Shown piece after piece: positions 1-49,028 of a stretch of DNA of 49,028 bases; position 1 is the stretch's first letter, and every line of letters begins with the position of its first letter. Source of the stretch: Dehalococcoidales bacterium (lineage in GTDB: Bacteria > Chloroflexota > Dehalococcoidia > Dehalococcoidales > BS750m-G39); contig JALHSZ010000016.1 of the NCBI GenBank assembly GCA_022865485.1, positions 1-49,028 of the forward strand, read 5' to 3'. The position numbers were made by a program, and so were the translations under genes. Below the pieces are notes generated by a model. That model had not been told where the DNA came from. It saw nothing but the letters and a program-made list of their open reading frames with translations, and made no database searches.

Positions 1-376
1 GGTGCCTCTCGTCGCGGTCGGCGGCATAGAGGGGTATGCCGCTGGCCTTGAGAATCCGGACGACATTGAAATAGTCGAGCTCGTAGGAGATGGAGAAGAA
101 GAGGGCGGCAAAATCGGAAAGAGGCCTCTGCGATTCCAGGGATATCGGAGACCGGCGCTCTCTTTTATCCTCTTCCCAGAAAGCCCTCTCGCAGACGACA
201 TTATCGTAGCTGTTGAGCAGGCGGTAGAGGGCGTGAATGCCCAGGTTGGACATGCCCAGGTAGTAACTGTTGGGGTAGACCAGGGCGATGGGGATTCTGC
301 CCCCCCAGTCCTTGACGATGGTGCCCTGCTCCCGGGAGAGGCGCCGCCTGGCTTTTTCTATTTCGTCCCAGCCCAT
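1..376 (-). CDS. Radical SAM protein, B12-binding type, N-terminal fragment (runs off the left edge)
   Basis: This gene is missing from the ORF track because it has no stop inside the window. The minus strand from an ATG at 376 reads open to base 1, about 125 residues, starting MGWDEIEKARR. The segment IALVYPNSYYLGMSNLG is typical of the N-terminus of B12-binding-domain radical SAM proteins (the family with an N-terminal cobalamin-binding-like fold before the radical SAM barrel). The CxxxCxxC cluster motif would lie beyond the window, so the catalytic class is inferred from the N-terminus alone. The start lies 3 bases after the stop of the adenine-deaminase-family gene, so the two are probably one leftward operon. 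The overlapping plus-strand ORF in the track is a shadow. Confidence 0.72.
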   Translation of the reverse strand, partial: MGWDEIEKARRRLSREQGTIVKDWGGRIPIALVYPNSYYLGMSNLGIHALYRLLNSYDNVVCERAFWEEDKRERRSPISLESQRPLSDFAALFFSISYELDYFNVVRILKASGIPLYAADRDERH

Positions 377-379
377 AGG

Positions 380-2131
380 CTACCCCACAATCAGCTCGAC
401 AAAGCGGTTTTCCCTGAGGTTGAACAGCCCCGATTCGCAGATGCGCAGGAAGGGTATGGCCGGGGTGGGGAGAACGGACATGGTGAGGCGGATATCGGTT
501 GATTTAGCCCCCAGGTCTTTAGCCGCCCGCTGGATACGCTCCAGTTTATCGGCTATCGCCTCCATAGGCTCGGTGGAGATTTCCCCCGCCACCGGCAGGG
601 CGATTTCGGCAACTATCCTGCCCGCAGCGCAGACCACGGTGCCCCCGCCCAGCTCCCGGATACGGTTCACCGCCCGCGCCATATCGGCTTCATCGGCGCC
701 GACGGCCATGATATCGCCGCAGTCCCAGACGGAGCTGGTGGCAATCGCCCCCTTTTTAAGCCCGATGCCCCTGATTAAGCCGACGAAGCGCTTGCCCGTG
801 CCGAAGGAGCGCTCGATAGCGGCTACCTTCAATATGTCTTTGCCGACGTCGGACTTGAGCTGGCCGTTCGACACCGGCATATCGATGAACTCTTCCCGGA
901 CAAGGAGGTTGGTCACCTGGTTCATCAGCCTGACCTTGGCCTCTTTCCGGCCACCCCCCACCGGTATAGCAAAGTCTTCGGCGCTGAAGTCCCGGTCCAG
1001 ATTGATGCTTTGGCGCAGCGATTTGGGGTAGCGGTGCTTCCGGGGAGGAACCAGCGCCCGGCCGTTATGGGCGACCACCCGCCCGTTGCTGATGACGTAT
1101 TCGGCCCTGATGGTCTTTAAGTCGGGGAGAATAACGATATCGGCGTACTTGCCCGGGGCGATGCCGCCGATAACATCATCCAGGGAGAAGTGCTGGGCGA
1201 CATTGATGGTCGCCATCTGCACCGCCAGCACCGGGTCGAAGCCGAGGTCGATGGCTTTCTGCACCACGACCTCCATATAGCCTTTGCTGACCAGCTGGTC
1301 GGGTCCCACACCGTCGGTGGAGATGGCCAGGCGGTTGAGGGCGATACCGCTATCCTTTATCGGGGCGACGGCTTCCAGTTCCCGTCTCACCTCGCCTTCC
1401 CGTATCAATATGAAAAGCCCCAGCTTTAGCCTCTCCAGCACCTCGGCGGCGTTGGTCGGCTCATGGCAGGAACTGATGCCCGAAGCAACATACGCCTGCA
1501 GCTTTTTGCCGGTGGCGCCGGCGCTGTGCCCGTCGACCTTCCCGCCCAGCTTTATCGTCTCGGCGATAAGGTCGAGCACCCTCTGGTTGCCCCCCACCAC
1601 GTCCCCCCAGTAACACTCGCCCAGACCGATAATCTCCGGATAGCGGAAAAGTCGGCGCAGCTCTCTGACGCCGATGGCGTGTTCTTCGGTTACCGGGCTT
1701 ATGGTGACCATGGGCGGGGCGGTGATAAAGAGCTTCACGGGCTGGCGGCGCACCGAGTTTAAGAAGTGAATAATCCCTTCGTAGCCCAGGGCGGTGGCGA
1801 TGGTACAGGTCTCGGTGATGATGGTGGTGGTGCCCCCCTGGAGGGCAAAACGCAGCAGCTCGCTTATAGAGTAGAGAACATCGACATGGGTGTGCCCGTC
1901 GATAAAGCCGGGGATTAATGTCCTGCCCGCGGCGTCGATGACACTGGTTTTAGAGCCGATAGACTTTTCGGCATCCTGGCCCACGTAGGCTATCCGCTCG
2001 CCCTTGATAAGGACGGAGGCTTTCTCTATCTCCCCAGTGTAGACATTGACTACCGAGCCGTTGACGATAGCTAAATCAGCCTCGGCTTCCCCCAGCGCCA
2101 CCCGCATCAGTTCCTGCCTGCTTAAATCCAT
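380..2131 (-). CDS. ade: Adenine deaminase family amidohydrolase
   Basis: A 583-residue protein matching the adenine deaminase family (adenine to hypoxanthine plus ammonia, purine salvage) in length and overall layout. The amidohydrolase metal site starts with PGFIDGHTHVD, followed by GLGEC, GHSAGATGK and a long GGIAPGKYADIVILPDL segment before the C-terminal domain ending in FVELIVG. Two family hallmarks look altered by eye: the usual TDD(R/K) is STDG, and the C-terminal DSHN segment is replaced by SSVWDCGD. The fold assignment is firm, but the substrate may differ from adenine. A TATAAT box lies only 8 bases upstream of the ATG, suggesting a leaderless or very short-leader mRNA. The radical SAM gene follows after 3 bases. 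Confidence 0.8.
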   Translation of the reverse strand: MDLSRQELMRVALGEAEADLAIVNGSVVNVYTGEIEKASVLIKGERIAYVGQDAEKSIGSKTSVIDAAGRTLIPGFIDGHTHVDVLYSISELLRFALQGGTTTIITETCTIATALGYEGIIHFLNSVRRQPVKLFITAPPMVTISPVTEEHAIGVRELRRLFRYPEIIGLGECYWGDVVGGNQRVLDLIAETIKLGGKVDGHSAGATGKKLQAYVASGISSCHEPTNAAEVLERLKLGLFILIREGEVRRELEAVAPIKDSGIALNRLAISTDGVGPDQLVSKGYMEVVVQKAIDLGFDPVLAVQMATINVAQHFSLDDVIGGIAPGKYADIVILPDLKTIRAEYVISNGRVVAHNGRALVPPRKHRYPKSLRQSINLDRDFSAEDFAIPVGGGRKEAKVRLMNQVTNLLVREEFIDMPVSNGQLKSDVGKDILKVAAIERSFGTGKRFVGLIRGIGLKKGAIATSSVWDCGDIMAVGADEADMARAVNRIRELGGGTVVCAAGRIVAEIALPVAGEISTEPMEAIADKLERIQRAAKDLGAKSTDIRLTMSVLPTPAIPFLRICESGLFNLRENRFVELIVG

Positions 2132-2139
2132 ACCGCTTA

Positions 2140-2168
2140 ATTATACAGGCTCCGGGGGAAAATGGCGA
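2140..2168 (-). promoter_or_regulatory. Candidate promoter of the adenine-deaminase-family gene (leaderless)
   Basis: On the minus strand, TCGCCA (2168-2163, 4 of 6 matches to TTGACA), a 17-base spacer and a perfect TATAAT (2145-2140) precede the ATG whose first base is 2131. Transcription would start at or within a base or two of the start codon, leaving no room for a Shine-Dalgarno site. The -35 is weak, so this is a prediction. Confidence 0.45.
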
Positions 2169-2217
2169 TTTTGTATAGTATGCTACAATATTAAGAAAGG
2201 GGAGAAAGGAAAAAGCC

Positions 2218-2856
2218 GTGGGCGAATCACCACTCCTAGAGCAAATCGGCCAAAAGGGAAGCGATAAGGGACAGATTGCGGAAGGGATTATCGGGGAGCC
2301 TGGGCTGCTCGCCGATGTTCGGGAAGGATTGAGCGCCCCCAAGGCCAGCGTCAAATTCGGCTGCAGCAAAGTCCTCCGCATCATCAGCCAGAAGAAGCCG
2401 GAAGTCCTCTATCCCAGCTTTGACTTCTTTGTCAATCTTCTCAATAGCGACAACACCTTTCTCAAGTGCGATGCCATTCTTATTCTGGCCAACCTGGCGG
2501 CCGTAGATTCGGCCAACAAATTCGAGGCAATCTTCGACCGCTATTTCGCCCCAATTAAGGGCCCGGTGCTGATTACAGCCGCTAATGTAATCGGGGGCGC
2601 CGCCAAGATAGCCCTGGCCAAGCCCGCGCTTACCGACAGGATTGTCCACGAACTCTTGAAAGTGGAGGACGCCGAATACCAGACAGCCGAGTGTCGCAAC
2701 ATAGCGCTGGGACAGGCGATAATGTCCTTTGAGCAGTTCTTTGAGCAAATCGGGGATAAAGAACGGGTGAAGCGGCTCGTCAAGAAACAGCTGGCGAACA
2801 CGAGAAACAGCACCCGCCAGAAGGCGGCGCAATTCCTAAAGAAACACGAAAGTTAG
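2218..2856 (+). CDS. HEAT-repeat-like helical protein of unknown function
   Basis: A 212-residue predicted soluble, all-helical protein. Several stretches of roughly 35-40 residues (SVKFGCSKVLRIISQKKPEVL, then DNTFLKCDAILILANLAAVD, then GPVLITAANVIGGAAKIA) have the paired-helix rhythm of HEAT/armadillo repeats, which usually act as protein-binding scaffolds. No catalytic motif is visible. The start is a GTG at 2218 behind a purine-rich GGAGAAAGG. It is divergent from the adenine-deaminase-family gene and convergent with nrdJ, with 45 bases between the stops. Similar HEAT-like proteins occur widely, so the function cannot be named. Confidence 0.7.
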   Translation: MGESPLLEQIGQKGSDKGQIAEGIIGEPGLLADVREGLSAPKASVKFGCSKVLRIISQKKPEVLYPSFDFFVNLLNSDNTFLKCDAILILANLAAVDSANKFEAIFDRYFAPIKGPVLITAANVIGGAAKIALAKPALTDRIVHELLKVEDAEYQTAECRNIALGQAIMSFEQFFEQIGDKERVKRLVKKQLANTRNSTRQKAAQFLKKHES

Positions 2857-2901
2857 GCAAGCGATTGGGGGGGGAATCTGGGGGATAGGTTTCAAATTAC
2901 C

Positions 2902-5523
2902 CTAGCACTTTGTATACCCGCAGCTCGGACAAATATAACACCCCTCCTGATAGACGAGCAGGTTGCCGCACTCCGGGCACTGCCCGGCCAGGTTCTTGAC
3001 GGCATCGGCGCCTTTACCGCCGTTCTCACTCTTTAGGGCAACATCAAGGTTCTTAACCACGTCCACCCCATGACCGCTATCGGCGCCGATATGCTTTTCC
3101 AGGACGCCAGCGATGGCGTCGGCGCAGGAGAGTATGGACTTGCCGTCCTCCCAGGCAATGGAGGGGCAGCGGATGCCCTTCATCTGCTTCACCACCGAGG
3201 CGGCATCCACCCCGGAACGGAGCGCCAGCGTTATCAGGCGGCAGATGGCTTCGAGCTGAGCTGAGGCGCAACCGCCCGACTTGCCCAGCGTGGCGAATAC
3301 CTCGAAAATGCCCTTGTCGTCATAAGCCACCGTGATGTAGAGAGAGCCGCAGCCGGTGTTGACCCGGGCAACAGTTCCCCTGGTTTCCGCCGGTCTTTTC
3401 CTCGGCGTTAACTTGGTGGTATCCTCAACCTTCTCTTTTTTGCCCGTGGTCAATACCTGGGAGTCGCGGCTGCGGTCGCGGTAGATGGTTATCCCCTTCA
3501 GCCCCTCTTCATAAGCCATCTGATAGACTTTGGTTATGTCTTCCCGGGTCGCTTCCTGGGGGAAGTTGACCGTCTTGGAAACGGCATTGTCGGTGGACTT
3601 CTGGAAGGCGGCCTGCATTTTTACGTGCCACTCCGGGGTTATCTCGTGGGCGGTGACGAATATCGGCTTGATTCTATCGGGGATGCCCTCCATATCGCGG
3701 AGTTTAGCCCCCTCCGCCAGCCGCTTCATCAGCTCGTCGGAATAAAAGCCCTCGCTCCGGGCGACCTGCTCGAAATAGGGGTTCACCTCCATCATCTGGG
3801 CGCCGTCCAGGATATTGCGGGTGTAGCTTAAAGCAAAGAGGGGCTCGATGCCGCTGGAACAGCCCGCGATTATGCTCAGGGTGCCGGTGGGGGCGATGGT
3901 GGTGCAGGAGGCATTTCTCATCTTGGCACCGCCGGAGACATCATGGATGCTGCCAGGGAAAGCGGGAAAGACGCCCCGCTCCTCCGCCAGCCCCGCCGAG
4001 GCTTTATCCGCCTCGTCGTGGACGAAACGCATCACCTCGGTGCCTACTTTTAGCGCCTCTTCCGAGTTATAGGGGATGCCCAGCATGAGCAGCATGTCGG
4101 CAAAGCCCATCACCCCCAGCCCGATTTTCCGCGACTTCTTGGTCATATCCTCTATCTGGGGGAGGGGGAACTTATTGACATCGATGACGTTATCCAGAAA
4201 CCTGACGGCGGACCTGACCGTCCCGGCCAGGCGGGGATAGTCAATCTCGAACTTGCCGTCAGCGGTTTTTAGCATCCGCGCCAGGTTGATAGAGCCCAGG
4301 TTGCAAGATTCGTAGGGGAGGAGGGGCTGTTCGCCGCAGGGGTTGGTGGACTCGATCTTACCCAGCTGGGGGGTGGGGTTGTCCCTGTTTATCCGGTCGA
4401 TAAAGACGACACCGGGGTCACCGGTGCGCCAGGCCATATCCACGATTTTATCGAAGACCTCCCGGGCGTTGAGCTTGCCCTCCACTTTCTGGGTGCGGGG
4501 GTTTACCAGTTCGTAGTCGGCGCCCGTCTTGACCGCATCCATAAACTCGGTGGTGACCGCTACCGAGATATTGAAGTTGGTCAGCTTTCTGGGGTCCTCC
4601 TTGGCGGTGATGAACCTCATGATATCGGGGTGGTCAACGCTTAAGATGCCCATGTTCGCCCCCCTCCTCGTTCCCCCCTGCTTGGTGACGTTGGTGGTGG
4701 TGTCGAAGACCTCCATGAAGGAGACGGGGCCGCTGGCGACGCCCGAGGTGGACTTAACGAAGTCGCCCTCCGGCCTCAGGTGGCTGAAGGAAAAGCCGGT
4801 GCCGCCGCCGCTCTTATGGATGAGGGCGGTGTACTTTACGGCGTCAAAGATGGACTCCATGGAATCACCGACGGGAATGACAAAGCAGGCCGAGAGTTGC
4901 CCCAGTTCCCGCCCGGCATTCATCAGGGTGGGGGAGTTGGGCAAAAACTCCAGGTTGGCCATGAGCTGGTAGAATTCGTTTTCCCTGGCCTTAATGTCAG
5001 CCTTGGGGTTATAGATAAGCTCGGCGGCGGCGATAGCCTCCGCCACGCGGTGCCACATCTCCTCCGGCGTTTCGACGACCTTGCCCTGTTTATCTTTCTT
5101 GAGATAGCGTTTCTCCAGGACACGAAGAGCGTTTTCGCTCAAGTTAATACCCGATGAGGGCTGGACCTTGGGCGGAACGACAGTGGTTGTTTCCATCTTA
5201 GGCTGGACCTCCTCTCGTTTGGCTGGCTCTTCGGCCTGTAAGATTTCCTCGACCAGGGCCTCAATTTCCCCGTCGCTGAGCTGGCGGCTGGTGCGGCGGG
5301 GCTTGATAACCAGGTCTTCCATCCCCGGCAGCGGCTGGGCCACTATTTCCTTGTCCACCAGGGAAGGTGTCTGCTCCAGGCGCTCGATAACCTGGGAGGT
5401 GAGCTGCTCGACGCGGCCTCTATTCGATATGCCCATGGACTCGGCGATTTTAAAGATAGCCCGCGCAATCTGGTTGCGGTCGACCAGCGGCTGGCTGGCG
5501 GCTTTATTCTTGGCCGGGCTCAT
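2902..5523 (-). CDS. nrdJ: Adenosylcobalamin-dependent (class II) ribonucleoside-diphosphate reductase
   Basis: An 873-residue class II ribonucleotide reductase that makes deoxyribonucleotides using adenosylcobalamin as radical source, without oxygen. Visible landmarks: a degenerate ATP-cone-like N-terminus, the substrate-side cysteine in SACFVIPV, the thiyl-radical loop NPCGEQPL near residue 400, [15 protein letters not shown], a TSCPD-type domain ([14 protein letters not shown] onward) and a C-terminal zinc ribbon CPEC...CPSCGYTKC. The ATG overlaps the nrdR stop by four bases (ATGA), so the two are translationally coupled and share the NrdR-box promoter. It depends on cobalamin, which fits the corrinoid enzymes elsewhere in the window. 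Length and motifs are normal for long NrdJ forms. Confidence 0.96.
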
Positions 5524-6059
5524 GTCCGCTTCCTCCGTCGGCTTTTGCCCACCCCCGCCAGCTCCTCATCGGGGAGGAGGGACAGCTGGCTGGAAGGAGC
5601 AGAGGGCTCGGCTTCGGCGTCGAGCAGGGTATCTACTTCCTGCTTCAGAGCGGTTATATCGGCAAACTCCCGGTAGACGCTGGCGAAACGGATGTAGGCG
5701 ATGTGGTCCAGGTTTTTCAGCCTTTCCATTACTATGTCTCCGACGACGGTGCTGGCAATCTCCGCCTTGCCCAGCTGGTAAAGCTCAGCCTCGATATCGT
5801 CCACCAGCTTTTCCACGATACCCATGGGCAGCGGGCGTTTTTCACAGGCTTTGCGGATGCCGCTCAAGAGCTTTTCGCGGTCGAACTCCTCGCGCCGCTC
5901 GTCTTTTTTAATGACGAAGAGGCTGGCGGGCTGTAACCTTTCGTAGGTGGTAAAACGGGCGCCACAGCCCAGGCACTGGCGACGACGGCGTATGCCCTCG
6001 TCCACTTCACGGGAGTCTATAACCTTGTCTTCACTATGACCACAATAGGGACAGTTCAT
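5520..6059 (-). CDS. nrdR: Transcriptional repressor NrdR
   Basis: A 179-residue repressor of ribonucleotide reductase genes that senses ATP/dATP. The N-terminal zinc ribbon (CPYCG...[13 protein letters not shown], about residues 3-44) is followed by an ATP-cone ([16 protein letters not shown] to about residue 140). The C-terminal 30 or so residues form an extra tail rich in Ser and ending RKRT, longer than the usual form of about 150 residues. It is first in a two-gene operon with nrdJ (ATGA overlap), so it is probably autoregulated together with its target through the box pair at 6071-6115. Confidence 0.96.
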
Positions 6060-6070
6060 CGCTAGTCACT

Positions 6071-6122
6071 ACACTATATTGGGTTGCGGAGATACAGTAC
6101 CACAACATATAGTGTTTGTCAA
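6071..6122 (-). promoter_or_regulatory. nrdR-nrdJ promoter with a pair of NrdR-box-like sites
   Basis: Two 16-base sites resemble the NrdR box (consensus acaCTATATATAGTGt): ACACTATATTGGGTTG at 6071-6086 (11 of 16) and CCACAACATATAGTGT at 6100-6115 (13 of 16), 29 bases apart start to start, close to three helical turns. A perfect minus-strand TTGACA lies at 6122-6117, placing the second box in the spacer and the first box near the transcription start, a repressing geometry. The -10 at 17 bases (TACTGT) is weak. Confidence 0.65.
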
Positions 6123-6160
6123 GGACTTTTAACCCCTTTACCCCCGATTTTTAAGACAAA

Positions 6161-6199
6161 GAAAAAAGGCTGCAGAGCCAGAACACTCCACAGCCTTTT
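6161..6199 (-). terminator. Intrinsic terminator after ftsZ
   Basis: The arms AAAAGGCTG (6164-6172) and CAGCCTTTT (6191-6199) pair around an 18-base loop. Read leftward, the stem is followed by a T-rich tract (TTTTTTC), 32 bases past the ftsZ stop. It separates the dcw operon from the nrdR promoter. Confidence 0.75.
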
Positions 6200-6230
6200 C
6201 AGCCGGTATTAGTCTCAGTTATCGCCAACC

Positions 6231-7364
6231 TCACCTCTGAGGTGCTTTCGGCATATTCTTAATCAGCTTAGTTGACGGCGTAATCGGTTGGCGCCGGTGA
6301 CTAAACAGGGGGCGGCGCAGGAAAGCGGGAACATCCAGCTCCTCTTCCTTGCCCCGTAAGCCCCTAAGCACTTCGTTGAACTCCTCTTCCCGATTGACGC
6401 CAGCCATTCCCAGCTTAGAGGCGAAGCCGGTGGCAATCAGGGTTAGCCTTACCTCCTCACCCATACTCGGGTCTTGAGCCACGCCGAAGATGATGTTGGC
6501 TTCGGAGTCTACCGCCGCCTTGATGACGTCGGCGGCTTCGTTAACCTCGAACAGGGTAAGACCGCTGCCGCCGGTGACATTGAAGAGCACACCACTAGCG
6601 CCCTCAATGGAAACATCCAGCAGCGGGCTGGCCAGGGCTTCGTTAGCCGCGTCGACAGCCCGGCTCTTGCCTGAACCCACTCCCATGGACATCCAGGCCG
6701 GGCCAGCGTCCTTCATCACCGCCTTAACGTCAGCGAAGTCAAGGTTTATCAGCCCGGGTACGGTGATAACCTCGGCGATAGCCTGGACCCCGTGGCGCAG
6801 CACGTCGTCGGCCAGCTTGAAGGCATTATCCACCACCGTCGATTGGTCACAGAGTTCGAGCAGTTTGTCGTTGGGGATGATGATAAGAGTATCGACCTTG
6901 CCCAAGAGTCGGACAATGCCGTCATCAGCTACCTCGGTGCGGTGGGTGCCTTCGAAGGTAAAGGGCTTGGTGACCACGGCGATGGTCAGCGCCCCGGTCT
7001 GCTTACCTATCTCAGCCACCACCGAAGCGGCGCCGGTGCCAGTGCCGCCACCCATGCCGCAGGTGATGAACACCATGTCAGCCCCTTCGAGAATCTGGGC
7101 GATATCGTCGCGGCTCTCCTCGGCCGCCTTCTGTCCCAGGTTATGGTCGCCACCCACGCCCAAGCCCCTGGTGAGCTTTTCACCAAGCTGGACGCGGATA
7201 GGTGCTTCGGTAATAGACAGGGCCTGGGCATCGGTATTCATGCCGATAAACTCCACCCCTTGAATCTGCTCCCTAACCATGCGGGTGATAGCGTTGCAGC
7301 CACCACCGCCCAAGCCACAGACCTTAATCTTGGCTGGGTTAGGACTGAAAGTTGATTTTGCCAT
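6231..7364 (-). CDS. ftsZ: Cell division GTPase FtsZ
   Basis: A 377-residue tubulin-like GTPase that forms the division ring at the cytoplasmic face of the membrane. The nucleotide-binding GGGGCNAI near the N-terminus and the tubulin signature GGGTGTGA (about residues 105-112) are intact. The T7-loop region (LDFADVKAVM) and a short C-terminal tail starting FLRRP are also present. The N-terminus is short and the tail lacks an obvious canonical acidic C-terminal peptide; it ends basic (MPKAPQR). It is the last gene of the reduced dcw operon, 43 bases after ftsA, and is followed by an intrinsic terminator. Confidence 0.97.
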   Translation of the reverse strand: MAKSTFSPNPAKIKVCGLGGGGCNAITRMVREQIQGVEFIGMNTDAQALSITEAPIRVQLGEKLTRGLGVGGDHNLGQKAAEESRDDIAQILEGADMVFITCGMGGGTGTGAASVVAEIGKQTGALTIAVVTKPFTFEGTHRTEVADDGIVRLLGKVDTLIIIPNDKLLELCDQSTVVDNAFKLADDVLRHGVQAIAEVITVPGLINLDFADVKAVMKDAGPAWMSMGVGSGKSRAVDAANEALASPLLDVSIEGASGVLFNVTGGSGLTLFEVNEAADVIKAAVDSEANIIFGVAQDPSMGEEVRLTLIATGFASKLGMAGVNREEEFNEVLRGLRGKEEELDVPAFLRRPLFSHRRQPITPSTKLIKNMPKAPQR

Positions 7365-7407
7365 TTCTCCCCCCTCCTTTCTTTACTAAATTAGCCGATA
7401 TTTACGG

Positions 7408-8625
7408 CTAATGGAAGACGTTAAACATTCGGGAAATGAAGTGCCGAAAACCCGAGCCACTACTGCGATTCCAGGTTTGCATCTCCCGGTGCTTGGCTCC
7501 CCAGAGCAACAGGCCGACGCTGGTGGCGTAGGCCGGGTCGTGCAGGGCATCCGAGATGCCGTATATATTGCTGGGAATGCCGACCCTTACCGGCAGCTGC
7601 AGGGTATTGCGCCCTAAGGCTTCGATACCCGCCAGGTTGGCGCTGCCGCCAGTGAGCACCAGGCCATCGGGAACCAGAGTCTCGTAGTCGGAACTGGGCA
7701 TCTCAAGCACGATAAGCCTGAGCACTTCTTCTACCCGGGCGCGGATGATGTCGCAGAGGTCCTGGTGGGAAACGCCGTGCCCGTTGGTGGTCAGGGTATC
7801 GCTGCCCGAACCCCCCCTGGTCTCGTAGACCGGGGCGACGCTGCCGTACTTCTTTTTCATTTCTTCAGCCACGTCGAAGGGCAGCCCCAGCCCGATGGCG
7901 ATATCCCTGGTTACCTGGTAGCCGGCAACGGGTATAATGGCGGTGTGCCAGATGCTGCCTTCCCGGAAGATAGCGATATCGGTGGTGCCGCCGCCGATAT
8001 CGGCCAGGACGACGCCTACCTGCTTCTCATCGGCAGATAGCACCGCCTCGCTGCTGGCTAAAGGTTCCAGGATAAGGTCGTCGATATCGAGTCCGATGCC
8101 GCGGATACACTTCACCAGGTTTTGCACTGAGGTCACGGCGGCGGTGATGATGTGGGCTTCCACATCCAGCCTGAAGCCATGCATCCCTATCGGGTTCTTG
8201 ACCCCCGATTGGCCGTCAACGGCGTAACCGCGCGGAATGACGTGGAGCAGCCTCCTATCGATCGGAATCTTGACGCTGCGGGCGGTGGTCAAGACTCGCC
8301 TCAGGTCTTCGGAACGCACCAGGCGGTCGTTGCGGGTAATGGCGACCACGGCCCGGTTGTTGAGCGAGGTTACATGCCGGCCGGTGACGCCGACATAGGC
8401 CGATTCCACCTTGTAACCGCTGGCTTGCTCCGCCTTCTTCACCGATTCCCGGACTGATTCCTTGGCCTCGTTGATGTTGACCACCAGCCCTTTATGCAAC
8501 CCTACCGACGGCGTAACCCCCACCCCCACCACCCGGATAGTACCCCCCTCGCCCAAATCGGCGATAGTGGTGCATACCTTGGTGGTACCAACATCAATAG
8601 AAGTTATAATTCCTCGTTTTGACAT
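7408..8625 (-). CDS. ftsA: Cell division protein FtsA
   Basis: A 405-residue actin-like ATPase that anchors FtsZ to the membrane. The phosphate-binding motif SIDVGTTKVCT sits at the N-terminus, the second one is DIGGGTTDIAIF, and an adenosine-binding TGGSANLAGI lies near residue 330. The C-terminus FRHFISRMFNVFH looks like the amphipathic membrane-targeting helix. A strong Shine-Dalgarno (AAGGAGGGGG) precedes the ATG. A 137-base gap upstream could hold an internal promoter, but none is clear. It sits between the 76-residue orphan and ftsZ. Confidence 0.96.
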   Translation of the reverse strand: MSKRGIITSIDVGTTKVCTTIADLGEGGTIRVVGVGVTPSVGLHKGLVVNINEAKESVRESVKKAEQASGYKVESAYVGVTGRHVTSLNNRAVVAITRNDRLVRSEDLRRVLTTARSVKIPIDRRLLHVIPRGYAVDGQSGVKNPIGMHGFRLDVEAHIITAAVTSVQNLVKCIRGIGLDIDDLILEPLASSEAVLSADEKQVGVVLADIGGGTTDIAIFREGSIWHTAIIPVAGYQVTRDIAIGLGLPFDVAEEMKKKYGSVAPVYETRGGSGSDTLTTNGHGVSHQDLCDIIRARVEEVLRLIVLEMPSSDYETLVPDGLVLTGGSANLAGIEALGRNTLQLPVRVGIPSNIYGISDALHDPAYATSVGLLLWGAKHREMQTWNRSSGSGFRHFISRMFNVFH

Positions 8626-8762
8626 CTGCCCCCTCCTTCATTGAGATATTCGGGTCTTGATTCAATATTTTTAATTCTCACATCTTCAAACCTCCCCGCG
8701 TGATTTTTCCTCACTTCACGGCAAGCTTAGAAGATTGAACCTCTCCGTCACTATTATTTTTT

Positions 8763-8993
8763 CTATCGGGTCGGTGATGAACCGCTTTCTCTTCTAAAGC
8801 GCACGTTCCACTTGCTGCACAGCGCCCCTACGTGAGCTTGCACCTCGTTACTCTGGGTTTCATGTAGCTCAGCCAGAAAACCGTGCAGGAGTTCACCTCC
8901 GGTCATCCCTGGATTGGGTTCCTTGGGGCCAGGCAGGTTCACGTACACTATCTCGGTCATCATCTTCTGGTATTCGATCGCTGGTTTACCCAC
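8763..8993 (-). CDS. Small uncharacterised protein between rsmH and ftsA
   Basis: A 76-residue reading frame from a GTG at 8993, overlapping the end of rsmH by eight bases. An AAGGAG Shine-Dalgarno inside the rsmH tail supports the start. It has no membrane segment or recognised motif; the central part ([24 protein letters not shown]) looks helical and the C-terminus is basic. It occupies the position where ftsL normally lies in dcw clusters, but it lacks the FtsL transmembrane helix and coiled coil, so it should not be called FtsL. Position and ribosome-binding site argue that it is real. Confidence 0.6.
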
Positions 8994-9912
8994 CGTTATT
9001 CTCCTTTGGCATAGAAATTCTTTCCGCCGCTCTCAACTTGGCGCTGCGGCTGCGCGGATTATAGTGGACTTCCGCCAGAGACGGAGTAATAACCTTTTTA
9101 TTGATTAAGCTCAAGGTGGCTGCCTCGCCGCTTGCCTGCTGGTGCATAAACTGCTTGGCGATGCGGTCTTCGAGGGAGTGATAGCTGATAATCACCAGCC
9201 TCCCGCCAAAGCCGAGGAGGTCGACCGCCTGCTCCAGCGCCGACTTGAGGTTCTCCAGCTCATGGTTGACGGCTATGCGCAGCGCCTGGAAGGTGCGGGT
9301 GGCGGGGTGAATCCGGCCCCGCCTACCCCCCACCGCCTGCTCTACGGTCTGGGCGAGCTGGAGGCTGGTGGTGATGGGGCGCTGGCGCACGATGTGGCGA
9401 GCTATCTGGTGGCTATGGCGCTCTTCGCCATAATCCTTGATAAGCCTGGCCAGCTGGTTTTCGGGGGAGGAGTTGACGATAATATCGGCGGTAACCTCCT
9501 GGCGTGGGCTTAAGCGCATGTCGAGCAGGGAATCGTGGCGGAAACTGAAACCGCGGTTGTTCTTCTCCAGCTGCACCGAGGAAAGACCCAGGTCGAAGAG
9601 GATACCGTGCACCGGGGAAAAGCCATGCTTGGTGCAGATTGACTTAAGATTAGCGAAGTTCTGGTTGACCAGGAGCACCGAGTCGCCGTAGGCGTCGAGC
9701 CTGACTCTAGCCATCTTTATTGCCTGGGGGTCAGCGTCAATGCCCAGCAGCTGCCCGCCGGGCGAGCTGTTTTCTAGAATAGCCGCGGCGTGGCCTCCGG
9801 GCCCGATGGTGCAGTCGATATAGCGACCACCGGGCTGGACGTTCAGCGCCTCGATGGTCTCTTCCAACAACACCGGGACGTGGGCGGGAGCTGCCGACAT
9901 GGTTAGATTCAT
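8986..9912 (-). CDS. rsmH: 16S rRNA (cytosine1402-N4)-methyltransferase RsmH
   Basis: A 308-residue SAM-dependent enzyme (former MraW) that methylates N4 of C1402 in the 16S rRNA P site. The SAM-binding segment [27 protein letters not shown], the [14 protein letters not shown] block, and [11 protein letters not shown] with the late ISYHSLEDR motif are all in order, and the length is standard. The ATG overlaps the mraZ stop (ATGA). It is part of the dcw operon although its product acts on ribosomes. Confidence 0.96.
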
Positions 9913-10337
9913 TGGCGATTCTCCAAGCCTTCAAAGAGCAGCCAGGCCTGTTCCTGGTGAATATCCCTCTCCTCTGCCCAGCGTACTTTATTCCAGAGCT
10001 CAAGGTAGTTATAGGCCCCGATTATAACTACCTCGCTTACAATCTCAGCATGTGATTTAAGCGGAGCGGGCAGGGCTATCCTGCCCTGACCATCCAGCCT
10101 CACGTCGAAGGTGGTAGCAAAAACCGCCCGCTTTAACATTCTCAGTTTACTGGGCGATAGCGAACCCTTGGTCAGGCTATCAGCCAGCTTCCTCCACTCG
10201 TTTAGCGGATAGGCGGTAATGCACCCCTCCACTCCCGGAGACAACACCACCCCCGTCCTAAGCGCGCTCCGGAACTTAGGCGGTATAGGCACCCTACCCT
10301 TTTCGTCGATCTTGTATTCAAATTCACCAAAAAACAT
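9909..10337 (-). CDS. mraZ: Transcriptional regulator MraZ
   Basis: A 142-residue AbrB-like protein with two SpoVT-like halves: [21 protein letters not shown] at the N-terminus and [18 protein letters not shown] in the middle. MraZ binds DNA repeats upstream of its own operon and controls dcw transcription in other bacteria. The start is an ATG with GGGGTGGA upstream. It lies 44 bases downstream of the small ribbon-helix-helix-like gene and overlaps rsmH by four bases. The tandem repeat at 10629-10680 is a possible target, though its sequence differs from the TGGG-type boxes of enterobacteria. Confidence 0.95.
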
Positions 10338-10381
10338 ATTCCACCCCAGTCAGTGGCCCAAAGTAGATAGAACTGGGTGCT

Positions 10382-10558
10382 CTATTTCTGCACATCTAAT
10401 CCATGGACTAACTCTCTTCGCTCTAGGCTAAGCCCATTAAAATACAGCTTGATTAAAAGCCGAAGAAAGTCCGAGCTATTTAGTCCAAGCCTCTGTGCTT
10501 CCCTTTCTATCTTTTTACCGTCTTCTACGTCGATTACGAATCTTACAAGTTGTTGCAT
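10382..10558 (-). CDS. Small ribbon-helix-helix-like DNA-binding protein
   Basis: A 58-residue protein if started at the ATG at 10558 (62 residues from the GTG at 10570; a GGGAG lies just before the GTG, so the start is undecided). The N-terminal QQLVRFVIDVEDGKKIEREA followed by GLNSSDFLRLLIKLYFNG has the strand-helix-helix pattern of CopG/Arc-type repressors. It is the first gene after the TTGACA promoter at 10591-10619 and directly precedes mraZ. It might therefore regulate the division operon or this promoter. The fold is inferred from pattern only. Confidence 0.6.
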   Translation of the reverse strand: MQQLVRFVIDVEDGKKIEREAQRLGLNSSDFLRLLIKLYFNGLSLERRELVHGLDVQK

Positions 10559-10590
10559 ATATTTTACCACAATCTCCCACTTTCTACCAT

Positions 10591-10619
10591 TCTATATCAC
10601 ACATACCCCCTTTTGTCAA
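10591..10619 (-). promoter_or_regulatory. Promoter of the RHH-mraZ-rsmH-ftsA-ftsZ operon
   Basis: Minus-strand TTGACA (10619-10614), a 17-base spacer and TATAGA (10596-10591, overlapping the alternative TAGAAT) lie about 30 bases upstream of the first gene. The 26-bp tandem repeat begins nine bases upstream of the -35. Confidence 0.65.
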
Positions 10620-10628
10620 TACCCACCA

Positions 10629-10680
10629 TATTAAATAGGGAAAACTCGTCCCTTTATTAAATAGGGAAAACTCGTCCCTT
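10629..10680 (-). repeat. Perfect 26-bp tandem direct repeat, candidate operator
   Basis: Two identical 26-base units abut exactly at 10629-10654 and 10655-10680. Each contains GGGAAAACTCGTCCC, an imperfect inverted repeat with GGG/CCC ends. The pair sits just upstream of the leftward dcw promoter and about 55 bases before moaB. The 26-base spacing is about 2.5 helical turns, so adjacent units would face opposite sides of the helix. Confidence 0.9.
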
Positions 10681-10734
10681 TCGCTCTAAGCCCCATCTGT
10701 GATAAAATATAGTCTGCTTTAAGAGGCACTGGAT

Positions 10735-11241
10735 ATGTTTAAGCTGGGTATTATTACTATCAGCGATAAGGCGTCACAGGGGAAGCGTCCCGACCGGAGC
10801 GGGCCGCTGATTAAGGAGAGCTTTGCTCGTCGGGACTGCCAGGTCGTCAAATACGAGGTTATCCCCGACGAGAAGGATATTATCGCTAAAAAGCTCGTCC
10901 AGTGGGCCGACGAGGGCACTATGGATATTATCCTGACCACGGGCGGCACCGGCCTGGCGCCGCGTGACGTTACCCCCGAAGCCACCCTATCTATATTGGA
11001 CAAAGAGGTGCCGGGCCTGGCCGAGATGATGAGAGCCAAGTCTTTCGCCATCACCCCCAACGCCATGCTGAGCCGGGCGGTGGCGGGGATGAGGAAGGAG
11101 TGCCTTATCGTCAACCTGCCGGGCAGCCCCAAGGCGGTGGCGGAGTGCCTGGAGGTAATAATGCCGGTGCTGCCCCACGCGGTGGACGTTATAAAAGGAA
11201 GGGTGCCCGAGCACACCACACCCATCGAAGGGAAGGGATAG
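10735..11241 (+). CDS. moaB: Molybdenum cofactor biosynthesis protein MoaB/MogA
   Basis: A 168-residue protein of the MogA/MoaB family, which adenylylates molybdopterin before metal insertion. The N-terminal [19 protein letters not shown] and the substrate-binding [18 protein letters not shown] are characteristic, as is the late [15 protein letters not shown]. It is a full-length single-domain form. No other Moco genes are next to it; it is followed after four bases by trmD, probably as an operon. The presence of Moco synthesis implies molybdo- or tungstoenzymes elsewhere in the genome. Confidence 0.93.
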
Positions 11242-11245
11242 ACAG

Positions 11246-11971
11246 GTGCACATCGACGTTTTGACGCTGTTTCCCGAGATGTTCGAGGGCATTTTCGACC
11301 TGAGCATCATGAAGCGGGCGATAGACCAGAAGCTGGTCGGTATCGGCTTGCATAATATCCGGGACTACACCCACGATAAGCACCACACCGCCGACGATTA
11401 CCCCTATGGCGGCGGGGCGGGCATGGTGCTCAAGCCCGAACCCATCTTCGAGGCGGTGGAGTCGATAGAAAAGAAGGCGGGGACGCCGATAATACTGTTA
11501 TCACCGCAGGGGCGGCTCTTCACGCAAAGGGTCGCCCAGGAGCTGGCCAGCCATAGCCAGTTGATTCTTATCTGCGGCCACTATGAAGGCGTTGACGAGC
11601 GGGTGAGGGAGCACCTGACCAGCGACGAAATCAGCATCGGCGACTACGTGCTCAGCGGCGGCGAGCTGGCGGCGATGGTGGTCATCGACGGCGTATTCCG
11701 CCTGGTACCGGGGGTTTTAGGCTCCGAGGCTTCGCCGCTGGATGATTCCCACGTCGGCGGGCTGCTGGAATACCCCCAGTACACCCGCCCGCCCCAATAC
11801 CGGGGCTGGCCCGTGCCCGAGGTCTTATTATCGGGGAACCATGCCCAGATTAGCCGCTGGCGCCGCGAGCAGGCGATACGGCGCACGCTGGAGCAGCGCC
11901 CCGAACTTTTAACCAGAGCCGAATTGAGCTCTGAGGAAGAGCATCTAGTAGAAAGATTGAGGCAAACTTAA
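11246..11971 (+). CDS. trmD: tRNA (guanine37-N1)-methyltransferase TrmD
   Basis: A 241-residue SPOUT-class enzyme that methylates G37 of tRNAs and so prevents frameshifting. The start [12 protein letters not shown], the trefoil-knot SAM site ([13 protein letters not shown] and [15 protein letters not shown]) and [11 protein letters not shown] are all typical and in order. Translation starts at GTG 11246, four bases past moaB. It is followed after one base by rplS, the usual trmD-rplS pairing of bacteria. Confidence 0.97.
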
Positions 11972-11972
11972 T

Positions 11973-12326
11973 ATGGATATGACGACATTACTCAAGAACG
12001 AACCGAACCCCAATATTCCCGAACTCGCCCCTGGCGACTCGGTCAAGGTGAGCGCCAAGATTGTGGAAAAGGGACGGGAACGCACCCAGGTCTTTAACGG
12101 TGTGGTCATTAAGGTGCGCCGCGGCGCCGATGGCGGCAACTTCACCATCAGGCGGGTCGCCCGCGGCGTGGGCGTGGAGCATACCTTTCCCTTCGCCTCA
12201 CCGCTGGTGGAAAAGGTGGAGGTGGTGCGGCGCGGCAAGGTGCGGCGAGCCCGCCTCTTTTACATGCGCGGACTGAGCAGTAAGGCGTCCCGGACCAAGG
12301 AAAAGCGGGAAAAGGAACAGGAATAA
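11973..12326 (+). CDS. rplS: 50S ribosomal protein L19
   Basis: A 117-residue L19, a large-subunit protein at the 30S interface. PELAPGDSVKVSAKIVEKGRERTQVFNG and the GGNFTIRRVARGVGVEHTFP block match the family along its length, with a basic tail (SSKASRTKEKREK). Two in-frame ATGs (11973 and 11979) are close together; the first is used here. It lies one base after trmD and 25 bases before priA. Confidence 0.97.
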   Translation: MDMTTLLKNEPNPNIPELAPGDSVKVSAKIVEKGRERTQVFNGVVIKVRRGADGGNFTIRRVARGVGVEHTFPFASPLVEKVEVVRRGKVRRARLFYMRGLSSKASRTKEKREKEQE

Positions 12327-12351
12327 GGTAAGGCTCTCGCTGGAGTGCGGG

Positions 12352-14781
12352 ATGAGCTATGCTGAGGTTAGCGTCAACTCGCCGATAGCCCAGCGCCGGA
12401 CATTTAGCTATGCTATACCCCCCCACCTGGAGATTAATGTCGGGCAGGCGGTATGGGTTCCCTTCGGCGATAAGCGGCTCCAGGGCATCGTCCTGGAGCT
12501 GAGCCCCCACCCCGAGGTGGAGGAGACCCGGGAGATTGCCGGGGTTATTGAGCTCCGCCCCCTGCTTTCCCCCCAGCAGCTGCAACTGGCGCGCTGGATT
12601 AGTGAATACTATCTATCGCCCCTCTTTGATGCCGTGGCACTGATGCTGCCGCCGGGCTTCGAGCGGCGGACAATTACTTTTATCAGCCCCACCCCACCCC
12701 CCGATTTTGACCTCTCAACGCTCAACGCCGAGCAGCGGCAGGCACTTGAGTTAATCCAGGAAAAGGGAAAATTGAACCTGGGACAGCTGGAAAAAACTCT
12801 GGGGCGGAAAAAAGCGCAAACTATCGTTTCGCAACTGGTAAACAGGGGTCTGGCGGTTAAGAGCTACGAGCTGGAGAAAATCAGGGTAAAGCCCAAGATG
12901 GTGCCCTACCTCAGCCTGGCGGTCGCCTCCAGCGAAGCCAAAGAGGCAACCGACAAGCTGCGCCGTCAGGGCAAAGCGTCAAAGCAAGCCTCATTATTGG
13001 AGTACTTGGCACAGCAGAGCGGGGCGGTGCCCTGGGCGGAAGCCAGACTGAATACCAAATGTAGCAAGGCGACGGCCGACGCTTTAGTCAGCAAGGGACT
13101 GGCAAAATTTGAGGAGGTGGAGGTAAGGCGGGAGCCGATTTCCTATAAGGATATCGTCCCCTCCCCACCCCTCACCCTGACGAGGGCACAGAAGTCCGCC
13201 TTTGAGGCGATTAAGTCCAGCCTGGCCGAGGGCAAAACCAAAACCTTTCTGCTTCACGGCGTTACCGGCAGCGGCAAGACCGAGGTTTACCTCCAAGCGC
13301 TGGCGGAAACGGTAAAACTGGGCAAGAAAGCTATCGTTCTGGTCCCCGAAATCGCCCTCACCCCCCAGACCATAGAGCGCTTCGCCGCCCGCTTCCCCCA
13401 AAGGGTGGCCGTGCTCCACTCCAAGCTCTCGCTGGGGGAACAGTTCGACGAGTGGCAGCGGATAAGAAACGGCCAGTTCGACGTGGTCATCGGCTCGCGC
13501 AGCGCCGCCTTCGCCCCCCAGCCCGAGCTCGGCTTAATCGTTATCGACGAGGAGCAGGAGTGGACCTATAAGCAGCAGGATAAAGCGCCGCGCTACCACG
13601 CCCGCGACGCCGCCCTGAAACTGGCGAGCTTGAGCGGAGCCACCGTCGTTCTGGGCAGCGCCACCCCCGACGTCGAGAGCTTTTACCGCGCCCAAAGGGG
13701 AGACTACCAGTTGCTTCAGCTGCCGGAGAGGGTTACTCCCTACGACGGCTCGGCTTTGCCCAAGGTCGAGGTGGTCGACCTGAGGGAGGAGCTCAAGGCG
13801 GGCAACCAGAGCCTCTTCAGCCGTTCCCTCTTCCAGGCGATAAGCCAGGCAATAGCCAATAAGGAGCAGGTAATTCTCTTTCTCAACCGCAGGGGAGCCG
13901 CCAGCTTCATCCAGTGCCGCAGCTGCGGCTTCGTCATGCGCTGCAAGCGCTGCGATGTCCCCCTTTCCTATCACCTCACCGAGGACAAGCTGGTCTGCCA
14001 CCAATGCAACTACCGGATAGAAGTCCCCGAGAGCTGCCCCCGCTGTCAGCGGCGGCGGATGAAGTTCCTGGGTATCGGCACCCAGCGGCTGGAGCAGGAG
14101 GTAGGCTACACCTTCCCCCAGGCCAGGCTTTTGCGCTGGGACAGCGATGTCACCAAGGGCAGGTATTCCCACGACGAAATCTTAACTAAGTTCCGCTCCC
14201 ACCAGGCCGATGTCCTCATCGGCACCCAGATGGTAGCCAAGGGGCTGGACCTGCCGCTGGTCACGCTGGTGGGTGTGGTCAGCGCCGATACCGCGCTCAA
14301 CCTGCCCGACTTTCGGGGCGGGGAGAGGACCTTCCAGTTGCTCTGCCAGGTGGCGGGCAGGGCGGGGCGGGGGGTGCGGGGGGGCAAGGTTATCATCCAG
14401 ACCTACGCCCCCGAGCACTACGCCATTCGAGCCGCCGCCGAACACGACTACGCCTCTTTCTACGAGCAGGAGATTGACTATCGGCGCCAGCTGCATAACC
14501 CGCCCTTCACTCAGCTCGCCGGCCTCACCTACAGCCACAGCAACGACACCCTCTGCCAGCGGGAGGCGGAAAGAATGAAGCGCTTTCTCGACCAGGAAAT
14601 AGCATCACAGGGCATAGCCGGCATCGAGCTTATCGGGCCCGCCCCCGCTTTTATCCACAGGTTACGGGGACGGTTCCGCTGGCAGCTCATCCTCCGCGGC
14701 GCCGAGCTATCGGCTTTTCTCTCCCCCCTACCCCTCCCCCCGGGCTGGACGGTGGACATTGACCCGATGGGGCTGGTTTAG
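12352..14781 (+). CDS. priA: Primosomal replication restart helicase PriA
   Basis: An 809-residue 3'-5' helicase that reloads the replisome at collapsed forks. It has an N-terminal 3'-DNA-binding domain (YAEVSVNSPIAQRRTFSYAIP), Walker A GVTGSGKTEVY near residue 300 and a cysteine-rich zinc-binding region (CRSCGFVMRCKRC...CHQC...CPRC). The helicase C domain includes GTQMVAKGLDLP and QVAGRAGRG. The helicase motif II reads DEEQ where most PriA proteins have DEEH (VIDEEQEWTYKQQ). Length is slightly above the E. coli form. It follows rplS and precedes def in the same direction. Confidence 0.96.
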   Translation: MSYAEVSVNSPIAQRRTFSYAIPPHLEINVGQAVWVPFGDKRLQGIVLELSPHPEVEETREIAGVIELRPLLSPQQLQLARWISEYYLSPLFDAVALMLPPGFERRTITFISPTPPPDFDLSTLNAEQRQALELIQEKGKLNLGQLEKTLGRKKAQTIVSQLVNRGLAVKSYELEKIRVKPKMVPYLSLAVASSEAKEATDKLRRQGKASKQASLLEYLAQQSGAVPWAEARLNTKCSKATADALVSKGLAKFEEVEVRREPISYKDIVPSPPLTLTRAQKSAFEAIKSSLAEGKTKTFLLHGVTGSGKTEVYLQALAETVKLGKKAIVLVPEIALTPQTIERFAARFPQRVAVLHSKLSLGEQFDEWQRIRNGQFDVVIGSRSAAFAPQPELGLIVIDEEQEWTYKQQDKAPRYHARDAALKLASLSGATVVLGSATPDVESFYRAQRGDYQLLQLPERVTPYDGSALPKVEVVDLREELKAGNQSLFSRSLFQAISQAIANKEQVILFLNRRGAASFIQCRSCGFVMRCKRCDVPLSYHLTEDKLVCHQCNYRIEVPESCPRCQRRRMKFLGIGTQRLEQEVGYTFPQARLLRWDSDVTKGRYSHDEILTKFRSHQADVLIGTQMVAKGLDLPLVTLVGVVSADTALNLPDFRGGERTFQLLCQVAGRAGRGVRGGKVIIQTYAPEHYAIRAAAEHDYASFYEQEIDYRRQLHNPPFTQLAGLTYSHSNDTLCQREAERMKRFLDQEIASQGIAGIELIGPAPAFIHRLRGRFRWQLILRGAELSAFLSPLPLPPGWTVDIDPMGLV

Positions 14782-14816
14782 GTAAACTGTAATCAGAGAC
14801 AGTTACGAGGTTTAAG

Positions 14817-15305
14817 ATGTCGGTACTTCCCATTCGCACTCTTCCCGACCCGGTATTGAGGCAGAAGTCAAAGCGGGTCAAGACTATCGACGGCTCCATC
14901 CTGAAGCTGATTGAAAATATGCTGGAGACGGTGCGCGCCGCTCCGGGGCGGGCGGGATTAGCCGCGCCGCAGGTGGGCGTCCCTCTACGGGTAATCGTCA
15001 TCGACATCCCCGGCGCCGAAAACGTCGTCCTGATTAACCCGGAGATAGTCAAGCGCAGCGGCGAGCGCCCGGTAACTGAGGGCTGCCTGAGCGTCCCCGG
15101 CTATTACGGGGAGATTAAGCGGGCTGAATCAGTGACGGCTAAGGGGCGGGACGCCAGCGGCAAAGAAATAAGAATCAAGGCCGAGGAACTGCTGGCTCAG
15201 GCGCTGGAGCACGAGATAGACCACCTTAACGGGATACTCTACTTAGACCACCTGGAAAGCCAGGATAAGCTCTATAAGGTCGAGGACGAGGTCCCCCAGC
15301 TCTAA
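14817..15305 (+). CDS. def: Peptide deformylase
   Basis: A 162-residue metallo-hydrolase that removes the formyl group from new N-terminal methionines. All three family motifs are intact: [17 protein letters not shown] (metal-binding Cys) and the HExxH motif HEIDHLNG. Length is standard. It lies 35 bases after priA; the common bacterial order priA-def-fmt is seen here without fmt. Its last four bases overlap the convergent XRE regulator. Confidence 0.97.
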
Positions 15306-15559
15306 AAGTCTACACTTCCCACGACGGCAGCACGGGAATCATTGCCAACTGGCACTTCGGGGACAAAATAGAAAAGGTCGTCAAACGAGCAGCCGGGAAA
15401 GGCTTTGATAGCGCCGATGATGAACCTGCAATTGATATTCCGCTTGCCTTCCTGCACGCGGTAAACCTGGCTCACCGATATTTCCATAGCCTGAGCCAGT
15501 TCGGACAGGTTCCTATATCTCCCCGGGCATAGGTCAAAAACTCTCGTTCTCAGCAGCAT
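15302..15559 (-). CDS. XRE-family helix-turn-helix regulator (85 residues)
   Basis: A small DNA-binding protein: residues 14-50 ([35 protein letters not shown], read in parts) form an XRE helix-turn-helix, followed by [20 protein letters not shown], the short C-terminal segment common in plasmid- and phage-type XRE proteins. The ATG is at 15559, about 29 bases downstream of a perfect consensus promoter and just after a GCCAATTGGC palindrome, so it is probably repressed at that site. It is divergent from the second XRE gene and its 3' end overlaps def by four bases. Confidence 0.75.
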
Positions 15560-15574
15560 GGATCAAGCTTTCTA

Positions 15575-15586
15575 TGCCAATTGGCG
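15575..15586. promoter_or_regulatory. Operator-like palindrome 1 (XRE divergent region)
   Basis: TGCCAATTGGCG contains the perfect 10-base palindrome GCCAATTGGC and lies just downstream of the leftward -10. A near copy lies in the rightward promoter (15669-15680) and a half-site, AAATGGCA, at 15631-15638. Confidence 0.6.
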
Positions 15587-15588
15587 AT

Positions 15589-15617
15589 ATTATAACCAGC
15601 AACCTGCCTGCTGTCAA
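15589..15617 (-). promoter_or_regulatory. Consensus promoter of the leftward XRE gene
   Basis: Read on the minus strand: TTGACA (15617-15612), 17-base spacer, TATAAT (15594-15589). Both hexamers are perfect and the spacing optimal. Palindrome 1 lies at about +1 to +10, so a bound protein would block initiation. Confidence 0.8.
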
Positions 15618-15660
15618 GGGGTATTTGTTCAAATGGCAGATTTTATCCCGTTTACAAAAG

Positions 15661-15689
15661 TTGACATTTGCCATTTGGCGAATTATAAT
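15661..15689 (+). promoter_or_regulatory. Consensus promoter of the rightward XRE gene (leaderless)
   Basis: TTGACA (15661-15666), 17-base spacer, TATAAT (15684-15689), all perfect. The ATG of the gene begins at 15699, nine bases after the -10, so the mRNA should start within a few bases of the initiation codon. The spacer contains palindrome 2. Confidence 0.85.
15669..15680. promoter_or_regulatory. Operator-like palindrome 2 (XRE divergent region)
   Basis: TGCCATTTGGCG shares 11 of 12 bases with palindrome 1 and lies inside the -35/-10 spacer of the rightward promoter. Its centre is 94 bases from palindrome 1, about nine helical turns, compatible with looping or with independent repression of both promoters. 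Confidence 0.6.
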
Positions 15690-15698
15690 TCTCCTGTT

Positions 15699-16094
15699 AT
15701 GGATCAGAACAGAAGCACCAACTTGGGCGAAATAATCAGACAGGGAAGAGTCACCCAGCGGCTAACACTGAGCCAGCTTAGCGCCATGTCAGGCGTATCC
15801 TCATCACACCTGGGTCGTATCGAAAGAGGCGAGCGTTACCCTTCAGGTTCAATCCTGCGCAAAATCGCCGAGCCTCTGGGTTTTGAGGAGAACGAGCTAT
15901 TCACTCTAGCCGGCTACCTGACTCCCACCTCCTCGGGCGTAGCCGAGAGCCGCCCCCGCTACGGCGGCGGCGAGCTGGACCCCTACGTAGCCCGGATATT
16001 AGCCCAGGAGCCGATTGACGTGCAGCGCGCCGTTATCGGCATCCTAACTATCTTAAAAAGTCTTGCCCTGAGCACGGTCAAAGAAAGCGCTTAA
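15699..16094 (+). CDS. XRE-family helix-turn-helix regulator (131 residues)
   Basis: The track ORF starts at 15558, but the sensible start is the internal ATG at 15699 (MDQNRSTNLGEIIRQGR), because the upstream part spans the promoter itself. Residues 10-65 form a canonical XRE domain (TLSQLSAMSGVSSSHLGRIERGERYPS), and the C-terminal half (GGELDPYVARILAQEPIDVQRAVIGILTILKSLA) is a predicted helical dimerisation or sensing domain. There is no Shine-Dalgarno space because of the leaderless promoter. It probably acts on the palindromes shared with its divergent neighbour. Confidence 0.85.
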   Translation: MDQNRSTNLGEIIRQGRVTQRLTLSQLSAMSGVSSSHLGRIERGERYPSGSILRKIAEPLGFEENELFTLAGYLTPTSSGVAESRPRYGGGELDPYVARILAQEPIDVQRAVIGILTILKSLALSTVKESA

Positions 16095-16115
16095 AGCCGC
16101 ACCGCGGGGCAATAT

Positions 16116-16195
16116 TCACCGCTAAACAAGGCAATCAGCCAACGCTGATGCCTGCCTGGAAATAGCGGCGGTGAGCCTTTTGCTTTATTTTCCCC
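16116..16195 (+). terminator. Nested stem-loop with T-rich tail, candidate terminator of the XRE gene
   Basis: An outer stem TCACCGC (16116-16122) with GCGGTGA (16168-16174) encloses an inner hairpin GGCAATCAG (16130-16138) with CTGATGCC (16145-16152). A T-rich tail (CCTTTTGCTTTATTTT) follows. The nested shape is more elaborate than a plain terminator, so a small structured RNA is an alternative. Confidence 0.4.
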
Positions 16196-16224
16196 TTGTA
16201 ACTTTAGCCGACTGGTAGTATAGT
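16196..16224 (+). promoter_or_regulatory. Candidate promoter of the CCA-transferase family gene
   Basis: TTGTAA (16196-16201), a 17-base spacer and TATAGT (16219-16224) precede the GTG start at 16246 by about 20 bases. Confidence 0.5.
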
Positions 16225-16245
16225 TTAGCCTTAGAGCATTGGGGG

Positions 16246-17745
16246 GTGGAGAAGGTGAAGCTGATTATCGAGCCTGGAGCTTTATCAATATTAACTGCGG
16301 TAAGCGATTTCTTAAGCGGGCGTGTTAAAGCCTATCTCGTCGGCGGCTTTATCCGCGTCACCCTGCTGGGGAGAGCCACCGCCGATATCGATATCGCCCT
16401 TGCCGACGACGCCCTGGAGCTAGCCCCCAAACTAGCCGATGCCCTGGGGGGAAAATTCGTCCTGCTGGATAAGCAAAACCGCATCTGCCGCGTGGTGGTG
16501 ATGGATAAGAAAGCGCCGCTGGGGGGGCGGTGGCAGCTCGATTTTACCACCCTCAAGGGTGGCATCGAGCCTGATTTGGGGCGGCGCGACTTCACCATAG
16601 ACGCCATCGCCGTTGACCTGGAAGAGGTTAGCGGAGAAGATGCAACTCTTATCGACCCGTTCGGCGGGCAAGCCGACCTTGAGCACGGGGTGATTCGGGC
16701 GGTCGCCGAGACCGTTTTTGAGGATGATGCCGTCCGCCTGCTGCGGGCGGCGCGACTGGCGGCGGAGCTCGGCTTTAGCCTCGATGAACCGACCGAGGCT
16801 CTAGTTAAGAGCCAGAGTCAGCTTATCGCCAATGTCGCTGGAGAGAGGTTGAGGGAGGAGTTAGTCCGTTTGCTGACGGTCCCCCACCCCGAAAGATTTC
16901 TGCCCCACCTCGACGAGCTGGGACTAATCACCGCCCTCTTTCCCGAGCTGGCGAAGGCCAAGGGGGTCGAGCAACCCAGGGAACATTCATGGAACGTCTT
17001 CGACCATTCCCTGCAGACGGTGATAGCCGTTGATTTTATTCTCCGCCAGGGAAGCTGGCAATACGCCAGCGACAAGGTGCTGGCGGTCGTCCCCTGGTCG
17101 GAGGCGCTGGCCGAGCATTTCAACCGTGAGGTCGGTGGCGGCAGCCGCCGCCGAGCGCTGCTCAAACTGGCCGCACTGCTCCACGATATCTGTAAGCCCG
17201 AGACCAAAGCCGTCGGCGAGGATGGCCGGACGCATTTCCTGGGACACGACAAGCTGGGGGCGGGGGCGGCGGCCGATATACTGGCCAGGTTGCGCTTCAG
17301 CGGCAAAGAGGCAAAACTGGTCGAGATTGTGATAAACTATCACATGCGGCCGGGGCAGATGAGCCAGCAAGGGCTGCCCACCCTGCGGGCTATCTACCGC
17401 TACTTCCGCGATAGCGGCGAGGCGGGCATCGACATACTGTTTTTGAGCCTAGCCGACCACCTGGCCACCCGGGGGCCTCACCTGGATGTGGCGGGCTGGC
17501 GGGAGCACGCCCGGATGGTAGAATACGTTTTAGAAAAGCATTTCGAGCAGCAGAAGCTGGTGGAACCCGCCAGGCTGGTCGACGGGAACGACTTAATCAA
17601 TATCTTCGGCTTGAGTCCGGGTCCCTCCATAGGGGAAATTTTAGAGGCGGTGCGCGAGGCTCAGGCATCGGGCGAGCTGGCTAACCGACCAGAAGCCCTG
17701 GACTATATCCGCGAGAGACTGGCAACGGAGAAGACACTCTGTTAA
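16246..17745 (+). CDS. cca: CCA tRNA nucleotidyltransferase / poly(A) polymerase family protein with HD domain
   Basis: A 499-residue class II nucleotidyltransferase family protein that should add or repair the tRNA 3' CCA end (or add poly(A)). The head domain has the DxD pair in ATADIDIALADD (about residues 43-54) and the RRDFTIDAIAVDL motif near residue 107. The neck region has AARLAAELGF, and a C-terminal HD domain is visible (HSLQTVIAVD, LLHDICKPET, GHDKLGAGAA). The usual GG-x-VRD motif reads GGFIRV, losing the conserved Asp. Starts are ambiguous between GTG 16246 and GTG 16255. The gene has its own promoter and stands upstream of secD. Confidence 0.88.
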   Translation: MEKVKLIIEPGALSILTAVSDFLSGRVKAYLVGGFIRVTLLGRATADIDIALADDALELAPKLADALGGKFVLLDKQNRICRVVVMDKKAPLGGRWQLDFTTLKGGIEPDLGRRDFTIDAIAVDLEEVSGEDATLIDPFGGQADLEHGVIRAVAETVFEDDAVRLLRAARLAAELGFSLDEPTEALVKSQSQLIANVAGERLREELVRLLTVPHPERFLPHLDELGLITALFPELAKAKGVEQPREHSWNVFDHSLQTVIAVDFILRQGSWQYASDKVLAVVPWSEALAEHFNREVGGGSRRRALLKLAALLHDICKPETKAVGEDGRTHFLGHDKLGAGAAADILARLRFSGKEAKLVEIVINYHMRPGQMSQQGLPTLRAIYRYFRDSGEAGIDILFLSLADHLATRGPHLDVAGWREHARMVEYVLEKHFEQQKLVEPARLVDGNDLINIFGLSPGPSIGEILEAVREAQASGELANRPEALDYIRERLATEKTLC

Positions 17746-17786
17746 TATATATGGCTAACAAGCTTAATGAGGTGACGTGAAGAGAT

Positions 17787-19124
17787 ATGCCTAGAGGAAA
17801 TACGCTGGTTCTCTTAATAGTATTATTACTTTTTGTCTTTGCCGTCTGCGCCCTAATCTTCCCCATGTTCGGCAGGGAGGAAATGCGGCTGGGGCTGGAT
17901 TTACGGGGTGGCCTTCACCTGGTCTATAGGGCTGACATGTCCAATGTGGAAGCAGGGCAGGAGGCGTCAGTCATTGAAGGGGTGATAGCGGTTATTCAGA
18001 ACCGGATTAACCCCCTGGGAGTAACCGAACCGGTTATTGAGAAAGTGGGGGCGGACCAGATATTAGTCGAATTACCCGGGGCCAGTGTCACCGATGTACA
18101 GAAGGAGCGCATCGGACGCACGGCACTACTTGAGTTTGGCGAACTGATTCAGGAAGGTGAAACCGCCAAGTGGACTAATGACCTAGGCGAGTGGAAGCCA
18201 GCCACGGCTGAAGTTGACGGTGTGGAAAAGGAACTCACCAGCGCCTACTTTAAGTCAAATACCTATGTAGCTCAAGATGATCTGGGCAGAATATTATTGG
18301 TCTTTGAGTGGGATGAGGAGGGGAGCCAACTGAGCGAAGCAATAACCACCCGGCTCCAAGGTGAGCGATTGGGCATCTTTGAGGGTGACGAGGCGTTAAA
18401 GGGCGATGATGGTCAACCCATTGCGCCTACCGTCCAGGCAGTGATTACAGACCGGGGGCAGATTGAGGGGTTAAGCCTGAATGAAGCTGAAGACCTATCC
18501 AAGCAGCTAAATGCCGGGCGTCTGCCCGTCCCGCTTGAGCTTGTCTATGAGCAAGACGTGTCCCCTGTAGCCGGCGCTGACTTTGTAGACATGAGCCTTA
18601 AGGCAGGCATAATCGGCATTATACTGGTCATGGCATTTATGACTACTTACTATCGCCTGTCTGGGTTTCTCGCCAGTCTGGCTCTACTCTTTTATGGAGC
18701 GCTCAACCTAGCGATATTCAAGCTGATACCGGTAACCCTCACTCTGGCTGGAATCGGCGGCTTCGTCGTGTCCATAGGTATAGCGGTGGATGCCAATATC
18801 CTTATCTTTGAGCGGATGAAGGAAGAGTTAAGAGCAGGGCGGACATTAGGGGCAGCCATTGAGGCTGGCTTTAGCCGTGCCTGGTCAGCCATCTGGGATA
18901 GCAACGTAACTACCTTTATCGTCTGCATAATTCTGATTATAATCGGCGGCATGGTTGCCTCTGGGGCGCCAGTAAAGGGATTTGGCTTAACCTTACTTAT
19001 TGGCACAATAATAAGCATGTTCACCGCCGTTACCGTTACCCGCACCCTGCTGCGCCTGTTCGTCAAGACTCCCCTGGCAATCAAGACTTCACTATTTAGC
19101 CCATACGTAGGTGGAAAGAAATGA
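17787..19124 (+). CDS. secD: Protein translocase subunit SecD
   Basis: A 445-residue RND-type membrane protein that, with SecF, uses proton motive force to help pull preproteins out of the SecYEG channel. There is one N-terminal membrane segment (about residues 8-27), the D1 motif EEMRLGLDLRGGLHLVY, a large extracytoplasmic domain to about residue 265, and five C-terminal membrane segments containing GGFVVSIGIAVDANILIFERMKEE. Length is on the short side but complete for the family. It overlaps secF by four bases (ATGA). Confidence 0.96.
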   Translation: MPRGNTLVLLIVLLLFVFAVCALIFPMFGREEMRLGLDLRGGLHLVYRADMSNVEAGQEASVIEGVIAVIQNRINPLGVTEPVIEKVGADQILVELPGASVTDVQKERIGRTALLEFGELIQEGETAKWTNDLGEWKPATAEVDGVEKELTSAYFKSNTYVAQDDLGRILLVFEWDEEGSQLSEAITTRLQGERLGIFEGDEALKGDDGQPIAPTVQAVITDRGQIEGLSLNEAEDLSKQLNAGRLPVPLELVYEQDVSPVAGADFVDMSLKAGIIGIILVMAFMTTYYRLSGFLASLALLFYGALNLAIFKLIPVTLTLAGIGGFVVSIGIAVDANILIFERMKEELRAGRTLGAAIEAGFSRAWSAIWDSNVTTFIVCIILIIIGGMVASGAPVKGFGLTLLIGTIISMFTAVTVTRTLLRLFVKTPLAIKTSLFSPYVGGKK

Positions 19125-20035
19125 TTGATATTATAGGTAAAAGATACTGGTTCTTTCTCATCTCTGGGATAGCTATCCTGCTCAGTATTATTTTTCTGGC
19201 GGTGTTTGGACTTAAACCCGGACTGGAATTCAGCAGCGGCTCATCACTGACGATAAGCTTTACCCAAGAAGTAGACCCCAGCGCCCTAAAAGAGGAAATG
19301 ACTAATTTAGGCTATGGCAATTCCATTATTCAGACCACAAGCGGGGGTGACTTCCTCATCCGCACCGTGGCATTAACTGAGGACGCAAGAAAGCAGCTGG
19401 AAACCGCGCTGACTGATAAGTTTGGCACTCTCACCGAGAAGAATGTTCAGACTATAGACCCGATAATAGCCAAGCAGACATCACGGATAACCATTATTGC
19501 CCTAATTGTGGCTACCTTTCTCATGCTCCTTTATATTATCTTCGCATTTCGCCGGGTGCCCAAAGCCTTCCGCTATGGCACCACCTTTACGGTAGCTCTG
19601 GTGCACGATGTATTGATAACGGCTGGGGTTTTCTCGCTTCTCGGTGTCCTGGCGGGCTGGGAAATCGACCTTATGTTTATTACCGGTATCCTGGCGGTCA
19701 TTGGCGTCAGTATCGATAACACGATTGTCGTCTTTGATAGAATACGGGAAAATGTGAGAAAGGGCATCAGCCCCAGCTTTGAGGTTGTGGCCAATTACAG
19801 TATAGTTGAGACTCTAAGCCGTTGTCTGAATACCACTATTACCATTGTAATTGCGACCGTAGTTTTGCTCCTGTTTGTCGGCGGGTCAATTCAGAACTTC
19901 GTCTGGGTTCTACTTATTGGCAGCCTTGTCGGAACTTTTGACTCAGTCTTTGTTGCTCCATCTCTGCTGGTGGTATGGGAACAGGGGGAGTGGGGGAGGT
20001 TCATCGGACGCAAGCCGCATTCAGCCCGAGTCTAA
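19121..20035 (+). CDS. secF: Protein translocase subunit SecF
   Basis: A 304-residue partner of SecD with six predicted membrane segments. LKPGLEFSSGSSLTISF is the D2-type motif near the N-terminus, and AVIGVSIDNTIVVFDRIRENVR and SLVGTFDSVFVAPSLLV are typical C-terminal SecF segments. It is translationally coupled to secD (ATGA) and is followed after 11 bases by the cation efflux gene. Confidence 0.96.
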   Translation: MIDIIGKRYWFFLISGIAILLSIIFLAVFGLKPGLEFSSGSSLTISFTQEVDPSALKEEMTNLGYGNSIIQTTSGGDFLIRTVALTEDARKQLETALTDKFGTLTEKNVQTIDPIIAKQTSRITIIALIVATFLMLLYIIFAFRRVPKAFRYGTTFTVALVHDVLITAGVFSLLGVLAGWEIDLMFITGILAVIGVSIDNTIVVFDRIRENVRKGISPSFEVVANYSIVETLSRCLNTTITIVIATVVLLLFVGGSIQNFVWVLLIGSLVGTFDSVFVAPSLLVVWEQGEWGRFIGRKPHSARV

Positions 20036-20046
20036 CGGAGGCGGAT

Positions 20047-20955
20047 ATGTTTTCTAGCCCAAGTGGTGCCGCTAAGCTCCTGCTGATAGTTGTCCTCGGG
20101 TTATTCGGGCTGAAGGTAGCCGTGGGTGTCGTCACTGGTAGTATCAGTATTTGGGCCCAGGCTGTAGATAGTTCCCTCGATTTGCTTGCCGTCGCGGTGA
20201 CCTTTATCGCCATTAGAGCCTCCACCAAGCCGGCGGATAGGGAGCACCCTTTCGGTCATGGCAAAGCGGAAAACATCGCCGCCATAGTGCAGGCGATGCT
20301 GATTTTTATTGTCGGTGGCTTAATAATCTACTCCTCAGTCCAGCGGATAATGGTGGGGGCAGAAGTTAAGCTAGCTGAAGCCGGCATCGGTGTTATGCTG
20401 GTTTCGATGATAGCCAGCATCTTTCTTTCCCGCCATCTGTTCAAGGTGGCAAAGGCGGCAGATTCAATAGCCCTGGAGGCGAACGCCCACAATATCACCG
20501 CTGATATCTATTCCACAGCAGCGGTGCTGGTAGGACTGGTAGTGGTGCGCCTCACCGGCCTGAATATCCTGGACCCTATTATTGCCCTGGGGGTGTCTTT
20601 GCTCATTCTGAAATCCGCTTACGATGTGCTGCGCAAGTCCTTTGGCGGGCTGATTGATGTTAAGTTACCCGAGGATGAAGAAGATACCATCCGGTCATGC
20701 ATCCTGGAGCACAGCGGCAAGGTGGTGGCTTTTCATGAACTGCGTACTCGCAAGGCGGGGAGCCAGCGCTATATTGACTTCCACCTGGTAATGCCCAGAA
20801 GTTTCAACGTGGCAGAGGCGCACCGGATGTGCGATCACCTGGAGAAGGACTTAGAAAAGCGTCTATCTCGAACCAACGTGACCATTCATATTGAGCCCTG
20901 CGACGGCAAGTGTGAGCAGTGCTCTATCTCCCCCAACCTCTGCCAGCACAGCTAG
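20047..20955 (+). CDS. Cation diffusion facilitator family transporter
   Basis: A 302-residue CDF-type divalent metal exporter at the cytoplasmic membrane. The track start at 19975 lies inside secF; the ATG at 20047 is preferred because GGAGG lies six bases before it. Membrane segments carry the metal-site pattern (VDSSLDLLAVAVTF in TM2, EANAHNITADIYSTA in TM5), and EHPFGHGKAENIA is a family hallmark. The cytoplasmic C-terminal domain ends in a cysteine-rich tail (CDGKCEQCS...C), which could bind metal. The exported metal cannot be told from sequence. Its stop shares a CTAG palindrome with the convergent gene. Confidence 0.92.
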   Translation: MFSSPSGAAKLLLIVVLGLFGLKVAVGVVTGSISIWAQAVDSSLDLLAVAVTFIAIRASTKPADREHPFGHGKAENIAAIVQAMLIFIVGGLIIYSSVQRIMVGAEVKLAEAGIGVMLVSMIASIFLSRHLFKVAKAADSIALEANAHNITADIYSTAAVLVGLVVVRLTGLNILDPIIALGVSLLILKSAYDVLRKSFGGLIDVKLPEDEEDTIRSCILEHSGKVVAFHELRTRKAGSQRYIDFHLVMPRSFNVAEAHRMCDHLEKDLEKRLSRTNVTIHIEPCDGKCEQCSISPNLCQHS

Positions 20956-21983
20956 CCCAGTTTATGTATCTGCTTTACCTCCGCCACCAGGCTATTGATG
21001 TTCGGCGGCTCAAAGCGGCGCGGCGGCGCGCCCAGGGGGTCGTCGGTAGCATTGCCGAGGAGGACATCAAAAGTGGCTTTTACCGAGGCAGCCAGGGCCT
21101 CAAGGTGGTAGCCCCCCTCCAGGGTCAGCGCCAGACGCCCGCCACAAAGCTCGTCGGCCAGCCCCTTGATAATCCCCACCATCCGGGCAAAGCCGCTAAC
21201 GCTCACCTGCATCATGGCCAGCGGGTCAGCCCAATGGCCGTCATAGCCCGTCGAGACTAAAATAAACTGGGGTTTAAAGCGCCGGGCGGCGGGGACGATA
21301 ACCTGCTCGAAGACCGCCAGGTACTCACCATCGCCGCAGCCAGCGGGCAAGGGTATATTAATGGTGGTTCCTTGAGCGGCTCCAGTGCCGGTCTCGTTGA
21401 TATCCCCCGTCCCGGGGTAGAAGGGATACTGGTGAGTGGAGATATACATCACCCGGGGATTGTCATAAAAGGCTTCCTGCGTGCCGTTGCCGTGGTGGAC
21501 ATCGAAGTCGATGATGAGGATGCGCTCCAGGCTGTATTTTTCGAGGGCGTATCTGGCGGCGATGGCGATATTATTAAAGAGGCAGAAGCCCATAGCCTGA
21601 CCGGAGGTGGCGTGGTGGCCCGGGGGCCTGACCAGGGCGAAGGCGCTGGACACCTCCCCACCCATCACCGCCTCCACGGCGCGGATAACGCCGCCAGCGG
21701 CATAGAGCGCCGCCTGGTAGGAGTCCGCCGACATCACCGTATCGGAGTCGAGCCAGCCCCCACCACTAGCGGCTTTTTCCTCAATCTCTTTGATATATTG
21801 CCGCTGGTGGACGAGGGCTATTTCGTCCACCGTGGCGGGGCGGGGTTCAATAAGGGTCAGCTTCGATTCTAGCCCGCTCTTTTCCAGGCGGGAGATAATC
21901 GCCTCCAGGCGGGCGGCGACCTCCACGTGCTGGCCGGTGTCATGCTCAAGGTAGATGGGGTGATAGACATAGCCTGCTGCCAT
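20952..21983 (-). CDS. Histone deacetylase superfamily protein (AcuC / acetylpolyamine amidohydrolase-like)
   Basis: A 343-residue zinc hydrolase of the HDAC superfamily. The track start at 22073 is not preferred; the ATG at 21983 (MAAGYVYHPIYLEHDTG) has GAGGAA seven bases upstream. Hallmarks are RPPGHHATSGQAMGFCLFNNIAIAA (read in parts, the active-site HH), DFDVHHGNGTQ (zinc Asp and His) and STGYDGHWADP (second zinc Asp region). Bacterial members deacetylate acetylpolyamines, acetyl-CoA synthetase or other acyl-lysines; the substrate is unknown here. An attenuator-like leader lies about 110 bases upstream. Confidence 0.92.
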   Translation of the reverse strand: MAAGYVYHPIYLEHDTGQHVEVAARLEAIISRLEKSGLESKLTLIEPRPATVDEIALVHQRQYIKEIEEKAASGGGWLDSDTVMSADSYQAALYAAGGVIRAVEAVMGGEVSSAFALVRPPGHHATSGQAMGFCLFNNIAIAARYALEKYSLERILIIDFDVHHGNGTQEAFYDNPRVMYISTHQYPFYPGTGDINETGTGAAQGTTINIPLPAGCGDGEYLAVFEQVIVPAARRFKPQFILVSTGYDGHWADPLAMMQVSVSGFARMVGIIKGLADELCGGRLALTLEGGYHLEALAASVKATFDVLLGNATDDPLGAPPRRFEPPNINSLVAEVKQIHKLG

Positions 21984-22092
21984 AGTCGCTTCCTCAAGAC
22001 GCTGGTCTGATGATAGCAGATACAGGCTCGGCGGGCAAAGTTTACCCAACCCCCGTTTTATATCTTTTCCCACCCGCCACCCTTTAAGGAAA

Positions 22093-22143
22093 AAGAGGGG
22101 CTAGCGCCCCTCTTAGACTCCCCAAAATAAGAGGCCTAAGAGG
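22093..22143 (-). promoter_or_regulatory. Attenuator-like leader upstream of the HDAC-family gene
   Basis: Read leftward, CCTCTTAG (22143-22136) can pair with CTAAGAGG (22116-22109). The second arm overlaps AAGAGGGGC (22114-22106), which can instead pair with GCCCCTCTT (22101-22093) around a TAGC-type tetraloop, followed by a run of T. The two pairings exclude each other, as in a terminator/antiterminator switch. A second possible antiterminator arm (CCTCTTA) lies at 22134-22128. Confidence 0.45.
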
Positions 22144-22157
22144 AGTTAACTCATATT

Positions 22158-22175
22158 GGGTGGGACGGGTGGGAC
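22158..22175. repeat. Tandem GGGTGGGAC repeat
   Basis: Two exact copies of GGGTGGGAC abut at 22158-22166 and 22167-22175 in the divergent region between the HDAC-family gene and smsC, next to the palindrome GAGTTAACTC (22144-22153). The role is unknown. Confidence 0.7.
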
Positions 22176-22213
22176 GTAAGACCTGCGCCACCAACCCCGT
22201 AAAACACCACTAA

Positions 22214-22242
22214 TTGAGTTAGTCATCTTAATGGATTATACT
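22214..22242 (+). promoter_or_regulatory. Promoter of smsC-smsB
   Basis: TTGAGT (22214-22219), a 17-base spacer and TATACT (22237-22242) lie upstream of a GGAGG Shine-Dalgarno at 22252-22256 and the ATG at 22264. The leader would be about 15 bases. Confidence 0.6.
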
Positions 22243-22263
22243 GTTACTAGCGGAGGTAGCGCC

Positions 22264-22989
22264 ATGCTGGAAGTGCAAAATCTTCAGCTAACCCTGAACG
22301 GCAACTCAATAATCAACGGCCTGGACCTCCATGTTGACCGGGGCGAAATCCACGGTATCCTGGGGGAAAACGGCACCGGCAAGACCACCATCGCCAACCT
22401 CATCATGGGGACGAACAACTACAAGCCTACCGCTGGCAAGATTATCTTTGAGGGGCAGGATATCGCCGGGCTTTCCGTCTCCCAGCGGGCGCAGAAGGGG
22501 ATAACCCTCGCCTGGCAGGAGCCGGCGCGGGTGGAGGGGCTGACGGTAAGGGACTACCTCGCTTTGAGCCGCCATAACGGCCAGGCTGACCAGCTCGAAC
22601 GCTTTCTGCTGATGGTGGGGCTGGAGCCGGCGCAATACCTGGACAGGGATATCGACGCCACCCTGAGCGGCGGCGAGCGGAAAAGGATTGAGATGGCTTC
22701 GGTGCTGGCGATGCGCCCCAAATTAGCCATACTGGACGAGCCCGACTCGGGCATAGACATCGTCGCCCTGCCCCTGTTGCTCAACAGCATCATGGAGATG
22801 AACAAGCAGGGCTCTTCGGTGCTGCTCATTACCCACAGCGAAAGGGTGACCGAGATTTCCCACCGCGTGTCGATATTATGCGCCGGCACCATAATCAGGA
22901 CGGGCCCGCCGGCCGAAACCAGCCTCTGGTTCAAGGACAACTGCCGAACCTGCCTCCACATCAATGAGCCAGTAGACGAGCCAAAATGA
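22264..22989 (+). CDS. smsC: SufC-like ATPase of a minimal Fe-S assembly system (SmsC)
   Basis: A 241-residue ABC ATPase of the SufC group, which powers Fe-S cluster assembly rather than transport. Walker A is GENGTGKTT (about residues 34-42), the signature is LSGGERKRIEMASVLAMRP, Walker B is AILDEPDSGID and the switch His is in LLITHSERV. A C-terminal CRTC pair (NCRTCLHI) is present. The ATG at 22264 with GGAGG is preferred over the track start at 22231. It is coupled by ATGA to the SufB-like partner. With no sufD, sufS or sufU nearby, the pair matches the two-gene minimal SUF-like architecture. Confidence 0.9.
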   Translation: MLEVQNLQLTLNGNSIINGLDLHVDRGEIHGILGENGTGKTTIANLIMGTNNYKPTAGKIIFEGQDIAGLSVSQRAQKGITLAWQEPARVEGLTVRDYLALSRHNGQADQLERFLLMVGLEPAQYLDRDIDATLSGGERKRIEMASVLAMRPKLAILDEPDSGIDIVALPLLLNSIMEMNKQGSSVLLITHSERVTEISHRVSILCAGTIIRTGPPAETSLWFKDNCRTCLHINEPVDEPK

Positions 22990-23942
22990 TTCGCTACTCA
23001 GTGGAAAAAGAATACCAGGGGATGATTGACGCCTACGAGATGGCGGGCGGCGATAAGCGCGCCCTGCAGACCAAGGACGTCGCCAAGCTGGTCGTGCACG
23101 AAAATAGGGTGCTGGCCAACGACCCCATCAAGGGCCTGAAAATAGAGACCAAGGAGACCAAGAGTGGCGTCAGCGTCAAACTCATTGTGGAAGAAGGAGC
23201 CAAGATTCCCCGCCCCGTCCACCTCTGTTTCGGCCTTCTGCCCAAGGAAGGGCTGCAGGAAATCATCATGAAGGTGGACGCCAAAGATAACAGCGAAGTC
23301 AGCGTCATCGCCCACTGCATCTTCCCCAACGCTGTTAAAGTGATACACAAGATGGACGCCGACATTAATATCGGCGCCAACGCCCGCTTCGATTACAAGG
23401 AGACGCACTATCACGGCGAATCCGGGGGCATCGAGGTCATCCCCAAAGCCAAGGTTAAGGTGAATAAGGGCGGAGTCTGGCAGAGCACCTTTGCTTTAAG
23501 CCAGGGGATGGTGGGCAAGCTGGACTACGATTTCGAGGTCGTCTGCCTGGAGAAGGCAATCGCCGAACTGACGGTTAAAGTCTACGGCAAGGGCACAGAC
23601 GACATCAAGATATGGGAGAAAATCCACCTCAACGGAGCCGGCGCCCGGGGCCTGGCCAAGAGCCGGGTGGTGCTGGGCGATAAAGCCAGGGCCGAGGTCA
23701 GGGGCGAGACCTACGGCAACGCCCCCTACGCCCGGGGACATGTTGACTGCATAGAGCTGGTCAACGGCACCGAGGCCGTGGCCACCGCCATACCCATCGT
23801 CTCGGTAACCAACGGCAAGGCCAAGGTAACCCACGAGGCGGCTATCGGCAGCATCGACCGCAAACAGGTCGAGACCCTGATGGCGCGGGGGCTGGACGAG
23901 GACAGGGCGGTGGACGTTATCGTCAAGGGTATATTGAGGTAG
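22986..23942 (+). CDS. smsB: SufB/SufD-like scaffold of a minimal Fe-S assembly system (SmsB)
   Basis: A 318-residue SufBD-family protein, far shorter than SufB (about 470), so essentially the beta-helix core and C-terminal segment. The core has repeated strands (GGIEVIPKAKVKVNKGGVWQ, in parts), and the C-terminal KVTHEAAIGSIDRKQVETLMARGLDEDRA matches the SufBD end. By eye, the SufB Cys that follows the PYIE segment in E. coli is not conserved here (IPIVSVTN), whereas the HEA segment is kept. It probably dimerises and docks SmsC as scaffold for cluster assembly. It starts within the smsC stop and is followed 12 bases later by nurA. Confidence 0.85.
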   Translation: MIRYSVEKEYQGMIDAYEMAGGDKRALQTKDVAKLVVHENRVLANDPIKGLKIETKETKSGVSVKLIVEEGAKIPRPVHLCFGLLPKEGLQEIIMKVDAKDNSEVSVIAHCIFPNAVKVIHKMDADINIGANARFDYKETHYHGESGGIEVIPKAKVKVNKGGVWQSTFALSQGMVGKLDYDFEVVCLEKAIAELTVKVYGKGTDDIKIWEKIHLNGAGARGLAKSRVVLGDKARAEVRGETYGNAPYARGHVDCIELVNGTEAVATAIPIVSVTNGKAKVTHEAAIGSIDRKQVETLMARGLDEDRAVDVIVKGILR

Positions 23943-23954
23943 TTAGAGCGAAAG

Positions 23955-25160
23955 ATGTCCTTGGATTTAACCAAGGTGGCGGCGCAGGTGGGCAACATGG
24001 TCGCCAGGCTGAAAGCCAGCGACGAGGAAAGACGAAGGCGCCTGCAAACCGCCCTCGATACCCTTAATGATAAGTCCCTTGACCTCGAAGGCTTAAAGAA
24101 GAAAATAGAATCAAGCCAGACCACCTGGCTGGTGGCGGGCCTGACCGATGGGCTTAGCCCGCGCTACAAAGCCCCACCCCTCCCCCCGGAATTCTCGATT
24201 CTCGCCACCGACGGCTCCCATATCGACGTCGACCGCCACCAGTCGACCCGCTGCTATCTGATAAACATCGGCGCCGTGGTGCTGGACTACGGCGCTAATC
24301 CCCGGGCTTTCCTCGACAGCTTCCCCTCGCTCTATTTCGGGGATGAGGAGCTGGTCATCGCCCCCGACGGCGCCAAGGGGCGGGCACAGCCGATAGAAGG
24401 CGCCCTTCTCGGCATCAAGCGAGGCGTGGACGAGTGCCGGCGTTTAGCCGAACTGGCTAAAGAATTGCCCAAAGACAGCTCAAGCCTGGCGCTGCTCGAC
24501 GGCTCGCTAATCCTCTGGGGGCTGGCGGGACAGAGCTACCCCGAATTCGTCACCGAGGCGCTCCTGATTAAAGGTTTTCTCCGCTATCTGGAGGAGATAC
24601 GAAGGCTCAATGCCGACAGGCGGCTGGCGCTGGCCAGCTATATCAGCTTCCCCCGTTCCAGCGATGTGGTCAACGCCCTGAGGGTGGCGCGCTGCCCCCA
24701 CGAGATTATTGATACCGACCAGCTCTGCGGGGAATGCGCTTCGAGGGAATGCGAGGCGGTGGCCGGCGTTCAGGACCGGGAGCTTTTCGCCAATACTCTG
24801 GAGGAAGGCGAGAGGTCGGCGCTCTTTAGCAGCCAGTCGAAGATAGTCAAAGACCACTACGGCGGGCACTGGGTCCATTTCTTTTACCTGAGGGTGGACG
24901 GCGAGATAGCGCGGGTGGAGATTCCGCAGTGGGCGGCGCAGGACGAAAGCCTGCTTGATTTAACCCACAGTCTGGTTTTAGACCAGTGCCGTCGGGGGCA
25001 GGGCTACCCGGTGGCTTTAGCCGAAGCCCACGAGCAGGCGGTGGTAACGGGAGCCGATAGAGAAAGCTTCTGGCAACTGGTGGAGTCGCTATTGATTGGC
25101 GAGCATTTGCCCACCCCCACCTCCGCCAAGAGTTTTAGTAAGAGGACTAGGTGGGTGTGA
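23955..25160 (+). CDS. nurA: NurA-domain nuclease
   Basis: A 401-residue protein with the NurA fold, a 5'-3' nuclease that works with the HerA hexameric ATPase in DNA end processing. The two acidic motifs are visible: FSILATDGSHIDVDRH (about residues 80-95) and LALLDGSLILWGL (about residue 180). The late HYGGHWVHFFYLR and the C-terminal VALAEAHEQA, with its conserved His, also fit. A CxxC..C cluster (CGECASREC) lies mid-protein. The start at 23955 lacks a strong Shine-Dalgarno but follows smsB closely. The HerA partner lies 3.1 kb downstream, separated by an AT-rich segment. Confidence 0.85.
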   Translation: MSLDLTKVAAQVGNMVARLKASDEERRRRLQTALDTLNDKSLDLEGLKKKIESSQTTWLVAGLTDGLSPRYKAPPLPPEFSILATDGSHIDVDRHQSTRCYLINIGAVVLDYGANPRAFLDSFPSLYFGDEELVIAPDGAKGRAQPIEGALLGIKRGVDECRRLAELAKELPKDSSSLALLDGSLILWGLAGQSYPEFVTEALLIKGFLRYLEEIRRLNADRRLALASYISFPRSSDVVNALRVARCPHEIIDTDQLCGECASRECEAVAGVQDRELFANTLEEGERSALFSSQSKIVKDHYGGHWVHFFYLRVDGEIARVEIPQWAAQDESLLDLTHSLVLDQCRRGQGYPVALAEAHEQAVVTGADRESFWQLVESLLIGEHLPTPTSAKSFSKRTRWV

Positions 25161-25217
25161 TAGAATAGAAAGAGGGGTAACGACCTCTTGGATTCCTGAT
25201 TTTGGGAGGTGGACTGA

Positions 25218-26393
25218 ATGGAATGGTGGCAACAGTTTCTGGCTATTGTTACAGGTGCATTAGTCAGTGGAATAATAGGTGTGTTTATAGTTCTCCTGAC
25301 GGGTAGGATTCGGAATAGGGAGTGGGTGCGGGAAAACGTCATCAGACCGCTGTACAACGAATTGGATTGGATACGAGTTTCTCGGACATCCCAGATAGCC
25401 CCTGGGTTCAAAAGCTTTTGGAGCCAGCTTGATTCCTACTCCAAGCTGAAGCTGGGTGAGAATTTGAGGAATAGCCTAGCTAACTACATAAATGTACTTG
25501 CTCGCGTTCAGAGCGCTTTCCAGCACTACGACAAATTGAGATGGGAAAGAAACTATGAGGACTGTCTTAAACGAGCCATGACAAACTACCTGACCGACGA
25601 TGGCAACAGTATATTGCTAGAAAAACACGCACTCGGAGAGAAAGGGTACCACGCTTTATCCATACCTATTAAGGATTTCTTAAACAAGTATCTTCCAGTC
25701 CTTACCCAACTTAGAGACGCGGATAGTCTTGCCCAAACCTTAATCGCAGAATCGGAGAGACATAACTGGGAACATGAAAAATACTTCCGTGCCTGGCAGG
25801 CGCAACGCCCAACCGTGTTTGCAGAACTAGCTCGTGAGTTTCGCAATATCAAAATGCCTCAGGATTACGTGGATGCAGAGGAAGAGTTACAAAGGGTGAG
25901 ACAGGAATTAGTCTCGACTGCTAACTCGCTGGCTAATCAGCTGTTTGAGCAAAAAGACGAGAGAAAGCAATATAAAAACTCAACCGTTGAAGCTTTTGGC
26001 AGTTTATCTTTGGGTTTGTGGACAGTCGCACTAGTTGGGTATTTAACTTCAGGCATTTCTTGGGAAACTTACATTCTGATTGCACTTGGAGGATTGTCTG
26101 CACTATTCAGTATCTATCTTGTACTGCCTTGGGATTGTGTATATAGGAAGCAAAAGACAGTCCTAAAATACTTGGAAACAAAGCAAATCATAAAATTTGC
26201 CAAGTCTTTGGGGTGGTTAATAGTGCTTGCGGTATTTGGAGTAAGGCTAATACAAACAAAAGTCGATTGGTTAATAATTGCAGGACTAATATTCGCAATA
26301 TTTGCTTACGTAGTTTTTTATGTCAGTCTCTGGAAAAGGAAAAAAGACAACGGGAAAGGAAAAAGCTTAAAGGAGGAAAATCATGGGAAGTAA
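25218..26393 (+). CDS. Orphan membrane protein with helical cytoplasmic domain
   Basis: A 391-residue protein of unknown function. One membrane segment lies at the N-terminus (about residues 8-28), followed by a long, largely helical soluble region with a coiled-coil-like stretch near DAEEELQRVRQELVSTANSLANQL (read in parts). Two to four C-terminal membrane segments (about residues 270-310 and 335-375) end in a strongly basic tail. GGGAGGT precedes the ATG. Base composition is clearly more AT-rich than the flanking genes, suggesting acquisition. The next small gene begins inside its last codons. Confidence 0.75.
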   Translation: MEWWQQFLAIVTGALVSGIIGVFIVLLTGRIRNREWVRENVIRPLYNELDWIRVSRTSQIAPGFKSFWSQLDSYSKLKLGENLRNSLANYINVLARVQSAFQHYDKLRWERNYEDCLKRAMTNYLTDDGNSILLEKHALGEKGYHALSIPIKDFLNKYLPVLTQLRDADSLAQTLIAESERHNWEHEKYFRAWQAQRPTVFAELAREFRNIKMPQDYVDAEEELQRVRQELVSTANSLANQLFEQKDERKQYKNSTVEAFGSLSLGLWTVALVGYLTSGISWETYILIALGGLSALFSIYLVLPWDCVYRKQKTVLKYLETKQIIKFAKSLGWLIVLAVFGVRLIQTKVDWLIIAGLIFAIFAYVVFYVSLWKRKKDNGKGKSLKEENHGK

Positions 26394-26469
26394 AGGCAGA
26401 AAGAACGTAAAGAAAACCAAGAAGGCGAAGGAGCCAAAAGGGACACAACAGGCCGCCACGAAGAAATAA
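26383..26469 (+). CDS. 28-residue lysine-rich peptide
   Basis: A tiny ORF missing from the track: ATG at 26383, TAA ending at 26469, sequence starting MGSKGRKNVKKTKKAK. Nearly half the residues are Lys or Arg and there is no hydrophobic segment. It overlaps the end of the membrane protein gene by 11 bases in another frame. A near-perfect Shine-Dalgarno (AAAGGAGG) lies six bases before the ATG, much stronger than is needed by chance. Function unknown; a nucleic-acid-binding or membrane-tail-binding peptide is conceivable. Confidence 0.6.
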   Translation: MGSKGRKNVKKTKKAKEPKGTQQAATKK

Positions 26470-26475
26470 ATGGGT

Positions 26476-26507
26476 AAATTCTAAATTCTAATATCTAAAT
26501 CCTAAAC
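26476..26507. repeat. AT-rich repeat, left flank of the four-helix-bundle gene
   Basis: The tract is built from iterations of AAATTCTAAA and ATCTAAATCCTAAA. CTAATATCTAAATCCTAAAC (26488-26507) is the reverse complement of the right-hand repeat except for a seven-base insertion there. Confidence 0.75.
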
Positions 26508-26515
26508 GGGTTGAA

Positions 26516-26890
26516 ATGGCCAAAGTTAGCAGCGCAAAACATTATGATTTGGAAGAGCGAACTCTCAGCTTTGCCAAAGAGGTAATAGCATTTGTAAATA
26601 TTCTCCCGAAAACCATGGCAAACCTAGAGATAAGCAAGCAGGTTATAAGGTCTTCTGGTTCAGTGGGAGCTAATTATATTGAAGCCAATGAAGCCTTGGG
26701 CAAAAAGGATTTTGCCATGAGAATCAAGATTTGTCGCAAGGAAGCCAAAGAGAGTATATATTGGCTAAGGCTTATCGAGGCAAGAGGGGAAGAGGCGGAA
26801 AAGAGAAAGCAATCGTTGATTAGTGAAGCTACAGAGCTTATGAAGATATTTGGCGCTATCTTAGGTAAAACTCTAAATCCGAAATCCTAA
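26516..26890 (+). CDS. Four-helix-bundle protein, S23 / 23S rRNA intervening-sequence family
   Basis: A 124-residue member of the four-helix-bundle (S23/IVP) family. EERTLSFAKEVIAFVN, LEISKQVIRSSGSVGANYIEANEALGKKDF (in parts), KICRKEAKESIYWLRLIEA and a final long helix match the family, including the well-conserved SVGANYIEA segment. Some homologues sit in 23S rRNA intervening sequences and related Avd proteins serve diversity-generating retroelements; most are free-standing and uncharacterised, as here. It has little Shine-Dalgarno, low GC and flanking inverted repeats, and its last codons (TLNPKS) lie within the right-hand repeat, as in a mobile cassette. Confidence 0.88.
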   Translation: MAKVSSAKHYDLEERTLSFAKEVIAFVNILPKTMANLEISKQVIRSSGSVGANYIEANEALGKKDFAMRIKICRKEAKESIYWLRLIEARGEEAEKRKQSLISEATELMKIFGAILGKTLNPKS

Positions 26891-26935
26891 ATTCTAAATA
26901 TGTTTAGGATTTAGTGCTTAGATATTAGGATTTCA
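26871..26935. repeat. AT-rich repeat, right flank of the four-helix-bundle gene
   Basis: CTCTAAATCCGAAATCCTAAATTCT continues the same iterated motif (quoted in part by family) and is followed by GTTTAGGATTTAG (26902-26914), seven extra bases and ATATTAG (26922-26928). Together these are the inverse of the left flank. The repeat covers the end of the coding sequence. Confidence 0.75.
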
Positions 26936-26978
26936 CACGGGGAAGGGGATAAAGGGGGGGGTATTGCAGGAGGACGAT

Positions 26979-27662
26979 ATGCCGAACGAATATGAAATCA
27001 ACGAGCTAGCCAAGGAAGAATCCTGGCGGATGTTCCGCATCATCGGGGAGCTGGTGGAGGGCTTCGACACCCTCACCGGCATCGAGCCCGCGGTAACCAT
27101 CTACGGCTCGTCCCGCCTCAAAGCCGACGACAAGCTCTACGCCCAGACCGAGGAAATCGCCTACCAGCTGGGGCAGCTGGGCTTTTCCATCGTAACGGGC
27201 GGGGGGCCGGGAGCGATGGAAGCGGCCAACAAGGGCGCGAAAAGGGCCGGGGTGGAATCGGTGGGGCTGAATATCGAACTGCCCCAGGAGCAGGCCGTCA
27301 ACGCCTACACTACCAAGTCCATAATCTTCCACCACTTCTTCGCCCGCAAGGTGATGCTGGTAAAGTACGCCACCGCCTTCGTCATCATCCCCGGGGGCTT
27401 AGGCACGCTCGACGAGCTGACCGAGGTGCTGACCATGATGCAGACCCATAAGATAAAGCCCTTCCCGGTGATACTATTCAACAGCCGCTACTGGAAGGGC
27501 TTCCTCGACTGGCTGAAAAGCTCGGTGCTGAATAAGGGCTGCGTCTCCGAAGAAGACCTCGACCTGCTAATAGTCTGCGACCGACCCGAAGAGGTGGTCG
27601 AAGCTGTCCAGGGCTGGTACACCACGCACAAGCTGGTGGGCAGGAAGGCACTGCCCAAGTAA
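26979..27662 (+). CDS. LOG family protein (Rossmann fold, TIGR00730 type)
   Basis: A 227-residue lysine-decarboxylase-like/LOG family protein. Members hydrolyse nucleoside 5'-monophosphates such as cytokinin ribotides to free bases. ITIYGSSR-type strand (VTIYGSSRLKADD), VTGGGPGAMEAANKGAKRAG and the signature PGGLGTLDELTEVL are complete. The ATG at 26979 with GCAGGAGGA is preferred over the TTG at 26964. GC content is host-like again. It lies 17 bases before the HAS-barrel-like gene and probably shares its transcript with herA, though a functional link is unknown. Confidence 0.92.
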   Translation: MPNEYEINELAKEESWRMFRIIGELVEGFDTLTGIEPAVTIYGSSRLKADDKLYAQTEEIAYQLGQLGFSIVTGGGPGAMEAANKGAKRAGVESVGLNIELPQEQAVNAYTTKSIIFHHFFARKVMLVKYATAFVIIPGGLGTLDELTEVLTMMQTHKIKPFPVILFNSRYWKGFLDWLKSSVLNKGCVSEEDLDLLIVCDRPEEVVEAVQGWYTTHKLVGRKALPK

Positions 27663-27679
27663 CATGAAGGGACTTTGAA

Positions 27680-28273
27680 ATGGCTGAAAAAGAAAGGGTC
27701 GGCGAGGTAATCGAAGCCAGCACCACCACTCTTACCGCCCAGTGCTACGAGCTGTACGAAATACCGCCGCTGGGCAGCCTGGTCAAGACCGGGGATTCGT
27801 CCGCCGAGCTCTACGCCATCGTCTATAACGCCGCCACCACCAGCCTGGAGCCGGGGCGCCGCCCTATTGCCCGCGGCAAGGACGAGACCAGCGAGGAGGC
27901 AATCTACCGCTCGTCTCCGCAGCTGGCCAAGCTTTTGCGGAGCGAATTCGGGGCGGTGGTGGTGGGGCATAAAGAGGGCGACAGGCTCTATCATCATTTG
28001 CCACCCCAACCCGCCCGCATCCACAGCTTCGTCTATCAGTGCCCCCCCGCCGAGGTCAGGGAGTTCGGGCAGTCCTTCGACTTCCTCAACATATTGCTCA
28101 ACGCCGGCCTGCCCGTTCCCGCCGAGGAGCTGGTCAGCGCCGCGCTGCGCCAGATGAGCCGGGCGCATAAAGACCCCCGCGCCTTTCTGGTGGCGGCGGG
28201 CAAGGAATTAGCCATATTGCTCAGCGGCAACCTCAACCAGCTTAAAGCCATCCTGGGGAGGATTAAACAATGA
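27680..28273 (+). CDS. HAS-barrel-like adaptor protein upstream of HerA
   Basis: A 197-residue protein with no database-level name I recognise. The N-terminal 60 residues (VGEVIEASTTTLTAQCYELYEIPPLGSLV, in parts) read as a small beta-barrel of the kind found at the N-terminus of HerA-type ATPases (HAS barrel). The C-terminal half (FGQSFDFLNILLNAG and the ELVSAALRQMSRAHKDPRAF segment) is helical. It overlaps herA by four bases (ATGA), so the two are made together, and the product is likely to bind HerA or NurA. The overlap and shared barrel are seen; the interaction is inference. Confidence 0.7.
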   Translation: MAEKERVGEVIEASTTTLTAQCYELYEIPPLGSLVKTGDSSAELYAIVYNAATTSLEPGRRPIARGKDETSEEAIYRSSPQLAKLLRSEFGAVVVGHKEGDRLYHHLPPQPARIHSFVYQCPPAEVREFGQSFDFLNILLNAGLPVPAEELVSAALRQMSRAHKDPRAFLVAAGKELAILLSGNLNQLKAILGRIKQ

Positions 28274-29868
28274 GCGAACGTCTGGGCATTGTCGTCTCCG
28301 GCTCGTTGACTAAAGGGATGGAGGTCAAGCTGGACAGCTCGGCATCTATCGAGGATATGGCGGTGGGGCGCTTCGTCACCATCGAGGGGGCAAAGCGGCG
28401 CTTCTTCGGCATGATAAGCGAGGTCAGCCTGGGAATGACCGACCAGAGGCTTGCCCTCACCCCACCCGACGTCGCCGACCCCTTTATCGCCGAGGTACTG
28501 GCCGGCACCAGCACCTTCGGCACTTTGCACGTTAGCCCCACCCTGGTCATCGGCGGCGACGCCGCCAGCCTGCTCGAAGGCCCCCAGCCCGTCAAGACCG
28601 TGCCCAGCCACTTCTCCGTGGTCAACCTGGCTTCGGAGCGGGACGTGGAGCTGGTCTTCGGCAGCGAGGACGCCAAGAGATTTTTCATCGGCAACCCGCT
28701 GGATATGGAAACCAAGCTCTGCCTCGACCTGGAGGAGTTCGTCAAGCGCTCCAACGGCATCTTCGGCAAGAGCGGCACGGGCAAGACCTTCCTCACCCGC
28801 ATCCTGCTCATCGGCATGCTGCAAAAGAGCCAGGCGGTCAACCTGGTCTTCGATATGCACAACGAATACGGCTGGGAAGGCAGCAGCGAAAAGGGCACCA
28901 AGGTCAAGGGACTGAAACAGCTTTTCCCCTCCAGAGTGGCCGTATTCACGCTTGATGAGGAAAATTCCCGTCACCGCCAGGTAATCACCGATTTCGCGGT
29001 TAAGATCGGCTACGACGAGATTGAGCCCGCGGACATATCCCTGCTGCGCCAGACGCTGAACCTCACCGAGCAGGCCACGGAGGCAGTCTACCGCCTGCGG
29101 CAGCGCTTCGGCAAGGACTGGCTGAGCCAGACCCTGGAGACGAGGGAACCCGAGGAAACCAGAACCCTGCTCGACGAGCTCGATATCCACGAGAGCACCT
29201 TCCAGAACCTGCGGCGGGGGCTGGCGACCATCCAGCGCCTGCCCTTTATCGAGCCCAAGCCCCCCACCAACGCCGTGAAAGCCATCCTGGAACACCTCGA
29301 CCGCGGCACCAACGTGGTGCTGGAGTTCGGCCGCTACCGCGATATCACGGCTTATATCCTGGTAGCTAACATGCTCAGCCGGCGCATCTACGCCCAGTAC
29401 CAGGAGCGGATGGAAAAAGCCATGGCCGAGGATACCACCCGACCCACACCGCTGGTTATAACCATCGAAGAAGCCCACAAGTTCCTCAACCCCGAGGTCG
29501 CCAGCCAGACCATCTTCAGCACCATCGCCCGCGAGATGAGAAAGTATAACGTCACCCTGCTGGTCATCGACCAGAGGCCCAGCGGCATCGACAGCGAGGT
29601 TATGTCGCAGATGGGCACCAAGATAACCTGCCTGCTGGATAACGAGCGCGATATCGACAGCGTGCTCGCCGGCGTATCGGGGAGAAACGAGCTTAAATCG
29701 GTCCTGTCCAAGCTCGCCGCCAAACGGCAGGCGCTCGTCTTCGGGCACGCCGTGCCCATGCCGGTAGCTTTCCAGCCCCGCGAATACGGCTCGGCGGAAT
29801 CTTACCGCGGGTTTACCGCCAGCGGCAAAACGGGGACGAAAGAAGACATCGAGAAGCTGTGGGAATAA
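28270..29868 (+). CDS. herA: HerA-type hexameric DNA-translocase ATPase
   Basis: A 532-residue FtsK/HerA superfamily ATPase that pumps DNA to the NurA nuclease. It has an N-terminal HAS barrel (GIVVSGSLTKGMEVKL to about residue 80), Walker A GKSGTGKTF near residue 170, Walker B ITIEEAHKFLNPE near residue 400, a sensor segment LLVIDQRPSGID and a distal TCLLDNERDIDSVLAGVSG. It is a full-length HerA. It overlaps the adaptor gene and is convergent with the HAD phosphatase. The long minus-strand ORF 28036-29748 in the track is its antisense shadow. Confidence 0.92.
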   Translation: MSERLGIVVSGSLTKGMEVKLDSSASIEDMAVGRFVTIEGAKRRFFGMISEVSLGMTDQRLALTPPDVADPFIAEVLAGTSTFGTLHVSPTLVIGGDAASLLEGPQPVKTVPSHFSVVNLASERDVELVFGSEDAKRFFIGNPLDMETKLCLDLEEFVKRSNGIFGKSGTGKTFLTRILLIGMLQKSQAVNLVFDMHNEYGWEGSSEKGTKVKGLKQLFPSRVAVFTLDEENSRHRQVITDFAVKIGYDEIEPADISLLRQTLNLTEQATEAVYRLRQRFGKDWLSQTLETREPEETRTLLDELDIHESTFQNLRRGLATIQRLPFIEPKPPTNAVKAILEHLDRGTNVVLEFGRYRDITAYILVANMLSRRIYAQYQERMEKAMAEDTTRPTPLVITIEEAHKFLNPEVASQTIFSTIAREMRKYNVTLLVIDQRPSGIDSEVMSQMGTKITCLLDNERDIDSVLAGVSGRNELKSVLSKLAAKRQALVFGHAVPMPVAFQPREYGSAESYRGFTASGKTGTKEDIEKLWE

Positions 29869-29877
29869 AGGCTCGAG

Positions 29878-30507
29878 CTAGAGCTTCTCCAGGCCACGGA
29901 CGACATCGTTGAGGTCATCGAAGGGCTGACACTTCAGCTTCTTATCTTTGCAGACATCCATCAGCCCGTCACGGGCGAAGACTTGCTGAGCCAGCGCCGC
30001 GGGGAAGTAATCGGAAGGCCCGTTGCCGATGCACACCACCTGGTAGCCCTGCTTAAGGAACAGCTTGGTGTAAGCCTCCTTGAAACCCTTTTTCAGCACC
30101 GCGCCTTCGGGGCCGATATACCGCACCCCAAGCCCGTCGGGGCTGAAGTTGGTCCGGGCGGCGTAGACCTCGATGTTGCCCAACCCGACATCCTCCAGAA
30201 TTTCCTTGATGTAGAAATCCAGCCCGTTGCTGACCACCAGGAAGCGAAGGCCCCTATCCTGGCAATAGTTCACCAAGTTGCGCAGCCCCTCGCGCAGCTT
30301 AACTTCTTCGCGGGCGACGCGCAGCAGCTCGTCGCGGCCGGCTTTGACCATAGCGAAGGCCCTGGCGTTGAAGTCGCCCACCGTCATCTTATTCTGCCGG
30401 TATTGCTCGTAAAGCTTGCGCCAGTCGCCTTCAGCGAAGGCGTCGAGCAGGGCAAAACTGACATCTTCTTCGGTAAGGGTGCCGTCAAAATCGCTCTGAA
30501 TAATCAT
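29878..30507 (-). CDS. HAD-superfamily phosphatase (MtnX/SerB-like)
   Basis: A 209-residue HAD subfamily IB phosphatase. Motif I is QSDFDGTLTEEDV at the very N-terminus (nucleophile Asp and acid Asp), motif II is FLVVSNGLDFYIKEI, and the late VVCIGNGPSDYFPAALA is motif III/IV. The layout resembles 2-hydroxy-3-keto-5-methylthiopentenyl-1-phosphate phosphatase (MtnX) and phosphoserine phosphatase, but no methionine-salvage or serine genes are adjacent, so the substrate is open. It is convergent with herA and divergent from the acyl-CoA synthetase. Confidence 0.85.
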   Translation of the reverse strand: MIIQSDFDGTLTEEDVSFALLDAFAEGDWRKLYEQYRQNKMTVGDFNARAFAMVKAGRDELLRVAREEVKLREGLRNLVNYCQDRGLRFLVVSNGLDFYIKEILEDVGLGNIEVYAARTNFSPDGLGVRYIGPEGAVLKKGFKEAYTKLFLKQGYQVVCIGNGPSDYFPAALAQQVFARDGLMDVCKDKKLKCQPFDDLNDVVRGLEKL

Positions 30508-30619
30508 GTTTCGAACTTAAAGAATCCGTAGTGGATGACACTAGGGCAGGATTATACTTGAATCCAAGCCGCATTTCAAGGCTCTGGCTCCCCGTCGGCA
30601 TTTCAGGCGTTGTCGGACA

Positions 30620-30649
30620 TTGACAGTTAAACGCCGTAGGGTTTAGTAT
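30620..30649 (+). promoter_or_regulatory. Candidate promoter of the catabolic-looking block
   Basis: A perfect TTGACA (30620-30625) is followed after 18 bases by TAGTAT (30644-30649). The leader to the acyl-CoA synthetase ATG at 30789 would be about 130 bases and contains the palindrome at 30717-30733. The rest of the 281-base gap holds a G-rich run (eight G) and no gene I can support. Confidence 0.45.
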
Positions 30650-30716
30650 GTTGCTAGTTTTTGGGAAGGGCAGGGGGGGGTTCCGGCCCGACCCCGAATA
30701 CCAGAACTGTCCATTC

Positions 30717-30733
30717 TATACTGGCACAGTATA
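30717..30733. promoter_or_regulatory. Operator-like palindrome TATACTG-GCA-CAGTATA
   Basis: A perfect seven-base inverted repeat with a three-base centre, nested in a wider partial symmetry (AACTG at 30705-30709, CAGTT further right). It lies about 55 bases before the acyl-CoA synthetase start, in the size range of TetR/GntR-type operators. Confidence 0.5.
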
Positions 30734-30788
30734 TAACTATCGCCAGTTACAGTCTAGAGCTGAAGATTGATTGAGGAGGAAACAAGTC

Positions 30789-32396
30789 ATGTCGAAACGC
30801 CTTTTACTCAAGGAGCTATCGCGCTACAACGTCGGCACCTGGGCCGATATAATCTACAGGAACGCACTCCTCCACCCCAACGACGAAGCCTTCGTCTACG
30901 GAGACAGAAGGATAACCTTCGCCGACTACAACACCCGAATCAACAAGGTGATTCACGGGCTGGGCAAGATGGGGGTAAAGAAGGGGGACGTGCTCGGCAT
31001 CCTGTCCTGGAGCTGCCTGGAGTTCGCCGAGATATACGGGCTGACCATGAAGGGGGGCTACATCGCCTCGCCGTTTAACCCCCGACTGGGCAAGGACGAG
31101 CTCGAGTACCTCATCAAATACTCTGAAACCGATACCATTTTCGTCGGCAAAGAGCTGGTGGCAATGGCCAATTCCCTCAAAGAACGCCTGCCCAAGGTCA
31201 AGAACTTCATCTCGCTGGAGACGGCCGCCCCGGGCATGACCGCCTATGACGACATACTCAAAGCCAACTCCGGGGAAGAGCCCGATATCGACCTGGGCGA
31301 GGACGACCCCGTCTGCATTATCTATACCAGCGGCACCACTGGTGTCCCCCGCGGCGCCCTCTACACCCAGCGCCGCTTTATCGAAGACTCCAAGATACTG
31401 GTCATAGATATGGGGCTGCAGGAAGGACACAAGCGCGTCCAGATAACGCCGCTGTTCCATATTGCCGGCAACACCCACTTCCGCTCTTCGCTCTTCACCG
31501 CGGGCTGTAATGTTATCGTCAAGTTCTTCGACGCCGCCCAAACGCTGGAGATTATCCAGCGGGAGAAAGCCACCCACATGGACTGCGTGCCCACCCACCT
31601 GGCGGCGATACTCAACCTGCCCGACCTGAAAAAACACGATATCAGCTCGTTGCAGTTCTTCTGGTACGGTGCCTCGCCCATGCCCCTGGAGGTGCTCAAA
31701 GGCGGGATGAGGGTCTTCGGGCCCATTTTCGCCCAGGGCTACGGGCAGAGCGAGAGCGGCCCCGCCATCTCCCACCTCTCCAAAGAGGACCACAACGTGC
31801 TGGACAAGCCAGAAAAGGAACAGAAGAAGCTATCTTCAGCGGGCCGTCCCGATATCGGGGTGCAGGTCAAAATCCTTGACGAAAAGGGTAACGACCTCGG
31901 GCCGGGCGAAGTGGGCGAGATAGTGGTACGCAGCAAGCAGACCATGGTCGAATACTGGAAAAAACCCAAGGAAACCAAGGCGACACTGGTTAACGACTGG
32001 CTCCACACCGGAGATATGGGCTACTTCGACGAGGAAGGCTATATCTATATCGCCGACCGCAAGAAGGACATGATTATCACCGGCGGAGAAAACGTCTACC
32101 CCAGAGAGGTGGAAGAAGTCCTCTACCGCCACCCTGCTGTGATGGAAGCCGCCGTCATCGGCGTCCCCGACGAATACTGGGTGGAAAGGGTGCACGCCGT
32201 CGTCGCCCTCAAGAAGGGCAAACAAGCCACCGCCGAGGAGATTGTCGCCTTCTGCAAGAAGAGCATCGCCGGCTACAAGACGCCGAAATCGATTGAGTTT
32301 GTCGATGCCCTGCCCAAGAACGCGGCGGGCAAGATTTTGAAGCGCGAGCTGAGGGACAAGTACTGGAAGGGAACCCAGAAAGAGAAAAAGGGCTGA
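30789..32396 (+). CDS. AMP-forming acyl-CoA synthetase / acyl-CoA ligase
   Basis: A 535-residue ANL-superfamily ligase that activates a carboxylic acid to its CoA thioester via an acyl-AMP. Motifs in order: IIYTSGTTGVPRGA (about residue 176), YGQSESGPAISHL, GDMGYFDEEGYIYIADRKKD (about 408-430), GGENVYPREVEEVL and the catalytic Lys region PKNAAGKILKREL near the end. The ATG at 30789 follows GAGGAGGA; the track start is 18 bases too early. It most resembles fatty-acid/aromatic-acid CoA ligases of the FadD/CaiC kind, but the acid is not evident. It opens the plus-strand block with the corrinoid and phosphotransferase genes. Confidence 0.92.
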   Translation: MSKRLLLKELSRYNVGTWADIIYRNALLHPNDEAFVYGDRRITFADYNTRINKVIHGLGKMGVKKGDVLGILSWSCLEFAEIYGLTMKGGYIASPFNPRLGKDELEYLIKYSETDTIFVGKELVAMANSLKERLPKVKNFISLETAAPGMTAYDDILKANSGEEPDIDLGEDDPVCIIYTSGTTGVPRGALYTQRRFIEDSKILVIDMGLQEGHKRVQITPLFHIAGNTHFRSSLFTAGCNVIVKFFDAAQTLEIIQREKATHMDCVPTHLAAILNLPDLKKHDISSLQFFWYGASPMPLEVLKGGMRVFGPIFAQGYGQSESGPAISHLSKEDHNVLDKPEKEQKKLSSAGRPDIGVQVKILDEKGNDLGPGEVGEIVVRSKQTMVEYWKKPKETKATLVNDWLHTGDMGYFDEEGYIYIADRKKDMIITGGENVYPREVEEVLYRHPAVMEAAVIGVPDEYWVERVHAVVALKKGKQATAEEIVAFCKKSIAGYKTPKSIEFVDALPKNAAGKILKRELRDKYWKGTQKEKKG

Positions 32397-32421
32397 CTCG
32401 GCGTTTCTATAGAGTCGGGAG

Positions 32422-34272
32422 ATGGAAACTTACAAGATAAAGTTTGAGCCCCTGGGCTTGAGCGGGCGCTGCCGCGCCGACGAGTCTCTTCTCGCCTGCG
32501 CCCATAGCGCCGGTATCGGCATTATCAGCCTCTGCGGCGGCAAGGGGAATTGCCAGTCCTGCCGGATACAGCTAGTGGAAGGCACCGCCTCCCCGCCCAC
32601 CGCCAGCGAGCTCAAAGCCTACTCCCGCCAGGAGATTAAGGAAGGCTGGCGTCTTGCCTGCCAGACATATCCCACCAGCGATGGCAAGGTGGGGCTGCCC
32701 CCCACCTCGCTGACCACCACCCAGCGGGTGCAGACCGAGGGCAAGGAGGTAGGCGTTGCGCCCGAGCCCGTGGTTTTAGCCTATCAGGTTAAACTGGCGA
32801 CGCCCTCGCTGACCGACGCTCAGGCCGATGCCGACCGCCTGCTCCAAGCCCTAAACCGCCAGCACCGCCTGAGCTGCGACAGTATTGATATCGGGGCCTT
32901 AAGCCAGCTATCGCCGCAACTGCGTTCCTGGGGCTGGCAGTTACGAGCCTCGGTGCGCGAAAAAGAAGTAATCGCCTTCGGACCCTGGCCCAGCCGCCAG
33001 CTGGGTTTAGCGGTCGACCTGGGCACTTCCAAGATATCGGGCTACCTGGTCGACCTCGACAGCGGCCGGACCCTGGCGGTTAAGGGGGTAAGTAACCCCC
33101 AGATCAGCTACGGAGAAGATATTATCAGCCGCATCGCCTACGCCACGCAATCGGCGGCTAAAGCGACGCAACTGCAAAGGCTGGTGGTAAGAGCCTTGAA
33201 CAAGCTGGCTGGCGACCTCTGCGCCGAGGCCAAGGCTAAGGTCGGGGATATCGTCGACGCCGTACTGGTGGGCAATACCGCCATGCACCACCTGCTGGCC
33301 GGCCTGCCCGTAAAGCAACTGGCGCTGGCTCCATTCGTCCCCGCCATAAGCCAGGCGATAGATATCAAAGCCAGCCGCCTGGGGCTAAAATTCGCCCCCG
33401 GGGCTTACCTGCACCTGCTGCCCAACATCGCCGCCTTCGTCGGCGCCGACCACACCGCCGTCCTGCTGGCGACGCTGAACGGTGCGAACAGAGAGACGAC
33501 CCTAGCTATCGACATCGGCACCAACACCGAGGTCTCGCTGATAGATAAGGATAAGATAACGACCACCTCCTGCGCCTCGGGGCCCGCCTTCGAGGGCTGG
33601 CATATCAAGGATGGCATGCGCGCCGCCAGCGGCGCTATAGAACGGCTGCGCATTGTGGATAACAAGGTGGAGTACCAGACCATCGACAACGCGCCCGCCA
33701 TCGGCATCTGCGGCTCAGGCATCCTGGATGCTATGGCTCAGCTCTACCTGGCCGGGGTGCTGGGGGAGGGGGGCCAGATGAACGAGAAACACCGCAGGGT
33801 GCGCCGCGGTGATAAGTACCTGGAGTTCGTGCTCGTCGGCGAGAAGGAGAGGAAAGACGTCCATAGGGCTATCGTTATCACCCAGCAGGACGTGCGCGAA
33901 ATACAGCTGGCTAAGGCGGCCATCCGCACCGGCATCCAGGCGCTGCTGGAAGCCAACGCTTACGAGGAAGAGAAAATCAAGAAGGTGATAATCGCCGGCG
34001 CTTTCGGAACTTATATCGATGTCGCCAGCGCCATAGCCATCGGCATGCTGCCCGCCCTCCCCCTGGAGCGCTTCCAGCAGGTGGGCAACGCCGCCGGCAC
34101 CGGAGCCAGGCTGGCTCTAATCTCCCGCACCAAGCGGGCCGCCGCCCAGAAGATAGTCTCGGGAATAAACTACATCGAACTGGCCAGCGTTCCCGGCTTC
34201 AATAAGACCTTTATGCAGGCGAGCTATCTGGGCCGGTTCCGGTTGAAAGAGGGTAAGAGAAAGGGGATTTGA
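32422..34272 (+). CDS. RACo-like reductive activator of corrinoid proteins (2Fe-2S plus ASKHA, DUF4445)
   Basis: A 616-residue protein that should reduce an inactive cob(II)amide on a corrinoid protein back to Co(I) at the cost of ATP. The N-terminus is a plant-type ferredoxin domain with C38-x5-C44-x2-C47 and C80. A linker is followed by an ASKHA ATPase-like region (LGLAVDLGTSKISGYLVDL, LAIDIGTNTEVSLI, GICGSGILDAMAQLYLAG) and the C-terminal segment IIAGAFGTYIDVASAIAIGMLP that marks DUF4445 proteins. It directly precedes a pterin-binding methyltransferase. Such activators serve CoFeSP or O-/N-demethylase corrinoid proteins; no corrinoid protein itself is in the window. Confidence 0.92.
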   Translation: METYKIKFEPLGLSGRCRADESLLACAHSAGIGIISLCGGKGNCQSCRIQLVEGTASPPTASELKAYSRQEIKEGWRLACQTYPTSDGKVGLPPTSLTTTQRVQTEGKEVGVAPEPVVLAYQVKLATPSLTDAQADADRLLQALNRQHRLSCDSIDIGALSQLSPQLRSWGWQLRASVREKEVIAFGPWPSRQLGLAVDLGTSKISGYLVDLDSGRTLAVKGVSNPQISYGEDIISRIAYATQSAAKATQLQRLVVRALNKLAGDLCAEAKAKVGDIVDAVLVGNTAMHHLLAGLPVKQLALAPFVPAISQAIDIKASRLGLKFAPGAYLHLLPNIAAFVGADHTAVLLATLNGANRETTLAIDIGTNTEVSLIDKDKITTTSCASGPAFEGWHIKDGMRAASGAIERLRIVDNKVEYQTIDNAPAIGICGSGILDAMAQLYLAGVLGEGGQMNEKHRRVRRGDKYLEFVLVGEKERKDVHRAIVITQQDVREIQLAKAAIRTGIQALLEANAYEEEKIKKVIIAGAFGTYIDVASAIAIGMLPALPLERFQQVGNAAGTGARLALISRTKRAAAQKIVSGINYIELASVPGFNKTFMQASYLGRFRLKEGKRKGI

Positions 34273-34275
34273 GTG

Positions 34276-35133
34276 ATGGAAACGAAAATAACCAGCGCTA
34301 CCAGAGAGGTCATAATCGGCGGCGATAGGCCGACAGTGCTCATCGGTGAGCGCATCAACCCTTCGGGTAAGAAGAAACTGGGCGAAGCCCTAAAAGAGGA
34401 CAACCTGGATATTGTGCGCCAGGAAGCCAAGGCTCAAACCGAGGCCGGCGCCGATATCCTCGACGTTAACGTGAACATATTCGGCATCGACGAGCCCGAC
34501 CTGCTGCCCAAGGCAGTCAAGGCGGTGATGGAGAGCTCGGAACTGCCCCTCTGCATCGACAGCGCTAACCCCGAGGCGCTGGAGGCGGCAATCAAGGTCT
34601 ATAAGGGCAAGCCGCTGGTCAACTCGGTCACCGGCGAGGAACACTCCCTGGCTAAGATCCTGCCCGTTATCAAAAAACACGGCACCGCCGTCGTCGGGCT
34701 GGTGCAGGACGACAACGGCATCCCCAAAACCCCCGAGGCACGGCTGGCTGTGGCTAAGAAAATAGTGGAGCGCGCCGAAAAGCTGGGCATTCCCCGCGAG
34801 GACATCATCATCGACTGTTTGTGCCTGGCGGTAGGCGCCGAAACGACCTCGGGCACGACAGCGCTGGGAACGATTCGCTTAATCAAGCAGGAGCTGGGGG
34901 TGAACATGACGCTGGCGGTAAGCAACATCTCCTTCGGGATGCCCGACCGCGACCTGCTCAATAACGCCTTCGTGGCGGCATGCATCGCCGCTGGCATAAC
35001 CTGCGTTATCGTCGACGTCAAGAAGATACGCCCCGCCGTCCAGGCGGCCGACGTGCTTATGAATCACGATAAACACGCCCGGCGCTACATGGAAAGTTAC
35101 CGCCAGCGCCAGCAAGAGCAGACTCAGAAATAG
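34276..35133 (+). CDS. Methyltetrahydrofolate:corrinoid methyltransferase family protein (AcsE/MtgA-like)
   Basis: A 285-residue pterin-binding TIM-barrel protein. LIGERINPSGKKKL, ADILDVNVNIFGIDE, LCIDSANPEALEAA, LVNSVTGEE and LAVSNISFGMPDR match the AcsE/MtvA/MtgA group that moves methyl groups between tetrahydrofolate and a corrinoid protein. GTG 34273 and ATG 34276 are both possible; the ATG has the better spacing to AAGGGGAT. It lies immediately after the RACo-like gene, so the two are one unit. Whether it feeds acetyl-CoA synthesis (AcsE) or completes a demethylation (MtgA/OdmM-type) cannot be settled without the missing corrinoid protein. Confidence 0.9.
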   Translation: METKITSATREVIIGGDRPTVLIGERINPSGKKKLGEALKEDNLDIVRQEAKAQTEAGADILDVNVNIFGIDEPDLLPKAVKAVMESSELPLCIDSANPEALEAAIKVYKGKPLVNSVTGEEHSLAKILPVIKKHGTAVVGLVQDDNGIPKTPEARLAVAKKIVERAEKLGIPREDIIIDCLCLAVGAETTSGTTALGTIRLIKQELGVNMTLAVSNISFGMPDRDLLNNAFVAACIAAGITCVIVDVKKIRPAVQAADVLMNHDKHARRYMESYRQRQQEQTQK

Positions 35134-35270
35134 AGCCGGCTAGGCTGGCAATAACCGAGTTATCTGTGCTATCATAAGGAACGATTTATCGCCATTTGCC
35201 CGCTCCCCGCATTACCGATAGAATCGAGCTGGGGGGTGGGCGTACTTATCAAGAAACGAAGGAGGCAAAC

Positions 35271-36023
35271 ATGGGCAGGTTAGACGGAAGAGTAGCTATC
35301 GTTACCGGCGGCGCCAAGGGTCTGGGCAAGGCTTTTTGCTTCGCCCTGGCGAAAGAGGGCGCCAAGGTAGTGATGGCGGCGCACCGCCTCGATACCGACG
35401 AAGCCAAGCAGGCGGCTAAGGATATAGAAGCCAAGGGCGGCATGACGGTAGAGGTCGACGTTACCGACGAGGCGAGCACCAAAGCTATGGCCGAGAAGGC
35501 GTTTAAGAAATTCGGCAGGATTGATATTCTGGTCAACAATGCTGCCTTCTACTATGGCGTGGGGAGAAAGCTTTTCCATGAGGTTTCGACGGAGGACTGG
35601 GATAAGGCAATGGCGGTAGGGGCCAAGGGTCCCTGGCTCTGCGCCAAGGCCGTATTCCCCTATATGAAAGAGCAGAAGAAGGGCAAGATTATCAATCTCT
35701 CTTCCGATACCGCCTTCGGTCCGACCAAGGGGATGATTAACTATATTACCTCCAAGGCGGCTGTTGTCGGCATCACCCGCGTCCTGGCCGGAGAGCTGGG
35801 AAAGTATAACATCTGCGTCAACGCCTTAGCCCCCGGTTACACCGATACCCCGGCGAGCTGGACCATCGGCGACGTGAGCAAGTTCGATACCAACACCACC
35901 CCCCTAGGCCGCGTCGGCAAACCCGAGGACATGGTCGGGGCCGTTGTCTTCTTCGCCAGCGATGACAGCGACTTTATCAGCGGCCAGACACTGATAATCG
36001 ATGGCGGCCGGCGGGTGATCTAA
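35271..36023 (+). CDS. Short-chain dehydrogenase/reductase 1
   Basis: A 250-residue classical SDR. The cofactor motif TGGAKGLG is at residues 12-19, NNAAF near 89-93, and the catalytic Ser around 144-145 with Y158 and K162. The track start is 25 codons too early; the ATG at 35271 has AAGGAGG. It is closely similar to SDR 3 (40241), sharing WLC-KAVFP, VGITRVLAGELG-YNIC and the C-terminal ASDDSDFISGQTL. The substrate is an unknown alcohol/ketone. It lies 137 bases downstream of the methyltransferase and starts the phosphotransferase sub-block. Confidence 0.92.
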   Translation: MGRLDGRVAIVTGGAKGLGKAFCFALAKEGAKVVMAAHRLDTDEAKQAAKDIEAKGGMTVEVDVTDEASTKAMAEKAFKKFGRIDILVNNAAFYYGVGRKLFHEVSTEDWDKAMAVGAKGPWLCAKAVFPYMKEQKKGKIINLSSDTAFGPTKGMINYITSKAAVVGITRVLAGELGKYNICVNALAPGYTDTPASWTIGDVSKFDTNTTPLGRVGKPEDMVGAVVFFASDDSDFISGQTLIIDGGRRVI

Positions 36024-36090
36024 GCCAACAGGGCGATTAGATTCTCTCTCCCAACCGTAATCGGGGGTCTTTATTGCCGAGAGGGGGTAA

Positions 36091-37131
36091 ATGAGCCCTG
36101 AGAAACTAATATTCAGCTTCGAGGAGCTGGGGCGAGAGCACAAGCAGCTGGTCGGCAAGAAGTGCGCCAACCTGGGGGAAATGCTGCGCATGGGACTGGC
36201 CGTCCCGCCCGGTTTCGCCACCTCAATCGCCATGTACCGCCGATTCGCCAAGGAAACGGGGGCGGCGGCGGAAATCTCCGGCTACGTGAGCCAGCTGGGC
36301 CAGCTCAAGAGCAAGAACATTGCCGTCTTCGACGAAATGAGCCGGAAAATCAGGGGCATGATTGAGAGCAAGAAGATGCCCCCGGCTCTAGCCAAAATGA
36401 TAGCCTCTCACTACAAGGAGCTGGAGAAAAAGGGGGAAGCCCCCGACGGCGCCGTCTCGGTGCGCTCATCGGGGACGGAGAGCCGGCCGGGTATGTTCGA
36501 GACCTACCTGAACGTGGTCGGCATCGAAGACGTGCTCGACAAGATAAAGAAGGTCTGGTCGAGCGCCTATACCGCCCGGGCTATCGCCCTGCGGGTCAAT
36601 AAGGATATACCCGTCACTGGCGACGAGCTCGGGGTGGCTGTTTCCAGGATGATAAACGCCCGCTCGGCGGGTATCAGCTTTACCCTGGACCCGATTACGG
36701 GCGATACCTCAAAGATAATCATCAACTCCAGCTGGGGGCTGGGGGAGGGGGTGGTCAGCGGCGACGAGGATGTGGACCGCTTCGTGGTGGACAAGAAGAC
36801 CCTGAAGATAATCGAAAGCTCCACCGGCAAGAAGGCAAAAAAGGTGGTCAACAAGAAGCGGGGGGTGGAGTGGGGCGATGTGCCCTCAAAGCAACAGTCG
36901 GCGCTTTCTTTGAGCAACGACGAGGTATCAGCCATAGCCAAGCTGGCGTTATTCCTCGAAGAACGCCTGGGCAGGGCGCAGGACACGGAATGGGCCATCA
37001 ATGCCGATGCCATCCCGCCTGACAACATAGTTCTCCTCCAGACCCGCCCGGCCGGGCTCACCGTTAAGAAACCGGAATCGGTTACCGACCGTATGATTGA
37101 CCTGATTGTGCAGAAATTCTATAGACCCTGA
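36091..37131 (+). CDS. PEP-synthase-type ATP-binding subunit (phenylphosphate synthase beta-like)
   Basis: A 346-residue stand-alone PPDK/PEP synthase N-terminal domain. FSFEELGREHKQLVGKKCANLGEM, VPPGFATS, SVRSSGTESRPGMFETYL and the C-terminal ATP-site segment DTEWAINADAIPPDNIVLLQTRP are complete, but the phosphohistidine and PEP-binding domains are absent. In the family, this domain transfers phosphate from ATP to a His on a swivel domain. Here that His is on the next gene and on the 41079 paralogue. The separate subunit resembles subunit 2 of Thauera phenylphosphate synthase in size and content. Confidence 0.88.
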   Translation: MSPEKLIFSFEELGREHKQLVGKKCANLGEMLRMGLAVPPGFATSIAMYRRFAKETGAAAEISGYVSQLGQLKSKNIAVFDEMSRKIRGMIESKKMPPALAKMIASHYKELEKKGEAPDGAVSVRSSGTESRPGMFETYLNVVGIEDVLDKIKKVWSSAYTARAIALRVNKDIPVTGDELGVAVSRMINARSAGISFTLDPITGDTSKIIINSSWGLGEGVVSGDEDVDRFVVDKKTLKIIESSTGKKAKKVVNKKRGVEWGDVPSKQQSALSLSNDEVSAIAKLALFLEERLGRAQDTEWAINADAIPPDNIVLLQTRPAGLTVKKPESVTDRMIDLIVQKFYRP

Positions 37132-37174
37132 CCCTAAATATACTGCTTAGCCTTAAACCGAACCGAGGTGAAAG

Positions 37175-38887
37175 GTGCCGAAGAAAAAGCGGGTAGCTAA
37201 AATCTGGGACGCAGTGCCCGGTTACGACTTCATCGAGGAAGTCGACCTCGCCGCCATACCCTCTTGGTTCCTCGACGGCACGCACAGCGTACCGCCGTTG
37301 ACACCCCTCTTCGCCTACCAGTGGGCGCGGTTCTGCAGCCACGGGTTCAAGGCAGCCTGCTACAAGCTGGGCATCCCCACCTGCAAGGGCTGGGAGATTC
37401 GCATCTTTAACGGCGGTATCTATTGCGGCTTACATATCGTCAGAGACCAGAAAGAGATTGCCCAGCGCGAGGTCAAGTTCCGCCAGGCGTTGCGGCCCTG
37501 GCTCGAGGACTTCGACCACCTCTGGGACGGCTATAAGAAAGAGCTGCTGGGCATCTACGACAAGCTCAAGGAGCTCGACGTCGACCGCGCCACCAACCTC
37601 CAGCTTTACCACCACAACTACGATTTGATGGAAGCCTACATGCGGATGTGGGAAATCCACTTCATCGGCATGTATTCATCTTTCAACACCTGGCTGCTCC
37701 TGGAAGCCCTGACCAAGGAGCGCTTCGGCTTGAGCGACCAGGAAGCCGAGTTCCAGGACATGATGCGGGGCTTCGACAACAAGGTTTACCAGATGGACAA
37801 AAAGCTCTGGGAGTTCGGCCAGCTCGCTATCGAAATGAAGCTGGCCAATATCTTTAAGGAAAACAAGCCCCCCGCCATTCTCCCCAAGCTCAAGCAGTCG
37901 GAGAAGGGCAAAGAATGGCTGAAGCAATTCATGGACTACATGACCACCGACGACATCGGGGGGTGGCGGATGCAGCACTTCACCGACTTCAACGAGCCCT
38001 ACTGGCTGGAAGACCCGGCCACGCCCATCGGGCTGGTGAAGGACAATATCATGAGGGGCAACAGCTACGACCTGGAAGTCACCCGGGTCGAGATTGCCAA
38101 AAAGAGGCGAGCCGCCATCGCCGCCTTCTTAAAAAGGGTGCCTCCCGAGGAGAAAGAGCTCTTCGAGGGGCTGATAAAGCTGGCGGGGAAGGCAAGCTCC
38201 TACAGCGAGGAGCACGACCTCTACTGCGAGCTGAGTGTGCACGCCCTGATGCGCCGCGGCTACCTGGCCATGGGCAGAAAGCTCGCCCAGAGCGGGACTA
38301 TTGATAACCCCGAAGACATACTGATGCTCAACCCCGACGAAATCGACCGCGTGATAATGGTGCCCGAGGCGAACGATATGCGCTGGCTAACCAGAAGGCG
38401 GCGGGCGGAATGGGAAAAGGCGCACAAAACGACCAACCCCCCCGTGCTCACCAGGCGCGCCAGCCTGGAAGAAGCCATTAATTTAGACCTGCTGCCCTCG
38501 CGAGACGCCATCGCCATCAAGATTGTCGTCGGCGAGATGCCCCAGCCCAAGCCCAAGCTCAAGGCGAACCTCTGGGGCATCTGCGGCTGCCCGGGCCAAG
38601 CCGAGGGTCCCGCCCGCGTGGTGACCAAGTATGTAGAGCTGAAGAAGGTGCAGCCGGGCGACATCCTGGTCTGCCCCAGCACCAACCCCACCTGGACGCC
38701 CGTCTTCGGGCTGGTCAACGGCGTCATCACCGATACTGGCGGCACCCTCTGCCATGCCGCCATCATCGGGCGGGAATACGGCGTGCCCACCATCGTCAAC
38801 GCCCAGAAGGCTACGGCGAAGATTAAGACCGGCCAGCGAGTGAAGATAGACGCCACCAACGGGGCTATATATATCCTGGACAAATAA
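37175..38887 (+). CDS. Phosphohistidine-domain subunit A (PEP-utilising, phenylphosphate synthase alpha-like)
   Basis: A 570-residue protein with a large, helix-rich N-terminal region (about 1-460) of no recognised enzyme family and a C-terminal PEP-utilising mobile domain: GDILVCPSTNPTWTPVF and TDTGGTLCHAAIIGREYG, with the phospho-accepting His at about position 527. It should take phosphate from the ATP-binding subunit 43 bases upstream and pass it to a substrate bound by the N-terminal region. Size and layout match phenylphosphate synthase subunit 1, and the logic also resembles rifampin phosphotransferase split in two. It starts at GTG 37175 with GAGGTGAAAG upstream. Confidence 0.85.
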   Translation: MPKKKRVAKIWDAVPGYDFIEEVDLAAIPSWFLDGTHSVPPLTPLFAYQWARFCSHGFKAACYKLGIPTCKGWEIRIFNGGIYCGLHIVRDQKEIAQREVKFRQALRPWLEDFDHLWDGYKKELLGIYDKLKELDVDRATNLQLYHHNYDLMEAYMRMWEIHFIGMYSSFNTWLLLEALTKERFGLSDQEAEFQDMMRGFDNKVYQMDKKLWEFGQLAIEMKLANIFKENKPPAILPKLKQSEKGKEWLKQFMDYMTTDDIGGWRMQHFTDFNEPYWLEDPATPIGLVKDNIMRGNSYDLEVTRVEIAKKRRAAIAAFLKRVPPEEKELFEGLIKLAGKASSYSEEHDLYCELSVHALMRRGYLAMGRKLAQSGTIDNPEDILMLNPDEIDRVIMVPEANDMRWLTRRRRAEWEKAHKTTNPPVLTRRASLEEAINLDLLPSRDAIAIKIVVGEMPQPKPKLKANLWGICGCPGQAEGPARVVTKYVELKKVQPGDILVCPSTNPTWTPVFGLVNGVITDTGGTLCHAAIIGREYGVPTIVNAQKATAKIKTGQRVKIDATNGAIYILDK

Positions 38888-38968
38888 AATCCTTAGAATA
38901 GCCAAGGCATCTGGAATTAACAACCAGAGGTGTGCTATCTTTAGAAAAGCTCTAAGGAGAGGAGAAAA

Positions 38969-39400
38969 ATGGCAGAAACAAAGTACGGCAAACACATTAT
39001 CACCAAATCAAAATCCGACCTCACGCTCCCCGACTTCCGGCGCGAAGCGCTGAAAACAGCCCCCGATACCAGAACCCCCATGATATATTTAGACGACGAG
39101 GTCTTCAAGGGGGCTTTCTATGTAGAGTGCGTCTGGTTCTGGAAGGGCATGGACAAACCCGAGGTAGAAGCCCACACCCATAATTTCGACGAAGTCATCA
39201 CCTTCTTCGGCTCCAACCCCGACGACCCGCAGGACCTCTGCGGCGAGGTCGAGATATGGCTGGAGGACGAAAAACACACACTGACCAAGAGCTGCCTTAT
39301 CTTCGTGCCCAAGGGGATGAAACACTGCCCGCTGCATATTAAAAGGGTGGACAGGCCCATCTTCCACTTCACCGCGGGGCCGGCCAGCAGCTACAAATAA
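38969..39400 (+). CDS. Cupin-domain protein
   Basis: A 143-residue small cupin. The first metal-binding motif is HTHNFDEVITFFG (H-x-H-x3-E-x5-G) and the second includes GMKHCPLHI, so a mononuclear metal centre is plausible. It has a well-placed AAGGAGAGG Shine-Dalgarno. It sits between the His-domain subunit A and SDR 2 in the same direction. Small cupins can be isomerases, lyases or dioxygenases; an oxygen-independent role is likely if the host is anaerobic. No substrate can be named. Confidence 0.85.
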   Translation: MAETKYGKHIITKSKSDLTLPDFRREALKTAPDTRTPMIYLDDEVFKGAFYVECVWFWKGMDKPEVEAHTHNFDEVITFFGSNPDDPQDLCGEVEIWLEDEKHTLTKSCLIFVPKGMKHCPLHIKRVDRPIFHFTAGPASSYK

Positions 39401-39427
39401 AAGCGGAGAAGAGACATAGAGACGAAG

Positions 39428-40204
39428 TTGTTACTCCCGGGGAAGGTGGCTATTATCACCGGCTCGACCTCAGGCATCGGCCGGGCGGGGGCTATCGCCT
39501 TTGCCCAGGAAGGCGCCAGCGTCGTTATCAGCGGCCGCAATAAGGAGCGGGGTGGGGAGGTGGTGGAGACGATAAAGCAGCAGGGAGGCCGGGCGCACTT
39601 CGTCGCCGCCGATATGCTGGCGGCGGGCGATATCGAGCAACTGGTTAAAGCGGCGGTGGACATCTACGGGCGGCTGGATATTTTCTGGCACAACGCGGGC
39701 ATAGTAGGGCCCGACGACATTCAAAACATCAGCCCGGAAAGCTACGAGAAGGTGATGGCCGTGCACCTGAAAGCCGCCGTCTTCGGCGTTAAGTTCGCCC
39801 TTCCCCGGATACGTAAAGCCGGCGGGGGCGCTATTCTATTCACCAGCTCGGTGGCGGGGCTAAAGCAATCGGGCTACTCGCTGAGCTACTCCCTGGCCAA
39901 GAGTGGGCTGGTGATGCTCACCCGCAAACTGGCCGTGGACCTGGCTAAGGATAACATCAGGGTCAACTGCCTCTGCCCGGGGCGGGTGCAAACCGGGATG
40001 AGGCCCGACATCTCTCAGGAGAGAGCCAGGGCGCTGGGCATTACGCCTGAGGAGTGGGAAAAGCGGGATAAAAAGCGCATACCCCTGGGGCGGTTCATCA
40101 CCGAGCAAGAGGTAGCTGATGCCGCCCTGTTCCTGGTCTCGGATAAGGCTTCGGGCATAACCGGCGTTGCCCTCCCCGTCGACGGAGGCTTTCTCGCCGT
40201 ATAA
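39428..40204 (+). CDS. Short-chain dehydrogenase/reductase 2
   Basis: A 258-residue classical SDR starting at a TTG (39428; no upstream ATG is in frame). The cofactor site is TGSTSGIGRAG, with HNAGIVGPD, FTSSVAGLKQSGYSLSYSLAKSG (in parts, the Ser and YSLAK catalytic residues) and LPVDGGFLAV at the end. It is clearly more distant from SDR 1 and SDR 3 than those are from each other, so it probably acts on another intermediate. It lies 27 bases after the cupin gene; its stop codon lies inside the GCCGTATAATT repeat. Confidence 0.9.
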   Translation: MLLPGKVAIITGSTSGIGRAGAIAFAQEGASVVISGRNKERGGEVVETIKQQGGRAHFVAADMLAAGDIEQLVKAAVDIYGRLDIFWHNAGIVGPDDIQNISPESYEKVMAVHLKAAVFGVKFALPRIRKAGGGAILFTSSVAGLKQSGYSLSYSLAKSGLVMLTRKLAVDLAKDNIRVNCLCPGRVQTGMRPDISQERARALGITPEEWEKRDKKRIPLGRFITEQEVADAALFLVSDKASGITGVALPVDGGFLAV

Positions 40205-40217
40205 TTGCCGTATAATT
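40196..40217 (+). repeat. Tandem GCCGTATAATT repeat with two TATAAT boxes
   Basis: GCCGTATAATT occurs twice in direct abutment (40196-40206, 40207-40217). The first copy contains the stop codon of SDR 2; both contain TATAAT. The second could be a -10 for SDR 3 (ATG at 40241), though no good -35 is seen. Confidence 0.6.
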
Positions 40218-40240
40218 AAAGTTTAGAAAGAGGCTTAAAA

Positions 40241-40993
40241 ATGGGAATATTAGACAACAAGGTAGCCATAGTAACCGGTGGTGCCAACGGGCTGGGCAAA
40301 GCCTACTGCCTGAGGATGGCTCAAGAAGGCGCCAGGGTGGTGGTCGCCGATATCGCGGACAAGGAAGCGCAGGCGGTCGTCGCCGAAATCAAGGCGGCGG
40401 GGGGTAGCGCCATCGCCCTGAACGCCGACGTCACCTCCGAAGCCGCCACTAAGAAAATGGCCGAAGAGACGGTAAAGGCGTTCGGGCGCATCGACGCCCT
40501 GGTCAACAACGCTGGCTTCTACTACGGGATGTCGCGGAAGTCATTCGACGAGATCTCGCTGGCGGAATGGGACAAGATGTTTAACGTCAGCGCCAAGGGC
40601 ACCTGGCTCTGCACGCGGGCGGTATTCCCCCAGATGAAAAAACAGGGCAAGGGCAAAATTATCAACATCGCTTCCGAGGCGTGTTTCGCCACCACCAAGG
40701 GGCTGATTCACTATACGGCGGCTAAAAGCGCCGTTATCGGCATCACCCGCGTCCTGGCCGGCGAGCTGGGGCCGTATAATATCTGCGCTAATGTCGTCGC
40801 CCCCGGCGTTATCGACACCCCGGGCACCAGGAGCTACATCAACATGGACAAGATGGACGCCAGCTCCGTGCCCATGGGGCGTTTCGGCAAACCCGAGGAC
40901 ATAGTCGGCGCCATCGTCTTCTTCGCCAGCGACGACAGCGATTTCATCAGCGGTCAAACGCTGCTCATCGACGGCGCGCGGCGGGTGAACTAA
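40241..40993 (+). CDS. Short-chain dehydrogenase/reductase 3
   Basis: A 250-residue classical SDR paralogous to SDR 1. The motif TGGANGLG is at residues 12-19, NNAGFYYG matches the NNAAFYYG of SDR 1, the catalytic YTAAK replaces YITSK, and the C-terminus SGQTLLIDGARRVN matches SGQTLIIDGGRRVI. The two proteins have the same length. It directly precedes the second His-domain subunit, as SDR 1 precedes the first phosphotransferase genes. It probably acts on the same class of substrate. Confidence 0.92.
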   Translation: MGILDNKVAIVTGGANGLGKAYCLRMAQEGARVVVADIADKEAQAVVAEIKAAGGSAIALNADVTSEAATKKMAEETVKAFGRIDALVNNAGFYYGMSRKSFDEISLAEWDKMFNVSAKGTWLCTRAVFPQMKKQGKGKIINIASEACFATTKGLIHYTAAKSAVIGITRVLAGELGPYNICANVVAPGVIDTPGTRSYINMDKMDASSVPMGRFGKPEDIVGAIVFFASDDSDFISGQTLLIDGARRVN

Positions 40994-41078
40994 GAGGGCG
41001 CTTACCCTTTAGCTTATAGGCAAGATACTGTATAATACACAATGCAGATAAAAATAAAGTCTTAAGGAGGAAAAAGAT

Positions 41079-42797
41079 ATGCCCTGGACTTGGAATTTAT
41101 ACACCAGAGAATTCTGGCCGCAGCGAGACCTTAAGAAATACCCGCTGTGGTTCGTGAACCTGGCCCACAGCTTCCCGGCCTGGACCCCGCTTTTCGGCTG
41201 GATGTGGGCTTACCCTTTAGCCCACGGTCTCTGCTACGGTATTAATGAGTCCTCGATACCTACCATCAGGGGCAGCGAGACGCGCAGCATCGACGGGTGC
41301 GCCCTGGCCAGCTCCCTCAGGATTAGCGACGAGGCTGAGATTAAAGAAAGAGAAAAGCTCTTCAAAAAGTTCATAACGGAGACCTATGCCCCCAACGCGG
41401 ATAAGCTCTTTAAAGATATGGAGGATGAGCTGGTAGGGATATGCCAGAAAATCAGGACTTTCGATTATGAAAATGCGCGCCAGTACGACCTGTACAAGCT
41501 CTTCCGGGAGGCAGTGCAGATGCTCTACCGGGAGTGGGAGACCCATTTCTATCTGATGTACCCTGTTTATGAGGCCTACTGGCACTGCAGCGATATTGCC
41601 GCGGAGTATATCGGAATGAAGGAGTTTACCCCCGCCTGGCACAGAATAATACGCGGCTACGATAACGACCTCTTTGTCCAGGACAAGGCGCTCTGGGGGC
41701 TGCGCAGCCGCGCCATCGAGCTCAAGATTGACGATGTCTTCACCAAGAACCCGACCGACAAGGTCATCCCCGCCCTGAAGAAGACAGCGGCGGGCAAGGA
41801 GTGGCTGGAGAAAGACCTCAACGACTTCCTGGTGGTCAAGGGCTACGGCTGGCGCTCGCCGCGAATGATGGAGTTCATCGTGCCCTCGTGGTGGGAAGAC
41901 CCCACGCCGGCTATCGCCCACATTCAGCAGTACCTGGCGATGTCGAAGGACGCCAAGGCGCCCTTCCCGCTGGACGGCATCAGGCCGCGCCTGGTCAAGG
42001 AGAGGGAACAGTTGACCCGAGAGCTTATCGACAAGGTCAAGGCGGCTAAATACCCCAACATGGACTGGTTCATGGCCACCCTTAAAATGGCTCAGAAGTC
42101 GAGCACCTTCAGTGAGAGCCATGACCTCGCCTGGGAGCAGGGGTGCCACACCACCTTCCGTTACTGCGTAAGGAAGATCGGCGAGAAGGTGGTCAAGTTC
42201 GGCACCATTAATGAACCGGATGACATGTTCTTCTTCATCCCCGAAGAGCTGGAGTTGCTCACTGTCTATCCCGACTCCTACGAAGTCAAGGATATCGTCG
42301 CCGAGCGCAGGGAAAAATGGATAGCCCAGAAGGAATTCAAGTCGCGCCCGCATATTATTACCGCCGGGCCGTTAACACCGGAAGACATAAACAAGCATCT
42401 GGCATCAGTCCACGATGCCATAGTGGCCAAGGTTGTTGCAGGGGACGCCCCCATCGTCAGGCCGGAGACAGGCGCCGCCTTGTTCGGCCTCTGCGGCAGT
42501 CCCGCCGGCACCGTCGAAGGTAAGGCTCACCTGGTGATAAACGACACGGATGTCTTTACCACCCAGCCGGGCGATATCATAGTCTGCCCGGGGATGTCTT
42601 CGGGGTGGACGCCGATACTGCCTCTGGTCAAGGGGATTGTCACCAACGGCGGCGGCTCCTTAAGCCATGCCTGCATTCACTGCCGTGAGTATGATATCCC
42701 GCTGGTATTGAACACGGGCAACGGCACCCTGGTTATCCAGGAAGGCGATAAGATTAAGCTCGACGCCGACCAGGGGCTGGTCTTCAAGCTAAAATAA
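41079..42797 (+). CDS. Phosphohistidine-domain subunit B (paralogue of the 37175 gene)
   Basis: A 572-residue paralogue of subunit A. The N-terminal region keeps landmarks such as a WFVNLAHSFPAWTPLF block (WFLDGTHSVPPLTPLF in A) and the SSTFSESHDL segment (ASSYSEEHDL in A). The C-terminal swivel domain has GDIIVCPGMSSGWTPIL and GGGSLSHACIHCREY, with the putative phospho-His at about 530. It has its own strong AAGGAGG, and a TATAAT at 41031-41036 suggests a separate promoter (weak -35). No second ATP-binding subunit is present, so both His subunits probably share the 36091 product. Confidence 0.85.
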   Translation: MPWTWNLYTREFWPQRDLKKYPLWFVNLAHSFPAWTPLFGWMWAYPLAHGLCYGINESSIPTIRGSETRSIDGCALASSLRISDEAEIKEREKLFKKFITETYAPNADKLFKDMEDELVGICQKIRTFDYENARQYDLYKLFREAVQMLYREWETHFYLMYPVYEAYWHCSDIAAEYIGMKEFTPAWHRIIRGYDNDLFVQDKALWGLRSRAIELKIDDVFTKNPTDKVIPALKKTAAGKEWLEKDLNDFLVVKGYGWRSPRMMEFIVPSWWEDPTPAIAHIQQYLAMSKDAKAPFPLDGIRPRLVKEREQLTRELIDKVKAAKYPNMDWFMATLKMAQKSSTFSESHDLAWEQGCHTTFRYCVRKIGEKVVKFGTINEPDDMFFFIPEELELLTVYPDSYEVKDIVAERREKWIAQKEFKSRPHIITAGPLTPEDINKHLASVHDAIVAKVVAGDAPIVRPETGAALFGLCGSPAGTVEGKAHLVINDTDVFTTQPGDIIVCPGMSSGWTPILPLVKGIVTNGGGSLSHACIHCREYDIPLVLNTGNGTLVIQEGDKIKLDADQGLVFKLK

Positions 42798-42809
42798 ACT
42801 AAAGATGAG

Positions 42810-42845
42810 GGTGAGGGTCTCAACCGCCAGGACGACGCCCTCACC
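42810..42845 (+). other. Hairpin after the His-domain subunit B gene
   Basis: GGTGAGGG (42810-42817) can pair with CCCTCACC (42838-42845) around a 20-base loop, 13 bases past the stop. No T tract follows, so it may be an mRNA-end stabiliser rather than an intrinsic terminator. A direct repeat CTCACCGG follows nearby. Confidence 0.4.
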
Positions 42846-42914
42846 GGAATTCTACTCACCGGGCTACTTTCAGGGGACAGGGCCGGAAGTCGCTAGCCGG
42901 TAGGGGAAACGCTG

Positions 42915-43682
42915 ATGAACTATGAGGTAGTGCATATTGCCGTAGCTCCTCCGGCCCACCCTGACGAAAAGCTGGTAAGCAGCGTCGCCGCCGTTATCAA
43001 CAAGAGCCACACCTATACCCGCCTGCTGCTGGCCGGTGAGGTGCCCAAAATCATCGCCCACGCCGACAGCCCGCCGGGAGCCGAATCGATAGTTCGGAAT
43101 CTGCGCAGCCTGGGGCTGGTGGCGCTTGCCTTACCGGACGCCGAACTCCGCCAGTTTCCCCAAATCTTCGAGGCGCAAACCCTGGAATTTAGAGAGAAAG
43201 AAGCCCTCTTCCAGGACAGCTCCGGCGCCCAGAAAAGGATGGCAGCCAGCGACATCTTCCTGATTCTCACCGGCAGGGTAGAAAGCTCGACGGAGGTGGA
43301 GACGACCACATCGCGGATAAAGTTCAGCTGGGGCGGGACGCTGCTTACGGGCGGCATCCCCGTCTGGCGGAGGGTCAAGCAGACAACCACGGATAAGTCT
43401 ACCCAGACCGAGGACTTCGCCAGGCTATATGAACGGAAATCAGCCGAGCCCGGTGTAGAGCTCCTCCAACACCACCTGAATTATTCGTTCTTAGGCGCCG
43501 AGCGAGCCGCCTCCGCCGCTATGAATTTTAGTACCGTTGTGCGGCGGCTCCGCGAGGCGTTCCCCGAAGCGATTTTCGATGACAGGCTGTCCAAACCCCT
43601 GGCTCTAACCACCTCTTCCAGCTGGCAGGATACCGAGCTAAACTGCCGGTTAATCTACCTGTTCCACGCCATGACCAGATAG
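42915..43682 (+). CDS. Uncharacterised 255-residue protein
   Basis: I do not recognise this protein. It is soluble by eye, starts VVHIAVAPPAHPDEKLVSSVAAVINKS (in parts), has a central Ser/Thr-rich strand region (RVESSTEVETTTSRIKFSWGG, in parts) and ends with RRLREAFPEAIFDDR and SSSWQDTELNCRLIYLFHAM. No membrane segment, metal motif or nucleotide-binding loop is visible. GGGGAAA precedes the ATG. It lies 117 bases after subunit B and is convergent with the M48 protease gene. The track gives one clean full-length frame, and composition matches its neighbours. Confidence 0.75.
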   Translation: MNYEVVHIAVAPPAHPDEKLVSSVAAVINKSHTYTRLLLAGEVPKIIAHADSPPGAESIVRNLRSLGLVALALPDAELRQFPQIFEAQTLEFREKEALFQDSSGAQKRMAASDIFLILTGRVESSTEVETTTSRIKFSWGGTLLTGGIPVWRRVKQTTTDKSTQTEDFARLYERKSAEPGVELLQHHLNYSFLGAERAASAAMNFSTVVRRLREAFPEAIFDDRLSKPLALTTSSSWQDTELNCRLIYLFHAMTR

Positions 43683-43722
43683 CGTAGAATAAGTAAAACC
43701 TTATAAACGACCGATTGCCCTG

Positions 43723-44949
43723 CTATACTTTAACCGACAGGGTCCGGCCGCAGTGGGGGCACTGCACGCTGTCCCCCTTGAATTCGGGGGAGACCCTCAG
43801 CTTGGTGCCGCAGGAGCAGTTAACCGTCCGGTAATTACTTAGCCGCCACATCATATCGGATGTTTCCCGGGCGCGCTCGACCTTCTGCGGTGATTCTTCC
43901 GCGGTCTCTGCCTCGGGTGACGGCGCCCGCAGGGCGGCAGCGCCCGCCATCTTATCCAGAGCCAGCGCCGAGGCCGGGGCAATACCCGCCTTTGCCCCCC
44001 TCGCCTCCCGGTAGGCCCGGTCGTAGTCGGCCAGCGAAACCCCCGACATGGCACGCAAAATGCGTATCCTCTCCTGGATAGGCGGATGGGTGCTGGTGAG
44101 GTTGCTGGCGGCTCTCCCCTGCTGGCGGAAAGGGTTAACGGTGTACATCGGGGCCGTCGCCTGGTTGGCGGATTTAAGCTGCACGGGTGAAGCGGCAATC
44201 TTCTCCAGCGCCGAAGCCAGCCCCTCGGGGTAGCGGGTATAGAGGGCGGAAGAGGCGTCGGCCAGGTATTCCCGCTTTCTGGAAATGGTGAAATAGATAA
44301 TCTGGGCCAAAATCGGCGCCAGTATAATAAGCACGATGCCCACGGCCAGGATTATTATCTGTCCTCCCCCCTCCCCCGACCGCGAGCTTCTCCTGCCGCC
44401 GGCCATACCGCTGAAGAAGAGCACCCGCGTGGCATACCAGGCCAGAATAACGATAGTGCCCAGCATAACGGCGCACATCGCCATCAGCAGCACATCGCGG
44501 TTCTTGACGTGGGCCATCTCGTGGCCGATTACCCCCTGGAGCTCATCGCGGTTGAGCTTGGCCAGCAGCCCCGAGGTGACGGCAACCGACGCCTTGTTGG
44601 GGTCGCGCCCGGTGGCGAAGGCGTTCAGTGCCGGGTCATCGATGATATAGATATCGGGCATCTTCTCCAGCCCCGAAGCGATTTTCATCTCCTCGACGAT
44701 GTTGTAGAGGCGGGGGTTATCGTCGCGACCTATCTTTCGGGCGCGCGACACCGCCAGCAGGAGACTATCGCCCTGGAAATAGGCAATCAGGCTCATTATG
44801 CCCCAGACGAGCAGGGCGATAACCAGTCCGCCGATGGCGCTCCCGAGAAAGTAGAGCCCCAGGAAATAGCCTAACACGAGCAGCATTATTCCCATGCCTG
44901 CGGTCAGGACTACCGACCGCCATCGATTAGCTCTAATCTGTTCCCACAT
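43723..44949 (-). CDS. HtpX-like M48 membrane metalloprotease with C-terminal zinc ribbon
   Basis: A 408-residue integral membrane protease. Two membrane segments lie near residues 15-60. The zinc site is GHEMAHVKNRD (about residue 140), two further membrane segments follow, and a distal YLADASSALYTRYPEGL region contributes ligands. STHPPIQERIRIL is typical of the M48B/HtpX group, which degrades damaged membrane proteins. Beyond the usual end, about 100 extra residues finish in a four-cysteine ribbon (CSCGTKL...CPHCGRTL), which is not part of standard HtpX. It lies 19 bases downstream of lemA, a frequent partnership. Confidence 0.9.
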   Translation of the reverse strand: MWEQIRANRWRSVVLTAGMGIMLLVLGYFLGLYFLGSAIGGLVIALLVWGIMSLIAYFQGDSLLLAVSRARKIGRDDNPRLYNIVEEMKIASGLEKMPDIYIIDDPALNAFATGRDPNKASVAVTSGLLAKLNRDELQGVIGHEMAHVKNRDVLLMAMCAVMLGTIVILAWYATRVLFFSGMAGGRRSSRSGEGGGQIIILAVGIVLIILAPILAQIIYFTISRKREYLADASSALYTRYPEGLASALEKIAASPVQLKSANQATAPMYTVNPFRQQGRAASNLTSTHPPIQERIRILRAMSGVSLADYDRAYREARGAKAGIAPASALALDKMAGAAALRAPSPEAETAEESPQKVERARETSDMMWRLSNYRTVNCSCGTKLRVSPEFKGDSVQCPHCGRTLSVKV

Positions 44950-44968
44950 ATCTTAAGTCGCTTTATCC

Positions 44969-45532
44969 TTATGTAAACTTAACCTTGGGGGCTTCCCTCT
45001 CCTCAGCTGCTTTAACCTCGAAGAACTCACCCAGCTTGAAGCCGGTCATGGCCGCCACTACGTTCGAGGGAAACATCTGAATCTTATTATTCAGGTTCAA
45101 GGCCGAATCATTATAGTACTGGCGGGAAAAGCTTATCTTATTTTCGGTCGAGGTCAGCTCCTCCTGCAGGGCCAGGAAGTTCTGGTTCGCCTTCAGGTCG
45201 GGGTATCTTTCGGCTACCGCCAGCAGCCGGGACAGGGCGCTGCTGAGCTCGCCCTCCGCCTTGGAACGGGCACCGACATCGCCGCTGGACAGGCTCTGCG
45301 CCAGATTTCGCGCCTTGGTTACCGCCTCCAGCGTCTCCCGCTCGTGCTTTACATAGCCCTTGACCGTCTCTATCAGGTTGGGGATGAGGTCGTAGCGCCG
45401 CTTGAGTTGGACGTCGATCTGCGCCCAGGCGTTGCGCAACTGATTACGTAGTCCTATCAAGCCGTTGTAGGTAGCAATGAAGAAGATGAGAAGTATTACC
45501 ACAATACCGCCGACAATATAGACTGCTAACAT
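44969..45532 (-). CDS. lemA: LemA family protein
   Basis: A 187-residue LemA protein: an N-terminal membrane anchor (AVYIVGGIVVILLIFFIATYNG, in parts) and a cytoplasmic or periplasmic helical bundle with the hallmark RNAWAQIDVQLKRRYDLIPNL and ARNLAQS. The late ENKISFSRQYYNDSALNLNNKI is also characteristic. The function is unsettled; it often pairs with HtpX-type proteases and other membrane quality-control proteins, as here. It is probably co-transcribed with the downstream M48 gene. Confidence 0.95.
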   Translation of the reverse strand: MLAVYIVGGIVVILLIFFIATYNGLIGLRNQLRNAWAQIDVQLKRRYDLIPNLIETVKGYVKHERETLEAVTKARNLAQSLSSGDVGARSKAEGELSSALSRLLAVAERYPDLKANQNFLALQEELTSTENKISFSRQYYNDSALNLNNKIQMFPSNVVAAMTGFKLGEFFEVKAAEEREAPKVKFT

Positions 45533-45593
45533 CGTAACCTCCTTATACTGTTATTGAACTGTTATTGAAACCAGGGCTTACTCTAAAGCCCGG

Positions 45594-46013
45594 CTAGCCT
45601 TCGGCTTTAAAGGTATCACCCAGGAAGCAAAGAACGCGGTTCTCGGCGTCCATTTCGGTGCCCGACTTTGCCGCGCACTGCTCTATAATCTGGCCTATCT
45701 CACCGCCATCAAACCATAGCCCGTCTCCCCTCAGGCAAACATCAATAAGCACTTCCGGTTCCTGACCTATGTGCGTTTTTTTCATCTTCTTGCCGCAGAC
45801 GGGGCAACGCCGCTTTTTCTCGGCGGTCTCAGCATCGGGCAAATCGGCTATTTTAGCCAGCGATAGAGCGCCTCTATCCAGCCCCATCCTCTCCAGCATT
45901 AGCTCCAGTTCCCCCGCGTCGAACCAGACGCCGGCGCAGCTGGTGCAGTGGTCCAGCTCAATCTTATCTTGCTCGACTACTATCATAACCTCACGACAGG
46001 CGGGACAGAGCAT
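45594..46013 (-). CDS. Double zinc-ribbon protein (zf-TFIIB type)
   Basis: A 139-residue protein with two related ribbons. The first is CPACREVM...DHCTSCAGVWFDAGELELML (about residues 3-40), the second CPVCGKKM...DVCLRGDGLWFDGGEIGQI (about 70-110). In the second, the C-x2-C knuckle on the right is C-L-R-G, so it lacks one cysteine. Such proteins are common next to LemA or protease genes but have no defined role. It lies about 60 bases upstream of lemA on the same strand. Confidence 0.85.
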   Translation of the reverse strand: MLCPACREVMIVVEQDKIELDHCTSCAGVWFDAGELELMLERMGLDRGALSLAKIADLPDAETAEKKRRCPVCGKKMKKTHIGQEPEVLIDVCLRGDGLWFDGGEIGQIIEQCAAKSGTEMDAENRVLCFLGDTFKAEG

Positions 46014-46075
46014 ACGTCACTCCTCAAGAACAATTTTACCATAAATAATCGGATAGTGCAGCGGGATAAACCCGC

Positions 46076-46837
46076 CTACCATATCCCGGGCAGGAGCGCC
46101 CGGCGCTGGGAGGGATAATCGGGGAAGTGCTGCCGGTACCAGGCGTGGTGGGAGCGGGCGCGGGGCACCAGATTAGCCGCCGTCCAGACAGCGAAAGCCA
46201 GCCCCGGCAGCGACCAGGTCGCCACCGCCCAGCCCGTCCAGATAACGACCTCGCCGAAGTAGTTGGGGCAGGATAGCCAGCGGTAAAGCCCGCCGTAGGG
46301 AATCTTGTAACCGGAGTCAGCCGTCTTAGCCAGCTTGTGGAGAGTCTGGTCGGCACTGCGGTTGATGATAAAGCCGATAATAAAGAGCACCACCCCGACG
46401 ATAAACCGCGGGTCGCCCAGCCACTGGTTGGAGTAGCCGCCGGAGAAGGTAAAGATATAGCGGCCGTTGAGGTAACCGTTGGCCATGTTGAAGAGCAAGA
46501 CGACGCCGACCACGACCAGCGGCACCCCCCGGCTGTGGAGGCGCAGGCTGAAGGGATAGATGAAGGCGCGATGCAGGTAGTGCGCTTCCCACAAACCCAG
46601 AAAGACCAGCGTGGTTACGGTTATGGCGTTGCCGCCGATAAAGAAACAGACGGCGAAAGCCAGCGGCGCCGCCGACTCCATGATAACCCAGCCCAGCCTG
46701 TTGTTGACGGCAAAGCCCCAGCCGCGGCGCACATAGCGCCCGTAGGGGGCGGCAAAAAAGAGCAGCGATAGAAAGGCGACGACCGCCAGCCAAAACCAGA
46801 CGATGATGAACCCGTTAAAGAAGGTCAGCTCGCTCAA
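46076..46837 (-). CDS. Steroid 5-alpha-reductase-like integral membrane protein
   Basis: A 253-residue membrane protein of the isoprenylcysteine-methyltransferase/steroid-5-alpha-reductase C-terminal family. About six membrane segments are visible. KIPYGGLYRWLSCPNYFGEVVIWTGWA (in parts) is the conserved C-terminal cofactor-site motif, with RARSHHAWYRQHFPDYP after it. Members reduce double bonds of polyprenyl or steroid substrates with NADPH, or methylate prenylcysteines; the substrate is unknown here. The start is a TTG at 46837 overlapping the epimerase stop (TTGA), so the two are translationally coupled and may act on the same lipid. Confidence 0.88.
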   Translation of the reverse strand: MSELTFFNGFIIVWFWLAVVAFLSLLFFAAPYGRYVRRGWGFAVNNRLGWVIMESAAPLAFAVCFFIGGNAITVTTLVFLGLWEAHYLHRAFIYPFSLRLHSRGVPLVVVGVVLLFNMANGYLNGRYIFTFSGGYSNQWLGDPRFIVGVVLFIIGFIINRSADQTLHKLAKTADSGYKIPYGGLYRWLSCPNYFGEVVIWTGWAVATWSLPGLAFAVWTAANLVPRARSHHAWYRQHFPDYPSQRRALLPGIW

Positions 46838-47844
46838 AGTCGCTCCGTCTTTTCCGGTTTCAAGGGACGGCTGAGCTTACCCGCCGCCTCGAACCACTTC
46901 AGGGTATCGATAAGCGTTTCCCGGAACGGGCGCGGGTGGTAGTCGAGCTCCCGGGTCGCTTTCTTATGACTTATGTGGCGGTGGCCACGCAGTGCCTGCA
47001 GAGAGACGCTGGTATAAAGCGGCCGCCGCCGGGCCAGGCGGTCAAAGGCGGTGATAAAGGGGGCGCCGATTTGCGCCAGCCACATCGGGTAGATTGAACC
47101 GGGGGCTTTGACGCCGGTTATCAGCTCCGCCATCTTAGCCACCTCGCGCAGCGACAGCCAGTGTCCCGAAAGAATATACTTGGCTCCGGTGGGGGCTATT
47201 TCTTCAGCGCACATCGCTCCCTGGACGACGTCGCGCACGTCCACCCAGTCAAAGCCGCCGCTAACCAGGGCGGGCAACCGGCCGTTGGCCAGCCTTAATA
47301 GCGCCTCGCCGAAGTGCGACGGCTTGTAGTCATGGGGCCCGATAATCGCCGTGGGGCTGATGATAACAGCGTCCAGACCCCTTTCTATCCCCCGGCGCAC
47401 CTCTCTCTCCGCCGCCGCCTTGGAGAGGTCGTAAAGCGGGTAGTGCCGGGATTCCACCAGGGGACTCGATTCGTCAACGGGGATATCCGCAGCCGCATCG
47501 GTCATGGTATGGATGGAGCTGAAGTGGACCAGGCGGCGCACGCCGCAGCGCAAGCAGGCTTCGACCACGTTGCGGGTACCGATAACATTGACCGCCTCCA
47601 GCCGGGACCAGCTGTCTTTAGAGATGGAGATGCGAGCCGCCAGGTGATAGACCACCTCGGCGTCCTCAAAGGCTTTCAGCAGGGACTCGAGGTCGCAGAT
47701 ATCGCCCGGGACGACCTCGATATCCAGCCCCTCCAGCGCCTGTCGGTCCAGATGGACCAGGGCGCGCACAAAACGACCTTTTCCGGCTAGGGCACGCACC
47801 AAGTTAGCGCCAGCATGTCCGGCGGCACCGGTTACTACTATCAT
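46834..47844 (-). CDS. NAD-dependent epimerase/dehydratase (extended SDR)
   Basis: A 336-residue extended SDR, with the ATG at 47844 preferred over a TTG at 47856. VTGAAGHAGANLVRAL gives the N-terminal GxxGxxG cofactor site, HLAARISISKDSW follows, and YDLSKAAAE holds the catalytic Tyr and Lys. SPTAIIGPHDYKPS is typical of the sterol/dihydroflavonol-reductase-like subgroup (3-beta-hydroxysteroid dehydrogenase type). Coupling to the steroid-reductase-like gene supports a shared lipid or isoprenoid pathway, which is inference. Confidence 0.88.
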   Translation of the reverse strand: MIVVTGAAGHAGANLVRALAGKGRFVRALVHLDRQALEGLDIEVVPGDICDLESLLKAFEDAEVVYHLAARISISKDSWSRLEAVNVIGTRNVVEACLRCGVRRLVHFSSIHTMTDAAADIPVDESSPLVESRHYPLYDLSKAAAEREVRRGIERGLDAVIISPTAIIGPHDYKPSHFGEALLRLANGRLPALVSGGFDWVDVRDVVQGAMCAEEIAPTGAKYILSGHWLSLREVAKMAELITGVKAPGSIYPMWLAQIGAPFITAFDRLARRRPLYTSVSLQALRGHRHISHKKATRELDYHPRPFRETLIDTLKWFEAAGKLSRPLKPEKTERL

Positions 47845-47967
47845 TATTGCAGGCAATTATATCAAAAATGCCCGTCGGTTGTAATCGCCAAATACCCCGG
47901 ATAGCGAGGCGAGAGCCCGTTATACTCGATAAGCTGTATCTCTATTCCCGCCAATGAATGGGGTTTC

Positions 47968-47997
47968 CTGATAACTCATGGCTAAAAATGATATAAT
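47968..47997 (+). promoter_or_regulatory. Candidate promoter of the PAC2-family gene
   Basis: CTGATA (47968-47973), an 18-base spacer and a perfect TATAAT (47992-47997) lie 30 bases before the ATG at 48027. Confidence 0.5.
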
Positions 47998-48026
47998 GGC
48001 AGCGACTATCTCAGGTGGCGGGAAAG

Positions 48027-49028
48027 ATGAAGCCAGGCGAAAAACTGCTAAAGAGCTACTCCAATCCCCGGCTCAAAGAGCCTTTTCTGGTGGCGGCGGG
48101 CCCCGGCACCGCCGACGTAGGCTTAAGGACGGCCAGCTACCTCCAGGAAAAGCTGGGGGCGGAGCTTTTCGCCGAGATAGAGCCTGGTGACTTCTTCACT
48201 CCCCCCTATAGCTTCACCTTTCGCGACGGGCTAATCGATATCGCCCCCATAGAAGCGAGGGAGCACAAGCCCCGAAACCGGTTTTATTACTGGAAGTCGG
48301 GCAAGAGCCACGACATCATGTTCTTCACCGGCAACGCCCACCCCCTCCCCGGCAAGGTGCCGGAGCTGGCCGGCTATATACTGGAGGTGGCTAAGGGCTT
48401 CGGGCTCAAACGGCTCTACATGCCCGGTGCTTTTCTCTCCGACATCCACCATTTGAGCGAGCCCACCCTGTACGGCTCGGCAACCAGCGACGAACTTCGG
48501 CAATACCTCCACCGCTACCACATAGTAGACACCCCGCCGATGAACATCGCCCATAACCTGAACGCCTGGCTGCTGGGCATGGCCAAGAGCAAAGACATCG
48601 ACGCCATCGGACTGGTCAGCGAGATACCCGCCTATAAACCCGAGGAAAGAAACACCAGGGCCTGCCGGGCGCTGGTCAGGGCTTTGCTCCAGATGCTCGA
48701 AATAGAAGCCCCCGACCTTTCCGACCTGGATACCCTGCTCGCCGAGGAAGACAAGCGGACGGAACGGCAGCTCGCCGAGCTGCGGGAATCCGCCGACGAG
48801 AGAGCCCTCGATTTTCTCCATTACCTCGACGTGCTGGCAGAGCGCAGCCAGCAAGCGTCCAAAGACAGGGGGGCGCTGCTGCCCTCGGAAATAGAGCTGC
48901 CCGCGTCGCTCCAGTTCATCGAGGAGCTCTACTCCCGGGCTAAAAGCGACCCCGACAGGGTCGGGGAGCTCAGGCTGGCGGTGCAACAACTGGCAAGCTC
49001 GGACCGCCTGCTGATAATGAGGAAATAC
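48027..49028 (+). CDS. PAC2-family protein (proteasome-assembly-chaperone-like), cut by the right edge
   Basis: This gene is absent from the ORF track because it has no stop before the window ends. From the ATG at 48027 the frame is open for exactly 334 codons. The N-terminus MKPGEKLLKSYSNPRLKEPFL, the glycine-rich GPGTADVGLRTASYL, FAEIEPGDFFTPPY and FFTGNAHPLP, and the later YGSATSDELRQYL and GLVSEIPAYKPEERNTRACRA (in parts) match the PAC2 (DUF75) family of ATP-grasp-associated and archaeal proteasome-chaperone homologues. The C-terminal part is a helical region. The role in bacteria is unknown. The minus-strand ORF 48231-48989 is its shadow. Confidence 0.82.
   Translation, partial: MKPGEKLLKSYSNPRLKEPFLVAAGPGTADVGLRTASYLQEKLGAELFAEIEPGDFFTPPYSFTFRDGLIDIAPIEAREHKPRNRFYYWKSGKSHDIMFFTGNAHPLPGKVPELAGYILEVAKGFGLKRLYMPGAFLSDIHHLSEPTLYGSATSDELRQYLHRYHIVDTPPMNIAHNLNAWLLGMAKSKDIDAIGLVSEIPAYKPEERNTRACRALVRALLQMLEIEAPDLSDLDTLLAEEDKRTERQLAELRESADERALDFLHYLDVLAERSQQASKDRGALLPSEIELPASLQFIEELYSRAKSDPDRVGELRLAVQQLASSDRLLIMRKY

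Follow-up and report, generated by a model that had tools for sequence, protein, structure and literature searches.

An S23 gene framed by inverted heptamer arrays: evidence pointing to a widespread miniature mobile element

Background

In this study, we report a 460-bp element from a Dehalococcoidales bacterium in which a single S23 gene lies between two opposed arrays of seven-base units. Comparison of genomes suggests a miniature mobile element that is widespread, occurs in many phyla and lacks a recognised transposase. It would be an intergenic equivalent of the intervening sequences (IVS) in 23S rRNA genes that code for S23. We put the probability of this explanation as a whole at about 0.62. 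The element is located in the window, the whole stretch of 49,028 nucleotides that was analysed.

Structures of S23 proteins have been solved since 2006-2007 (2gsc, 2rld), and we know of no agreed function for them. Dispersed heptamer arrays occur in several phyla and, to our knowledge, no source has been given for them. The present analysis connects these two subjects: S23 genes are framed by arrays, both ends of an element change or arise in concert, and high counts of one array type were confined to genomes with an S23 gene. The function of S23 and the origin of heptamer arrays thereby become questions that can be tested in one system.

Structure of the element

The features of the element and its flanks are as follows (coordinates are those of the window).
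26383..26469, + strand: tiny basic ORF of 28 aa in the left flank, with its stop codon 5 nt before the insertion; read from the sequence, a homologous stretch lying directly before the LOG gene in same-genus genomes G001 and G002
26475..26934, + strand: whole element, 460 bp, placed as an insertion between the tiny ORF and the LOG-family gene by the spacer length (~28 bp in G001/G002, ~495 bp here)
26475..26507, no strand: left heptamer array, which is also the left inverted arm, with TAAATTC/TAATATC/TAAATCC units; arm and lag-7 scores, homologous left arm in 60/81 window-type loci
26516..26890, + strand: S23 / 23S_rRNA_IVP four-helix-bundle gene, 124 aa; PF05635 E = 3.8e-15, AlphaFold mean pLDDT 91.9
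26868..26899, no strand: third array, in the orientation of the left array, containing the last codons and stop of the S23 gene and forming a hairpin with the right arm; arm comparison and folding
26902..26934, no strand: right heptamer array, the left array inverted plus one unit (TAAGCAC); arm and lag-7 scores, homologous right arm in 64/81 window-type loci
26979..27662, + strand: LOG / Lysine_decarbox-family gene in the right flank; PF03641 E 4.3e-36, orthologues at the empty sites 89-90% identical

The original prediction, made from the letters of the sequence, had placed repeat tracts on both sides of the S23 gene. The tracts are real and more regular than was claimed, being opposed arrays of seven-base units; their period, the locus-specific character of the units and the gene-less copies elsewhere had been overlooked. 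The left array reads TAAATTC-TAAATTC-TAATATC-TAAATCC-TAAAC, and the right array, when reverse complemented, GAAATCC-TAATATC-TAAGCAC-TAAATCC-TAAAC. The left 20 bases had been described as the inverse of the right copy apart from a seven-base insertion, and since the arrays are built of heptamers this insertion is one whole unit, TAAGCAC. Over 32 nt, the arms (26476-26507 and 26902-26933) show 81% complementarity. Their arm score of 17 was above that of every one of 2000 dinucleotide shuffles of the flanking sequence (maximum 13); the lag-7 scores were 12.5 and 13 against shuffle maxima of 9.5 and 9 (2000 dinucleotide shuffles). The arms pair in the predicted RNA fold. As RNA, the whole element was not more stable than shuffled sequence (z -1.2), and a search of Rfam returned nothing at gathering score. 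The last codons of the gene do fall inside a repeat, as had been stated: KTLNPKS* is encoded in the third, forward-oriented array (26868-26899). A near-absent Shine-Dalgarno had also been noted, and none is visible before the S23 gene (CGGGTTGAAATGG).

Assignment of the gene to the S23 family, also part of the prediction, was borne out by the profile match (56.4 bits to PF05635, for which the curated cut-off is 33.8) in agreement with the fold of the AlphaFold model. The best PDB folds for this model were 2rld (TM 0.74) and 2gsc (TM 0.74), followed by Avd, for which structures 4dwl and 8ub7 gave TM 0.65-0.74. No nuclease or polymerase domain was evident in the protein, whose conserved residues include Q42, N53, E56 and E79. 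Comparison of the window gene with three relatives gave dN/dS values of 0.08-0.17, indicating that the S23 protein has been kept functional by purifying selection. S23 is the sole ORF of at least 60 aa between the arms, and a transposase gene between the ends is absent. The element has terminal inverted repeats, a feature of insertion sequences and DNA transposons, and complementary termini that enclose an S23 ORF, as in an IVS.

Insertion site and gene-less copies

Two genomes of the same genus (G001 and G002) gave no S23 match. In both, the LOG orthologue lies directly behind the homologue of the tiny ORF. The empty site that had been proposed as a check on mobility was therefore found in both genomes, and this comparison shows the window element to be an insertion at a site that is empty in its same-genus relatives. 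No clear or consistent target-site duplication was seen by eye at the window element or at the gene-less copies looked at. The tiny basic ORF itself (MGSKGRKNVKKTKKAKEPKGTQQAATKK) has a homologous stretch twice in that region of G001 and G002, each time behind a different gene. The LOG region is bordered on one side by a NurA gene (PF09376, 23955-25160) and on the other by a probable HerA-like ATPase gene (28270-29868, judged from the P-loop sequence), and the gene content between NurA and LOG varies among the three same-genus genomes.

A search for further copies of the repeats had likewise been suggested. The arm pattern of the window type matched six times in the window's genome, twice in the element itself and four times at three other places (C8:30401, C33:66534 and C45:54912), at none of which was there an S23 match; G001 also carries a gene-less copy. 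Elsewhere in the window's genome (L221), a gene-less hairpin of 60 bp resembles the hairpin formed by the third array and the right arm. In G001:C14 (L224), a gene-less copy of 75 bp is flanked on both sides by nearly the same 16 bases (GAGGTGAAGAGGTA), possibly a target duplication or possibly a coincidence.

The pattern was far more abundant in genome G405, with 140 matches against 2 for the reversed pattern and 5 matches to the window S23 protein. Many of these arm matches form inverted pairs separated by about 100 bp, and some contain the inner repeat seen in gene-bearing copies. Arrays of another unit, TCAGCNN, reached at least 10 matches in 25/127 S23-positive genomes and in 0/266 S23-negative genomes (p = 9e-14), a test over 393 genomes that ignores relatedness and counts overlapping matches in long arrays repeatedly; the ten matches in G010, for example, are a single array.

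Patchy occupation was also seen at a locus compared in 14 genomes, where pyrG and rho were named from sequence reading. The gap between pyrG and the transaldolase gene holds an S23 gene in 3 genomes, gene-less elements or remnants in 5, and is empty in 6. The gap between transaldolase and rho in the same 14 genomes holds S23 genes of two subfamilies in 3 and a remnant in 1, the rest being empty. Different element types thus occupy the same site in related genomes, and the filled sites at this locus lie between the stop codon and the following ribosome-binding site. Stable synteny of the gene had been named as an observation that would speak against mobility, and across these other genomes the synteny of S23 is patchy. 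At pheS|pheT and upstream of transaldolase, S23 has apparently been inherited vertically over long times. Behind a transaldolase gene in G078 (L291), a truncated S23 remnant with an array suggests decay after insertion.

Between co-directional neighbours, gene-bearing copies were in the sense orientation in 78 cases (+,+) and in the opposite orientation in 7 (-,-); the figures for the window subfamily were 58 and 1. This bias fits a promoterless gene that survives only when read from a host operon, and an insertion preference would fit too.

The small mobile cassette proposed in the original prediction is thus upheld by other copies, empty sites and patchy synteny. Mobility of the element is well supported by these comparisons of genomes, from which we infer the movement itself.

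Inverted arrays around S23 genes in general

About 150 S23 (PF05635) loci from many phyla were examined, and most of them have inverted arrays, usually with a unit of 7 bases and sometimes with one of 8-10. In a class set of 32 S23 loci, comprising 31 from same-class relatives and the window locus, the mean lag-7 score around S23 genes was 17.7 upstream and 16.0 downstream compared with 3.5 in control windows, and besides lag 7 only lag 14 was raised. Units of 8, 9 and 10 bases at L125, L127, L308 and L313 indicate that the period can depart from seven; the few loci with 9- or 10-base units were recognised by eye.

S23 proteins of the window type share 55-77% amino-acid identity in at least 80 loci, with hosts among Chloroflexi, Desulfobacterota, Planctomycetes, Patescibacteria, one archaeal bin and others, and their genes are present in few copies per genome. 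A strict motif search of 81 such loci found both arms in 51, the left arm in 60 and the right arm in 64, compared with 1.0% of control windows. No relative of the window S23 was found in viral contigs. Plasmid S23 genes (Cyanobacteria, Bacteroidota, Azospirillum, Gemmatirosa, Monoglobus) are mostly arrayed in the same manner, the unit being 7 or 8 bases long. On cyanobacterial plasmids (L305, L308, L310 and L311), S23 elements lie repeatedly within CRISPR operons (cas6|cas4 twice, cas10|cmr3 and csx2|cas1).

The units vary between S23 loci, even inside one genome, and left and right agree within each locus. Similarity of the left unit to the inverted right unit was 0.70 within a locus, compared with 0.47 when different loci were paired and 0.48 when the pairing was between different copies of one genome; in the first locus set, the observed left-right similarity exceeded that in 2000/2000 permutations. 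At sites of the pheS|pheT type, where the S23 copies cluster in the tree, units differ across genomes and are still concordant between left and right. The probable cause of this concordance, in our reading, is that the two arms change in concert or are renewed jointly. Determination of the unit by the host genome was rejected, as copies in one genome were no more alike than random ones (0.476 vs 0.474), and strong co-evolution of unit and protein was not upheld, being clear only between two large subfamilies and weak inside each. In one unit of the window subfamily, ATA stands opposite TGC in a paired mismatch (16 mismatched vs 2 matched pairs, Fisher p = 0.003, for a unit chosen after seeing the data and among related copies that are not independent), which suggests an internal loop recognised in the folded strand.

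Proposed mechanism and alternative explanations

The following course of events would account for these observations. S23 would form a ring and bind to a folded single strand at its paired arms (a Xanthomonas S23 protein is reported as a pentamer in work cited in PMC4990558). It would be responsible for spreading both its own element and the gene-less copies, with host replication or repair doing the copying and neither an own transposase nor a reverse transcriptase being used. After insertion, the gene would be transcribed as part of the host operon. RNase III would then be able to excise the insert from the mRNA at the paired arms, as in the rRNA IVS, and the neighbouring genes would thereby be spared. 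The purifying selection on S23, together with array-rich genomes devoid of RVT_1 and Y1_Tnp, makes S23 itself the probable driver, and S23 with host enzymes the likeliest one. That a ring protein recognises its own heptamer hairpins while host replication or repair copies them between genes, as a distinct mode of DNA mobility, is put forward tentatively, with the odds against it in this specific form.

The original prediction had cast S23 as cargo moved in trans. Under this reading, S23 is a bystander and the arrays are moved by an insertion sequence transposase, a RAYT-type Y1 transposase or an Avd-type reverse transcriptase. The fold shared with Avd, a partner of reverse transcriptase (4dwl and 8ub7, TM 0.65-0.74), speaks for it, as do the RVT_1 domains in 18/44 and the Y1_Tnp domains in 13/30 host genomes. 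However, RVT_1 is absent from the window's genome (G000, 88% complete), from G134 and G156 (both complete and rich in arrays), from G400, and from G405 with its 140 array matches; Y1_Tnp is absent from G000, G134, G156, G400 and G410. A reverse transcriptase and a Y1/RAYT transposase were each rejected as a requirement on these grounds, and complete array-rich genomes without both domains argue against such helpers in trans, other helpers being possible. Moreover, high array counts follow the presence of S23, the one gene found recurrently within the arms, on which purifying selection acts. The passive role is therefore not sustained, and we consider it unlikely. It is less probable still that S23 is a resident, immobile host gene, the arrays serving it as signals for regulation or processing whose sequence drifts while selection maintains the pairing. 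Conserved sites like pheS|pheT, which cluster in the S23 tree and whose units drift while remaining concordant, would agree with such a gene, and so would arms that pair in predicted RNA and the cutting of the rRNA form by RNase III (PMC4990558). Against it stand the empty sites, high identity across phyla, dispersed gene-less copies and differing element types at one site.

Ordinary simple-sequence repeats grown by slippage, with S23 genes merely tolerated alongside, would explain why array length varies, and such growth has parallels in the heptamer over-representation on record in bacteria (PMC4692102, PMC4679880) and the one-heptamer difference between Coxiella strains at the IVS (PMC4990558). 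The ends, however, are inverted copies and not direct repeats, window-type arms keep the order of several units together with the ATA/TGC mismatch, and arm-pattern matches in G405 far exceed the reversed-pattern control. Slippage alone is thus a very improbable source, the least probable of the readings weighed here. A mobile S23-array element remains the preferred reading.

Comparison with known systems

The closest counterpart is the S23-coding 23S rRNA IVS. In Coxiella, this has an S23 ORF and a 28-bp terminal stem, is excised by RNase III, and carries tandem heptamers (GACAGAT) before the ORF in a number that varies between strains (PMC4990558). The window element resembles the IVS of Coxiella and Leptospira in its one S23 ORF, its stem-forming complementary ends, its size (~430-460 bp) and its poor or absent Shine-Dalgarno. 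It differs in having heptamers at both ends and dispersed gene-less copies with the same ends. It also lies between protein genes, outside any 23S rRNA gene, and is therefore classed as a variant of the 23S rRNA IVS and not as a member. If the proposed explanation is true, rRNA intervening sequences would represent a much more widespread element in the form that it takes when inserted in rRNA.

Avd of diversity-generating retroelements has the same four-helix-bundle fold but works with a reverse transcriptase, whereas the window's genome, at 88% completeness, gave no RVT_1 match. REP sequences with RAYT (Y1) transposases and MITEs are likewise short, dispersed, palindromic intergenic elements in which gene-less copies share their ends with a gene-bearing one. 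Unlike these, the S23 elements end in heptamer arrays, showed no consistent target-site duplication by eye, and are found in several array-rich genomes without a Y1 transposase.

Among heptamer arrays already described, horizontal spread was suspected for TAACTGA in Beggiatoaceae and Cyanobacteria, with no mechanism given (PMC4679880). The GGGAATC arrays of Xanthomonas are often inverted pairs, and 90% are reported to keep their position between two species (PMC4692102), so that rapid movement is less likely in that genus. Both kinds share with the S23 elements their seven-base units and mostly intergenic position; the unit sequences differ, and S23 is unmentioned in both main texts, in which we saw no gene family linked to the arrays. 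These arrays may be related to S23 elements. Within the literature covered, in which subscription journals were thinly represented and an earlier description is possible, we found heptamers at one IVS and heptamer arrays, and no general link between arrays and S23. If S23 does drive movement, many dispersed bacterial heptamer arrays may be products of S23. Several types of heptamer array were also observed side by side or nested in intergenic regions of G134, G156, G145 and G221 (L272-L288), indicating that the same gaps collect repeats from different element families.
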